From assembly GCA_949751835.1 (NCBI GenBank), contig CATKHK010000052.1, positions 248,001-312,000 on the forward strand: a DNA stretch of 64,000 bases, in the 5' to 3' direction. Every line of letters starts with the position of its first letter. Position 1 is the first letter of the stretch. Of the stretch, positions 1-64,000 are shown one piece after another. The translations under genes were made by a program, and so were the position numbers. The notes beneath the pieces are model-generated. The model was not told where the DNA came from. It ran no database searches and saw only the letters and a list, made by a program, of their open reading frames with translations. Origin of the DNA: Blepharisma japonicum. Taxonomy: Eukaryota > Ciliophora > Heterotrichea > Heterotrichida > Blepharismidae.

Positions 1-3000
1 AAAAAGCTCACTGCGAGTTTCCATGCAAATATCTCGGAAATCAGGCTCATGAGATATCATATTAGGTGTCATTTGTAGCCGCTTTTTGTCTTTTAGGATA
101 AACTCAGTCAATTTTCTTTTTTCTTTTAAAACATCATAGTCAGACATTGCTGGACTTACTTCAGTTACAGGCTCGAATTCGAAATTCTGAACAAAAGTTT
201 TGACCATCTCAAAGTAGCTTGTGTCAAAAAATAACAAATCTCTGAAAAATTCCATATTTTCAATCCAAATTTTTTGGAAAATTTCATCAGTTTTCGACAC
301 TTCTGAAGACTCTCCTAGCATTTCTGCATCTTCTTCAATCACTATAGGATTCTGTCTCTCATACACAAGCATATAGGCATTTTTCGTTTTTGAATAATAC
401 TGGCTACTAGATCCCCAGCTATAAGAAGACTCTCCTCCATAGCATTCTTCTTTAAGATTTTCTATATTAAAGCTTTCCACAACTCTATCGTCAAATCTAA
501 ACCATTTTTCATCTTGTCTATCCTTAATAAAAGAATAATAATGCCCAGCATCTGCGCCTCCTGAATGGACTATAACCCCAACAAGCTCATACTGATAATA
601 GTTATCTGGCTTCTCTGAGTTTCCATTAATTCCATCCTTAGTCCAAGGCTTTAAATTTAAATGTATAGGAAATTCACAGTAATCGTTTACTTTTACCCTC
701 GCCATTCTTGTTAAATCAAACTCAAATCTTTTCAGCTGAATAATAACTGTATTGGCCAGGGTGTTAATTAAGCACCTTTTTTTGGCATTAATTTTTTGAT
801 TATAAAGGTCACAGAAATATTTGTTATCTCCTTCTAATTTGTCTTCTTTTATATATAAATCTAGAGCTTCTGATAGGTTTTTTTTATTTTTGATGTCTAA
901 AGAAATTCTGAAAAACTGCTCATCTCTTTCACTTTTGTAAGGAAAATCAGGCTCTGAGGACTCAATTTCGTGGACAAGGCTGCCACCCATATGATTCCTT
1001 AGCAATTTTGCTTGTCGAGTTGGCTTCATTTCTTCTTCAAGCTTGTCACACAAAAGGTTGAAAAATTCATCAGCGTCTTGCTGAATTCTTACATTGATAG
1101 GCTCCCCATCGTAGCCTTTAAAAGCATTGCAAAATCCTCTCGGTTCATAAAACTGCTTTTCACTTTCACTTAAATTAGCTAAAATCAGCTGCAGCTGGTA
1201 TATCAAATTATCATCTAAACTGTCAATTTCTTCATTAATTATGATTTTCGTATCTAAAATCCCTTTTCTCAGCTCAGGCATCATATAAATTTGCTGTAAT
1301 AAAGAATTCATATAACAGGTCGATCCTAGATTTCTTAGTCCGACATATCCACAAGCAGCCCTTGTAGAAATATCACTATCAAAAGACCCTGACTGCTTGT
1401 TATCCGAATGATTTTCATATAGTTTTTTCAAAAGAACTGTCGCATTTTGGCTGCATCCTGAGCTTAATTCTAGCAATAAAGCAAAAGCAGCTTTTCTGGT
1501 ATTCACGTGCTTGCATTTAGGTGGAGGATTTGACGATTTTCCAGCAGCATGCTCAGGAATCTCAAAAAGGCATTTATAGGTATACTCAAGAAGCTCGGCA
1601 AGCTGCTCTTTATAGTCTGGCGACAAATAAAGCAAAGTTTTTATTATTTTCATGAACCCTGTAAGGACTTTATCTTGATTTCCTAGGGTCCTGTCTTCTA
1701 TCATTTCTCTATTAAAAATCAATTCAATGCTGTCACTCATTAAGCTTGGGTCTGTAAAATTGCAGAGCTCTATAATATTCGTCAAAAGGTCAAAAAATTC
1801 ATCACAAATTGATGTGGAGTCTTTAGGGATTTTTTCTAATAAAATTTTTAATAAAAATTCTTTTGGTGCCTCAATACTATTAGGAGGATTTTTTATGATT
1901 TCTGCAATAGTGGACAACGTATTTTTCATAGTTTCTCTGATACTGGAATTTTCTGTGACTAATAGTGACGCAATTATTAGCTGCTTAAAGCTTTCTTTTT
2001 GATATAAATCACACAATAAGTTTGGTTTATATATCACTATGGGCAGCAGTAAATCTAAAGCGCTCTCTATAAGTGTAACAGCTTCATTTTCATGTGACAG
2101 CTGTATATTTTCGCTAATAAGATCTATAAGTTTAGAAATTAGCCCATTAAAATCAATCTCTTCAATCATTCTTTCAGCAGCTCCTCCGCTCATTTTTCTA
2201 ATCAAGCTTGGCAACTCTTCTTCCAGCATATTCGAGTCTTTGCCTTGTGAATTTGATTTTTTTAATTTTTCTGGGCTAAAAATATTTTGGAGATCCTCAC
2301 AAGGCTCACTTAGCAAAGCTGCTTGAATAAATAGTTTTACAACATTAAGCAAAAATCCTACACATTTAGCATTGGCTTTGTATTGTTCTGAAGACAGCTG
2401 GAATTGCTGAGAGTTCATTAAAATAGAATAGAGATGATGAAAACCTCCTAAGTCGAGGAATTTGGCTCGCCAGGACTGCCTTTCTTCGATTTCTTCATGA
2501 GTTTGTGTGCTGTCCTCAGGGAGTAGGATAAATGAGTTTACAATTTGTAGAGAATAAAGAAGCTTATACATACAAGATTTGTCTAGTAATGAATTCCAGT
2601 CAGCTTCAGCAGTTTCTATATGAACTTTTAGTGTTTTTATGCCTTCATACATTTCTTGGTTTACTGGGATTTTATTTAAAAGGATCCAAATTTGGGAATT
2701 TATTGCAGAATTCCCCAGCTCAAAGAGTTCGAAAAGCAGATTAAAATATTCATTGGTGTTGCTCAAAATATTACTGAGCCTGTATGCTTCGACTACTTTT
2801 GGCTTGACTGCGACTTTTGTAGCTTCATTTAGTTGCTTTTGGAGCTTCATTTTGCTTTCTTCGTCTAGTAATAAATCTACTGCATCATTAATAGATCCAC
2901 AGACTTTTTCTAAGGCAAGTTTAAGTAGATCGTCTTCAACACCTTCAAAAAGCAGTTTTAATGATTCTAAGTCTTCAGGTCTTACTGTAAACTGTTCATC

Positions 3001-6000
3001 TGGGGCTGGCATGCCTGATTCATACTCGTAAGTTTCAAAATCTTTTTTGATTTCAAATACTAAAAATCTGGCTTTTTCAATTATTCCAAGCTCACTGACA
3101 GTTATAGCATCTTTTCTAGCATCAAGGAGTTTACCCATATTAATAATTTGTAAAGAGCTTATCGGCATAGGTGGGTTAAGCTTGCTTGCAATTAGTTTTT
3201 TAGCGTCTCCAATAGGCATTTCACTATACAAGTTGAGGTTAAATATCTTAGGCGGCATAGCTCCATCGATCTTATTATCTACCACAATTTCTATAGGAAA
3301 TCCATTATCAACTGCTTTATTGAAATTTCTTCCTTCAAAATCATCAATAAAATCAACTAATAAAGATAAAGCCCTTGCAACTCTGTTTAAAGCGTCCACA
3401 TCTTGTAGCTCATGGACGATGGCTTCAGCCCCAATTTTAATATGTTGCATACAATTTCTTAAAAAGTCTTCCTGGATATCTGGGGTGCATTTTCTCAAGC
3501 CTTTATATAGATGTTTTAGCAATTTTGAGGCGTCTTTAAATACAGAGTCAGTCCTAACTTGTAAAATAAGTTCCCATAGTGCTTGGATTCCTAATAAAGT
3601 GATGTCTTTTACGTCAATATCTTCATCAAAATCGTATTTGTAGAGGAGCCCATGTTGCTTATTAATGCTGATAAAGACTGTTTCAAAGCACTTATAAGCG
3701 CCTGCAGAATAAAATCGAGGGTCAAGCTTCAATAGCATGTCTGTGAAGATTAAGTGTATAATATCATCATCAAAAGCAGCATAATCTCCATGCCAATTAG
3801 TTAAAGTTTTGACAAGCCAAGAAAAATATTCTTCATGCTCACTTTCAGTAGCTGAATTAATAACTAAGGTATCCCATAGAAGCTGAGCATGCTTTGGATG
3901 AATACTTTCTGAAGAATTTGAATACAAAAATTTCAAAAATTCCAGCCTCATTTTTATTTCTTCAATATAGTTCACATCCATATCTTTAGAGACTTGGATT
4001 TGTTTGAAAATGGCTTCATATTTTTTCCTTCGGCTTTCATCTTCTTCTTCGCCACTAGAGCAGGTCGAATAAGCGTCATCTGTTCTATCTTCTTCTATTT
4101 TTTCGCCGCCTTCAGATAATAAAGTTTGCGCTTGTTCTACTGCGTTTTTTTTGAATGCTATAAAGCTATTAAATAACTCCAATAACAAATGCTGCTCTTT
4201 TTCTAGCCATTTTATCATATGATTTCTACTCTCCGTCACCGAGTTCGAGATCCTTGTACTCGGATACGAATTTAATATATGCTCCAACAGTTGGCATGAC
4301 GAAAGGACATTGCTATTTTTTTTAATATTTTCTATACACCTTATCATAAATTTCAGTCTATCCGATCTATAATAATTCGTCAATAAATCCTGCAAAATTT
4401 TCAGCGTCTGTGAAGAAATGCTTTTAGAGATCCCTGCATCCAATGCTTCTTCTTGGCACAAGTTTCATAAGAAATCCAACGCCTGGCTCGTTTCAAAGCC
4501 TTCACTATCTTGTTCTTCTGGAGCTGTCGAAATAGCGTCTTCTTCATTAGCCATCTGCATTTGGTCTCTATAAAAATCATTTTCAGGTGGGCCCAATGCA
4601 ATGACTTCGCCTTCGACCACTTTAGCCTGCTCTTCAATTTCTCTATATTCCTCCTTAGCCATAGGTACATTTATATGCCTTGTCTGGTCATTATCGTGTG
4701 ACCAAGGCGAAATTTCAGGGACAGTCTCTCCATATCTTATACCTTTATGCCTTGAGCCTGCCCTGAGATTTGACATCTGTCTGACAAATGATTTAATTAA
4801 GGACAAAACTTGGGAATCTATTTCTGAATAAGGAAGCAGATAAAGCTTCATAAAAAAGTAATGCAAGTCTTGAGAAGATAAGCAGGGGACGATATCTTGG
4901 ATTAAGGTCATCAAGGCTTCACGTTCTGCTTCATGCTTAGAAGAGGCTGAATTTCAGATTAAATCTATATGGTCTCTGGAAAAGCGGGAGTTTGAATATA
5001 AGAAACGGATAATGTCAGCGCTGCGCTTTACCAGCTGAGGGTGGCTGCTAGGGCCAAATATGAGCTCAAATAGATTATGGTTGTCAATTCATTGTAAAAG
5101 CCTCTGGGTTGTAAGCCATCTAGCTGTGTCGTGGTAATCTGATTTGTAGACGTATCCACCTTTGCTTAATCTTTTGTCGTCTTCATCTTTATGCTTAGCC
5201 TGAGAAATTTTTAAAGAAATTTCAGTAATCCCGTGGATCCTTTTTTCTAAATTAATCCCTTTTAAGCATTTCATTGATAAATCTAGCTCAAAATTTTCCA
5301 AAATTCTGCCGATTTTGCTCTCAGTGTAGAGTTTTTCTAAGAGAGTTTCTAAATGGCTCACTAAGGTCTGGATATCTTGTTTAGGGGCTGACCGAAATTC
5401 TTCGTCATTTAGGCTCATAACCGCTTTTACTGTGGCTTTGTAAAATAATTTAGCATGCTTTTTCCAGACGTCGTGGTCAAGAAATTCTCTTAAATTAAGA
5501 AGCCAAGCTAGAAAAATATGCATGTGGTCTACAGGAGGGTGAGGATCACTAGTTATGTATAACAAAACTCTGGTAAAGCCTCCGTGGATGCCGAAAAAGT
5601 TCAAATTATATGTAAAAAAGCAATTCAGTGAACAACAGTTTTGAACTATTGCAAATCTTGGGGTAATTTCGAGAGTTTCTGGGTCGCCAATTCTTTCTTC
5701 GTGCTCCTTATTCCACATTTCTCTCATGACAAGCTCGATTTCATGAGATCTTAAGGTGTAGCGATTATCGTAATAAGATTTTTCTTCAGTAAAAATTTTT
5801 ATTAGAATGTCAATTAACCCATGGTATTCTGTCTTAAGGTACTTAATGCAAAACAGCAAAGTTTTCTTTAAGAACTCGTTTGCGCCTATTTGAGCTTGAT
5901 AGTTTAAGTGATAATATTTTCTCTCCAGAAGAGTTTTGATAAAATTAGGCAGATAAGTGTTGACAAAAGAAGTAGCTTGTTCTTGGGGCATTTCACCTTT

Positions 6001-6123
6001 TTCGAACTTCTCGATGCTTCTTGAAATTTCGTCAAGAAAATCCTTAGGGTCGTACTCTTCCTTATCAAGGTAATGTCTAATCCTGGCATAAGTTGATCTA
6101 TATTCTTCAGTGCTTTCTGACAT
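1..6123 (-). CDS. USP9X/USP24/USP34-type giant ubiquitin hydrolase, 3' end outside window
   Basis: Cysteine deubiquitinase of peptidase family C19. The reading frame is open from the ATG at 6123 to the window edge (at least 2041 codons) once TGA is read as Trp; in-frame TGAs occur near 5089, 4924 and 4462. A long helical N-terminal scaffold is followed by a ubiquitin-like segment (about residues 960-1025), a UBA-like segment (about 1047-1088), more helical repeats, and then the catalytic domain. The Cys box reads NLGSTCYMNS with C1603 (codon 1315-1317). The His box reads GGADAGHYYSF with H1861 (codon 541-543). Layout and size match the USP9X/USP24/USP34 group, which trims ubiquitin from many cytosolic substrates. 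I cannot say which of the three is closest. No intron was found. The C-terminus after the catalytic core is off the window. Confidence 0.9.
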
Positions 6124-6332
6124 TTATTTAGATGGATGAAATGTTCTTAAGTTAGGTTATATTAGCAATCCTCAGCTTTATGATAAACATACTTAGAAAT
6201 ATTTGCAACTGAAATCAATTGATTTTTAATTTTTCAAGAAAATTCTAAATATTTTGATCAAACTTTAATAGCAAAAATCATCACGAAAAACCTGATCAAA
6301 TTTATCCAAATTTAAAATAAATAGTTACTCAA
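6124..6332. other. AT-rich spacer
   Basis: Spacer between the deubiquitinase start and the DRC12-like stop. Both genes lie on the minus strand. I see nothing coding in it; it should hold the promoter of the deubiquitinase. Confidence 0.5.
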
Positions 6333-6893
6333 TTAGCTGTCTAATCTTTTTAATGGCATTTCGGCAACATCTGAATCCCACTGAGTATTTGCAAGCTCAA
6401 TCCTCTCCTGCATCTTATCAAGCGTAGCTTTAAGCATATTCGCGAACTCCTGGCTCATATCATCAATTTTTTTCCTAAGCTCTCTAATTTCATTATCTTT
6501 TTCGTCAATTTCTTTGTCCTTTGCTCTTACCATATCTTTAATATTTCTTTCTTTTTCAAATAAATCGGATTCTCCTCCGTTTAACTCTCTTTCCAAATTT
6601 CCTATTTTTTCATCTAAATCTTTGACCATGACTTTATATTGAGCTTTCATTTCTGAGGTCATTTGGAAAGCTCGCTTACTTTCTTCGTCAAAAGCTTGGT
6701 TTAGGTCTACTAACTTTTGACGGCATTCGTTTTGCCCTGCTCGAGATCTGTCTGCTTTTTCTTGTTCAGTTGCTGATTATCGTTTACCAATTCGCCATTT
6801 AAGGACGTTTATTTCTGCAGCAAGCATATCATTCATCTTTTTAAGCTCTCTTTCTTCGTTTTCTTGCTTTTTTGGGTCCTTTTTGGGTGGCAT
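6333..6893 (-). CDS. DRC12: DRC12 (CCDC153)-like nexin-dynein regulatory complex subunit, one 15-nt intron
   Basis: Small coiled-coil protein of 181 aa. Exons are 6788-6893 and 6333-6772; removing the 15-nt intron GTAAACGATAATCAG (6773-6787) joins MPPKKDPKKQ... to the long downstream frame. Almost the whole chain is heptad-like. The C-terminal part, around NMLKATLDKMQERIELANTQWDSD, keeps the DSL..L..K...QWD signature of CCDC153/DRC12, and the basic MPPK start also matches that family. Family members belong to the nexin-dynein regulatory complex of motile axonemes. The intron ends in CAG, unlike most others here, which end in TAG. The identification rests on short motifs in a coiled coil, so it is moderate. 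Confidence 0.68.
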
Positions 6894-6941
6894 TATTATG
6901 AAATTATTATATTTAACTGCTCATGATTTCTAAAATTAAAT

Positions 6942-7283
6942 TTATTTATCCCATTCTATTTTAGCAATGTGGTGTCTTTCCAATATAAATTTTCCTTCTT
7001 TATATCTTTGATTATTTGTATATGCTTTATCATATTTTCATCCAATTAAAAGATCACATGATTTACAGTATAAGTCTCTTATAATATATAGACCTGATAA
7101 CAAAGTTTGTTCTTCTGGGTCCCCAAGCTTTCCGTTGATAACTGTTTTAAATAAAAATGCTCTGCCATCTCTCCCTGAAAAAGCTTTAGAAAGAAGTTGA
7201 CTTTGGGAGGATAAATGGGCTTTGCATACTTTACAAGCGTAAATTTGGGAGCATTCTAAATATTCTTGGAATTTTTGGCCCAT
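6942..7283 (-). CDS. YPEL: Yippee-like zinc protein (YPEL5 type)
   Basis: Protein of 113 aa, the usual length for the family. The start is the ATG giving MGQKFQEYLE; the frame is open a few codons further upstream but without an ATG. Two CxxC pairs are visible (C17/C20 and the pair in YCKSC), as are GRAFLF and the family ending SQRYKEGKF-like (here NQRYKEGKFILE). One TGA encodes the invariant Trp of LIGWKY. Yippee proteins form a single zinc-bound beta fold; YPEL5 is a CTLH/GID ubiquitin-ligase partner in animals, and the role here is inferred. It is transcribed away from the RING gene at 7346, with a 62-bp shared upstream region. Confidence 0.92.
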
Positions 7284-7345
7284 TTCGAAATTTATATACA
7301 ATTATTGTAAAACCTAAATCTGTTGTCTCCTAATTTCTATTAGAA

Positions 7346-8146
7346 ATGGTATCACTGAACTCCGAAGATCATTTATCTTGTTTCTTATGTTTAGAAGTCT
7401 GCGAAGATGCAGTTGAATTTAACTGCTGTCACAATATCGCCTGTGAAGAATGCGCAAAGACCCAAACCATGTGCCCATTTTGTAGAACCCAAAGGATTTC
7501 CTATTCAATATCCTATCCCTTACGCAGAATTATCAGCAATCTTCCTTCTACTTGTGAAGACTGTAACCAACCTATGAGCCGAAGCGAAAAAAAATCCCAT
7601 CAATCCCGATGCCCTCAAAAGAAATTTTCCTGCAAGATTTGCAAATTCCAAGGCAAAAAAGACGATTTTCTTTCTCATATAATTTATACGCACTCCAATG
7701 AATTACTTTACCCTGAGAATCACCAAAATGTTAATGCATCAATAATTTATGCAAGAAATAATAATAGAAATCCGATAGATACAAAGAAAAATAGTGATGG
7801 ACATACATCAAGATTAGGGCAAACTGGGAAATATTATTGTGGAATGCCTATGAAAGTCAGGTGTAAATGCTGCGACGGGAATTGTGGGCCTGGAAATGGA
7901 TGCAACTGTGCAGCTTGTATGGAGCTTGATGTTCAAGCTATGCAGCTCACTACAGGATATTTGCTAAATAGATGTGGAAGAATTGCTAAGATGTGTAGAG
8001 ATGGGAAGGTCCATTGTTATGCACCTATTCAAAATGTAGAGACTAGATGCACCCCAGAAAGTTCAATTCAATGCAGAGAATGTGGAATTTTAGAGACCCA
8101 ATGGAATGGGGTTTATCAGAGATTAACATCAGGGTATTTATTTTAA
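7346..8146 (+). CDS. RING/TRAF-type zinc-finger protein with ciliate-type Cys-rich tail
   Basis: Protein of 266 aa. The N-terminus holds a RING-like finger (C12..C15, then CCHNIACEEC and CPFC), followed by TRAF-like fingers with CEDC...H...C and CKIC...H...H spacing. The C-terminal third carries a second cysteine-rich block with RCKCCDGNCGPGNGCNC and CAAC, then two further Cys/His runs. The RING suggests E3 ubiquitin ligase activity. I do not know a named function for the C-terminal block. The gene ends 27 nt from the convergent ceramidase stop. Confidence 0.8.
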   Translation: MVSLNSEDHLSCFLCLEVCEDAVEFNCCHNIACEECAKTQTMCPFCRTQRISYSISYPLRRIISNLPSTCEDCNQPMSRSEKKSHQSRCPQKKFSCKICKFQGKKDDFLSHIIYTHSNELLYPENHQNVNASIIYARNNNRNPIDTKKNSDGHTSRLGQTGKYYCGMPMKVRCKCCDGNCGPGNGCNCAACMELDVQAMQLTTGYLLNRCGRIAKMCRDGKVHCYAPIQNVETRCTPESSIQCRECGILETQWNGVYQRLTSGYLF

Positions 8147-8173
8147 ATAAATTATGCTTTTTCTCTTAAAATA

Positions 8174-8842
8174 TTAAAGCAGCTTCGATTCGACCACTTT
8201 TGGCTTCAAATGGCCAGATTTCAATAGAAGCTCTATACCTATCAGTCCTGTAAAGCAATATGCAGCTATACAAATATGCCAAAAACCATGAAAATATTCG
8301 TATCCCGTGCATAAGAGATCTAATGGTATACAAAATAAGGCGCAGAGCTTCAAAAATAGTGCTATTCCAGCTATTAAGGTGAATTTCGTCATATTAATTC
8401 TTGAGACAGTCGAAAAAATCCATCTTGTAAATAGGATAAACAATATCACAAGATTTAACGATAAAGGCAAAGGATGCACAAAGCTCAAAACATAAAAAAT
8501 CATCATAAGTTTTTCAAAGGTTTTGGGGATTTTCATATTAATTATTTGTGCAAAAATCAGCTGTGCAACAAGAATAGATGTCATATCAATAAATTGTGTA
8601 AGATATGATAATCTGGAATGGAAAATTGTGCTTGTAATCCCTACTAATATTAAAGCGTAATACATCTTCATAAGACCATTCGGCAATGGAATTCTATGAA
8701 GGAGGAGGATTCTTATAATATAAGGAACAAAAAAAGCAAAAGATGAAATTGCGGAATAATATTCTTGGATGTAGGCAGATTTTGAGTAATCTTTTTCACA
8801 TGAATTCAGGACAAAAAATCATTGAAGAGGTTTGAATTCCAT
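8174..8842 (-). CDS. Alkaline ceramidase family membrane protein
   Basis: Protein of 222 aa. The ATG at 8842 gives MEFKPLQWFF and needs a TGA as Trp two codons before the first hydrophobic stretch. Features typical of ACER/PAQR-type hydrolases: an N-terminal C-E-x-D-Y motif (NSCEKDYS) with EYYSAIS, a HSRLSYLTQFIDM helix with the zinc-ligand His and the Ser, and HGFWHICIA near the end carrying the last two His ligands. About six to seven membrane helices. Alkaline ceramidases hydrolyse ceramide to sphingosine and fatty acid in ER or Golgi membranes; substrate chain length cannot be read from sequence. Confidence 0.85.
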
Positions 8843-9203
8843 TAGTACGATTTATTAAAAAATATTTTCGACTTTTATTAATAAGGATTCTTAAGAAAAA
8901 GCCCTTTTTGGGTTTAAAAATAAGTTAATTATTATATATCAGAAATTATGAATTAAATTTATTATTATTTAATAAGATAAGGTCGTTCTAGTATCTGGTC
9001 AATAAATATTTTGATATTTTATGTGTAATGATTAGCCTTTATATTTATTATTAATTTTATTATCAGCATGTATATCCATATTAATTCAGCCCTAATAAAT
9101 AAGAGAAAGTAAGGTTGCAATACTTGCAAAAAAATTAAAGTTTAAATATTAATAAAATTGTTTAGAGTTTGGTATATAAACTCTTAGAGTATGGAATGTT
9201 TAA
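8843..9203. other. AT-rich spacer upstream of tRNA and ceramidase
   Basis: About 360 bp of very AT-rich sequence without an ORF I trust. It probably contains the ceramidase promoter on its left side and the 5' flank of the tRNA on its right side. Confidence 0.4.
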
Positions 9204-9276
9204 GCCCGTCTAGCTCAGTCGGTAGAGCGCCAGCCTTTTAAGCTGGTGGTCGGGGGTTCGAGCCCCCCGGTGGGCG
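9204..9276 (+). tRNA. tRNA-Lys (anticodon TTT)
   Basis: A 73-nt cloverleaf. The acceptor arm GCCCGTC pairs with GGTGGGC (two G-U pairs); the D arm is GCTC...GAGC, the anticodon arm CCAGC/GCTGG with loop CTTTTAA (anticodon TTT at 9237-9239), and the T arm GGGGG/CCCCC around TTCGAGC. Discriminator base G at 9276. No intron and no encoded CCA. A TTTT run at 9277-9280 directly after it is the expected Pol III terminator. Its high GC content stands out sharply from the flanking AT-rich DNA. Confidence 0.97.
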
Positions 9277-9601
9277 TTTTTTATTTATGCATCTCTAGTC
9301 ATTTTCCAAATCTTTATTTTATCAAAATTTTTGCAAATAATGCTTCTTTATCTTAAAACGATATAAATTATCGATTTTAAGAATTAATCTTTAATTTATA
9401 ATCTTTTTATAAAAAGAGCATCATATTTATTTATTATATTTCTATAAGTCTTTAATTTGTTTTAACATAATTCTATACTGATATAATTATTATGCATTTT
9501 AAAAATTAAAAATAAGAATGCCAAATTATCAACCAATTTTTTACTGACAAAATGCTAAATAATTTGCTCTAATCTTGAGTATTTAAATTGTAAAAATTAA
9601 A
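9277..9601. other. AT-rich spacer
   Basis: About 325 bp between the tRNA terminator and the stop of the next minus-strand gene. I see only AT-rich sequence and short oligo-A/T runs. Confidence 0.4.
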
Positions 9602-10183
9602 TTATAAGACATAAAGCCTGCTAGAAGAGTTTAAATCTTTTAGTAAGCTGTCTAAATCATCTTTAGGGTTTTTGATATTTTCCTGCTTGATTTGATCTAG
9701 AAAATCGAAATTAAAACCATCACCAGGTTTTGCATCAAAAATTATTTTTTTCTCTCTAAAGATTGAAGTAGGTTTAGGCTTATTTACTAAAGGAAATTGA
9801 GTATAAGTTGCTGGAAGTGGTGGGTTTGGGATTGGTGCAAGCTTGCGTGGATATTTAGAAATTTTCCTATCCATTGAATTTTCCAATTTTTTTGCAGCTT
9901 TGACCACTTCAGCTTCTTCATCTTCACTCGTTTTCCTTATATTTTTCTCAGGAAGATATTTTTCAGCTTCTAAATCTTCTTGCTTTATTGAAATTTCATT
10001 AGAATTTGCCTGTGAAACTTCCTCCTTTGCAGATATATTAAGCAAAGAACTACTTGGATGTAAAAATATTACATCGTCAAAGAATGCATTAGCATCAAAA
10101 GTTTCAGTTTTTGCAAACAATTCAGTCGGCTCCACTGGGATTTCAACTTCCTGCACCTGTTGCTTATTATTGCCACATCCCAT
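9602..10183 (-). CDS. Unrecognised acidic protein with N-terminal acylation signal
   Basis: Protein of 193 aa beginning MGCGNNKQ. Gly2 followed by Cys3 is a classic N-myristoylation plus palmitoylation context, so membrane attachment is likely (inference). The rest is low-complexity, acidic in the middle and Pro-rich around residues 115-140 (PIPNPPLP), with no domain I recognise. Its ATG lies 20 nt after the stop of the triple-PX gene on the same strand. No paralogue is seen in the window, apart from the similar start of the small protein at 24514-24750. Confidence 0.7.
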   Translation of the reverse strand: MGCGNNKQQVQEVEIPVEPTELFAKTETFDANAFFDDVIFLHPSSSLLNISAKEEVSQANSNEISIKQEDLEAEKYLPEKNIRKTSEDEEAEVVKAAKKLENSMDRKISKYPRKLAPIPNPPLPATYTQFPLVNKPKPTSIFREKKIIFDAKPGDGFNFDFLDQIKQENIKNPKDDLDSLLKDLNSSSRLYVL

Positions 10184-10203
10184 TATATGTTACTTATTTA
10201 TTA

Positions 10204-12156
10204 TTAGTCATATAAATTTTGTTTAATTTCAGGATCATCAATAAATTCTCTGAATGCAAAAGATTCTGCTGATATAGACAAACTTATTAAGTCTTCTATA
10301 TACCTCTCAAGACCTTTACGCCTTGCTTCAATTTCACTGGGAGATGATAAAGGAGAAATACTTTTCCCAGGCAATGGTGGCAATGTTTGGGTTTCTATTG
10401 AATTTTTTCTTGTTTTTGAGATATTTATTTTCTGTTGGAATCTTATGTAATTAAACAATGCTGGGCTTTCTAATCTTTTTAATAAAAATCTGTTCAAATG
10501 ATTGAAATCTTTATACCTCCTTTTCACATTTCATTCACACAACTGTCGGCCTTTGTAAAGCTTTGAAAAACCTAGCGAATATAATAAAAAATGTGATTCC
10601 TTATCTACTTCACCTTCCCATGTAATAGGAGAGTGAAGAATATACGAAATCCCCTGCAACTTGCTTTTCCATATAGATTCCAAATCAACCCCACAGTTAA
10701 TAAAATCTAATACATCTTGGCACAAAAATGCAGCATCATTCAAAACATGGCCTAAATAGTTTTCCAATTTTCTTTTTCTAATTTCCAAAGCATGGGAATC
10801 TTGTGACCGAAAAGTCTGTAAATAATTTTTTGATGGAAATTTTGGAAGACTAGCAGGCATTAACAGTTTTTTTAATTTGGTATGAAATTCATAAAAATCG
10901 TTAAAGCGCTTTTTAAGTGTAGCTTCTTGGTTTAGCCGAGGGATTTTTCATTGAATTATATATTCAATGTGTCCTCCTTCTTCTACCCACTTGACGATGT
11001 TTACATTAATAAAAGCATGCAGATGATAATTAGGGACTTGGACAGAGTCAGCTTCATCGGTGTGCACAAATTTTGGTTGATAATAATTGACTGCAATGGA
11101 GCCGTGGCGGCTTGAATATTCTTCATTCGCAATGCTTAAATGTCTTTCTTCATTTACAACTTTGTTGTGCTGCTCTAAGCAGGCTGCCCTTTCAGTCCCA
11201 TTAATTTCTAAAAAATCAAGCAAAGAATTAGCCATAAATTCTGGGTAGCAAAGTTCTTCTAAATACTCATTTAATGCTTTCATTCTTTGATCAAGATTAT
11301 ATGAATTGTGCTGGAACAGTGGGAATGAAGGGAAATCTAGATATGGAAATTCGTCGACAGGGAATTTCAGCCTTAAGTTTTTATGCAATGAATCGAACTC
11401 TGCATAGGTTCTCCTTACTGTATGTGTTTTGCCTGCAATAGCCACTATAATATGAAAATATACAACTTGCTTATTACTTTCAGTCTTAATTTTACATTCT
11501 TTTATAGAAGTTGATAATGTTTTTTGTTCTTGGACTTCTTGATCAAGCACAGTTTTTCTTCTTCCAACTGTCGTTCTTCGATTTCTATTGTTATTTCTTG
11601 TAGAGTAAAGTAGAGGATCATTATTTATTAGGGAAAACTCATTTGGTCTAAATACAGAGTATGCTGCAAGAATGCAGCATATTATAAATGCAAGTAAAAA
11701 TGTTATAATTTTTTCTACTGGTATCAAATCATGATAATCAGCCTCTGAAATAGTCTCTAAAATTTCTAAAACTGCAAAAATAAGATGCATGACCATATTG
11801 ATTGGCCAAAAACTTCTATGTCCGCTTCATTTCATACGAAGTCTCCTTCTCGTTTCAAAAATTACTAAATAAAAGCTAATAAATCATGCAAAACCTAATG
11901 ATGCAAAGAAAAATACTCTAACTGATTTTTCTGATGTTGAATAATCAGAAGGAATAAGGTCAAATACATGAATAAAGCAAAAAATCATCATAAGAAATGT
12001 ACAGATATATTTTATAGTAAGATTTCTTGAAAAGTGATGGGTTCGATCTGTTCCGTCGTTAAAATGACGTCGGCAACGAAATAGTGCATAGCAGATAAAT
12101 CAGAAAGGAATCAACAGCATTGGCGAGTAGAGTTCAACTAGGTTTATATGCTCCAT
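10204..12156 (-). CDS. Five-helix membrane protein (ABCC TMD0-like) with three tandem PX domains
   Basis: One 650-aa frame when TGAs are read as Trp (at 10528, 10948 and several sites in the N-terminal helices). Residues 10-170 hold about five hydrophobic helices. After the third comes a basic loop, ETRRRLRMKWSGHRSFWP, resembling the TMD0 segment of ABCC/MRP transporters, but no ATP-binding domain follows. Three PX-like domains follow: about 215-325 (core RRTYAEFDSLH), about 375-470 (KKRFNDFYEFH) and about 515-640 (KRRYKDFNHLNRF). Each keeps the basic-x-aromatic motif and a later hydrophobic helix with a conserved Arg/Lys-rich turn. PX domains bind phosphoinositides, so an endosomal or vacuolar tether or scaffold is plausible (inference). 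The TMD0 comparison is by pattern only. Confidence 0.78.
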
Positions 12157-12443
12157 ATTAGAATAGAAACATAGCAAATAAATTGATTAAAAGCAGATTT
12201 AATCGTTATTTTATTTAATCAATATATTAGCTATCTTTATAAACTATTATAATTCTTCGCCTTTTATTGCAAATTACGCAAAATATTTTTTTAATAAATT
12301 AAGCTTATTATAAAAGATTTTTGTTAATAAAAGAAGTTGGCATCCCAAAATATTTAATGATCTTCTTAATTTTTGGTCTGATAATTTTTTTAACTGCTCA
12401 CTAATCATTTTACCAGAAGCCCATTAAAATTTTATATTTTATA

Positions 12444-13130
12444 ATGAAAAGGGTCCCTACCTCTACAAACGAAAAGGCACCTTTATTACTGAGCCCTGTT
12501 AGTGTTGGATCAACTGTTGGTACTAGCTCGTCAAGTCGTAGAAAAGTTAGAAGAACTTTTGTAATTGATCTTACTTCATCTGCTCCTGTAAAAAATCCTA
12601 CCCCAGCACCAGAGCCAGCATTGCTACCAAAACCAATAGAAAAAAATGAAGATAAAATTTTGCGCTTAGAAAAAAGACTGAGACGATACAGACAAAAATT
12701 AAAGACTAAGGATATACTTGAATTAGATTTAAGAGAAAATATTTCAAAACTTAATTTAAGCCTAGACCTAAAAACAAAGGAATATGAAAGAGAAAAGACT
12801 GAAATATTGAAATCGAAACTTTCGTTAGAAAAAATAATAGAAGATAAGCAAGAAAAAATTGATAAAATTTCCCAAGAAAATAAGCACTTACAAGATGAAC
12901 TCCATGATGCAAAAAGTATTTTTATTCAAGCTGGTCAAGAAAAAGGATCTTTATATGCTTTACAAATGGAAAATATGCAAGAAAAACTTTTTGCTAAGAG
13001 TGAAAGAGTCAGCCAATTAGAGCTTGAACTTTCAAAATCTAAAAGAAAAATTGAGTCTTTAGAGAGTAAAGTACAAGAAATGAAAATTGAAATAGAAGCA
13101 AAGAAAACATTAAATAACACGATTGAATAA
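12444..13130 (+). CDS. Unrecognised coiled-coil protein
   Basis: Protein of 228 aa. The first 75 residues are Ser/Pro/Thr-rich and basic (RRKVRR near residue 35). From about residue 75 to the end the chain is a continuous heptad-type coiled coil rich in Lys, Glu and Leu. No family is recognised; structural or ciliary proteins often look like this, but nothing specific supports it. It is divergent from the triple-PX gene across 287 bp and convergent with the uS11 gene across 125 bp. Confidence 0.7.
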   Translation: MKRVPTSTNEKAPLLLSPVSVGSTVGTSSSSRRKVRRTFVIDLTSSAPVKNPTPAPEPALLPKPIEKNEDKILRLEKRLRRYRQKLKTKDILELDLRENISKLNLSLDLKTKEYEREKTEILKSKLSLEKIIEDKQEKIDKISQENKHLQDELHDAKSIFIQAGQEKGSLYALQMENMQEKLFAKSERVSQLELELSKSKRKIESLESKVQEMKIEIEAKKTLNNTIE

Positions 13131-13255
13131 TAATAATTACTATAAACAGATTTTCGAATACTAAATTCGCTATAATACCTTTTTATATTAAATTAGCCTT
13201 ACATTTTTCTATTTAATTGCTCCTCGTAAATAAAAACCAAGGTAAATTAAAGTGC

Positions 13256-13717
13256 TTAAAGTCTTCTTCCTCTTCTTCCACCAGCTCTTCTAGTGCTATC
13301 TGTAGGAATTGGTGTCACATCCTCAATCCTTCCAATCAACATTCCATTTCTAGCTAAAGCCCTCAAAGCAGCTTGTGCGCCTGGTCCTGGTGTTTTGCTT
13401 TCAGTGCCTCCTCTAGCTCTGATTTTTATATGTAAGGAGTTTATTCCAAGCTTTTTAAGCCTATTGCACACTTCGACAGCTGCAAGCATAGCGGCGTATG
13501 GTGAGCTTTCTTCTCTATCAGCTTTTACCATCATCCCACCAGTGATTCTTGCAAGTGTTTCTCTTCCAGACAGATCAGTGACATGAATAAAAGTGTCATT
13601 AAAAGTAGCGAGTAAATGACAAACAGCAAAAATTTTTTCGCCTGTCAGATTTGGACCTAGCATCGCTTGCTCTGGCTCTTCGACCTTTGGTTCTTTGCGA
13701 CCTTTTGCTTTTGACAT
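13256..13717 (-). CDS. RPS14: Small ribosomal subunit protein uS11
   Basis: Protein of 153 aa, close to other eukaryotic RPS14. The conserved stretches [53 protein letters not shown] and the basic tail GGRRGRRL are all present. It is a platform protein of the 40S subunit near the 3' end of 18S rRNA. The reading frame is uninterrupted and uses no TGA. Confidence 0.97.
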
Positions 13718-13882
13718 TTTTATCCGTCCAAATGATACTTTGGGTGTTAAAACTGTGATAGAGTTTAGAAATAATTATATAAAATATCGAAAAAGATTTG
13801 GAAAATTTTTTGAAAAAATACCAAACATGTGCAGAAAAATGAGAAAAGAAAAGGTATAGATGAGCATTATCAATAAACTAAA

Positions 13883-14437
13883 ATGGAAATAAGTGTGAAG
13901 TTTGGTACAAGAGGGATAAATTCTAAAAGCCTACCTCTCATGAGAAATAATATAAAACGGTCAGAATCGCTTAAGAAAAATATTTGCCCTTTATACACTC
14001 CAGACTCAAAAAAATCAAAAAATGATTTTATGATAGAAATTCCTTCAGTAGTTATGGATCGAGAAACATTCGCAGCTGAAGACAAAGGACTAAAAAGCTT
14101 GCAGGAAGTTGATAAAATTTCAAAAAGTGCTATTCTTTGCTCGGAAAGATTAAAAAAACCTAAAAATTCTTTTATTAGTCAACATTATCATAAATTCAGA
14201 AGTAAAATCAAGTCAAAGCCAGATTTATCAAGAATTCTTACCTTACTCAATACACCAAAAAATGATATAATTATTAATAAAGGAAAACTGGAGAGCTCAA
14301 AGAATTCTTTTCTATCGTTCTTAAAAACTTTAAATGCTAACCCAAATACAACAAAAAGCGCACTTCCAAGTCCTTGTAGAGGATTTCGATCTTCTGTTGA
14401 TCGAAAATGCTCACCATCTATATTAAGAATAATTTAA
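13883..14437 (+). CDS. Unrecognised basic protein
   Basis: Protein of 184 aa, rich in Lys, Ser and Asn, with many KKPKNSF/SSKNSF-like runs (SKKSKNDF, KKPKNSFISQ, SSKNSFLSF). No transmembrane segment or known domain. It starts at the first ATG after the 165-bp region shared with the divergent uS11 gene. Likely a real gene because the frame is long, ATG-started and ends in TAA just before AT-rich spacer. Confidence 0.6.
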   Translation: MEISVKFGTRGINSKSLPLMRNNIKRSESLKKNICPLYTPDSKKSKNDFMIEIPSVVMDRETFAAEDKGLKSLQEVDKISKSAILCSERLKKPKNSFISQHYHKFRSKIKSKPDLSRILTLLNTPKNDIIINKGKLESSKNSFLSFLKTLNANPNTTKSALPSPCRGFRSSVDRKCSPSILRII

Positions 14438-14886
14438 GTAATTGTAATAATCATAAATTTATTGTGAAAAACTTAAATTAATAAATTTTTAATGGTCTTT
14501 TTAATTGAAATTTTTAAAGGCTAGATCATAGCTAAATATAGTTGCTTTAGTTTCCTCTTATTAATTAATTTGTAGCAATTAATATTCAATAGCTCACATT
14601 TCATCGTTTGGTAATTCAATAAAATTTTCTCATATAAAAATTTTGATTCATTATTAACAATTCAGTATTGAATAAAAGAAACACACCTGAATTTATTTGA
14701 GTTTATACTTGCACCTTCCTCAAAGAAATACTAGCTTAAAAATACCTGTTCTTAAATCATGAAAAAGTGAAAGCCCATCCAATTTCACCTAGGCTAATAA
14801 ATATAGCCTTTTATTAAGCGTCACATTTAGTCTTTAATATCATGATTTTCAAGCCTTTTAATATTCATCAAAATTAATTTTTTATA
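14438..14886. other. AT-rich spacer
   Basis: About 450 bp between two plus-strand genes. No ORF or RNA structure that I can support; slightly more mixed base composition at 14690-14830, probably promoter of the ARM-repeat gene. Confidence 0.4.
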
Positions 14887-16212
14887 ATGGCAGAATATGA
14901 CCCTTTAGTTTCTGATACTGCAAGAAGCTTGACAGAAGACACATTAGCGTCTCATGAAAAAAACGAGATGGAAAGTATGCTGACAATCTTGACATGTGGA
15001 GACGCCCAAGATGTTTTTATTATAATCCAGCAAATCAGAAAAATGCTTTCAGTCGAAAAAAATCCGCCAATCCAAGAAATCCTTGACTTAGGTGTCTTGT
15101 CTACTTTAGCTGATCTTTTTGCTGTGGATCAATTTAAAAGAGATATAGCATGAATTATGTCAAATATTGCATCAGGAAACCAAATGCAATGCCATCAAGC
15201 TGTACAAGTAAATTCAATTGATATTTTTTGTCAGTGTATTAATAGTATAAAAGAAGATTTAGTTGTACAAGGAATGATGGGATTAGGAAATATTGCAGGA
15301 AATGACGCTCATTGTAGAGACCAAGTTTTAATACCTGAAGTTATAGAAAAAATTAGCGAAATAAGAGAAAATGCAAGTGAAGAGTTCAGGCAAGTCCACT
15401 GCTGGCTGATTTCAAATTTATTGAATTTTAAGCCAATTCCTGGGGAGTCTTTAACAGAAAAATTATTGCCTGTGATTAAAAAATATTATGATAGTAATGA
15501 TGAAGAAATGATAGGAAATGCAGCTTGAGCCTTATTTAGGCTAATTCAGAATGAAGAGGATGCAGAAATGATGGTAAGATCAGGGGTAATTCCTAAAACA
15601 ATTACATTAATTATGAGTCCTGACCAAAAGATTTCGAATGCTTCTTCAAAGCTTATAAAAAAAATTCTGAAAATTACGAGTAAATTTAATGAATATTTTT
15701 TAGGAGAAGGAATTTTCAATATAATTCCAAGATCAATAAAAAATAAAAACCAGCATATACGGAAAGATACAGTTGATATTTTATCAAAATTGTGTGAAAA
15801 TAATGCCAATGCTTCTTATTCAGTTATATCACTGGGAATATTGAATAAAATTATTGAAATGGCTTTGAAAGATATAAAAGAAATCAGAAATGGCTGCATA
15901 AAAACACTGTGCAATATTGCATTATCAGAAAATGATATCATTCCTATTATGATGACAGAAGATTTTTTCCCAGCTTTACTAGGTGTTTTTAGAGGAAATT
16001 TCCAAAATTTATATGAGCTCGCAATTAAAACCTTTAAAGCCACTTTTGATTATCTAGAAGAAGCAACAGGGCATGAAAGTGCTATGATCGTATACAAGAA
16101 TTTCGAAGAACAAGGCGGGGTTACCCATCTTGAAAGGATTACCACATCAGCAGACGGCTCTCTGTTAAACGAAATTGAGATCCTAAATCATATGTTAAAC
16201 AGATATAAATAA
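14887..16212 (+). CDS. Importin-alpha-like ARM-repeat protein lacking the IBB domain
   Basis: Protein of 441 aa built of armadillo repeats. Two in-frame TGAs (15151-15153 and 15526-15528) encode W89 and W214, exactly where karyopherin-alpha repeats carry the Trp of the AWxLSNIASG motif (here DIAWIMSNIASGN and NAAWALFRLI). The typical importin-alpha N-terminus with its Arg-rich importin-beta-binding helix is absent; the chain starts directly with ARM-type helices. In the second Trp repeat the Asn partner of the NLS-binding W-N array is replaced by Arg. It may be a divergent karyopherin or an ARM protein with another cargo. The next gene starts 29 nt after its stop. Confidence 0.82.
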
Positions 16213-16241
16213 TATAAATTTTTCTTCGTTATTCGTTATAA

Positions 16242-16946
16242 ATGTCAACTGAGCCCATAATTCCAAGCACACCTAAATGTGAATTATTTGGGGATTTTGG
16301 ATGGTCTATGCAAGCATTATTAGGTGTGATATCGTTTTCGTTTCTTATTCTGAAGAGATATCTTGATTTTGAAAGGAGAATTTGAACTATATGATTTATG
16401 GATACATCAAAGCAAGCTTTAAGCTCCTTGCTTACTCATTTATTTAATCTTGCTTTAGCATATGAAATCGGGAGTACCAAATTAGAATCTAACCCCTGCA
16501 CATGATATTTTTTGAGCATGCTTGTGGATGCAATAATCGGGACTATGATTTGCTTTTTATTGCTTCACGGTATAGAAGAGATCTTAAGCTCGAATAAAAC
16601 TTTTTCATTTAAATCTGGATATTATGGAGAATACCCAGATTGAGGAACTTGGGCTTTTCAAGCAATTGTATGAATTTGTATTGTTTTAAGTATGAAGATT
16701 CTAATAGTAGGAGTTATGGTGGTATTTGGGAAGTCTATTGAATATACTGGAGAAATTCTTTTGGCACCTCTAAGCGAATACCCAAGGCTTGAATTGCTAT
16801 GCATTATGATTATTTTCCCTATTCTTATTAATGGGTTAGTTTTTTGGGTTACGGATGGATTTTTAAAGATGAACGAGAAAGACCTTGTGATACATATCCC
16901 AATTAATAAGAAACCAAGTAAATATTATACAAATTTATCAGTTTAA
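16242..16946 (+). CDS. STIMATE: STIMATE/TMEM110 family membrane protein
   Basis: Protein of 234 aa needing several TGAs as Trp. It reads FGWSMQALLGVISFS, then ERRIWTIWFMDTSKQA, NPCTWYFLSMLVDAIIG, YGEYPDWGTWAFQ and NGLVFWVTD-FL, the ordered landmarks of the TMEM110/STIMATE (yeast YPL162C) family. Four to five membrane helices. STIMATE supports ER-plasma-membrane contact sites and calcium entry with STIM in animals; in ciliates only an ER or vacuole membrane location is a fair guess. It ends 4 nt from the convergent Deltex stop. Confidence 0.88.
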
Positions 16947-16950
16947 TGTG

Positions 16951-17622
16951 CTAAAAAATTCCTTTAGAATTTAATTCTTCTTTTACCCTTTTCAAATATG
17001 TAGGGTCTGGATACCCATACTTTGAAACTCCACCATATGTGCTTGTTTTATGATGAATTCCATTCCATACAATGCAATTTTCAGTTCCCATCGTTATGCT
17101 TGTTCCTATTTTAAATGTCAATTTTCTTTCAAAAGCTTCGACAAGCATAGACAAAACTTCGTTTCCTTCTTGATTATTAGGTAAATATGCTATTCTTGTA
17201 ATCCCTGAAATATAATGCCTATCTATTTTCTGGGCTTCAAATGTATAAGCAATTTCAATTGCTCCAACCCCAGGAAATCCATCTAATCTGTAATGAGTGT
17301 TATATTTGACTTTCATAGTTCCAGAAGGCATACTACCCGTCTCCACACCGTATGGGATTTTGCAGACTGGACATATTATAAATTCTTTCCCTTGTCTTGC
17401 AGAGTCAATACAACCAGCATGGAAAAAATGACCTTCACATTTACTTAAAAGAACAATATCAGTGTCTTTTTGTTCTAATTCATATTGACAAATTACACAT
17501 ATTTCTTTAGGAATTTCATTCAAATTAAATTTTGGGTTTCTATATAAGACATCGCTTATCATTTGCTTATATGTGACATTGTATCATTTTGTCAGATCTT
17601 GAGTTTTCTCATAATTTTCCAT
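16951..17622 (-). CDS. Deltex-type RING-DTC E3 ubiquitin ligase
   Basis: Protein of 223 aa. The ATG at 17622 gives MENYEKTQDL and needs one TGA as Trp. A RING finger spans about residues 42-90 (CVICQYE...CEGHFFHAGC...CPVC) and is followed directly by the Deltex C-terminal domain (about 98-223): MPSGTMKV, LDGFPGVGAIEIAY, AYLPNNQEGNEVL, FKIGTSITMG and YGYPDPTYL. Deltex RING-DTC pairs ubiquitinate proteins and can attach ubiquitin to ADP-ribose. The N-terminal WWE domains of animal Deltex are absent here, although a separate tandem-WWE gene lies at 36.8-38.0 kb. Stop is TAG. Confidence 0.93.
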
Positions 17623-17666
17623 TTCTATATTTTTAAATAATAATTAATCAAAAACAATCTTTTTAT

Positions 17667-17960
17667 CTAAGAAGTCTCTATGCCACGCCAATATCTTTTC
17701 CGAAGCAATCATAATTTTTTGAATGATTGCATTTCTTGAAGATATTTATCATATCCGTTTTTTAAAAACACATAGAAATAGGATTCAGATGATCAAAAAC
17801 TAGTCTGCTTTATAAATTGAATAAGGATTTTTACCTATAAAAATAGCCTTATAGTTACATTGAAGCAAAATTTCCTTTTCTTGCCAGAGTTTTGTTCAGC
17901 CAATTTTAATTAAAGCATCAAATATTATGCTGCGAGATAAATATTTCCATGATAGGAGAA
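17667..17960 (-). pseudogene. Decayed coding remnant
   Basis: Two coding-like stretches on the minus strand lie in different frames: an upstream one reading FDALIKIGWTKLWQEKE and a downstream one reading SYFYVFLKNGYDKYLQEMQ and ending at the TAG at 17667. No 15- or 16-nt intron with GT...AG ends joins them, and there is no good ATG. I take it as a decayed gene of unknown family. Alternatively it is a small gene with an unusual intron. Confidence 0.35.
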
Positions 17961-17968
17961 TTTAAATT

Positions 17969-18592
17969 ATGGATCAAGAGCTCCTTTTTAGAGTTATCAT
18001 AGTTGGCGACACAGGAGTAGGAAAATCCTGTTTATTGCTTAGGTTCAGTGAAAATCTGTTTAAAGAGCAGCACAATGTGACTATCGGTGTAGAGTTCGGA
18101 ACAAAATCAATAGAGATTAAAGGACAGCCTATAAAAATTCAAATCTGGGATACTGCTGGGCAGGAAAGCTTTAGAAGTGTAACGAGGAGCTTTTATAGGA
18201 GAGCTGATGGCGTTTTACTAGTATACGACGCAACTGCAAAGCATACATTTGAAAGTTGCGAATATTGGCTTGACGAAATCAGACAAAATTCTTCTCAAGA
18301 TGCTGATATCTTTCTGGTTGCTAATCAGGTTGATTTAGTGGAAAATGGTGAACAGCCTAGAGAGGTTTCTACTGAAGAAGGGAAAAAGTTTGCTGAGAAG
18401 CATGAATTGAGTGGTTTCTTAGAAACTTCAGCAAAAAGTGGATTAAATGTTCATGAAGCATTTACTACTTTTTGCACAATTTTATATGAAAAATGACTAG
18501 AGAAGCAAGAAGATGATCCAAAGCCAGTTTCACATACAATAGGATTAAAGCCTACAAGTGTAAAGAAAAAGAAAGGATGCTGTGGGAAATAA
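17969..18592 (+). CDS. Rab-family small GTPase (Rab2/4/14-like)
   Basis: Protein of 207 aa. G1 is GDTGVGKS (13-20), followed by TIGVEFGTKSI, WDTAGQES (60-67) and ETSAKSGLN. The C-terminus is KKKKGCCGK, with a Cys pair for geranylgeranylation. Switch and interswitch regions (SVTRSFYRRA, LLVYDAT) resemble the Rab2/Rab4/Rab14 group. Two departures are notable: the G4 motif NKxD is NQVD (119-122), and the residue after the catalytic Gln-Glu is Ser. One TGA (Trp) lies near residue 176. Rab proteins recruit effectors to endomembranes; the exact compartment is not decidable here. Confidence 0.92.
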
Positions 18593-19068
18593 AGCACCTA
18601 ATCTAATAAATGGAAAATTGCAAAATATAGTTTGATAAGTCTAAAACTCGTTCCTTAGTAAATTTTTAAAATAATAATTATATATTATCACAATTAAATT
18701 TTTTGAAACTAAATTAAGCATTAATATTTGCATGTCAATAATAAATAAAAGCTTGCCTAATATGTATTTCCATATTAAGAAATCTAAGCTCACACAAGGT
18801 TTTCTTATTCTCAATCAGGGACACACTTTTTTATTTTAAAATGCTAATTTTCTCAAATCGTAAGAATTCACGAGAGATAATGCAACTTATATTCTATAAT
18901 CTAAAATTATTATAGTTTTAAATACAATAAGAATAATTATACGAAAAGCATTGTCGAAAAATTATTTTTTTCTTGTGCGTCATTGTTGGATACTTTAACC
19001 AAAAAGAGAATTTTGCCGATTTATTGGAAGGTCAGATAAGGTAGAGTAGCAATGAAATAAGTTTTTTA
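18593..19068. other. AT-rich spacer
   Basis: About 475 bp between the Rab and Kelch genes, both plus strand. No convincing ORF, tRNA or repeat; the last 60 bp before the Kelch ATG have higher GC content. Confidence 0.4.
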
Positions 19069-20001
19069 ATGGCCATAAATTATTTAATGATTTCTGACAT
19101 ATTCCTTGAAAAGCACAATATAGAGGATACTATAAAAGAAAAAGCCAAGGAGAATAAAAAGCAGCACGCAAGAGATAAAAGATACCTCATCAAGCATTTA
19201 AAATGTAAAATAAATTCTCAATACGATGCTGGCAAAATTATATATTTTTCTGGATACTCAAAAGAGATGACAGCTATTGATCTTGACCATTTAAATTCAT
19301 CTAAAAATGCTCTTTTATTCCCAGATTACTTAAATTGTCAAATATCAATGTGCAAAATCCCAGATGAAAAGGTCTTTTGCTTTGAAAATGTTCCAAATTA
19401 TCAATATGCTTTTACCATAAACTCAGAAAATCAAATAGAAATTTTAGGTAAAAGTTTGCCATGCTATTGTTCAGGCTCAATTTATTATGATAATTGTGTT
19501 TACTGCTTTGGAGGGGTAACATCAGATTGAGAAATTTTGAGAAAATGTGTGAAATTTGATCTAAAAACTAAAGAATGAGAATATTTTACATCGATGCCAA
19601 CAGGTTCTACAAGATGCTCATGCACAATTTTTCAAAATAAAATTTTTGTATCAGGTTTTCATCAACACCATCTATATGAATATGACCCTATTTCAGAATC
19701 ATATACAGAAATTTTATTAAATTTAAAAAATTACTTTTATACAAAAATATTATGTTCTAATGAAAATAGAGTAATCTTAATTGAAGCTGGCGGAAATATC
19801 TATGAAGCTGGCAAATCAAATCGCTACAACTGAAGAAATATTGGAATTTCATACGTAAATCCAAGCGATCTAATGTACTATGGCATATTATATCAAGATT
19901 CGTTTTATTTCATCATGAAAAATTGCAAATTGTATAAGTTTGAGTTTTCGACCAACATTAATAAGTCTATAAAAGATGATATAAAAATCAAGCTTTGCTA
20001 A
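19069..20001 (+). CDS. Kelch-type beta-propeller protein
   Basis: Protein of 310 aa across three in-frame TGAs. After an N-terminal Lys-rich helix (30-60) come repeated blade-like units: KIIYFSGYSKEM, SIYYDNCVYCFGGVTSD-W, MPTGSTRCSCTIFQNKIFVSG and HLYEYDPISESYTEI. These match Kelch or galactose-oxidase-type blades with aromatic-Gly-Gly turns. Such propellers bind other proteins, often as ubiquitin-ligase adaptors, but no BTB or F-box is seen. A related protein is encoded at 45619-46437. Confidence 0.75.
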
Positions 20002-20004
20002 CTG

Positions 20005-20250
20005 ATATTTTTTAATATTCTCATTGATTTGACTATTTTTCTTTCAGAAGTCCATTTCCATCATATTGCTGTTTTTCCAGTTTTAGCTTGATGAATTGCA
20101 ACTAATTCATACTCCTACATTATTTTAAGCTTTGTAAATTGGTTTTATAAGTCTTCTGCATCTTTATTATGCTAATGAAGAAATTTAATTTATGTTGAGG
20201 AGATGAAGATTCGCGCATTCTATTCCAATGCTTGAGTTCATTTTTAAATG
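20005..20250 (-). pseudogene. Decayed tandem copy of the Cdd1-family gene
   Basis: DNA matches the intact neighbour gene at 20417-20698 through most of its length. Examples are the stretch around AGTTTTAGCTTGATGAATTGCA near 20080 and the shared CTTCTGCATCTT near 20155. The central part, which encodes the GCRQDPCVWDVF region in the intact copy, is largely missing, and the frame is broken by several stops. It abuts the Kelch stop codon. This is a host-gene duplicate that has lost function. Confidence 0.85.
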
Positions 20251-20416
20251 GTATTTTATTTATTAAATTTTTTTGAAAAAGGAGAACTTGATATGAAATA
20301 GAAGAAATATTCGTTTAGCAGTTATAAATAAATTCTTAAATTTATAAATTAAAGGAAACCTATAAAATATTTTTGATGTATAATTTTATACTTATATAAT
20401 AAAAAATCCAAAGCTC

Positions 20417-20698
20417 TTATTTTTTCAATTTTCTCATTGCTTGAATTTTTTTCCTTTCAGGAGTTCACTTTCATCATTTCGTGACTTCCCCAGTTTTAGC
20501 TTGATGAATTGCAGCAGAGAAAACATCCCATACACAAGGGTCTTGTCTGCAACCTTTAAGTTTATTTAATCGATTATATAAATCTTCTGCATCTTGTATC
20601 GCTAACAGAGAAATTGTGTTTATATTAAGCAATCTTAGATCTTCACGCATTTTGACTCCAATATTAGCTAAAGATCTTAGTTCGTCTTTTATAGGCAT
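20417..20698 (-). CDS. Cdd1-family (pathogenicity locus) helix-hairpin-helix protein, bacterial type
   Basis: Protein of 93 aa. The hairpin LANIGVKMREDLRLLNI is followed by DAEDLYNRLNKLKGCRQDPCVWDVF and ends TKWWKWTPERKK; the WW uses TGA codons. This is the ordered pattern of the bacterial Cdd1/TfoX-C-like family (helix-hairpin-helix, then CxDPCVLDVF, then WWxWT). The family is widespread in bacteria and of unclear role; the hairpin suggests nucleic-acid contact. Its use of TGA for Trp and its AT-rich surroundings show it is settled in this genome and not contamination. Possible horizontal transfer (inference). Confidence 0.82.
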
Positions 20699-20982
20699 TT
20701 TATATTTAAATTTTAACTGAAAAAGATGAAAAATTTAGGTAATGCTTTTAAAAATAGAAGAAATACATTTTTGGCAACTAATGGATAACTTTTTAATTAA
20801 TAAATTAGGAATTAAGAGTTATTCCAAGATTTTTATATATAATTATATCTTTAATTAATCAAAAGTATATGATAGGTTAGGTGTCTGATAACTATAATAA
20901 ATAATAAATTTTAACAAACTGATTTATTAAATTTTCGAAATTTTAATAATTAACCAGAATAGCACCAATTAAAGCAAAATGG
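20699..20982. promoter_or_regulatory. Divergent upstream region of Cdd1-like and Ca2+ pump genes
   Basis: A 284-bp AT-rich segment between two genes transcribed away from each other, so it should carry both promoters. I cannot point to defined boxes. Confidence 0.4.
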
Positions 20983-23900
20983 ATGGACGTCATAATTTTA
21001 ATGGAGCCATTATTAGAAGGACTAGATTCTGACATCTCTCAAAACAGCCAAAAATTACAAATTTCTCCCGAAAAACTAAACGAGATGTTCATACTTGATA
21101 ACATAAAATCCAATAAAAGCTCACAGTTATTAGAAGAACTTGGCCATATCGATGGTCTTTGCAAAAATCTTTACACTGATAAGAAAAAAGGGATAAATAT
21201 GAATGATGAATTAACTAGCGAAAGAATAAAGATATACGGAGATAATAAGCCAATTGAAAGAAAAAAGGTATCATTTTTCAAATTACTATGAGATGCTTTA
21301 GATGACACAATTTTAAGGATACTAATAATTGCTGCCACAGTATCCTTAATTATTGGAATTATAGAAGAGCCTAGTGAAGGCTGGCTTGAAGGGACCGCAA
21401 TTTTAGTAGCTGTAATTATAGTTGTATTAGTTACAGCTATAAATAACTATATCAAAGAAATTCAGTTTAGAAAACTTGACCAAGCTGCCCAGATGAGGCT
21501 TATAACAGTAAAAAGAGAAGAAAACCATAGAACAGATAAACAAATTTCAATTTTTGATTTATTGGTAGGAGATATTATAAAAATTGGAAGTGGCGATATT
21601 ATTCCTGCTGACTCAGTTCTTATTGAATCAAATAACATCATAGCAGACGAAAGCTCAATGACTGGAGAATCAGATAACGTTAATAAAGGCTATGGCGAAG
21701 ACGAATCCCCATTTTTAATTTCAGGGTCACAAATTACAGATGGCTCTGGAACTGCTTTAGTTCTCGCTGTCGGAAAAAATAGTTTTCAAGGAAAAAACTA
21801 TGAAATGTTGCAGCAAGAAGAAACAGATGAAACCCCACTTCAGCAGAAACTTAATTGGATTGCTTTTGGGATTGGAAAAGTTGGCCTTGCTGTTGCAATT
21901 TTGACATTTTTGGTTCTAATAATATATCTAATTATTGATGTAGCAGAAGATGGATGGGTTGAAGAAACATGGTCAAGGCTAATATCAGATTTTATTATTT
22001 CAATCACTATTATTGTTGTTGCTGTTCCTGAAGGGCTTCCTTTAGCTGTAACTTTAAGCTTAGCTTATTCTGTAAATCAAATGAAGCAGCAAAATAACTT
22101 AGTCCGACACTTAGATGCTTCAGAAACAATGGGCCAAGCTACTAATATTTGTACAGATAAAACAGGGACTTTGACACAAAATATTATGGAGGTGGTTTCA
22201 ATATACACGCAAAGCCAAAAATTTGATAATGGCTTCAATCTTAAAGAAAATACAAGAAATATGCTAATAGAGCATTGTTGCTTTAATTCAACAGCAAGCA
22301 TTTCAGTTCATGAAAATAAAGAAACCTTCACTGGGTCTAGAACAGAAATCGCTTTATTAAAGCTTGTCAAAAAATTTGGCGCCCAATATGAAGAAATAAG
22401 AGATTCTACCGAAATTTTTTTCCAAGTCCCATTTTCTTCAAAAACCAAAAAAATGGTCACAGTCATTGAAAAAAATGATTGCTATTTAATTTTAGTAAAA
22501 GGTGCAAGTGAAGCTGTTTTAGAATGCTGCGATACTTATTGGAATAAAGAAGAAAAAGATGAAGCCATTAGTGGAGAAATGAAAAATGAAATAAATAAAA
22601 TAATTTCTGGGTATGCACAGAAGGCATTGAGGACTTTAACAATGGCTTATAAAAAGGTGGATAAAAATTTTTCTATTAAAGAAAATGTGGAAAATCTGAC
22701 AGAAAGTTTGACCTTGCTAGCAATAATTGGAATCGAAGACCCACTAAGAGATGAAGTCCCAGACGCAGTAAAAAAGTGCCAAAATGCAGGAATTATTGTA
22801 AGGATGGTAACAGGCGATAACAGGGATACTGCAGTTTCTATTGCAAAAAGATGTAATATTTTGCCTGAAGACTATATCGATAATGAAGAGGATACAGTTA
22901 TGCTGGGGTCAGAATTTAGAGAAAGATCAGGATATTTACTAAATGAATCAGACAATTCAAGGGCAGAATCCCAGAATATCCAAAAACAAGAAAAATTGAT
23001 TGTAGGGAATTTTGAAGAATTTAAAAAAATTATTAAAAAATTAAGAGTTTTAGCACGATCATCCCCTGAAGATAAATTTATTTTAATCACAGGCCTAAGA
23101 CAAATGAATGAAATTGTAGCTGTAACTGGTGACGGCACCAATGATGCCCCAGCTTTAAAAAAATCAAATGTAGGGTTCGCTATGCACCAAGCTGGAACTC
23201 AGCTAGCTCAACAAGCTTCAGATATAATTCTACTTGATGATAATTTTGCTTCTATAGTAACAGCAGTATTATGAGGAAGAAATATTTATGAATGTATCAG
23301 TAAGTTTATACAATTTCAATTAACTGTTAATATAGTAGCACTTATACTTTCCTTTGTTGGGGCTATAGTATTACATCGAGCACCATTAACAGCGGTTCAA
23401 ATGCTTTGGGTTAATCTGATTATGGACACTTTTGCAGCTTTGGCTTTGGCTACTGAACCACCTGATATTAAACTTCTTGAGAAAAAACCAATAAAATCAA
23501 CTGATTCTTTATTAACACCTGATATGTTGAAAAATATTATTGCACAAGTTATTTTCCAATGCACTTGCCTTTTTATTATTTTATTTTTAATGCCAGTTGT
23601 CATTGACATGTCGACAGGGACACATTTTACCATATTTTTTAATACTTTTGTATTTCTGCAGATTTTTAATGAAATTAATTGCAGGAAAGTAAAATCTGAA
23701 GAAAAAAATGTATTCAAAGGAATAACGAAAAATTGAATATTTTTAGGGATTATAATTGGGACAGTGATAATTCAGATAGTATTAGTGCAATTTGGAGGGC
23801 AGCCGGTAAATACAGTCCCTTTGACATTTCTCGAGCATCTGTTTTGTATTTTTATTGGAACCGGTGCTTTAAAAATTGGAATTTTAGTAAGGTTTTTGCC

Positions 23901-24066
23901 ATCCCCAAAGTTTGATTTTTTAAAATTTTCTGAAGAGCCACTTAAGAGAGATATTTATGAAAAAAAAATCACTGGGTTTATCAGAAGGAGGACTAGGAAA
24001 TTTAGCAAGAAAAACAAAAGCAAGTCAATGAGCGAGATTGAGAGACAAACAAGTATAGAAGTTTAA
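20983..24066 (+). CDS. Plasma-membrane-type Ca2+-transporting P-type ATPase (P2B)
   Basis: Protein of 1027 aa in a single frame with TGA as Trp. P-type landmarks: TGES (227-230), PEGLP (349-353), the phosphorylated Asp in ICTDKTGT (D392), KGASE in the nucleotide-binding domain, and VTGDGTNDAPAL (D717 in GDGTND). About ten membrane helices are present, including LWVNLIMDTFAALALATEPP, the M6 signature of P2B pumps. The short basic C-tail (RRRTRKFSKKNKSKS) could be a regulatory, calmodulin-binding-like region, but a classic site is not clear. The pump exports Ca2+ at plasma membrane or alveolar/vacuolar membranes. A second ATG six codons on could be the real start. Confidence 0.95.
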
Positions 24067-24513
24067 ATTAAAAATGATTTATTTTTATAAATAAAAATTA
24101 AACAAAGGGTAAATTTTTAATAATGCTTGCTTGGGCTTTAAAGTAAAAATAAAATAATTTTTTTCCTTTAATAACATTAAAATATTATCAATATCTTAAA
24201 TATCAAGTCTAATTATAGATTTAATTATTAAACAAAATAAAACTTTCAATTCTCTATTAAGAAAAATATTTTTGAATTTTTTATAATAATTTCTCTATTT
24301 TTATAATTAGGATTTATCATTTTTTCAAAAAATTTTAGAATCTCTCTATAATTAGTTTCAATTTTGTCTCTTTATTTCTTAATATATTAATATATGAAAA
24401 TATTGAACAAAAATTCAATTCTGAACTTTTAATCATGATTTCCATATTACAATTTTCCTCTATGTAAGGACAATAAGAAAAATTTGGGAGATTATTCTAA
24501 ATTAAGTTAATTA
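24067..24513. other. AT-rich spacer
   Basis: About 445 bp between convergent genes. It is extremely AT-rich with oligo-A/T runs; I see nothing coding. Confidence 0.4.
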
Positions 24514-24750
24514 TTAAACAGCTGATACCGTGGTATCAATATGATGCAAGGAAAGGTTACTTCTATCTCCTTTTCGTTTGGTTCGTTTTTGATACAGAGA
24601 ATTTGACTTGATATCGAGCTTCATTGAATTTTTTTCATAATGATTTCCTTCCAATACAGCTTTTTTGGCAGTCCTAGCTGGCTGTTGGGCTGGAGGTATA
24701 ATACTCGTGCACACTCTACTTGCGGACTGGCTGCAACAGTTAATTCCCAT
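24514..24750 (-). CDS. Small protein with dual acylation signal
   Basis: Protein of 78 aa starting MGINCCSQSA. Gly2 plus Cys5/Cys6 fits N-myristoylation with palmitoylation. The remainder is basic and Ser-rich (KRTKRKGDRSNLS) with no domain. Length is short but the start context, the basic composition and a TAA stop support a real gene. Function unknown; a peripheral membrane protein is likely. Confidence 0.55.
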   Translation of the reverse strand: MGINCCSQSASRVCTSIIPPAQQPARTAKKAVLEGNHYEKNSMKLDIKSNSLYQKRTKRKGDRSNLSLHHIDTTVSAV

Positions 24751-25212
24751 AAATTAATATAAAGACTATTGGGTTTCTATTACTAAATAAGATAAATTTC
24801 GTGCATTTAAACTTGCAAGAGGCTGAGATTTTTCTAATTTAAACAAAATTTAGTTGAATCATTAAGTTTCCATATATTAATCATATCATTAAGTATAATC
24901 TAAGTTTATTTCTTTCGGTTAATGAATTTTCCAAACTTTTAATTTCCAGTTATAGTTACTACTTAAAGCGGACTTTTAACTTTAAATGTTTATTTTTGCT
25001 ATTTTTTCACATTGAAAAATTATGTTTTTAATCTAGAAAGCTGTATTATGATTATTGCTAAAGCCTAGTATCGCTTTTATTCACCCTGAACTATAAAATG
25101 CATCAGTTGCTTTCACCATTTTTGCTATAGGAATTATTGACATAAGCTGGAAGGTTGCTGTTAGTCTATATCGTGACTTAAAAGTGGGTATGGGCTATAC
25201 ACCAAAAAAATT
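24751..25212. other. Spacer with a coding-like minus-strand stretch
   Basis: Mostly AT-rich. From 25033 to about 25206 the minus strand stays open with near-genic composition and contains an ATG at 25143 giving a 36-aa frame (start MSIIPIAKMVKATDAF). It is in the same frame as the Spartan gene upstream, from which two TAG codons separate it. It may be a lost 3' extension of that gene or a tiny independent gene; I cannot decide. Confidence 0.3.
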
Positions 25213-25852
25213 CTATTTATTTTCAGTTTTTACTCTCTCTTTATTGTCATTTTTAAAAAATTTTGTAATTTTTGTTGCCTCTTCTTTCTTCTTTTTCTTA
25301 GGAGTTGGCTCAGCAATTTTCGTATATTTCCCTCCACACTTTTTCTGATGTTCATTTCCTATTTTAAATTTTACATCAAGGATCTTTATCTGAAGGTGGC
25401 CTGTTCATAGCTCGTTTTACTAGTCCATAATAAGGCTTCCAATTTTGGCAAGGACCGTCGCATTTTCATATATGTTTCCTATAAAAATCTACTTCATCAT
25501 GAAAAGAATGATAAATTGTAATATTAAGCCCTGTAATAGCATTTATTGTAATCATAATATCTTGAAAAGCAGGACCATGACCATCTCTACCTGATTCAAT
25601 GTGCATTATTCATAAATAAGCATGTATCATTTCATGGATTAATGTTTCTTTTAGCTCGGAGATTGAGCGGTATTTTAAAAGGGGTTCAGAAAGCTTGATA
25701 GTGATTAATCCGTCTTTATAACAGCATAAGCCTGCGCATAAGGTCATTCTTTTGCTTCAAATTAATTCAACAACTCCTAATTTTCCTTCAAAAAATTGTA
25801 CATCAAATGTTTGAAATAAATCATAAATATCAGGAAACTCGAGCTCTTCCAT
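25213..25852 (-). CDS. SPRTN: Spartan (SPRTN) DNA-protein-crosslink metalloprotease, one 16-nt intron
   Basis: Protein of 207 aa. Exons are 25375-25852 and 25213-25358; the intron GTAAAATTTAAAATAG (25359-25374) splits a TGA Trp codon as T|GA. The SprT domain has the zinc site HEMIH (73-77) and the third ligand in DGHGPAF (H92), followed by KCDGPCQ, VKRAMNRPPS and DPWWNEHQKKCGGKYTKI, the full Spartan order. The Lys-rich tail contains ATKITKFF (187-194), which resembles a PCNA-binding PIP box. Spartan degrades proteins crosslinked to DNA during replication. A UBZ finger, found in animal SPRTN, is absent. Confidence 0.93.
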
Positions 25853-26292
25853 AAAGTTTATTTAATTTCAAAATTAATAAAATAGCAATCTGACTTACGA
25901 TTTACTATAAATCATACTATCATGAATAATTTGCACTTTAAAGATATTTTTTATTGAATATTTATCCAATAATATGCTATTATTTTTTAATTTTCCACAA
26001 AATTATTCGAATTTTATTCGTGAATAAATTCCTTAAATTGATTTTAATTTCTTGCACATAATAAAATCACTTATTTTTTGCATAATTTCACTAATTCTTA
26101 TACTAATACTTTCATTTATTTTTTATCTTATATATTTAACCTTTTAATATTGATTAATATACTAAGATTTTTATCTAAGCCTTTATAAAAATCATTGCTG
26201 ATTATATAATAGTTTCTTTAATAAATTAATATTAATCTTTACAAGTAAGTTATCAAATTTATCCATTTTCACATGTTTAATAGTAATAAGCT
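25853..26292. promoter_or_regulatory. Divergent upstream region, very AT-rich
   Basis: A 440-bp spacer between Spartan (minus) and chitin synthase (plus). It should contain both promoters. I see only AT-rich sequence, with no distinct motif. Confidence 0.4.
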
Positions 26293-28671
26293 ATGCTTCA
26301 TGTCGGCATGAAATTGCATGGAAAACCTATCAATTCAGAAAGCGCAATAGTCTCTCCTAAAGAAAATAACTCAGAAATGATATATCAGCCTATGAAACTC
26401 GTAAAGGAAATGACGATCACTCAATATGAAAACAAAGAATTCAAAAGTCTCAAAGGAGTGAGTGGCTTAAAATGAATTGAGCCAGATTCAAATTTTCGCG
26501 AAAGCATTTTTAGAAATTTAATATATACTGGCCAAGAAATAAAAGTAGAGTTCCTTATTGTGGTCAGCATGTATAACGAAGACATGAAAAATTTTATTGA
26601 TACAATGCAAGGAATTTCAGAAAATCTTGATTATTTCGTACGAGCTGGAATTCCAACAGAAAAAGTTTGCGCAGTTGTTATAGTTGATGGAATGAGTGCA
26701 TTCCTTGAAACTTATAACAAGCAAAAACGCTATTTTAAACAATTTTTTAATGAGAAACAAATCAAAAGCTTCTTCAAAGTGGAAAATTTATTAGAATGCA
26801 AAATTCCTAATGAAAATGAAGACGACGAATTTGCCCATTGCTTCATGAAAACTCATTATTTTGCGAAAAGTGAGCATGGGCTGCAGATGATTTTCTGTGT
26901 AAAACAGAAAAATAAACGAAAATTAAATACACATTTATGATTTTTTGGTGGATTTTGTGAAATGCTTCAACCGAAGTATGTTATGCTACTTGATGTAGGA
27001 ACAAAGCCATTAGAAAAATCTTTGTTTCATTTATATGAAGCTATGGAAACTGATAAAAGGATTGCTGGGTGCTGCGGAGAAATCACTGTCATGAATCCAA
27101 ATTTTTGGAATATGATTGAAATGGCTCAATTAGTTGAGTATAAAATTACACACATGTTTGATAAAGCCCTTGAAAGTGTTATCGGTTATATAACAGTTTT
27201 ACCTGGCGCTTTCAGTGCCTATAGGTGAGATGCCTTACAAGGTGATCCTTTATGGGAAGACTATTTTAAGTCAATTTGCCACCCTTACTTAATGGATGCT
27301 TTTCATTCAAATATATATCTAGCTGAGGATAGAGTCCTTTGCTTAGCACTAGCAAACAAAAAAAGCTGCAGTTATCTCTTAAGATACGTAAAAAATTCTG
27401 TTGCTGAAACTGATGTTCCTGACAAGCTCTCTAATTTAATAGCCCAAAGGCGCCGATGAATAAATGGGTCATGGTTTGCATTAATAGATGCCTTAAGAAG
27501 AGCTGGGGTTATCTATGAATCAGATCATAGTTTTTTAAGGAAATTCTGTTTTACTGTCCAAATGGTTTATTATTTCATTAATATAGTATTTTCATGGTTT
27601 ATGGTAGGTACTTTTTTTTTGATTTTTACTATGATAATGAGAAGATTTTTTGATGGGAACCAAGCACCTTCAGTTGCTGCGGAATGGTTAATTAAAGCTT
27701 ACGAAGTTATCATCATTGTAATTATTTATATGTCGCTTGGGGTTAAACCTCGAAGGGTGGAAAAAGCTTTTAAATTGATTTCTTATAGCTATGGGATTTT
27801 TATGATTTTTTCTTTAATTATGCTATTGCTTTTTATTTTGCAAGAATTAAACGATTTTGGATGACTTTTATTTTTAGCTTTAGGAGGGATTGCTGTATTT
27901 ACAATCATTTCATTCCTAAATGGCTCTGCTATTACAATGGCAAAAGGGGCATTTCATTTTATATTGATGTCTCCTACATATGTCAATATTTTTATGATTT
28001 ATGCTATATGCAATATTCACGACTGCACTTGGGGTAATAGGCCAGACCAAATGAACAATGAAGAAAAAAATCGTCTAGAAGAATTTGAAGAATTTAGGAC
28101 AAGATGGGTTATTTTGTGATCTTTTAGTAATATCATTTTTGGCTATTACTTAAATATTGTAGATGAAGACTCAATTCAAGGCTCAGAAACCTCAACATGA
28201 TTTATATTTGGAATCGTTTTTTCAGGTTCAGTTGTATTAATTATAAGATTTTTTGGTGCATTGATATATATTATCCAAGAAAATTTTTTCAAAGGGAAAT
28301 TAAAGCTTGAAGAAAAGAAAAAAATTTTTCCACAAAGAAAATCTTTATACAAGGCTGAAGAATACTTGCAGAATATTTTGGACACAACCCAAAATGTCCA
28401 TGATGGTGATAAAAGCGCTGAAGGATTATTATCTTTTGATAATTTAGCAGGAGAGAATAGTCACGAAAACCAATTGATGACTTCAGTTTCCACTATAAAA
28501 GCCCAAAGAAAATTATATGGAGTCAGTCTTGAAGAATTATCTGATGCCACTAATATTTATAAAGATGACTTAAAAATGATAGAATCAGGCGTAAAAATTC
28601 CATCAGCAGAAGAATTAGAAACCATAAAATCCGGACTATGCAGAATTTCTGGAGATATGAAAATAGACTAA
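26293..28671 (+). CDS. Chitin synthase (GT2) with unusual C-terminal helical tail
   Basis: Protein of 792 aa in one frame with TGA as Trp. GT2 landmarks: VVSMYNED, VIVDGMSAF, MLLDVGTKP, PGAFSAYR-W, AEDR (E345-D346) and IAQRRRWINGSW. The Trp of QRRRW is W389, encoded by a TGA at 27457-27459. About six to seven membrane helices follow. After the last helix is a cytosolic tail, and residues 734-783 (YGVSLEELSDATNIYKDDLK, then MIESGVKIPSAEELE) have the spacing of a cro/XRE helix-turn-helix. The enzyme polymerises GlcNAc from UDP-GlcNAc into chitin; heterotrichs and other ciliates use chitin in cyst walls. The tail may be regulatory (inference). Confidence 0.93.
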
Positions 28672-28850
28672 CCATAAATCTTTAATAACACATAATTTCA
28701 TTTATAACAACTTTTATGAAAATCCTCTTTTTTATTAAGATATTTCACTATAATTTTTCTCCAAATCTTGTATATAATTAACAGATTTTATGTTGAGGCT
28801 TCATTTTCATATCCATTCATATTGAAAAACAGCTAGTAAACAAATATAAA

Positions 28851-29474
28851 ATGTCGGATTACGAGAGACTCCAAGAAAAGGCTGGTCACGCTTTTGAAGA
28901 AGCCACAAAGCTTCTTAACGATCGCAGCAGCTGGGTAGAAGTCTCTTCTGACCAAAATGCAACTGTAAGCAAAATTATGACTGAAGGTGGAATCAACGCA
29001 TTAAAAGTAGAATGCTTTTTCAATGGAAATTGTGAAGCCTCTGCCAACTATGCCTACAGCCACTGGGAAGAAATGGAGCTTACCCTTGGAGACATGATGG
29101 CTGATATGAGAGTTTTGCAGACCTTTGAGGACGGAAGCAAACTTAGGATTGAAAAAACCAAGCCAATGGGCCCAGTTTCACCTAGAGAAGCTTATATTTA
29201 TTCTTGCAAGCAGCAATTAGATGAAAACACCCATGCACTTTTAGCGACAAGCTCACCACTTGAGCATCCTTTAGCTGAAGGCTTTGTGAGGCCAGAAATT
29301 TCCTTCGCTCTTCAATTATTCCAACCTGTAGGAGGGGATCTGTCTAAGACGAACTTGACAATTATTGAATTGGTAGATCCAAGAGGGAATATTCCTACCG
29401 TGATTATCAATCATGTGATCACAGACAGAGTTGCATTCTACACCAAGCTAGTCGAGCATCTAAAATCTCGCTAA
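28851..29474 (+). CDS. START-domain lipid-binding protein
   Basis: Protein of 207 aa consisting of one START domain and little else. It begins with an amphipathic helix (residues 5-25). Family features include a central FNGNCEASANYAYSHWEEM segment, RIEKTKPMGPVSPREAYIY and the C-terminal helix VITDRVAFYTKLVEHL that closes the lipid pocket. No signal peptide or membrane helix, so a soluble lipid-transfer role is likely; the ligand cannot be inferred. The gene has higher GC content than its neighbours, suggesting good expression (inference). Confidence 0.8.
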   Translation: MSDYERLQEKAGHAFEEATKLLNDRSSWVEVSSDQNATVSKIMTEGGINALKVECFFNGNCEASANYAYSHWEEMELTLGDMMADMRVLQTFEDGSKLRIEKTKPMGPVSPREAYIYSCKQQLDENTHALLATSSPLEHPLAEGFVRPEISFALQLFQPVGGDLSKTNLTIIELVDPRGNIPTVIINHVITDRVAFYTKLVEHLKSR

Positions 29475-29506
29475 TCTTAATTAAATCGCATTATTTAAAA
29501 ATAATT

Positions 29507-30625
29507 ATGGAAGACGGCAATGATTCTGTATATATTGACGAACAGCTAAAAGACTCATTAAAACGCCAAGTAAAAAGTATTTAGATTATTGAAATCAAAA
29601 AAGAAATTATTGAAGAAAAAGCCAAACTGAAAAGCAAAGATCTTGAATTAAGAAGAAAAATCGATCACAATAAAGCTCAAGAAATTTTGAAAACATTGAA
29701 AATTAAAAAAAAATCAGCAGATTTGAAGCATTATTTGGAGGAGTCACAGAAACAGTGAATTTTGGACTTCAATCTTGCGTATAATATTATACAAGTGAGG
29801 TATATTTAGACTGCAAAAATAATGTGTAAGAGAAATCATATTGGGAGAGTCAATAACTTAACGAAACTTTACAAGCTTCTCCTTCCAAGCTCTTTGATTT
29901 ATTCGAATTTAAAAGATTCTTCTAAACTCCATCCTGATAACAATAATGAATTGAAATTTTTGACTCTAGAAACTGAAGAAGAGCCCACAGAAGAAAAAAT
30001 GACGTTACTTGATGTAGAATTTACCCCAGCTTACACAGCCGGGCATCTTCAAGCTGTAATTAGAGGAGAGTGCTCAGATTTGTACACAGAAAGAAACAAT
30101 GAAGCTCAATATCTTGAAAATAAACTCCAAGCAATGAGATTTACGTTGAAAAATTTCATCAAAAAATTAAAAAGAAAAGATGAAATGGATATTTCTAAGG
30201 AAGAAAAAGTTGAAGATACTTGTATGGAAAACAGTCTGAATTTATCAGAAATAAATTCAGGACTTGCTAATTTTGATATCACAGTCAATGATCTATCATT
30301 TGTAGGAGAAGAACGGCTTGTCAGCTTGTCAATGCCTGAAATAGTTGGAAAACCTCAGTCAGGATTTCTATCATATAACGACTCGATTTTAGCTAATCTT
30401 AACGAGAAAAATGAATACGAGATTAAAAAATCGCCTACATTTTCTAATGATCATATAGAAGAAGAGCAATCCATTATCGATATTTCAAACATCCCAATTG
30501 CATTTAATGAAGATATTTCATTAGATTCTTTACTACACAACAGTAACCCTGAAATGAAAATTCCTCCAAAGCCAGAACAAAAATCTTGATTAAAATGTAT
30601 ATGCCCTTGCCTTTACAAAAAATAA
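29507..30625 (+). CDS. Unrecognised coiled-coil protein with Cys-rich end, two 15-nt introns
   Basis: Protein of 362 aa. Exons are 29507-29569, 29585-29794 and 29810-30625. The introns GTAAAAAGTATTTAG (29570-29584) and GTGAGGTATATTTAG (29795-29809) both lie at phase 0 and remove TAG stops. An N-terminal Lys/Glu-rich coiled coil (residues 15-75) is followed by an acidic Ser-rich region. The last residues, SWLKCICPCLYKK, carry three Cys next to hydrophobic and Lys residues, as in palmitoylated tails. Not recognised as any family. It lies 32 nt after the START gene stop, same strand. Confidence 0.7.
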
Positions 30626-31215
30626 TGAAATTTTAAATAATATTTAGCTATGCTTTAATATGGAGCTCAAATTCAATATCAGCCTATCTTAAAATAGTTG
30701 AAGAAAATCTGAATAATAAAACAAAAGACACTCAAAGCCAGCTCAATCAAAATGCTAGTAATCAATTATTAAATTTCCAACAGTTAACACTAAAAATCTA
30801 CTCTTTTGAACAGCGCTCATAATGACCCCTCACAGATCGAGATTCGAGAAAAATACTTATTTATGTAAGAAAATTCTGCTTCTAGCCCAGAATTTAATAA
30901 ATCTTATTAAAGAAACCTAGTATTATCATCATTCATCAATTTATTTCTCTGAAGAGATTAAAAATTGGACTAATTTTATCATTTATGACTGAAACCAAAA
31001 GAAAAGAATCAAAAAAGTTTGGAATTCAAGAACCAATAAACGATGACACATATGCCGTAGGAATGAGTTTTCTCCGAAACCATTCCTTTCCTATAATTTT
31101 GCAAAGAAAAATAGAAAAATCCTAATTAATGCAGAAAGAGCGTATTTAATTGAATCCACATTGGATAGATGAGCTTGCTTGGAAGAAACTAGCGCATTCA
31201 ATAATAATTAAGGAT
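30626..31215 (+). pseudogene. Decayed coding region
   Basis: Several coding-like stretches follow one another in different frames and are interrupted by TAA/TAG. Examples are AYLKIVEENLNNKTKDTQSQ (from about 30692), a 46-codon frame from the ATG at 30985 (MTETKRKESKKFGIQEP) and ERAYLIESTLDRWACLEETS (from about 31135). No short introns mend it. Interpretation: remains of one plus-strand gene of unknown family. The last 160 bp before the cullin stop are plain AT-rich DNA. Confidence 0.5.
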
Positions 31216-31377
31216 CCTTCTCATAATATTATATTATAAAGGAAAAGTCAATATTGGATGCCTAATAATTTTCCAAAAAAGCACTTTATAAGTTAGTTTA
31301 GACCAAAAAAAGATGATAAAAATTCAAAAATTAATAATGGCTATTCATAAAGTTTTATTTAATAATTTCCATATTAG

Positions 31378-33624
31378 CTATGCTTTATAATGATATATAT
31401 TTGTATCTTCATTATCTCTTTCAATATAATCTCTTGATATCAAATTTTCAATCCTTGATTTTATATCTTTTATCTGTGGCTTAAACACTGACAGCATTCC
31501 AGCTACTTCTGCAACCAAATTCGAGTGCGCAATAGTTTTTCTGCTTTTCATAATTCTTACTACAGCTGCTTCAATTGCCAAGTTTCTGTCTTCTGAGACT
31601 TTTTCTCTTGAATAATTTTCTTCTTTGGAAGGAATCGGCAATTTCACCTTTTTTTGATTTGTTTTAAAATTGCCTCGGATTGAAAAAGAGTCAGTCTCGT
31701 TAATTTTTCTTTCTTCTCCTGTTTTTTCGAGGATTTTGTTTTTAGAGAAGACAAAAGTTTTCATAACACCTTTGCAGGTGTCGTCGTCAAAGTTCATGAT
31801 CTGCTTGATTTCGGAGTAGGTGTGGGTTGACTTGTCATTGAAGAGATAAAGAACGCAAGCTTGATAAGTGGAGCAGATGAAGTCGTATTGGCCTTGATCA
31901 AAATATCCTGTAAGAGTGACAATTCCTAAGCAATTCGTCCATGTTAAAACTCGATGCTGGGTATTAAGGGCATAATATCTATTAAAAACATGAATACAGT
32001 CAGACAAACTTGCAGGCAAAATCACATTATGATTCTTATAATAAGGCCAATGACTATTCGTCAAAACTTGGACTGAAAAATCAATAGGCAGACTAGATCC
32101 ACTTTCTTTAAACTTTTGGTCGAGATCTTGGGCAAGATGCAAATCCATTATCATCCCTTCAAACTTACATGTATAGCTTGCCCCACAACACATTTTCATT
32201 TTCGAAATAAAACTTTTTTCAGCGTCTTCGCTTGCACTTGTATCATTAAGAAGTCTTTTTGATAGCTGATTTTTATAAATTTCTGCAAAAACATCTTTAT
32301 CAGCTAAATGCTCAAAAAGTTCGAGAAGCTTTTTAAGTTCTTCTTCGATAACTTCATCTCTAAGTCTTTCGCTTGATTTTTTAAGAAGTCTATCAGCATA
32401 ACAAGCCAAAATTTCAGAAAATCCATGTTTTCCAATTTTTTGGTTTACAAGTTCTTCAAAAGCAGAATTTAAGGCACGCTGGAAGATGGAATTGTTTTGG
32501 AAACATTCAGAAATTAAACTTTTAAATTTTTCTTGGGCATTCATAAAAGCATTTACAAATTCTGGGTCTTCTGGTGACTCTTTTTTGTCAATAGCAATTT
32601 TTGCTAATTTTTGTTTAATAATTCCTTGCCCTTGCTCTTTAATATACTTAGTTACTGCTTGTGCAATAGGCTGTAGCCCATTAGTTAATTCAGAAGTCAG
32701 TCTATACAGCCTATGCATATCATCAGTTTTATGATGATTTAGCAAATAAGCAATTCCAGTCTCTTTCTCCAAAATCGTAGTCTCATGAATATTGATCATA
32801 ACATCTAAAAATACAGACCTTATTTTTTGCCCTGAACTAGGGTGTAAGCAGTGATCAGCTCTTGACATTTCTTCAATTAAGCATCGCTCAACCTTTAATA
32901 AATAATCTGGACAACTGTCCTCTGTTATCCAAATTCTACTTTTTCCTTCATAAAAGTTCCTTGTCGACTCCAGCACAGAACTTTCCAGAAAATTATAAAA
33001 ATCAGCAGGATCATTTGGTTTATGTATAGTCCCCACCCTCATAAAAATATCCGTGACGTTTTTTAGCAAGTCTCTATCAATATGTTCACCATTTCTATCC
33101 AGCTCTAAAGCATGAATAAAAGCACTGATGATTTTGCTTTTACATTGGGTGACTATTTCGCCATAGAAGATGCTAAGCCCGCGGATTGTCAAGTTTGGCA
33201 ATGAATTTTGGTTGACGTGATGTCTGTCCAGGTATTGGAAAAAGTTTTTCATCCACTTCATCATAATCTGTTGGTTCTTTCAACAAACTTGCATTTCAGT
33301 CAAGAGTCCGATATCAGATTTATTGACAATTCTTGGCCGAATGTGGTTTTGGATGTAGTCTTTTATAGAGCATGAATAGCGGTCATAGAGCTGACTGGAA
33401 TAGTTTTTTGGAGGCCTTTGTGTACACATGTTGTATACAATTGTGTAGAGCTCTGAGTATTGCCTTTTGGAAAAGTTGCTTAGATTTGAGGTTTCTAGGT
33501 AGTCAATTATGCGGTCGATCCCTTCTTCTTGGATTCTCTGCCAACCATCTTCTAACTCTATAGTTTTTGCGGCTGATTGCATCATATCAGTATAAATATG
33601 GATTTCGTTTGAATCAATTGTCAT
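31378..33624 (-). CDS. Cullin (CUL1-like) ubiquitin-ligase scaffold
   Basis: Protein of 748 aa with one TGA (Trp) near residue 116. The N-terminus has the CUL1-type IVYNMCTQRPPKNYSSQLYD, which contacts Skp1-type adaptors. The cullin-homology domain follows (YADRLLKKS, LADKDVFAEIYKNQLSKRLL, SFISKMKMCCGASYT, DFSVQVLTNSHWP). The C-terminal winged helix AAVVRIMKSRKTIAHSNLV contains the conserved Lys that is neddylated (the K in RIMKSRK context), and the chain ends RDYIERDNEDTNIYHYKA. It scaffolds RBX1-dependent E3 complexes. Stop is TAG. Confidence 0.93.
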
Positions 33625-34142
33625 TCAGAAAAAATAGTAGGATTTTAAATAGAAATTTTTAAGCTTAATTTATTTATTTATAGAAAATAATTAATATTAA
33701 AGGGAAATATTAGTAAACCGGCTATAAAATTTGATAATTTATTATGAAACAATTTATTTACTCTCCATTCTGTGTAAGCGAGCTAATTATTGGATTCTAG
33801 CATTGAAAACAACACTCTTACTTAGTAAAATAGGTTTTTATATAATTTATTTTGAAAACACTGATTTAATATTTAGTTAATGATCATTATTATAATTAGC
33901 CTTAAGTTAATTCAATCAAATTTAGAGATATATATATTGTTAGCGAATTAGAATATATAAAATACAAAAATTTTGATAATTTATTAAAATTTTGCTTAGG
34001 GAATTTAGTCTAAGAATTATTTTATGTATGCATCTATACTTTGATAAATTATTAATAATTGCATTTAATTTAGCACCTTTATAACCCTGCTGCTTAAGAG
34101 ACCAGCATTATCAATCTAACCTTTAAATTGGAACAAAATATC
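33625..34142. other. AT-rich spacer
   Basis: About 520 bp of very AT-rich DNA upstream of the cullin gene, presumably including its promoter. No ORF or RNA is supported. Confidence 0.4.
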
Positions 34143-34337
34143 TTAAAATATCAGAACTATATACGAATAATTACCGAGATCTCATAAAGAAAATTATAAA
34201 AAGCAAATTATGAATTAATTTAAATGGTAATATAAAAGTTATAAGAAATATTTAAATAATAAAATAATATCATTGAGCTTATAAAAACTTGTTTTATTTT
34301 TATTAGTGAAATTGACCACTTAAGGATTCTCTCTTCT
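34143..34337. repeat. Direct repeat copy A (195 bp)
   Basis: Matches 36596-36790 over 195 bp with roughly 90 % identity by eye, in the same orientation. It contains the stop codon and last five codons of the short zinc-finger gene plus about 175 bp of its downstream flank. Shared landmarks are TCAGAACTATATACGAATAA and CATTGAGCTTATAAAAACTT. Confidence 0.92.
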
Positions 34338-34529
34338 AAGAGCAGCTTGTTTTGTCTCTTCACTAGGCCCTTCAAAAATAGGGTCAAATGAATGATACAT
34401 GCCAGCAAAATTATTTTTAATATGCCTTCCGATATGCCGCTCACAGAATAAAGATACAGGAGAGGTGCATTTGCATGCATATTCAACTTCATTTTTGCAG
34501 CCTGGCTCGAAGCACTTCTTTTGATCCAT
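34320..34529 (-). CDS. Short zinc-finger protein, internally deleted paralogue of the WWE gene
   Basis: Protein of 69 aa starting MDQKKCFEPGCKNE (ATG at 34529; an in-frame ATG at 34583 is possible but gives a hydrophobic leader not seen in the paralogue). It keeps the N-terminal C-x4-C...C-x-C...FCERHIGRH finger and continues to EETKQAAL. It then jumps straight to RRENP and stops, whereas the 419-aa gene at 36773-38032 ends RRGNP. The middle (coiled coil and both WWE domains) is missing. It may still be expressed as a solitary zinc finger, or be a dying copy. Confidence 0.6.
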   Translation of the reverse strand: MDQKKCFEPGCKNEVEYACKCTSPVSLFCERHIGRHIKNNFAGMYHSFDPIFEGPSEETKQAALRRENP

Positions 34530-36595
34530 TCTACAATTTATTATTATTATTAAAATAGCTAATTTATATGAAAAAATATCCATTAATTTCGTTTTTTAGA
34601 CAGAAATATTCAATAAATAATTTGCATTCTGATGAATAACTGATTAGGGTTTGAACTTGCATTCGCATAAAATGAGTACTCCAAGGATTAATAATGGCAA
34701 GTATCCCTTTGGAAAATTTTAGGCTATCAAAATTCTTATATTGGCTACATGATGATTTGCTTTATAGATTTTCATAGTAAAAAATCTGCATCAAATATTC
34801 TTTCCTTAACTTGACATAGCCATATATCTGCTCAAATAATTTATTTACTGCCATCTTCATATTTACGATTTATCATAAACCCTGCTTGTTTAGCATCCGC
34901 TTAAAAGTATAGGCTTGGCCGCATTCAGCTATTTAGACCACTTAAGATATTTGTAAATTTGATTCAGCAAATAAATGACCACTCTGGGTTAATCCCAATA
35001 ATAGAAATTTAGGCCTTTAAAACTCTCCTTTGAACACAGTAAGTTTATATGGGTCCGTCTGACACCTAGAGGCATCAGTCTTTCCGCCACCTGAAAATTA
35101 ATTCTCCAAGATTATTACTCTTATCCTGTACATCAGATCTCTATAATCTTGGTTCTCTCAACATGATTGCGACAATTTTGTCAAGGTGCTCCAAGAAGAT
35201 TTAGGTGAATAGGCTTACAATTGCGGCTGCTTTAAATTGGAAATTGCTCTCACACTGCAAACTCTATCTATTAAGTCTGGATGATATAAATAGAGTTTGA
35301 GGGTTATAGAACAGTTATAAGTGGATTTCTACGATTATCAGATAGAGGTTCTTTCAGATTTTTCATCTCATTAGGTGATGAATGGTGTTAAAATCGATTT
35401 TTCAACTGTTTGCGAGCTTAATTTTCATTTCATCCTCTTCTAATAAGAGGCAATTTAAGGAAGTCCAAAGTCTTGAAAATAATAAAATGCAACTTATAGA
35501 GCAGATAAATATATTCCACAATACAAAACTTTGTGATGAGACTGAGTTTTATCCTTTAAATTAAAAATTTAAAGTACTTGAAAAAGAAAACATCCAAATA
35601 GCTTAAGAAAATGGAATCTGAAGGATAATTTAAAAGAATTAAAAACTAATGTTGAGCAGGTTAAAGAGAAAAATAATAGACTCTTAACTGAAAATCAATC
35701 TATAAAAAAATTTAAAGATCAAACTAGTGAACTTGAAGCAAAAGCAATAGAAAATGAGAGATTAAGAAAAGAATTTAGTGATTAAACAATAAACTAGCAG
35801 AAGAATCATCTGAAAGTCAAAACCTTGCAATTCAATTTTAAAACATTTAAAATGATACAAAGCACGCATAACTAATTCAGAGGATTTGACTAAAAATATG
35901 AATCATTGCAATCTCAGTTCAGAAAAAAACTTTTTTTAAAAGAGATTATTGATGATGTAAGCAATGAATTGTTAGCAGAACGTGGAAAATCAAAAACAGT
36001 AAAAAATAAAATAGAAATTATAAAAAAAATTATTGAATTTTAAAGAGATTGAATAAGGTCACACTATAAATGGCAGTATAGATAATTTTACCTAGGCTAT
36101 TCATAAAATCTTAAAAGAATCATAGGTCAGGATAATGATATTGAGAAAGATGATATAAAAAAAAGGATAAAAAATGAGAACACTTTCTGTCTAGGAGTCA
36201 TGAACTACTTGATTCATATGAGAATTGATGAGATTGCTCTCAAAACATGAGATTTTATCAAATTCAAAAATTTCTAAAATATTAACTAGCCAAAATGTCA
36301 GGGTTTAAAGGCACACTCACTAAAGAAGAGGGAGGCGAAAAGAGCTTAAACGATTTAGCATTTCATTATTTGCAGAAGTGCCCTTATAATTGTGATAAAT
36401 TCAACATATTACTTTATTAAGTACCAGATTTTTGACGTGAAAACTAAAGAATCACTATTGTCACTAAAAAAGGGACGATCAAACACGATTGTCCTTGCCC
36501 TATTTGTTTGCAGAAAAGAACAGTATTTAAAACACCTCAATAATTTCCAAAAATTGGCAAGTACAAATTTTATTTTTAATTTAATTAATGATCTA
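34530..36595. pseudogene. Gene-poor interval with decayed coding fragments between direct repeats
   Basis: No intact gene in about 2 kb. Fragments include a coiled-coil-like run at about 35380-35800 on the plus strand (KSIFQLFASLIF start, later QVKEKNNRLLTENQS-like), broken by TAA codons. A stretch from 36294 (MSGFKGTLTKEEGGEKS) contains CPYNC, and near 36485 another frame reads KHDCPCPICLQKRTVFK, both looking like zinc-finger debris. Composition is intermediate between genes and spacers. Interpretation: several decayed host genes. No terminal inverted repeats or transposase-like sequence seen. Confidence 0.5.
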
Positions 36596-36790
36596 TTAAA
36601 ATATCAGAACTATATACGAATAATTACCGAGATCTCATAAAGAAAATTATAAAAAGCAATTATGAATTGAAGCTGAATGATAATATAAAAGTTATAAGAA
36701 ATATTTAAATAATAAAACAATATCATTGAGCTTATAAAAACTTGTTTTATTATTAGAAGTGAAATTGACCACTTAAGGATTCCCTCTTCT
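36596..36790. repeat. Direct repeat copy B (195 bp)
   Basis: Partner of 34143-34337, same orientation, about 2.45 kb away. It covers the last codons of the full-length zinc-finger/WWE gene and its 3' flank, so this is likely the parental copy. Confidence 0.92.
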
Positions 36791-38032
36791 TATTCTCCTC
36801 ACGGAATTCGTTTTTTCATTTTTTTGGATCATTTTTTTCGGGTCAACCAAATATGCTCTTAAATCTTTCCCTTGAATCAAAGCTTTGCTGTTTTGTCTGT
36901 ATGCTGTTTCAATTTGTCTTGAAGCTTCAATTGTGTACTCTTTGTAAGCTCCATCATCATCTTCCCAATATCAAATGATATCAGTTTTACCATTACTATT
37001 GGTGCTTTCTTCGAAGATACCATTTTTACCCTTATTTTCTTCTATTCTTCTGACAGTTTTGGATATATTTGAGTTTGATATAACTTGGACGTGCGGGTTC
37101 CCGAAAATGATTTTATAAGGGACACCTCTAATTAAAATCTCTAACGAAGTCTCACTTCGATTGTAAGCATGCTCAATTACTTCACTTAAATTACTAGAAT
37201 AAGGTTCAAATGTGCCATCATCTCTTAGCCATTCTCAATGCACATTGGTAGTTATTTCTTGGCTGATAATTTTTCTCAGTTCTTCAGCTGCTTCTTGCCT
37301 AACTGATAAAGAAGCTCCATTTAAGACAAACGCTTCACCGTTATATCGAATAGATATTAGATTATATTTTCTTTGAATTTCTGTTTTGATGTATTTTTGG
37401 TTAATTTTACTTGCAATAGCAGGTGGGCATGGAATGATTTCAAATTCTGGTTCAACGATTATGGAATATGACATTTCTAGTATTTCTAGGTTAAGAGTAG
37501 AGTTTACGGACTCCACCTGAGGTAAGTCTGAAATAGGACTATTTACAATTTTACTAATTTTATTGCTCAGTCCATAGAAAAACTCAGTATTTTTTATAAA
37601 AATAGTTTTAACTTTCTCAGCAGCTTCATTAGGCTCCAAAGCCAATAATTTCAAAACTGGATCATCATCAAGATTTGGTATCATTTGCTCTTTGCAAACC
37701 TTTTCGAAACAACTATTAATTTCTGCGATATTAGAGTCTATTTCTTTCAAAATTTTTTTGAATGAGTTTTCATAATCAGCAAGGATTTGGTTAAAGGAGA
37801 CTATGATTTCAGTTTTTATTGTATCAAGTTTAGATATTTCTTCTGTAAGAATTTGAAGAATTGCTTCTTTTACGCCTTCAGTAGGCTTGGAATATACTGA
37901 GCTGAAAGGATGAGTCTTATTACTTGACTTGATATGCTTTGAAGAGTGTTTTTCGCAATAATAAGTTTCAGGAGGAGTATAATTACATGAATAACTGACT
38001 TTACGCTTACAGCCAAGTTTAGAGCATTGCAT
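36773..38032 (-). CDS. Zinc-finger protein with coiled coil and two WWE domains
   Basis: Protein of 419 aa with two or more TGA Trp codons. The N-terminal finger is CSKLGC...C...YCEKHSSKH. Residues 55-130 are helical or coiled coil and include EISKLDTIKTEIIVSFNQIL. Two WWE domains follow: one begins HWEWLRDDGTFEPYSSNLSE (about residue 266), the second reads IIWYWEDDDGAYKEYTIEAS (about 340-405), and each ends with a TVRRI or SVRRI strand. WWE domains bind (iso-)ADP-ribose in poly(ADP-ribose) chains and are common in ubiquitin ligases and PARPs. No catalytic domain is present, so it may be an adaptor (inference). Confidence 0.82.
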
Positions 38033-38168
38033 GATTTTATAATTATATAATATTTTCCATGTGCTAATATTTAATTATATAATTTTATTTATAATTCACA
38101 ATAATCTTTAGAGAAATGCTTGAAATTATTAAAGTTTAATTAAAGAAGACCCCCCTTGCTATAAAAAT

Positions 38169-39980
38169 ATGTCAATACCTCAAGATTTAAACGAATACGA
38201 AATTGACAATTATGATCATACAACCTGCCCTTTCGAGCCTAATCATCGTCTGCAAACCCCTGAATCTTTTAAATACCACATCACAAGGTGCAAAAATAAA
38301 GACTTCAATTACATCAAGCCTAGAATAAAAGTCTGCAAACACAACATAAGTCATATTTTTATCGATGAAGCCAAGCTAAAGTACCATGAGCCAAGATGCA
38401 CTTCACACTACTCAAGAAGTGCTTACAAATTGGCAGCTAATGGCCAGCAAACTTCAGCATTGTGAACTTATCGTGTATGCCCTTATAACCCAAACCACCA
38501 GATTAGAGATGATGAAAAAACAGCCTGGGAAAGACACTTGCAATGCTGCCCTAATAGAGATTCTCGATATGAAGCGCCACCAGTACCAGCTCTTGACCAG
38601 ACACTTAGTGGCAAGCTTAACTATGCACATGGCTTAGTAAGCACAGAGGAGCAGTTTATCCCACCTCCATGTACTAAAATAAGGAAAATTGAGCCTTTTG
38701 ATAACTCCCGCCACTTAATTGTAGTCCATTTTATATTTAAGCAATTTTCGGTATGGAAAATCAACACAAACCCTAATCAGTGCTTTAATGAAATGGATTT
38801 GTGAATAGACAGGACTGCATCTGCAGACCACAGGGAGTGGCCTGGACTACGTGAAATTGAGCAGCAGAGAAACCATGGGGAATATTTAGTAGCCACATTG
38901 TACCCAAATGATAGTGAAAATTCATCGAAAACGATATACAGATCTTTTATACAGATGCTTATTGGACATGTAGATGGGAAGCCGCCATGCAAGCTGGCAG
39001 TTTCTACCCAATCGTCATCTGAGCAGAATTTAATTTATTTAATAGTTCATAGAACAGAAGACACAGGATTTGGCTCGGCCATCACAGACTCAGAGCTTGG
39101 CCTTTTTGCGGTGCCTCATTCACTTTTATATGGTAAACATGACACATTGCAAGCTTATCAAAACAAAATAAAAACACATGAAGAGAAAATTTCTTACCTT
39201 GAAAATCAGAATAGGCTTTTACAAGAAGAATGCGAAAAATTGGCTCAGGAAAGAAACGAATTTAAAATAAAATGTGATGGCTTGGTCTATGAGTTTGAAA
39301 ATACAGTAAAACTAGAATTCCAGCAAAAATTACAAGATAAAGATCTAGAAATTCAAGACTTGAGAAATAAAACAGAAACCTTAATAAGAAACCTAAAAAC
39401 TGGCTATGATAAGGAGCTCCAAAAGCTAGCAGAAGAAATTGATAGGGAAAGACGAGAAAAAGAAGCCAATCGTATGAACTTTGAAGCTGATTTACAGAAC
39501 TTAAAAACCCAAACTAAAAAGCAAAAAGAAACAATCCTGGAGCAGTCTGATAAATCACGAAAAGAAATCGACGAAAGAGGCACAAAAATAATATTTTTGC
39601 AAAGGCAACTAGAAGAAAAAAATGTTATAGAAAAGCAGCTGGCTGATACTATTGATAGGTTGAATGACCAGCTGTATGAGCAAAAGAAAGGTTTCGAAGA
39701 AAATAAAACCCCAGATATGAAAAAATATATTGAAATGCAAAGGGTGCAAGAAAGAGAAATCATTGTCAGGGAATATCAAGACCGAGAGCTTTGTGTTATT
39801 TGTATGAATGAAAAGAAAAACACTGTCTTCGTCCCATGTGGGCATTTAATGTACTGCAATGTGTGTCTAAATGAGCTAGGGCTGTCACTAGATAAAAAGA
39901 TCCCTACAAATCATCCACATGGAAAATGCTCGTTATGTGAGACGAAGCTTAAGATGGTTCATAGAGCATATCCTTATTAA
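38169..39980 (+). CDS. Three CHHC zinc fingers, coiled coil and C-terminal RING
   Basis: Protein of 603 aa in one frame with TGA as Trp. Residues 20-140 carry three CHHC fingers: CPFEPNHRLQ...H-x3-C, CKHNISHIFI...HEPRC and CPYNPNHQIR...HLQCC. This is the U11-48K/gametocyte-specific-factor type, which binds RNA or tRNA in known cases. A globular middle (about 190-320) follows, then a coiled coil (about 325-530). A C-terminal RING reads CVICMNEKKNTVFVPCGH, then CNVC and CSLC, of the IAP/MGRN type. The domain mix suggests an E3 ligase recruited by an RNA-binding module; this is inference. Confidence 0.85.
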
Positions 39981-40127
39981 AATAAGAAATTCTATGTTTT
40001 AATATAATTAATATACTTTAATTATCAAAATTTTTGTTTGTTTGTAAAGGGAAACTTATTTTTCTTAAAATTTTTATATGTCGTTCTATATAAAAACCAA
40101 CAATTATTAAGAGAATAATTATTTTTA

Positions 40128-41084
40128 ATGGAAAATAGTATCAAAAGCATGAGCGGAAACGAAATTGATATCAATAGCTTGATAAAAAATATACTTTCAG
40201 CAAAAGAAATTAAGCATAAAGAGCAGCCAAGGCAAGAATTAACGTTTCCATATATAGAATTATACGGAGGAAACAAAGAGAAAAGTTCCCCGAAGCATGT
40301 AAAACTAGCTCCAATAGAAGGTAATTTAGGAGAAATTTTGAAAAGGGTGAGGTGCAGAATGAATGAAAGAGAAAACAATTACAACTATTTAAAATCTTTG
40401 AAATTTTTAAATCAAAATGACTCAGCGGAGAAAATGATAGAAAAGCTATCAAACATAGATGAAGAAAAAATAATTATTGAAAAGTCCCAAAGAAAGGCAA
40501 AGAAGAAAACGCCTAGTATTTCTCCTGTAAGCAGCAAAAAATTAATTGAAAATACTTTTGATGGGACTTTAACCCGGCCAAGGAAAATTGTAATTACTGA
40601 TATTGTGGATATGACGAAATTTAAACCTCAGACAAAAAAGCATATAAATTTAGACTCAACCCCATCTCCCCATTCGAATAAACAAATCAGGTATTTTCTC
40701 AGCCCAAACAATAGAAAATCATCATTCATTGCTAATACAGATTTTCTTAGCCCAAGTAATAAGAAATCTTCATTTGCTGTCAATACAGATTTTCTTAGCT
40801 CAAACAGTAGAAAATCATCATTTATTTCCAATACTGATTTTGATAATGGGAATAAGCGAGTTTTTAAGAAGAGATTGATTTCGTTTTCTCCAAAAAGAAA
40901 CTCCAAATTTAGCATTGACAAGACACCTGAAGACTCTTACTCCGGGCCCACAAAAGTAGAATTAGCTGAACTTGTTGTGACAGGCCGATGGAAATCTCCA
41001 ATAGTAAAAGCAAAAGGATTGCATTATTCTCCAAGTTCTCGGGAAAATTTAAAACATTTTGAAAATAGCCGATTGTCAACCTAA
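40128..41084 (+). CDS. Unrecognised basic protein with three 16-residue repeats
   Basis: Protein of 318 aa, Lys/Ser/Asn-rich, no domain known. Residues 190-237 are three tandem 16-mers: FLSPNNRKSSFIANTD, FLSPSNKKSSFAVNTD and FLSSNSRKSSFISNTD. Each holds an (R/K)KSSF site suited to basophilic kinases, and the first two a LSP site. Later KRLISFSPKRNSKFS adds more such sites. Probably a phosphoregulated scaffold (inference). Confidence 0.65.
   Translation: MENSIKSMSGNEIDINSLIKNILSAKEIKHKEQPRQELTFPYIELYGGNKEKSSPKHVKLAPIEGNLGEILKRVRCRMNERENNYNYLKSLKFLNQNDSAEKMIEKLSNIDEEKIIIEKSQRKAKKKTPSISPVSSKKLIENTFDGTLTRPRKIVITDIVDMTKFKPQTKKHINLDSTPSPHSNKQIRYFLSPNNRKSSFIANTDFLSPSNKKSSFAVNTDFLSSNSRKSSFISNTDFDNGNKRVFKKRLISFSPKRNSKFSIDKTPEDSYSGPTKVELAELVVTGRWKSPIVKAKGLHYSPSSRENLKHFENSRLST
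40695..40838 (+). repeat. Three 48-bp coding tandem repeats
   Basis: Three in-frame 48-bp units inside the gene at 40128-41084 encode the 16-residue RKSSF repeats. The units are similar but not identical at DNA level, so the array is not very recent. Confidence 0.9.
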
Positions 41085-41394
41085 TATTTTTTATAATTTA
41101 TATTATTTATTAATATGTAATTTCTCCAGTAAGAATAATGCATAATATTAATATATTATAGGAGAAGAAGCTTAAAATATATTTGCATTTGTGTTAAGAT
41201 ATTTTTTAGTTTATAGACGATCTTTTTCGTTTCGATATTTCAAAAATCTTTAAATTTTTAAACGGAATATAAAATGTGTAATCGACAATATAATTTTCGA
41301 TATTTATCAGCATAATAATTAGATTATTTCTTATAAATGCTTTCAGTTAATAATACTTAATAATCATAGATAAATATAATATATCTATTTTAAA
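41085..41394. other. AT-rich spacer
   Basis: About 310 bp between two plus-strand genes; nothing but AT-rich sequence seen. Confidence 0.4.
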
Positions 41395-42678
41395 ATGACA
41401 GCGAATATTCACTTTTACAAACTTTTAGAAGAAGTTAATGAAAATATCCAGGTTAAATTGCCAGAGACCATCATAATTGGCTTTGGATTTGAAGAACCCA
41501 CTTTTATGCGTAACTTTGAAAACGATCAATTGAGTTTTGAAGTGGTTTCAAAGGAGGATATCTTAGATATAATTTCCAGATGATCGGCTAATGATTCATT
41601 ACCGATAGCGATTGTAAAAACAGATGCAAAAAAGCACTGATGTGAAACCACAGAGGAAATCACCAAATTTTTAAATGAAGAATGTGTAATCCAACAGGTA
41701 ATAAAACATCATTCATCATTCCCAAACATTCGCATAACTTGAGACTTTCAAAAAGGTTACACTATGGCGACAGATAACTCTACTTCAGTTCCAAAAATAA
41801 GCCGAAGTGAGCCAAGCCTATCCACAAATTTCACAGAAATAAATAAAGATTTTACCTCAAAAAACAGAGAATTTTTATGCCCAACAAAACTTCGGAGGGT
41901 CGCAGATGCAGTGAAAAATATTTTAAACAGAAGATTAAAGCATATATCATGCAGAATTGAGCACTTAGAAATAGACTTTTTAAAATCAGCTTCAAACGAG
42001 CATTTTTTATTAGGAATACACCAATATACCTACTCAGCTTGCAAGTCTCTTCAAAGATTTGCAAATACGAGAAATGCCAGTTTCTATAAACCTCCTCTTT
42101 CTCCTACATTTAAAACAGCTCTTTCTCCAACACCAGAACCTACTGGAAAAATTCTGACTAAAAAAAATGACATTTCTAAAGCGATTTCTTATAGTGGAAC
42201 CCCACACGTAGAAAGTGTAGATGATGATATACAAGAATTAGTCTCGCCTAAAGGAAACTATAGACTTATGAGATATGGGTATTGGAAAAATAAATCCCAG
42301 TCAGGCGAAAAAATGCTGCCTAATGAAATTCAGTATGCAAAAAATATTGCTAAACATTCTACAAGGATTCTAATTGAAACAAGTAAAAATTTAACTGAAG
42401 TTAAAGGGATGATAAAGAAACTTAGAGGAAGCATAGACAATAGCTCAAAGCATGTCCTTTTTCATGAAAAATTGAAGCTAGAGATCACTGATCATATATT
42501 AAGAGAGCGAGACAGAGCAAGAACTCGACTTGAAGAGGAAATCTGGAAAAAGAAAAGTCATAAAAATTTTCCATTGATAATTGCGAATACAGCAACAAAT
42601 AATATTAATTATTACGCAGAATTAATTGACAAGCATACCATGAAAAATACCCAAAGAAATTCTTTGAAGAAATTGTAA
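41395..42678 (+). CDS. Unrecognised protein, single frame with TGA as Trp
   Basis: Protein of 427 aa; TGA codons at 41581, 41639 and 41740 join the first third to the rest. The N-terminal 120 residues look globular (mixed alpha/beta, IIIGFGFEEPTF, LPIAIVKTDAKKHW). The remainder is basic with a Pro/Ser/Thr segment (PPLSPTFKTALSPTPEP, about residues 225-241) holding SP/TP sites, and ends in helices (ERDRARTRLEEEIWKKK). No family recognised. Confidence 0.7.
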
Positions 42679-42787
42679 GGATTATGCTTAATTAATTATA
42701 TTATAAAATTATAAAAATATTATCTTAATTTTTGGCTTTTTCATCCCAATTCAATTTAAAATAATAAATAAATATTGAATTAACCTG

Positions 42788-43969
42788 ATGGAATTAAATG
42801 AAGAAGTTGAAGAAAAAGAGGAACTTCTGGAGAATCCTAAATTCACAGTTTTAGACATAGAAAATTTAAACTTAACCTCTTTGACACACCCTAACATCGA
42901 GAAAAACACAGATTTTTTATTTTTAAAAACTCAACTTCAAAGATATTATGGAGATAGAAAATTGCCTTACAACAAGCAAATGATGCACAAAAATCACTCC
43001 TCCTCTTGAAAAGAGCGGCTTTATCACTCTCTTTATAATTTGCTAAACGAAATGGTTTTTACAAGGGATCCTGTACTTCAGCTAAAATTATTAGATGATG
43101 TCAAAAATTGATATCTCAAAAAAGTCAGAAATTTTCTCCCAGGAATCAAAAAAATAGGCAAAAATGATTATGATGCAGAATCTACTGAGACTTCGTCGTT
43201 TACCACTTATAATCGAAGCGCAACGAACCAGTCTTTCGAAACCCCAAGGCTTGATTACAGCCTATCCCCAGTTTCTGGAGCGAAAACTCCAGTCATGCCT
43301 AAGCCAATTCATTGGCAGAGTAAATGAATTTATAAGAAAAAGCCAGCAATAAGGCTAATTGGCTGAGAAAAACAGAAATTTATAGCTGAACCAGTTACAG
43401 TTGAAAGATCACAGCTTGCAGATTTAGAAATTGACAAAGCCCGAACTGAAAAAGCATTTGCTTTAAAACATAGCAGATTTTACAAAAATTCTAAAAATGA
43501 AGACCCAGAAAGTGATACTGAAAAACACGATATTCGGTCGAAATCGACCAAGCCAGCTGAGCACTATGATTTTCGTATGATAGGTAATATGAATAGTGGA
43601 TCTATAAGCCCAGGCATAAAGCCAGGCAATTTTGAGACTCAAAACGCAAATTCTAGCCCTAGTATCAGATCTAAGACTGACCATTTGTTTACACCCGATA
43701 AGCTGGATGAGTTAGCTAAACAAAGAATTGAAGAAATCATGGAGACAAAAATGAAATTAGCCTCAAAAAAGGTATCTTGTCAGTACGATTATTTAGAAAG
43801 TGGGCTATTTTTGAATGATATTGATTTTTCTGCACAAAATACTACACCTTTGTATATTCCAATAGGAAATGAGCATTTGTTGACAAATACTGGGATGAAA
43901 GATATGATAAGAAAGAAGAAAAAGAAAAAGAAAAAAAAGAAGTCAAAAGGAAATTCAAAGGGAAATTAG
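42788..43969 (+). CDS. Unrecognised protein ending in a poly-lysine run
   Basis: Protein of 393 aa in a continuous frame through four TGA codons (at 43007, 43109, 43325 and 43364). The N-terminus is acidic (ELNEEVEEKEELLENP); the middle is Ser/Thr-rich with SP and TP sites; the end reads DMIRKKKKKKKKKKSK, a basic run encoded by purine-only DNA. No domain is recognised. Stop is TAG. It lies 109 nt after the previous unrecognised gene on the same strand; the two share a style (basic, SP-rich) but no clear homology. Confidence 0.68.
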
Positions 43970-44206
43970 CTATTATAATTTTGTAAATTTATTAGTTTTA
44001 TAAATTATTAGGACAGTTATTCAATTGTTATTTATACTTATACACAGGTTTTGATCTGTTTATATAGAAAATATAGCATACTGATAGAATTAAAATATAT
44101 CTTGCAGTGGTTATATAGTAAACATAAATATTATGGAAAATAATTTAATTTTGGTACACATTTTCTTAAAAATCTGTTTAATAAAATCTTAGAAATATAA
44201 ATTAAT

Positions 44207-45568
44207 ATGATAGATAATAATCAAAGCACTATTGAGCTTACAATGGAAGACTCAGTTATCCAAATAAATAATAACAGCTGTGAAGAAACTAAAGCCCAAG
44301 ACCTTCAAATGCTATCATCCCAAATCTTCCGAAATGACTTCAAAGATATTTCTCTCTATGACGCTGAAAATGCAATCCCTATCACTATAAGATCTGACTG
44401 ATTTTCTAATTTCAGCACAAATGTAAGGTACCAGATAAGTGAAGTCCCAATCATGCCTATATTCGGGTACGAAAAGGTCGATTTTTCTATAGGGTCTTCC
44501 CCTGTAATTATGCTTGCAAAAAAATATCAAATAAAAGATGAATTGCCAGAAAACGTCCAATATAAATTTTCCCAGGACTTTAGAAAACTTATATGGGTGA
44601 CGTACAGGTATGGGTATAAACCATTAGAAAGAATTGAAGGGGAAAATATTATTGCTTATTCCTCTGATACTGGATGAGGGTGCACGGTTAGGGTAGGGCA
44701 AATGCTGCTTATGAGAACTCTGCAGCTGCATTTTTATACAGAAAGTTACGAATGCTACCAATTGCTACAGCTTATTCAAGAAAACCTATTGGACGCCCCA
44801 TATTCGATACAGAAAATTGCAATAGTAGGAGCCGAGTTAGGAAAAAAGCCAGGGGATTGGTACTCACCTTCTACAATGTGCCACGCAATAGACAAACTTT
44901 TAAACCTGTACCCAATTCCTAAGCTGAAATCTAAGATTTTTATGGAAACAATCATATATAAAGACCAACTTTATAGCACAGCAGGCGACGTAGATATTGA
45001 TAATTTTCTATCAAATTGCCATTTATGTAAACGTTCTGAAGGGTATTATTGTGAAAAATGCAGAGTAAAGCTTAATTCAATAGAGTGAAACAAATCAATG
45101 TTTGTTATGATCCCGCTAATGCTTGGGCTGGGCTCAATCCATCAAGAATACTATGAGACATTAAAATTTTTTTTAAATATCCCACAAACTGTAGGAATAA
45201 TTGGAGGAAAACCGAAATCTGCACTCTATATTGTAGGATATCAGAATAATTCTTTGTTATTTTTAGACCCTCATTTGGCTCAGGCAGCTTGTACGAGTGA
45301 CCAAGACCTTTTGAATAAAATTGAGACATATCATTGCTCTTCATATAAATTGATCCCTATGAGTTCTGCTGAGTCTTCTATATCACTTGGGTATTATTTT
45401 AGAAATAAAGAGTCCTTTTTAGAGTTTGAGAGGATTATTAATGAGAATAGAGATGCAGTAAAAGGGCTAATAGGGGTGCAAGAGTTTACACCAGAGTATT
45501 GTACAGAAGATTTTGAAGTTCCTGATATAAAGACTAGTGATAGTGATGAAGAATATGTCGTTCTTTAG
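44207..45568 (+). CDS. ATG4: ATG4 autophagy cysteine protease
   Basis: Protein of 453 aa with TGAs as Trp at three sites. The active site SSDTGWGCTVRVGQM has C159 (codon 44681-44683); the Trp two residues before it is a TGA codon at 44675-44677. The Asp-His pair is in LFLDPH (D354, H356). ATG4 trims and delipidates ATG8. A Cys-rich insert (NCHLCKRSEGYYCEKCR, about residues 267-283) with CxxC...CxxC spacing could bind zinc and is not usual in ATG4. The last four residues, YVVL after an acidic SDSDEE run, form a LIR-type ATG8-binding motif at the extreme C-terminus, as in animal ATG4B. Stop is TAG. Confidence 0.94.
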
Positions 45569-45618
45569 AATTTAATATAAAAATAGTGAAATTATTAAAA
45601 AATTTACAAAAAATATTT

Positions 45619-46437
45619 TTAATTAATAATTCTCATTTCATTTAAAGTTTTCAGTTTTAAATCAAATGAGTAATATCGCTGAAATGTATCAATGAAATAA
45701 ACTAAATTTTCATTATAAGCCACATAAGATAGTAATGAGTAGTGCACTGTTTGAGATGTAAAAGCAACATCTCAATGATATAAATCAACACTTTCAAAAA
45801 TCTCACTCGTAGTTTCTAGACTTTGACTAAGATAAATTCTTCCATTTATAACCCCTCTAAATAGAATTTTGTTAGCGGAATTTTGAAGAATTAGCGAAAC
45901 CTTGCTATAAGAATTAATAATAGGATCATATATATACAATTCTGAAATATCTTTGCCAGAAATAAGTATTTTTCCTCTGAAACTAACTGCAGAGCAAAAT
46001 CTTGATGGCTTTGGCATGCTTATTATTGGCATTTCTTTATTTTTCGTTATGTCAAATTTATAAGCTGATGCTTTTCTGCGTTGCTGATATCATCCTCCAA
46101 AAGAATAAACAGAGCCTTTATAATAGCTTAATCCAGCCCCATGGTTTTCTTGCTCTATAGGTAAAATACTTATACTTCCATCAAATTTAAGTATAAATCC
46201 AATATTATCTCAAAATAAAATATCTTTATTTGGCAATTTACATACTCCAACATGGCTAGTTACTTTTCAAGGAAGAATTAATTCTCTTCTTTTTATCACT
46301 TTTTTAATAAAATCTGCTGTTATTAATACATTCATGCCACTTTCTATATAATGAATTTCAAACTCTCTCTCTATCACACTTTCACCATGATTAAGCAATA
46401 ACTCATCCTTAATTAAATTTTGTTCAGAATTCAGCAT
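45619..46437 (-). CDS. Kelch-type beta-propeller protein
   Basis: Protein of 272 aa; TGAs supply Trp at four or more sites. Blade motifs include GSVYSFGGWYQQRRKASAYK, MPKPSRFCSAVSFRGKILIS and ELYIYDPIINSYSKV. It resembles the Kelch protein at 19069-20001 in length, blade spacing and the xYxYDPI-x-SY unit, so they are likely paralogues. The ATG lies 16 nt after the PX-START stop on the same strand. Confidence 0.75.
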
Positions 46438-46453
46438 ATTTATTTTATTATTA

Positions 46454-48085
46454 TTATAAACTATGGAAATGCACTTTATGTTCCAGAGCTTCAATTATTG
46501 TATTTTTCTTAGCTCTGGGAGTTCTATGAAAGGAGTTAAAATCGTTGCTTTCTGCGAGCTCTTTTAAATTTTTCCATGAACTTTTAATAAAATTAGTTTC
46601 CTCAACAAATTCACTGCATAGAAACTTCGTCATATCAGGCATTAATATTGTTTTATAAACTATTTTGCTTCGGAATTCATTGCTGCCAAAAATTCTTTCT
46701 CCTTGCATATCATAGGATGCCCCATCACTATGAGTTTCTTCAGGCTTATTTTTCATATCATAAATTTCATATTTGCTGCCACTACAATGGACTCTTGCAT
46801 ATTGCGGATTAATTGGGATTCTTGGGGTTTCAATGGATGCATATTCAACTGATGCATAATTTTCCTGAACATGCATTATACAGCTTAAGGCCAAATCCAT
46901 TTTTTCATTTTTATCTGATAGAAATACGATGGCTACTAAGGACTCATTTTCACTGATATTTTCTATAATATCATATTCTAATAGTAAAGAGTCCCATTTT
47001 TTTCTTAAAGTAGGCTCTGTTATAATTTCTACTAAAGCTGCTATTGAAGCTTCTATTTCGATTTCTAAACTCATCTCGAAAAGATGGTTTATTTTTCTAT
47101 ATTTAATATTTAGCCCACCCGAATAATGCTGAGTATTTAATTTTTTTCAATTTTCTGTGGTTTGAGGATTATTTTCTTGGCTATTTTTAATAAAAAGCAA
47201 TGGGCGGGTCCAGCTTCTATATGCTTCTAAGGCTTCATTATCATTATTTAGTATATATATAAGTAAATTGCTGGAGCTTTTCAAAGTTAACTGTTCTTCA
47301 ATTATTTTACATAAGTGAAAAGCTTGCTCAGCTAGGAATTTCCCTGTTAAATGCAAATTTAGTTTCATTTCTCTCAATAAATCAATATCAATTTTCATCA
47401 TAACATCTATGATTAAACTATAGTTTCGAAACATATCGCAGCTTGTCAATTTTGATAAAATATCAAAAGCTTTGGCTCCTACTCCAGGAATCCCACACAG
47501 AGGAATAAGCCTTGACAACAAAATTGATGCTGTGCGCTCTGAAATGTCAGGCCTTGCATTAAAAAACTCATTTTCTAATCTTTCAATTGCTTTTCCACGC
47601 TTTTTCTCAGATTTGGAAAGCCTTTTAATAAAAGACGCAACTGCTAGGTCAAGATCAGAAAGGCTGCACTGATGGCTTTGAGTAAAATCATGCACAAGTG
47701 GCTGATACATCTCAGGGATTTCTAAGAAATTTTGCATATGAGGTAAAAACTGAGTTATCTGCAGTGCAGAGTTTAGTCATTTTTCCAAATTTTGTCGACG
47801 CTTTGTTATGGTTGCTTTTAATTTTTTGCCAAAAATCTGTTTTTTAGGAAATTCAGGCAGATTTTTATAGCAATCGGCAAATATAAATTCATGCTTAAGC
47901 TCTTTATAAAGCAAACGGAATTGGCTATATCTTTTAAAAAGTTTATATTTAAGTGTATGAAACCCTACAGCGACTTCATATTCCTATCTATTCTTTACTG
48001 TATATGCCCTTGCAAACACCTGATTTGGGTTCGTAAGTTTCGCATGAGGGATTTCCACATAGATGCACCCGTCAAATATTTCCAT
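46454..48085 (-). CDS. PX-START two-domain lipid protein, one 15-nt intron
   Basis: Protein of 538 aa. Exons are 47999-48085 and 46454-47983; the intron GTAAAGAATAGATAG (47984-47998) lies in phase 0. An N-terminal PX domain (about residues 5-115) has VGFHTLKYKLFKRYSQFRLL with the KRYSQF phosphoinositide-site motif and a following RRQNLEKWL helix. A helical linker (120-330) follows; a TGA at 47144-47146 links it in frame to the C-terminal START-like domain (about 333-510), which holds PTLRKKWDSLLLEYDIIENI and ARVHCSGSKYEIYDM. Without UGA=Trp this would look like two genes. It probably couples endosomal phosphoinositide binding to lipid sensing or transfer (inference). Confidence 0.83.
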
Positions 48086-48630
48086 TTTTGTAAAAATTTG
48101 TCACAAGTTATTAATTAAAACTTTTTAGGCTGTTATTTTATATGATAATTATTTGAGAAATTATTAATACATTTTTAATGAAATAGTAAGAATAATTTTA
48201 CATTTGATCTCTTTTTACTGATTTTGTATTTAAGTAAGCATTTGAAGAAACAGTGAGAATAGACTTAGGAGCTATATGTTTAATAGAGAATGAGCATTAA
48301 ATATATTATGAAATTTAAAGCAAAAAATAATAGTTTATGATTTTATTAGCTTGTCTCTCCATAATCAATCAAAATTGCTTAGCTATATCACAGAGGTTGT
48401 AGTGCACATCCTTTTTCTTGAGATTTGCATTTTATTAATCCAAATGTTAATTATATAAATTTATTTTATCATTTTGAATACTATGATTATTTATTATTTA
48501 CAATTTTTTTGAATACTGATGAAATTAATAATACTTAAGGTTATTAAAAGTTTATTATTTAACAAATATTCCCTGTCACCTAATTTCCCCAAGCTAATAA
48601 GCAATTTTACAAATAATATATAAACATAAG
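48086..48630. promoter_or_regulatory. Long divergent spacer
   Basis: About 545 bp between the PX-START gene (minus) and the ankyrin gene (plus). It is AT-rich, with a patch of mixed composition at 48350-48450 that shows no ORF or RNA fold I can support. Confidence 0.35.
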
Positions 48631-49179
48631 ATGGAATATCTCAATTATGCTTACAACTATTTCACAGACTGAATCGCATGATACCGCCAGATGGCTTACT
48701 ATTATGTAGGCTATCATGCTCACGAATATCGCCTACAAACTGGTGCATCTAAAAACAAAAGTAAAAAATTTTGTGCAGTAAGAGATAATGACATTGAAGA
48801 AATTCAAGCTAATCTTTTTAATGGGAAATGAAAAGTAGACGACATCGTTTCTATAAATAATATGACAACTATGCTTCACGAAGCTGTGGTTCTTGACAGA
48901 CGATCAATTTTTGATTTTTTACTTCGACAAGGTGCAGACCCAAATGTTCGTGACCGCAATGGTATGACTCCTCTATTAAAAGCTGCAGCCTTAGGCAGAG
49001 AACATATGGTGGTCGAACTATTAAAAATTGGTGTAAACCCTCATCATAGAGATCCTCATGGTTTCACTCCTCTCCAAAAAGCCATTTTACACGAAGAATG
49101 AAAAACTGTGACCATTCTAAGTGGCCTTGGACACTACACAAAGTCTCCGACGACTTGGCTATGGCCACCTGATATTTAA
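48631..49179 (+). CDS. Small ankyrin-repeat protein
   Basis: Protein of 182 aa; the ATG at 48631 and the first 70 codons depend on TGA as Trp. Residues 1-60 are Tyr/Trp-rich (YFTDWIAWYRQMAYYYVGYH) and may pack on a membrane or partner. Then come three to four ankyrin repeats (TMLHEAVVLDRRSIFDFLLR, DPNVRDRNGMTPLLKAAALG, NPHHRDPHGFTPLQKAI). Such repeats bind proteins; no catalytic domain is present. Confidence 0.82.
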
Positions 49180-49196
49180 TTTAATAGGTATTTATG

Positions 49197-50253
49197 TTAA
49201 TCTTTAGATGGACGCTCTATATCTTCCTTCACTTTTTTGCTTTTTCGGGTCAAACTTAGGTAAAAATCAATCCCAGTACCACTGAAAACGAGAAGTAAAG
49301 AAATCCATTGGTAGCCATTTAGACTATGGCTAAAAAGTATTATAGAAAGTATCACAGTCATAAATTTGCGGGTAGTCGTAATGATACTTAATGTGAGAGC
49401 TCCTAAGACTTTGACGCCTCTAAATATAAACATTTGTCCGACTGCGCTCATAAGCCCGAACAGGAAAATGTCCCACATGATTCCTGGATATTGTATTAAA
49501 TAAGTATATAAAGGGGTTTCATAGGCAAAATTCGAAAAAAGCATAACTACTAGCCCAGTCACTAGGAGGCCCCAGCCATTGCAATAGCTCATCATTTCTA
49601 AAGAAGTAGGCTTATTTCTATGTCTGACTTGTTCTGTGAAATATCCGTTAATTGCATCACAAGTTAATGATAAAAACAAGCAAAAAAGGCCGATAAAAGA
49701 ATCGGCTGAGCCGCTTTTAGTTTTCATTAGATTAAACATAAGAATTCCTCCAGTAATAAATGATACACTTACATACTGAATTTTTTCGTATTTTACTTCA
49801 CTTACAAAAAATCCACCTAACATCACTGGAAGGATTTTGCAGGATTTTGCAAGAGCTTGTGTAGGGTAGCTGACGTAGGTAATTGAAACATTTGAAAAAA
49901 TCATAGAAAGCGCAAAAACAGTCGCATGCACGAATTTATATTTATACTGCTCCCACATCCCAGCTTTCTCTACTCTAAGCAGTTGTGGGCTTGGCGTTTC
50001 TCCAAAATTAATTCCAAGTTTTATACCTAAGTAACAGTTTACAAGAAATTGACAGAATATATCCTATCAAGCATTGGCAAAATACCACGAATTCTGCTTG
50101 ATTAAATTTCTCACGGCTTGGGTCAGTATATCTAAATTATCTTTACATTTCTTCTTGTAGGACGCCAAAATAGAGATAGGAAAAATAAATCCCTAAGATT
50201 ATCGCAAGAAGCTCTACTAGTTCTTTATGATTGATTTTTCCAAACTTTTCCAT
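49197..50253 (-). CDS. SLC35B1-like nucleotide-sugar/ATP transporter of the ER, two introns
   Basis: Protein of 341 aa with about ten membrane helices. Exons are 50147-50253, 50043-50131 and 49197-50026. The introns are GTAAAGATAATTTAG (50132-50146, 15 nt) and GTAAACTGTTACTTAG (50027-50042, 16 nt); removal gives a length divisible by three. Family marks of the UAA transporter group: YFGVLQEEIYTDP, SNVSITYVSYPTQALAKSCK, CDAINGYFTEQVR and TTTRKFMTVILS. SLC35B1 exchanges ATP/ADP or UDP-sugars across the ER membrane; SLC35B2/B3 (PAPS) are alternatives. It starts 147 bp upstream-side of the SNX-BAR stop. Confidence 0.88.
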
Positions 50254-50400
50254 CTAGTCAGATATTTTAATACGTGTAAAAAGATGGATTCATTTTTAAA
50301 TGATTCTATTGAATTTCAGTTTCACATGAAAATAATTTATATAATGAACATTAATTATGGGAAATTTACATGATTTATTAGATTTTTTTATTAGATTTTT

Positions 50401-52143
50401 TTAGCTTACGTTATGAAAAGCTTGGATACACTCATGCCTTACTTGTGTAAGTGTTGCTACCAAATCTGCCCAAAGTTCATGCAATTTAGTAGTATAGTCT
50501 GAGAAAACTCTTCCGAATTCTGTAAAATGGGCGTTTTCTTTGGCTTGGTTGTCGATGAAAACTCGTGCTGTTTCTGATTTTACTTGATAGTTGTAAAAGG
50601 CGAAATCATCCCTAAGCTTTTCGAGCTCTTTAGTTTCCTTAGCCATCATTTTTGCAAAGGCCGCTTCTTTATCTTCTAATAAAGTTTGAGTGTTATTTAA
50701 AGCGTCAGGGCTAAGTCCCCATTTTGAAATGTCCTTGGCTTGTCACAGTTTTTCTTTTCTACCTTTTAGCTTTTGTAAAGCTTTCTGATAGGCAGCACAT
50801 TTAATTTCTTTTTCTTTTGCAAGCTCAATCAGCGGTATAACTTCATTATATTCATATTTAAAGAAGAAGTTGCAATAATTTTTCACAATATCAGCTGATT
50901 CATTTTCACGGTCTGACCAAATTGCAAAGCTGGTTTTCAGTGAATTATACAAAGGCTTAACACCTGGAATACCTGGAAATTTATCTTGGAGATTTTCTAA
51001 AGCTTCAAAGCTTCTTGCTATATCAAGAATCATTGCAGCAACATTATTTATGGCTTCGCATAAGGAATCAGTCTGCCTCTTCAGTTTCTTCTTCAAAACT
51101 TGGGTGTTTTTTAAATAGTCTTCAATATTTGCATTTTCTTTTTCATCATGTTTTGGATCACATGCAAGATAGCCATCAAGTGTTAAAAATTCAGAATAAT
51201 TTTGAGGTTTTTTGACCTTGCTGGCTTGTTTTTTAAGCTTGGAAAATTCTTTGGGGTCGTCTTCTTTTAGAAATCCTAAGAGAAATTGAGACCTTTTAAA
51301 CAAGGGATTTCTGACAATTGTTGATAAAAAATGTTGTAAATAAGCCTGCTGTTTTTCTTGGTTTTCTTCTCCATGAGCACCTATAACTCTTTTAGGAGGG
51401 TTAGGGGGTAAATATGAGGTAGGGAAGCAAGTACCTAGAATTCCTTTGAGCCAAACGAAATCATCTTCTTGACGCTTAACTTTCCAATTAAAAGGTTTTG
51501 TAGTAATTGGGAAATTTATTTTTGTCATAGAAAACATACCACCTGTAGAATATTCTGGACTATATAAAAGTTACCATCCCACATGAACATCAGGAGAAAT
51601 TTCTTTAGAAAGTTGGTTGTCAGAGGTTTTTAAAGCATTTAAGAAATATGTTTTTATATCTTCAAAAGAACTGAGAGATCTTTGGGGCTCTTGTTTCACT
51701 TCAAGTTGTTGATCATTTTTCTGCTCTGTTGGTTCCGATTGCTCTTGATTAGAAGATTCTGCGACTTCTTTGGTTTCTTCAATGTTTTCTTGAGGTGTTT
51801 CTGTTGTAATGTTCTCATTTTGATTGTGCTTCTTAGTTGCAGGAAATTTCTCTTCTTCTACGTTTTGATTTCTAGGCTGGCTCAATGCTGGCTCTTTGCT
51901 CACCTTACTTTCTGGCTCTTCATTATTATTTTTTTCTTCATCAGCTTTTTTGGCTTGCATTGCTTGGAAATTTCTAACACATTCTTTTAATTCTGCAAGA
52001 GTCCAAAGATCAATATCAGCTCCTCTTAGGATATCGCAATAGTCTGTGAACTCTTCTGGGGAATATCCTTTATTGATAATTTGTTCACGTAAGAAGGCTC
52101 TTTTTTGAGGCCTTTCGCTTTCATCTTGCAAGTCAGGATCCAT
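50401..52143 (-). CDS. Sorting nexin with PX and BAR domains (Vps5/SNX1-2-like), one intron
   Basis: Protein of 575 aa. Exons are 51575-52143 and 50401-51559; the intron GTAACTTTTATATAG (51560-51574) splits a Cys codon. The N-terminal 50 residues (YSPEEFTDYCDILRGADIDL) are a small helical domain, followed by an acidic Gln/Glu-rich linker. A PX domain (about 190-300) holds FVWLKGILGTCFPTSYLPPN and the RNPLFKRSQFLLGFL closing helix. A BAR-type coiled coil runs to the end. In yeast and animals, PX-BAR nexins form the tubulating part of retromer. The PX domain lacks an obvious RRY motif before the WL helix (it has KRQEDDFVWL), so phosphoinositide affinity may be altered. Confidence 0.87.
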
Positions 52144-52489
52144 TTATTTTTTTGATACTAATTTTGTAACATAAATAGTTGGAGAACGTTTAATGAGGAA
52201 TCCATAAGCTTTTATCGTGTAAATCTTTGCGAAATTCAGAGTATGCATTATTTATTGAAAAATTTTCAGTAATAGAATCTTTATTTAATTTTTTGAAATT
52301 TTAAATTTATCTTTTATAGTCATTCAAAGCTTATTATAAAATCTTCCCTCATATGCTTATTATAAATAAAATCCTCTTTTACATTTTTAAATCTCCCTCA
52401 GAAAATGGCGCCTTATAACCTCCCAACAACCATTTTAACCGAAAACTTATAAGCCAAAAATTGAAATAAAATGTAATTAAGTGATAAAA
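52144..52489. promoter_or_regulatory. Spacer upstream of SNX-BAR and downstream of H3
   Basis: About 345 bp between two minus-strand genes. It holds the SNX-BAR promoter and H3 3' flank. I find no convincing histone stem-loop with an ACCA end; AT-rich otherwise. Confidence 0.4.
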
Positions 52490-52906
52490 TTAAGATCTTT
52501 CTCCTCTGATTCTTCTGGCTAATTGCATATCTCTTGGCATAATGGTGACTCTTTTTCCGTGGATTGCGCAAAGGTTAGTGTCTTCGAAGAGTCCAACTAA
52601 ATAGGCTTCAGCGGCTTCTTGTAAAGCGAGGACTGCAGAGCTTTGGAATCTCAAGTCAGTCTTATATTCTTGAGCAATTTCTCTGACGAGTCTTTGGAAT
52701 GGGAGTTTTCTGACGAGAAGTTCAGTGCTTTTTTGGTATTTTCTAATTTCTCTTAGAGCCACTGTTCCTGGTCTAAATCTGTGTGGCTTCTTGACACCTG
52801 AGGTGGTGGTAGCTGAGACTTTCTTGGCGGCTTTAGTTGCCAAGTGTTTCTTTGGGGTTTTTCCAGCTGATGTAGTTTTTCTTGCGGTTTGCTTAGTTCT
52901 TGCCAT
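52490..52906 (-). CDS. H3: Histone H3 with divergent N-terminal tail
   Basis: Protein of 138 aa with Met, about two residues longer than canonical H3. The fold is standard ([49 protein letters not shown]). The tail differs: after ARTKQTARK come Thr-Thr-Ser-Ala-Gly-Lys where Ser10-Thr11-Gly-Gly-Lys is expected, so the mitotic Ser10 is Thr. The K27 region reads [19 protein letters not shown], with Val at the Ser28 place and an extra residue. K4 and K9 contexts are kept, so those marks remain possible. Divergent partner of the H4 gene. Confidence 0.97.
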
Positions 52907-53100
52907 TAAATATTATAGTTAGGCCTTGCTCTCGCATTTATATACTAAAGAAAAATCCCTTTTATATTGAATCTTGAAAATGATTGGCTGATTTGAGTAA
53001 TTCTGAATTATCGAAATTAGCCAATAGAAAATTAGATTGAGAAAATGAGAGATAGATTTATCACTATTTAAGCGCTTTTAACAATGATTTTGATTATAAT
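52907..53100. promoter_or_regulatory. Shared H3/H4 promoter with symmetric CCAAT boxes
   Basis: A 194-bp divergent promoter. A CCAAT box on the plus strand (TTAGCCAATAG, CCAAT at 53021-53025) starts 80 nt before the H4 ATG. Its mirror on the minus strand (TCAGCCAATCA, CCAAT at 52983-52987) starts 81 nt before the H3 ATG. A TATATAAA-like box on the minus strand (52937-52944) lies about 30 nt before the H3 ATG. Boxes are by eye; function is inferred. Confidence 0.65.
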
Positions 53101-53418
53101 ATGGGAGGAAAAGGTGGAAAAGGAGGAAAAGGCTTAGGAAAAGTCGGAGCAAAGAAAAGACACAGAAGAGTTATAAGAGAGAACATCCAAGGGATTACCA
53201 AGCCTGCCATTAGAAGATTGGCAAGAAGAGGAGGTGTTAAAAGACTCTCTGGGTTAGTTTATGATGAAACAAGAAATGTACTTAAAGTATTTTTGGAAAA
53301 TGTTGTAAGAGACGCCGTAACTTACACAGAACACGCAAGAAGAAAGACTGTTACTGCATTAGATGTAGTTTATGCACTCAAGAGACAAGGAAGAACCTTA
53401 TACGGCTTTGGTGGTTAA
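53101..53418 (+). CDS. H4: Histone H4 with altered N-terminal tail
   Basis: Protein of 105 aa with Met, two longer than canonical. The core is nearly invariant ([48 protein letters not shown]). The tail begins [20 protein letters not shown], so the usual [17 protein letters not shown] is changed: Ser1 and Arg3 are gone, an extra GK unit is present, and an extra Lys precedes the basic patch. Acetylatable lysines are preserved or increased. Confidence 0.97.
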
Positions 53419-54364
53419 TCTAATATTAATTCGAGTTTTTTAAACTTTTGCTGCATTTTAAAATAAAAAATCGAATTTTAAGCTAAAATTTAATTTTTTG
53501 AAAATCGGAAAAATTTGAAAGGATTGTAAATATAAGGAAATAATTAAGCTCGATGAAATTTGAAAGATAATAAGAGCATCGTGCTTAATAAAGCCTATAT
53601 AAAATATATTGATTAAGCGAAATATTTTTTTGAAGTAAAACAGAATTGAATAGAAGTCCATTTTGATATGCGTAAACAAAAATGCAGGATCAAACTAATT
53701 TAAATTTTTAATTTTTTGAAATTTATACAAATATAAAGCTGCAAAAGACTATGGTTTTCCTTATGGCCTAGTTCTATAGAATATTTTAATTATTATTATA
53801 AATATATATATTTTATTTATAGCACCTCTTAATAAAAATTAGAAGGCAAGCTCATATATTGATTATTCTTACTGATTTTTAAAATTAGCATTTGAAATAA
53901 TGATATAAAGATAATATGTTTGCAAATTTTTTTAATGACTTAATTTAATAAAATCAGTGATTAATTTTTATTTTAACTTTACATAATTCATGTCAAAAAA
54001 TATAAGTTTTTGATCTATCATTTTTTCATGAAAATCATTAAAATTCTAAAATTAAGCATTTTAAAAATTTAATTTAAAGTAATAAAGATTAATAGACTCT
54101 TCATATTATCAGTATAAATAAGACAAATTCTATTATTATTAATGATCGTTTTATTTTTTTTATAATAACTATAAGATAAATCACTATTAAAATTACAAAA
54201 TCACAAAAAATAAAATTCAATATAAATTGCTATGAAGTAAGGATTAATAAACGAGTTATCTTGATTAATTCTTCTCAAAAATAAAGAAAAATAATGCCAT
54301 GGATTTCTTTACTTTAAGAAATATTAAATAACTCACCATAAGCCTTAAATAGCATATTTTAATA
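53419..54364. other. Long AT-rich spacer
   Basis: About 945 bp, the longest plain spacer in the window, between H4 and an ODAD1-like gene on the same strand. A 73-codon open frame on the minus strand (53458-53679) is Phe/Ile/Lys-rich and looks like a composition artefact. No tRNA, repeat array or conserved box seen. Confidence 0.5.
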
Positions 54365-55876
54365 ATGATTCTTAATATGAAAACTCAAAAAACCAAAGAC
54401 TCATTTTTCAGAGAGCCAGAAATAGACCGGTTACAGCGAAACCTAGAGTTAATCACCCAGAAGCTAGAAAGGGAAAAGCGAGAACATGCATACTTAGACG
54501 AACAAATAAAAATCGTCGAAGTCGAATTAAATGAGAAGAAAAACTTAAAAAGACTCCCAGAGCTAAAAGACAAAAATTTAAATAAAAATATTTTAGCTTT
54601 AGAAAGAAAGCTGGAGCTGGAAATTGTCCATTACAATGAAGCGTGCTCTGAGAACAATATTCTTAAAAACCAAATTGAAGTCCATAGGAATGATTTGTTA
54701 AATTACAAGCAAAGCTTAGAGAATTTGAAAGGAGATATCATGAATATATCAGTAGAAGGAGCAAAAAGAAATTCTCAATGGAAACAAAATATAGAAGAAG
54801 ACCAAAATTTTAGGGAAAGAATTTCAGTACTGCGAAGCAAAAGCGCCAATGCTAAGACAAGATATAGCAACAAAATAAATAGTCTAGCAAGCATAATAAG
54901 AGAAGAGAGAAATAATAAATTGAAAGGATTGGGGATCATTAAAGATGTTTTTGAGTTTAGAAATTCAAAGCCTGCTGATAGTTTGGAGCTTAGCAGTATG
55001 CTAAGAAAACTGGTTAAAAAATGGCAAAAAGCGTTAAAAGAAAGAAAGGTCCTTTTAGAAGGGTACAAAAAAAATATAAAATTAATAAAGCTAGCTTTCA
55101 GAGAAATTCAGGCTGCCACGGGCTACGGCAACATTGATGATATAGTCACAGCTTTTATCAAAAGCGAAGAACAAATACACGAAATCTGACAATACATTAA
55201 CACTTTGAATGGTGAAATCGATATTTTAGAAGAAAACTTAAAAGAGGCTACAGAGAAAATAGAATCCTATGAAAAAAACAAAGAAAAGGGAGAAATAAAA
55301 TGTATTGAAAATAAAAATTATCTTGATAAAAGGAAACAGTCAATGGAGCTAAAAGTCAGCAAAAAAGGACAAAAATTCGAAGAAGTCCAAGTTGAAATAA
55401 CTCGGCTTCTGCCAATTGTCAAGGTAAATTTTATATAGAAAATGTCAAATCTGTGTAAGTCTACAACACTTCCTATACAGCTTACTACCTCTTATGTAGA
55501 TTCGATTAATTTTGAATCTTTAACCGAGGATAACATTCTTCTTATTCTAGGTCAAATCGAAGAATATTTAAGCTATATTTTAATATCCGTAGCCTATCAT
55601 AAAAATGATAAACATCCTGTACTTAAGCCTATTGCCCTTGATATTTTAGAAGAAAAAAGCTTTGCAATAACTCCAACTTCAATCAGTAATATTTTTGAAT
55701 TTAAAGATCTTTATGAAGACGAAGAAATTGATGACTCCAGAGCTCCTCTTCCTCTCTATGAACTCAAAGAGAAAGCGAAATTAATTTTGGAGACTAAAAC
55801 TTCAGCTAGCTCCAGAGGGCTTTTAAGTGGTCTGCGTAGCAGAACTCCTAAGCATTTGCCATGCATTACGGATTAA
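54365..55876 (+). CDS. ODAD1/CCDC114-like outer-dynein-arm docking protein, one 15-nt intron
   Basis: Protein of 498 aa. Exons are 54365-55423 and 55439-55876; the intron is GTAAATTTTATATAG (55424-55438). The chain is nearly all coiled coil up to residue 350. A segment near residue 255, GYGNIDDIVTAFIKSEEQIH followed by WQYINTLNGEID, matches the conserved F-x-x-x-E-x-x-N...Y-x-x-x-L-N block shared by CCDC114, CCDC63 and related docking proteins. These anchor outer dynein arms to axonemal doublets. One TGA supplies the Trp after EQIHEI. CCDC63 or CCDC151 are alternatives. It ends 17 nt from the convergent kinase stop. Confidence 0.75.
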
Positions 55877-55893
55877 TTTTTTGTTTTAATAAC

Positions 55894-57429
55894 TTATTTA
55901 CTAATACAAAGAATAGTTTTTGCCTCGTTAAGTTTCTCAAGAATTTGAGACGTCCGAGGCCTAAATGTTGGTGTATAATCACAGCAATTTCTAATAATAA
56001 ATTTCAATTGATCTGGGATTGAGCTTGGTATTGGGATAGGCTTCTTTTGAAAAATTTCATAGTAAATGCAATTTGCATTAGAACTTGAAATATAATTTCA
56101 TGGTCTTTTGTTTGAAAAAAGTTCAATTAATAAGCAGCCTAAGGCCCATATATCAACTTCTACACCTATGCTTTGGATTTGGTCTTTATCAAATAGCTCA
56201 GGAGCCATAAACCGAGTTGTGCCAATACAAAGAGTTGTCTGAGATTCCTCTCCTCGAAGACAATTCAGTGGGCGAGCAAGCCCAAAATCAGCGATTTTTA
56301 CGTTATAAGAATGGTCAAGCTATATAGGAATTACAAGGCAGTTTTCTGGCTTCAAGTCACGATGGATAATTGGAGGATTATTTGAATGCAAATAAGCTAA
56401 CCCTTGGGTGATCTGAATAGCAATATTAAAACGTTCAAGAAGGCTAAGAGGGTGATCTTTTCGCTTGTGAATAGCTTGGAAGAGTGAGCAATTAGGCACA
56501 AGCTCAGAAACCAGACAAAAATTCGGTTTATCAACACATATCCCCATTAATAAAATCAAATTCGGATGTCTGACCCTGTCTAAAATCTGTATTTCCTTCA
56601 CAAATTTTTCCATATCTTTAAACGTCGTTGAATATTCCAATTTAAACTGCTTGATTGCCACTTCTGTCCCTCTTCATTTACCTTTGAAAACTAAACAAGA
56701 ACTGCCTCTGTTGATGAGCTCTTCGAATATTAATTCACTATTTTTTATTGTAGGAATTCTTGTAGCCTTTAAAGTTTCTTCAAGCAAGCTTAATGTGGAT
56801 TCTTCTTGCTCATAAGTAGATGATCCATGTGTGCTTTTTGAATTTTCTTTCTTCGGCGCCATCACCTGTGCATCCCCTGGATCAGTCTCTACAGTTTTCC
56901 CACTATTCGGAATTTTTACGATCAAATCTTCCATTGACAGCTGCTCAATGATTTCATCAGTCTCCCTTGTATTCGCCTCAATCGCCAGATCTTTCGGCGT
57001 TTTCCCATCATTATCTTTGATATACGGATGGGCATTATATTTCAATAACAACGCTACCAGTTCTGAGCTTCCTTTTTTCGCTGCAACGTGAAGAGGAGTT
57101 TGTCCATTCCAATTCCTTGTGTTTTTGTAATTGGGGAAAGATCTCTGATCACGTAGAAAATAGCGAGATAATTTGTAGTGGGAGTTCTCAATAGAAAGAT
57201 GGAGAGGGGTGGTGTTGAATACTGGTGGGATAATTACTGCTCCAATTTCATAGAGGATCCTAAATAAGTCAGCATCACCATTGTCTAAAGCAATTCGCAG
57301 ACATGAACGCCCAGATGAGTCAATTGCGTTGGGGTTTGCGCCTTGAGTAAGGTGTTTCACAGCTTCTGAGCTGTCTTTATTAGCTACAGCGTCAAGCAGA
57401 TCAGAATTCAAACTTGGGCTATTTCCCAT
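55894..57429 (-). CDS. Ankyrin-repeat protein kinase (TKL-like), N-myristoylation signal, one intron
   Basis: Protein of 506 aa. The start MGNSPSLNSD is a good N-myristoylation context; an open upstream extension lacks an ATG. Ankyrin repeats fill residues 12-165 (NGQTPLHVAAKKGSSELVAL). The kinase domain (about 235-506) has RGSSCLVFKGKW, VAIKQF (K260), IHRDLKPEN (D358), DFG (376-378) and GTTRFMAPEL, which match the TKL/Raf-like group. Exons are 56335-57429 and 55894-56319; the intron GTAATTCCTATATAG (56320-56334) lies in phase 0 between PENCL and LDHSY. All catalytic residues are present, so it should be active. Confidence 0.93.
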
Positions 57430-57792
57430 CTCAATTAATTTTATGAATAAACTGTTCAATTTTACGTTCAATGGTGGAAAAATAATAAAATATTTTATTG
57501 TAGTATGCAATAAGAGTGTGACTGTTTAAGGAATTCTAATAAATATATTTTTGATTTTTCTGTTTAATGTAAATGTATAATTTCTCTATTTAGATGCCCT
57601 ATTCCTATCATTAATATAAAAAATTTCAGAAAATCTGAATTTATAAATCTTTTTAGTCAAACATTTTATTTTTCTTTTAAATTAATTCTATTTAATTTTA
57701 AATTCTTTTAGGGCTGTTTCTCCTTTGCGCACTTATCTCTTCTTAAACTATAACTTCCTCCTATTTTCTCTTAATTCAATTATATTTAAAAC
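57430..57792. promoter_or_regulatory. Divergent spacer between kinase and IFT74
   Basis: About 360 bp, AT-rich; should hold both promoters. The last 100 bp before the IFT74 ATG are pyrimidine-rich on the plus strand. Confidence 0.4.
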
Positions 57793-59505
57793 ATGTCTGG
57801 ACGTGCACCGACTGCATACCGAGTGCCATCTCGTCAAGGAACTGGCCTCCGTGGGACAACAGGAATGAGAGGAGGAGATGCTTCTGGCGGAGCCTCAGTC
57901 CCTGATGTCACTGTTGTTAATCGCCCTATCACGAATCACGGTCTTACAGGAATTCAAGCTTCAAAATCTGGGCCGGGGCGTGTTTACTATGACAAATCAT
58001 ACTATTTAGGTGAAATTCGCAAGAAAAATCAAGAGCTGATGACAGAAATTGAGAAATTCTCCTACGAAATGGAAGAGATCAACCGCGATTCCAATATGTT
58101 CAAAGTACTTGAGAAAAAACGCGAAGCTCTAATTAAAGAAGTGAGGAATTTAGAAGGAGAACTGGCTGACTACAATTTGTCATTAGATAAAAAAAGAGGA
58201 GAAGCCCAAGCTGAAGAAGTTTTAAGCAATTATGAATTCATGAGGGTGCAGAATCAGCGACAGCGAGAAATGCTGGATTCTCTCTTTTTAGAAAGAAAAG
58301 GCATGGAAAACCAACTAGCTGCAATTGAACACGAAATAGCTACCATAAATGCACAAGCTGAAGAAAGGCTCACAGAGCTGGAACCTGATCAACGCCAAGA
58401 ATACATCCAACTGCAAAATGAAAATAAAAACCTAGAAGACGAAATTGGTCAGAAAAAGCAACTTCTCGACAACGTAAACCAAAGACTTGTCATGGCTGAT
58501 GCCAAGCTGAGAACTGACGTGATGAAACAAAAAGCTAACCATCTGCGAGAACAAAAAGAAAGTCTCATCAGAAGAAAAGAAGACTTAGAAGTTCAAACCA
58601 ATGACCAAAACCTATCATTCCCAGAAGCCAGAGAAAAGCTGCTAGCAAGGGTCAAAGCTGATAACCAGGTCATAAAAGATATTGAGAGCAGGACCAAAGA
58701 AGTAGAAAAAGGTATCGCGAACTATAAAAAACAAATAGAAGAGATGGAGCAGGAGCTAAAAACGAGCAGTGATACTTCTCATATACAGAAGTATGAAATT
58801 CTGAATCAAAGAGACCAAGAAATGACCCAGTTTATTGAGAGTTTTGAAACGACAAAAAAAAATGAGCTGGAAATGATAAAGACGCTAGAGGATAATATTT
58901 CGAATTTACTTGAACAAATTTCAAGAATTTTAGATAGAAAAGAAAGCTTGCCAACTCAGCAACAAGTTCAAGAATGGGGAAACGATTTAGTATTCAAAAA
59001 AGGCCAAACCGCTAATGCAGCTGCCACTATGGAAATGCTTAAGCGACAGCTTCAAGAGCGCCAAGCAGACTTAGAAAAAGTGAAAAACCTAGACCAAAGA
59101 ATCCCACAGCAACTTAAAGGAATTCAAGAAAAAACATCCCAAATCCAGGAAGAGCTTCGTACTAAATATAACAACATTGAAGACATGAGAATTGCAGCAC
59201 AAGAAAACTTAAACAGGCTTTATAAGACTAAAGAGTATTTAGTCAATAAAAAAGATACCCTCAGCCAACAGTTGAGAGCTTTAACAATAAAACTTGACAC
59301 TAAGAAGCAGCAAATGGGCGATGTTAAATTTTATAAAGAATTGCAAGAAACTGAAAGCAAAATGACTATTAATGAGCAAACTATTTTTGGGCTGAAAAGC
59401 TATATTGAAAGCAAGGGCGCAGAAACCAACTATGGCCCTATCATGAATGACTGTATGAGAATTTTAGAAGACATCAATAATACGCTATTATCTAGATATA
59501 ACTAA
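57793..59505 (+). CDS. IFT74: Intraflagellar transport protein IFT74
   Basis: Protein of 570 aa. A basic Arg/Gly-rich N-terminus (about residues 1-45), which in IFT74 helps IFT81 bind tubulin, is followed by VYYDKSYYLGEIRKKNQEL, LEGELADYNLSLDK, EKLLARVKADNQ and FIESFETTKKNELE. The continuous coiled coil and final YGPIMNDCMRILEDIN match IFT72/74. It pairs with IFT81 in the IFT-B core for tubulin transport into cilia. No TGA codon and no intron. It ends 15 nt from the convergent UROD stop. Confidence 0.95.
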   Translation: MSGRAPTAYRVPSRQGTGLRGTTGMRGGDASGGASVPDVTVVNRPITNHGLTGIQASKSGPGRVYYDKSYYLGEIRKKNQELMTEIEKFSYEMEEINRDSNMFKVLEKKREALIKEVRNLEGELADYNLSLDKKRGEAQAEEVLSNYEFMRVQNQRQREMLDSLFLERKGMENQLAAIEHEIATINAQAEERLTELEPDQRQEYIQLQNENKNLEDEIGQKKQLLDNVNQRLVMADAKLRTDVMKQKANHLREQKESLIRRKEDLEVQTNDQNLSFPEAREKLLARVKADNQVIKDIESRTKEVEKGIANYKKQIEEMEQELKTSSDTSHIQKYEILNQRDQEMTQFIESFETTKKNELEMIKTLEDNISNLLEQISRILDRKESLPTQQQVQEWGNDLVFKKGQTANAAATMEMLKRQLQERQADLEKVKNLDQRIPQQLKGIQEKTSQIQEELRTKYNNIEDMRIAAQENLNRLYKTKEYLVNKKDTLSQQLRALTIKLDTKKQQMGDVKFYKELQETESKMTINEQTIFGLKSYIESKGAETNYGPIMNDCMRILEDINNTLLSRYN

Positions 59506-59520
59506 TCTTTTATTGATTAA

Positions 59521-60651
59521 TTAGAGGCTGTGAATGGTTTCTAAATATATTCTTAGTTTTTCAGGGTCTGTATCTGGGTAAATTCCATGTCCTAGGTTTG
59601 CTATATATTTTTCTTTCCCAAAAGCCTCTACCATCTTAGTAGCTTTTTGTCTAATAAAATCGCCTGATGCGTATAATGCAGCTGGGTCTAAATTGCCTTG
59701 AAGGACTTTTCCATAGCGGTTTGCAAGCTCTCTTGCCCTTGGGATCGGAACTGTCCAGTCTATTTGAATTATGTCAAATTCTGTTTGGCATATAGATTCT
59801 AATGCATAGCCTGCATCTTTGCAGAAAATTATTAAAGGAGCTTCTAGGCTTGGGTTAAGCTTTGCTTTTTCTTTTAAAAATGATGCGATTTTTCTATTAT
59901 AAGATAACAAAAATTCTTCAAATTCATCTGGGCCTAAAATGCCTGCATGTGATTCAAAAATTTGTAACATTTGAGCTCCACTACAAATCTGAGCTAATAG
60001 AAAGTCGCAAAGGATGTTGGTAAGCATGTCTAGAAGTCTATGAGTTTCTTGAGGGTATTGATAGATTCACCTTCGAGATTTAGTGAATACTGTAGATCCT
60101 TGGCCTTCTATCATGTAAGTGAATAATGTGAAAGGGCCTCCGCAAAAGCCGATTAATGGAACTTTTCCTAGTAAAGAATGTCTCGTCAAAAAAATTGCAT
60201 CTAAATAAGGCTCATAATCTGTAGAAATATCAGGCGTTTTCAATAAATTTAGATCTTCTGGGGTCTGTAAAGGATGAGTAAAAACTGGGCCTTTTCCTTT
60301 TTCCATGATAACTTCCATCCCCATGGCTTGAGGAATTACCAAAATATCAGAAAATATTATTGCTGCATCTAGAGGGAGAAGATTTATAGGGAGAAGTGTC
60401 ACTTCACAGGCTAAGCGTGGAGTTGTGCAGATCCTGAAAAATTCATTTTCTACACGGAGATTTCGGAATTCTTCTAAATATCGGCCTGCTTGTCTCATAA
60501 TCCAAATAGGAATTTTATCAACCTCTTCGCCATGAGCTGCTTTAAGAATTCTATCATTAAGAATTGCAGGAAAGCCGGTATTTGTGTGAAGAGATTTGTA
60601 TTCTGATGAAGAAATTCGCTGAGGAATTGAGTCAAGAGGTTGTAATTCCAT
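59521..60651 (-). CDS. UROD: Uroporphyrinogen decarboxylase
   Basis: Protein of 376 aa. Signature 1 IPIWIMRQAGRYLEE binds substrate carboxylates; it is followed by DAAIIFSDILVIPQAMGM (catalytic Asp), GFCGGPFTLFTYMIEGQGS, and the second signature region LGHGIYPDTDPE with the conserved His. W196, in SRRWIYQYP, is a TGA codon at 60064-60066 where other UROD proteins have Trp. The enzyme makes coproporphyrinogen III in heme synthesis. No targeting peptide is obvious, so it is probably cytosolic. Confidence 0.97.
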
Positions 60652-60811
60652 TTATAAATTAAATTAAAAAGAATTAGAATGAATTAAAATTTTGATAGTA
60701 TTGAGCTGCTGGTTTTAAAATAAAAACAATTGTAGGGGTTTTTTCTTGACTGAAAGAATTTCACTTTTGGAGTTTTTATTAAGAATGTTGAAGAATTTAC
60801 GAAATAAAAAA

Positions 60812-61024
60812 CTATAGCTCTGGGCCTAATTTGAATCGCCTTCTTCTAAAAAAGCTCTTTAAATTGGTGGCAACTGATGTGAGTTGAATCAAACCCACTA
60901 TTAGAAGAGCCTTTTTATAGCCAGGGCGAACAAATGCGGCCTGGGCTATAGATTGCTTAGAATTTCTATGTAAAGATTTTCATTGGTAAAAATGCCATAT
61001 TTCGTTATGGATTTTTAACTTCAT
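60812..61024 (-). CDS. 70-aa single-pass membrane microprotein
   Basis: ATG at 61022-61024 and TAG at 60812-60814; 70 codons containing one TGA (Trp), which is why a standard-code search misses it. The N-terminal 30 residues are basic and amphipathic (KLKIHNEIWHFYQWKSLHRN). A hydrophobic helix, YKKALLIVGLIQLTSVATNL, spans about 36-55, and the tail is Arg-rich (FFRRRRFKLGPEL). This layout suits a small mitochondrial or ER membrane subunit (inference); no family recognised. It is divergent from the 61-aa gene at 61050 with only 25 nt between the ATGs. Confidence 0.62.
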
Positions 61025-61049
61025 TTTTTGAGATATTATAGATATTATA
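61025..61049. promoter_or_regulatory. 25-nt bidirectional spacer between two microproteins
   Basis: The two divergent ATGs are separated by 25 nt containing TATTATAGATATTATAA. Transcription must start very close to, or within, the opposite gene for both to be expressed from here. Confidence 0.5.
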
Positions 61050-61235
61050 ATGGACAGCAAAAATAACTTCAGTCAAGCAAAAGTGCAAGCTAAAAATGAT
61101 ACAGCTAAAGTCTCACAAGATTTGAAAGATGTAAAACCTCTCCTCAATGATTTGTCTATTTCTGGAGCAAGAATTTGGACTGAATTCAGAGGAAAGGAAT
61201 GGTGGTATCTTCCAGATGCCCATGAAATAAAATAA
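61050..61235 (+). CDS. 61-aa unrecognised soluble microprotein
   Basis: Starts MDSKNNFSQAKVQAK and ends RGKEWWYLPDAHEIK. The N-terminal half is a charged helix. The aromatic WTEFRGKEWWYLP segment looks constrained, which argues against a chance frame. No TGA. No family recognised. It shares its 5' region with the minus-strand microprotein. Confidence 0.55.
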   Translation: MDSKNNFSQAKVQAKNDTAKVSQDLKDVKPLLNDLSISGARIWTEFRGKEWWYLPDAHEIK

Positions 61236-61715
61236 TTAACATAATTGATAAAAATCATGAAATAAATCCTATGCATCAATAATTTGGGCAATATATTTAA
61301 CTTAATTTCGTTTTGCTCTAGAATTGATTCATCTTGAGCTACCAATTAAAATGGAAAATTTAAGAAAAAAATTGTATATAAAGCAGATTTTTGAAAATAA
61401 TCTATGCTTTTGCTGCTCTCGAGAATTTTTTTCGATTTATAATTTCACATAAAATTACTTTATAATTCAAAATATCAAAATTTTTATTAATACAAGATTA
61501 CAATATAAAATTTTTATTAATACAAGATTACAATATGATTATTTCTTATAAAGAATCTTATATAAAATTTTTTAAGTGTTTATAATAATAAGAAACCATT
61601 CTAAAAATAAAACACAATAAGTTAATATTTTTGGCAAATTTAACTTGCTTAATTATATCAATTAATTAATCTAATGAAGCGCAAATTGAATTTATATTAT
61701 GAATTGACATTTTAA
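61236..61715. other. AT-rich spacer with a tandem duplication
   Basis: About 480 bp, AT-rich. Apart from the 30-bp tandem repeat listed separately, I see no gene or RNA. The right end should carry the promoter of the FxP-repeat gene. Confidence 0.45.
61477..61536. repeat. 30-bp perfect tandem duplication
   Basis: Two identical 30-bp units, 61477-61506 and 61507-61536, each beginning AAAATTTTTATTAATACAAG. The identity points to a recent slippage or unequal exchange; no function inferred. Confidence 0.95.
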
Positions 61716-63581
61716 ATGGATTTTGAAACTTTTAACACTGATGATCTTCTCAGAGATATTGGCCTTCTCTCTCCTAAAGATCAAAAATCCAACCAAATAA
61801 CCCTTTCTGAAGCTTTAAATTTAGAAACTCTCCCATCAACAAACTCAAAAGGTGCAGAACTTCTCATAGTCTCCATTGATATCGGCAACGGCAGCAAAGA
61901 CAATATAATAGTTCATGAAAACGACAATATTACCCTCCTCGTCAAAAATTTTTCTACTAAACATAATCTCACCCCCGACACAGAAACAGAGCTAATATCC
62001 CAAATAAAATCAAATTTATACACAAAAGAAACTGAAACGAAGCAGCAAATGACCAGAAAAGACTATGCGAAGCAATGAAGCGAAGAACTAGATAAAAGAT
62101 TATTTCGGCCTCCTTCAAATCATCCTTCTATTTGTGAACAATCAAGGAAAATCATGCAGAACAAAATTGTCCCTAATGTTTATGAAAGATTACATAATGA
62201 TTCTTTAAAAAATAAAATCAAGCAAATTTCTTCACAGGAAAACACCGTAAAAACTAGGCCAGAATCCACAGAAAGGTCTGGAAGATCAATGGAAAGATCA
62301 GGCAGAAACAATTCTTGTGAAAGGCTATATAATCAAGGAATGCTCAGCAAGCAAAAAGCTGCAAATAACCGCGAAAAAATAAAGCTCCAAAGAGAAGAAG
62401 AGCTTAACAAAGCTTTAACTTTTCATCCAGAAATAAATAAATTATCAAAATCTATTGTAAGAGACTATAAAAAGCCTGAAGATTCTTTTTATTTACATGA
62501 AAAACATAAGCATGAACTTATAGAAAAAGCGAAAGGGGAAAAATTGTCAAGAGAACAAGAATTTTGCACTTTTAACCCTGAGCTGAACCAAATGACCGAA
62601 AAAATTCTGAGGAAAAGATATAAGCCTCTATCAAGAAATAAATTCAGCGAACTATATGAAGAAGCTAAAGAAAGAGAATGGAGGCAGCAAGAAATCGCGA
62701 AGTCTTTGTAAGCTCTATTTAGTTATGATTCAGAATTTCCATTCCAGCCAAGCATAAAATTAAATAGCCAGAGAACTGATCCAAATGAATTAATTGATAG
62801 GTTAGTAAATTCAAGAAAAGAGATAGAAGAACATATAAGGAAAGAAAGGGTCAAAAGAAATGAACTTTGTGACCCAAGTACTGGCCAAGAGTTTTTTAGG
62901 CCTATAACTGGTAGAGCTCCTTCTACAAGGCATAAAGAACTTCCGATATGGGACCATTTGTATAGCCAAAGCAAAAGTAATAGAGACAGCGAATTTCAGT
63001 CAAATTTTCAGTCACAAAGAGAGTTTAACCCAAAATCTGACGAAATTTATAGCAAACTGAAATATGAGAGATATTTATATATTTTCCAGAATTTAAAACC
63101 AGATTTAAATGGAGAAATCAGCGCCGAAACAATAAAAATGCATACAGTGGATTCTGCTATATATAAAGTTATATCACCGCTTATGGAAGAGCTGGCAATG
63201 GTTGAGGTTACATTGGATTTTGATGAGTTTTTTGATAGCCTAGAAAATCTAATGAAAGTAATTTTTATATAGGCTTTAACCCCAGAAGAAAGAAATATTG
63301 TCTTATCCAGAGGAAAAAAAGAAAATTCAGCCAGAAATACCCCACAAAAATCAAGATCGTCGTCAGTTAAAACTATTCACAAATTTTATGAGAGGAGCTT
63401 GGAATTTAAACAGAAAGTTGATAGAAAACTGGAAGAAGAGAGAAAAAGGAAAGAATTGGAAGAGCTTAATGGCTGTACTTTTCATCCAAGAATCATTCCA
63501 TACAAAAGTGAGTTTGAAAATGAAGAGTCCTATGAGAATTTCCAAGAAAATTTTCCAGCAATTTCTTATTGTTATGTCTAA
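61716..63581 (+). CDS. FxP-repeat protein (probable cytoskeletal/ciliary), two 15-nt introns
   Basis: Protein of 611 aa. Exons are 61716-62707, 62723-63257 and 63273-63581. The introns are GTAAGCTCTATTTAG (62708-62722, splitting a Phe codon) and GTAATTTTTATATAG (63258-63272, phase 0). The chain is charged and helical with repeated short motifs: ALTFHPEINKLSKSI, FCTFNPELNQMTEKI, FPFQPSIKLNS, EFNPKSDEIYSKL and CTFHPRIIPY. Each is an aromatic-x-Pro-x-(I/L/S) element followed by a helix. Proteins with CTFxPxI repeats are common in ciliates and other protists and are often flagellar or cortical (general knowledge; no exact family named). Confidence 0.8.
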
Positions 63582-63663
63582 ATTATGAACTAATTTGCAT
63601 ATATACTTTATGATTTTCACATATTAACTGAAAATGCATTTCAATCATATTTTATTTTAAATC

Positions 63664-63753
63664 TTATTCTCGGGGATTTATTATTAAATTTGGCTCCATA
63701 TTACGTAAATCCATCAGGTTATCGAAACTTTCTCCAAGTCCAGCAAGATTCAT
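63664..63753 (-). CDS. Possible 29-aa microORF
   Basis: ATG at 63753; reads MNLAGLGESFDNLMDLRNME and ends in TAA. The composition looks protein-like compared with spacer noise, but it is too short to trust, and the opposite strand is also open here. It may equally be debris. Confidence 0.2.
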   Translation of the reverse strand: MNLAGLGESFDNLMDLRNMEPNLIINPRE

Positions 63754-63815
63754 ATAACTCTAAGATTAAAGAAATTTTTGAATAAATAATAACCTTACTT
63801 AAAATTTAGGCAAAA

Positions 63816-64000
63816 TTACCAATCAATCTTCTTATGGGTGCCATCACAGTAAGGCGCATTTTTAGTCTGCTTGCAGCCGCAGATATAATAAGTTTTGCTT
63901 TCATTCACGGTAAAAGCAATTGGAGTGAAAGGTGTCCCAGTATGGCTTCCATCACAGAAAGGCTGATTCTTGGATCTTCCGCAATCACAGTAATAATAAT
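63816..64000 (-). CDS. CDGSH iron-sulfur protein (CISD3/MiNT-like), 5' end outside window
   Basis: The last 61 codons are in the window, ending KKIDW and TAA. Two CDGSH motifs are visible: YYCDCGRSKNQPFCDGSHTG and YICGCKQTKNAPYCDGTHK. Each has the C-x-C-x(9-10)-C-D-G-(S/T)-H pattern that ligates a 2Fe-2S cluster through three Cys and one His. Tandem motifs are the hallmark of the mitochondrial CISD3/MiNT type, involved in iron and redox balance. The N-terminus is off the window. Confidence 0.93.
   Translation of the reverse strand, partial: YYYCDCGRSKNQPFCDGSHTGTPFTPIAFTVNESKTYYICGCKQTKNAPYCDGTHKKIDW

Follow-up and report, generated by a model that had tools for sequence, protein, structure and literature searches.

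Membrane-anchored proteins that carry a PX domain are represented by the sorting nexins SNX13, SNX14, SNX19 and SNX25 and by Mdm1, which also contain PXA, RGS and C-terminal nexin domains. A different membrane domain, TMD0, has been described as an accessory part of ABC transporters and, in the KATP channel, as the docking piece. In that channel, the TMD0 of SUR1 is described as docking the subunit onto Kir6.2 (PMC5344670). Chains with more than one PX domain have been reported in Trypanosoma, where the PX-PX proteins of subfamily B hold two each, with no anchor mentioned in the passages of the report that describe them (PMC10380299). According to a survey of FYVE and PX proteins, Paramecium and Tetrahymena have an unusually large number of PX domains; the main text of that survey contains neither the word transmembrane nor the word tandem (PMC2837644).

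The protein described here unites several of these elements in one chain. The window, by which we mean the whole stretch of DNA that was analysed, comprises 64,000 nucleotides of the ciliate Blepharisma japonicum (contig C52, positions 248001-312000), and the genome searched comprised 45,185,585 bases in 224 contigs. An initial annotation of the window, which named no strand, had proposed a 650-aa protein uniting a multi-helix module with three PX domains and lacking an ABC core. This layout was borne out: at 10204..12156 on the minus strand lies a single open frame of 650 aa plus stop when TGA is read as Trp, with five predicted helices and three PX domains. PX is the only Pfam domain over cut-off in this protein, and none of the elements of an ABC core (TMD1, NBD1, TMD2, NBD2) was found in it. 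The window protein thus has a membrane anchor and PX in common with SNX13, SNX14, SNX19, SNX25 and Mdm1 but carries three PX domains rather than one, and it likewise exceeds the two of the Trypanosoma PX-PX chains. PXA, RGS and C-terminal nexin domains, as well as the BAR domain of SNX-BAR proteins, were absent from Pfam scans of the window protein and the six family members described below. We regard this as a new combination of known domains. The terms ‘PX domain’ and ‘TMD0’ occur together in no paper of the open-access literature searched, and we found no description there of a membrane protein with such a PX array, in agreement with the annotation’s remark that it knew of no described example.

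Five TGA codons lie within the frame, encoding W19, W91, W110, W403 and W542, and they could be taken as the sign of a gene-model artefact, in which two genes have been read through or the frame is open only under the chosen code. We consider such an artefact very improbable: five paralogues share the junction of helices and PX as single frames under the same code, W91 is invariant across the six-member family alignment, and dN is well under dS on either side of the join. TGA is also read as Trp in many other frames of the window. In Blepharisma stoltei, UGA is reported to be reassigned to Trp, and the introns are described as tiny, mostly 15 and 16 bp (PMC9942806).

The paralogues, full or partial, are colinear with the window gene. 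A protein search of the genome listed 16 matches, of which six are family members and ten match in the PX part only (E 4.6e-5 to 0.19); this search scored the best candidates only, so that the family has at least six members. Four of them hold the five helices and all three PX domains (631-650 aa), and two hold the five helices and PX1 (328 aa each). Besides the window gene, the long members are L010 (650 aa), L011 (636 aa) and L012 (631 aa), each a single frame with the whole layout and, over nearly the whole length, 82%, 47% and 48% identical to the window gene, respectively; the short members, L013 and L014, reach a stop after PX1. The domain layout is not a product of chance, because three other genes repeat the whole plan and two more repeat the helices and PX1. 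A candidate seventh member on contig C46 (E 0.28, 25% identity) was taken as chance, as that contig has no PX match and its DNA there holds no family-like frame beyond a 175-aa stretch. Searches for relatives gave 45 pattern matches in viral contigs and 41 in prokaryote genomes, none of which was confirmed.

Compared with L010, the window gene shows a dN of 0.105 and a dS of 2.03, the latter near saturation. By region, dN is 0.113 for the helices, 0.160 for the linker that follows them, 0.104 for PX1, 0.091 for PX2 and 0.088 for PX3. This linker, which is basic, is the highest of the regions compared, and dN is low throughout, so each part of the protein is under constraint. Both genes adjoin the same ribosomal protein (uS11) and the same protein with an MGCG start, and L010 is most simply a segmental duplicate. 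L013 and L014 have one flanking gene in common.

The three PX domains were delimited by Pfam and by alignment to solved PX domains, and all lie on the minus strand: PX1 at 11182..11517 (aa 214-325, Pfam core aa 242-317), PX2 at 10669..11004 (aa 385-496, core aa 409-487) and PX3 at 10222..10644 (aa 505-645, core aa 538-640). The Pfam model (PF00787) matches the window protein in three stretches with E 9.6e-36 and 122.6 bits against a cut-off of 21.6, a genome-wide PX scan places the matches at 10237-10545, 10696-10932 and 11206-11433 of the window, and all six family members have a PX match. The closest solved sequences are SNX22 for PX1, SGK3 (CISK; a designed CISK-PX) for PX2 and SNX27 for PX3. 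Each of these three proteins has a single PX domain and no membrane-spanning part. The positions of the lipid pocket were fixed by alignment to solved PX domains, the secondary position being located through a stretch of SNX1 that we take to fit the residue numbers of PMC6449406.

In PX1, T250 stands at the position of the canonical Arg and F278 at that of the PPK-loop Lys, while R291 is kept and the secondary-site position is His. The canonical site of PX2 holds R417, F418, K443 and R460, with His at the secondary site; that of PX3 holds R547, Y548, K598 and R612, with Asn at the secondary site, and PX3 carries an insert ahead of the PPK loop. These patterns recur across the family. Thr replaces Arg and Phe replaces Lys in PX1 of all six members; in the four long members, PX2 always has Arg, Lys and Arg, with Tyr in two and Phe in two, and PX3 always has R, Y, K and R. 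By eye, the alignment shows His at the secondary position in PX1 of five of the six and in PX2 of all four, and Asn in PX3 of all four. Human PX domains that bind PtdIns3P are described as having an Arg-Tyr pair, the Lys of the PPK loop and an Arg in helix 2, and the mark of PIP2-type binding as a His or Tyr where helix 1 begins, together with basic residues (PMC6449406). Predicted from human domains, PX1 would resemble group III, PX2 group IV if Phe may replace Tyr, and PX3 group II. By these residues PX2 and PX3 should bind PtdIns3P, and PX1 is predicted to lack canonical PtdIns3P binding and may instead bind PIP2-type lipids or a protein.

The annotation’s count of three lipid-reading heads therefore calls for correction. 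The residues of the PtdIns3P pocket are kept in PX2, where Phe takes the place of Tyr in half of the four long members, and in PX3, but two of the four are missing from PX1 in all six members. That loss, in a domain whose dN (0.104) is nonetheless that of the whole protein (0.105) between the window gene and L010, and which is thus constrained, would also suit PX domains, PX1 in particular, that bind proteins instead of reading lipids. As a reading of the array we find this improbable, given that the canonical residues of PX2 and PX3 are present in all four long members, apart from the Phe in half of the PX2 domains.

The membrane domain occupies aa 1-173 (11638..12156, minus strand), as delimited by hydropathy, loop charges, a profile match to the TMD0s of MRP1-3 and a low-confidence structure model. 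Hydropathy predicts five helices in the window protein, at about aa 4-28, 46-70, 80-101, 116-135 and 151-173; the single-sequence model, of low confidence, has long helices at 6-34, 42-66, 74-107, 117-138 and 147-169. The five-helix plan passes the hydropathy threshold in five of the six members, with the fourth helix of L014 falling below it. In each of the six, charges of +2 to +7 fall on loops 1 and 3 and on the segment that follows helix 5, against +0 to +2 for the N-terminal three residues and for loops 2 and 4. Because the positive charge sits on loops 1 and 3 and on the C-terminal side, the positive-inside rule predicts an N-terminus outside the cytosol and cytosolic PX domains, the location that PX domains require. 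The TMD0 of ABCC transporters likewise has its N-terminus outside and its C-terminus in the cytosol, the family’s topology being a prediction only. The basic linker (aa 174-213; 11518..11637, minus strand) was delimited by the hhalign alignment, in which its start (NNDP) lies opposite the beginning of the MRP L0 linker (IHDP). As another source of the helices we considered the C-terminus of P-type ATPases, since four of the six N-terminal stretches weakly match Pfam Cation_ATPase_C (best E 0.0034); this origin was rejected because the family scored only 14.2 when compared with the C-terminal portion of the window’s own P-type ATPase.

None of the six members matches the Pfam model TMD0_ABC (PF24357) over its cut-off. 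This is a weak test: MRP1, MRP2 and YCF1 pass it, but SUR1 reaches only 14.7 bits against the cut-off of 27, and the TMD0-like region of an ABCC on contig C84, described below, is missed as well. Because of this weakness we compared profiles. Against a profile of the MRP1-3 TMD0s, the family profile scored 39.1 (probability 76) over 158 columns, from TM1 through the start of L0, with all five helices in register. When columns of the family profile were permuted within helices and within loops, so that topology was kept, none of 1,000 shuffles reached this score (mean 14.7, sd 3.0, maximum 31.1); none of 500 shuffles of the MRP side did so (maximum 28.0), and the reversed family profile scored 15.0. 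The match was stable to the choice of boundary and of members, the score remaining at 34.0-39.5 with the family cut at any of seven points and at 35.2-36.7 with any of three member pairs dropped. Scored one sequence at a time, the six members gave 27.9, 24.2, 16.9, 26.7, 33.0 and 29.5. Decoys, taken as 64 overlapping helix-rich segments from 18 other frames, reached at most 19.0; five of the six members (24.2-33.0) lie above this value, and L011, the third, lies within the decoy range, 16 of the 64 decoys scoring as high.

Other comparisons gave less. The family scored 21.4 against a mixed profile of five TMD0s, a value attained by 13 of 300 shuffles, and 23.2 against a profile of YCF1, SUR1 and MRP1; scores against single proteins were 20.3, 13.9 and 15.6 for MRP1, MRP2 and MRP3, 13.7 for YCF1 and 14.5 for SUR1. 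No family member matched an MRP model of NCBIfam. A profile search of solved structures returned nothing relevant (one row, E 0.078), and querying the genome with the MRP1 TMD0 by itself returned no match, not even to the family. The structure models, whose comparison with the TMD0 fold the annotation had suggested, were too poor to decide that fold (pLDDT 39.3 and 57.5); Foldseek with a poor model found nothing significant, and VIA-align ranked Hrd1 first. Of the several comparisons made, only that with MRP1-3 was strong, but its margin over the shuffles is too large for choice among comparisons to explain the match.

The resemblance to TMD0 claimed by the annotation is thus upheld by the MRP1-3 profile (39.1, with no shuffle as high on either side) and finds no echo in the Pfam model (none of six) and little in the mixed profiles (23.2 and 21.4). 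One could hold that the five helices are an unrelated anchor that only resembles TMD0, and the protein a sorting nexin with a lineage-specific anchor. We regard this as unlikely, in view of the in-register match that no shuffle equalled and of the shared five-helix plan with its predicted N-out/C-in topology; moreover, real TMD0s also score poorly among themselves, the MRPs giving 22.9 with YCF1 and 15.2 with SUR1. We consider homology of the family’s membrane part to TMD0 probable. The profile evidence supports its being a distant relative of the MRP-type ABCC TMD0, without the transporter. With the TMD0s of MRP1-3 (ABCC1, 2, 3) the family would have in common five helices, N-out/C-in topology and profile similarity in register; it differs in the absence of TMD1/2 and NBDs, in the PX domains that follow, and in the lack of a TMD0_ABC match.

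A scan of the genome for ABC transporters with MRP_assoc_pro gave at least 10 matches at at least five loci (among the best 5 of 118 candidates), and one with ABC_membrane gave at least 75 (75 of 96 candidates scored). Read by eye, one ABCC, on contig C84, has a five-helix TMD0-like region ahead of TMD1. This region (L029 715-1497; contig C84 37224-38006), which has no Pfam TMD0_ABC match, includes beside it a stretch that we take, from its motif, to be lasso-like. At the other four ABCC loci there is no TMD0-like region in frame before TMD1, where an intron could hide one, and, when the C84 region was used as a query, the only other matches were two short ones, to the lasso part. At least one TMD0-like ABCC therefore coexists with the PX family in this genome. 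The C84 region matches neither the PX family (14.3) nor the MRPs (16.9). Among 115 upstream frame pieces from 35 ABC loci (30 of the 75 ABC_membrane matches plus the five MRP_assoc_pro loci), the best score against the MRP profile was 18.2, and the C84 piece, whose TMD0 was recognised by eye, scored 17.1; because of these values, we conclude that the MRP profile does not detect distant TMD0s generally. On contig C72, a 276-aa frame that adjoins a transporter-like frame (by eye) matches PF24357 with 21.8 bits (cut-off 27).

We propose, with about even confidence, a sorting-nexin-like protein integral to the membrane, anchored by its TMD0-like part, which probably also docks a partner, and reading phosphoinositides with its PX array. 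The five helices would anchor the protein in the membrane, and the TMD0-like part would probably dock a partner membrane protein, by analogy with SUR1 and Kir6.2; this comparison is one of function, a TMD0 docking a partner, since the family has no sequence match to SUR1 alone (14.5). The cytosolic PX array would read phosphoinositides, most simply on the same membrane, by avidity and coincidence detection. The complex would thereby be placed within the endocytic or phagosomal system, where its position, and perhaps the activity of its partner, would track lipid conversion along the route. We infer docking, reading in cis and lipid choice, the last from the residue rules of human PX domains. 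The short paralogues L013 and L014 retain the anchor and PX1 only.

The array might instead act in trans, the helices sitting in one membrane and the PX domains reaching a second, PtdIns3P-marked membrane, thereby joining two organelles. Mdm1 and SNX14 have reportedly been proposed to tether two organelles in this manner. Linkers of about 40 aa between TM5 and PX1 and about 60 aa between PX1 and PX2, by the domain limits chosen here, would allow such reach, and two canonical PX domains would supply avidity; on the other hand, no Pfam spacer domain such as PXA lies between the parts, and we rate tethering as possible but rather unlikely.

Returning to an anchor that docks a partner and an array that reads its own membrane, we can extend the proposal to a more general form, which we put forward only tentatively. 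Here the TMD0, freed from the ABC transporter, would have become a docking anchor of general use, coupled to a graded phosphoinositide reader with PX1 reading PIP2-type lipids, PX2 PtdIns3P and PIP2, and PX3 PtdIns3P alone; the family would then form a novel class of sorting nexins, embedded in the membrane, that signal the conversion of phosphoinositides on an organelle to whichever channel or pump is docked. A likely TMD0 relative without an ABC core would show that TMD0 is a portable membrane module, and a membrane protein whose three PX domains differ in predicted lipid preference would be well suited to follow changes in phosphoinositides. Since the six paralogues include forms with three PX domains and forms with one, the contribution of each head could be tested within a single organism.

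Several features of the surroundings may be recorded. Directly downstream of the gene, at 9602-10183 of the window, lies a 193-aa protein that begins MGCGNNK, a possible N-myristoylation signal; its counterpart beside L010 is conserved at 58%, next to the 82% paralogue. The sole tRNA found in the window is a tRNA-Lys (TTT) at 9204-9276. The P-type ATPase of the window, at 20983-24066, lies roughly 10 kb from the gene, and both short paralogues (contigs C9 and C67) likewise have ATPase matches about 10 kb away; a comparison of 4,001 bases at C67 with 35 frames of the window’s first 26 kb gave no match. The genome scan placed two more PX domains on the minus strand of the window, at 47720-47965 and at 51262-51498, the latter within a 378-aa frame (50401-51537). 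The whole genome holds 96 PX matches with E values no higher than 0.001, and in-frame TAG or TAA in some of them may mark tiny introns.
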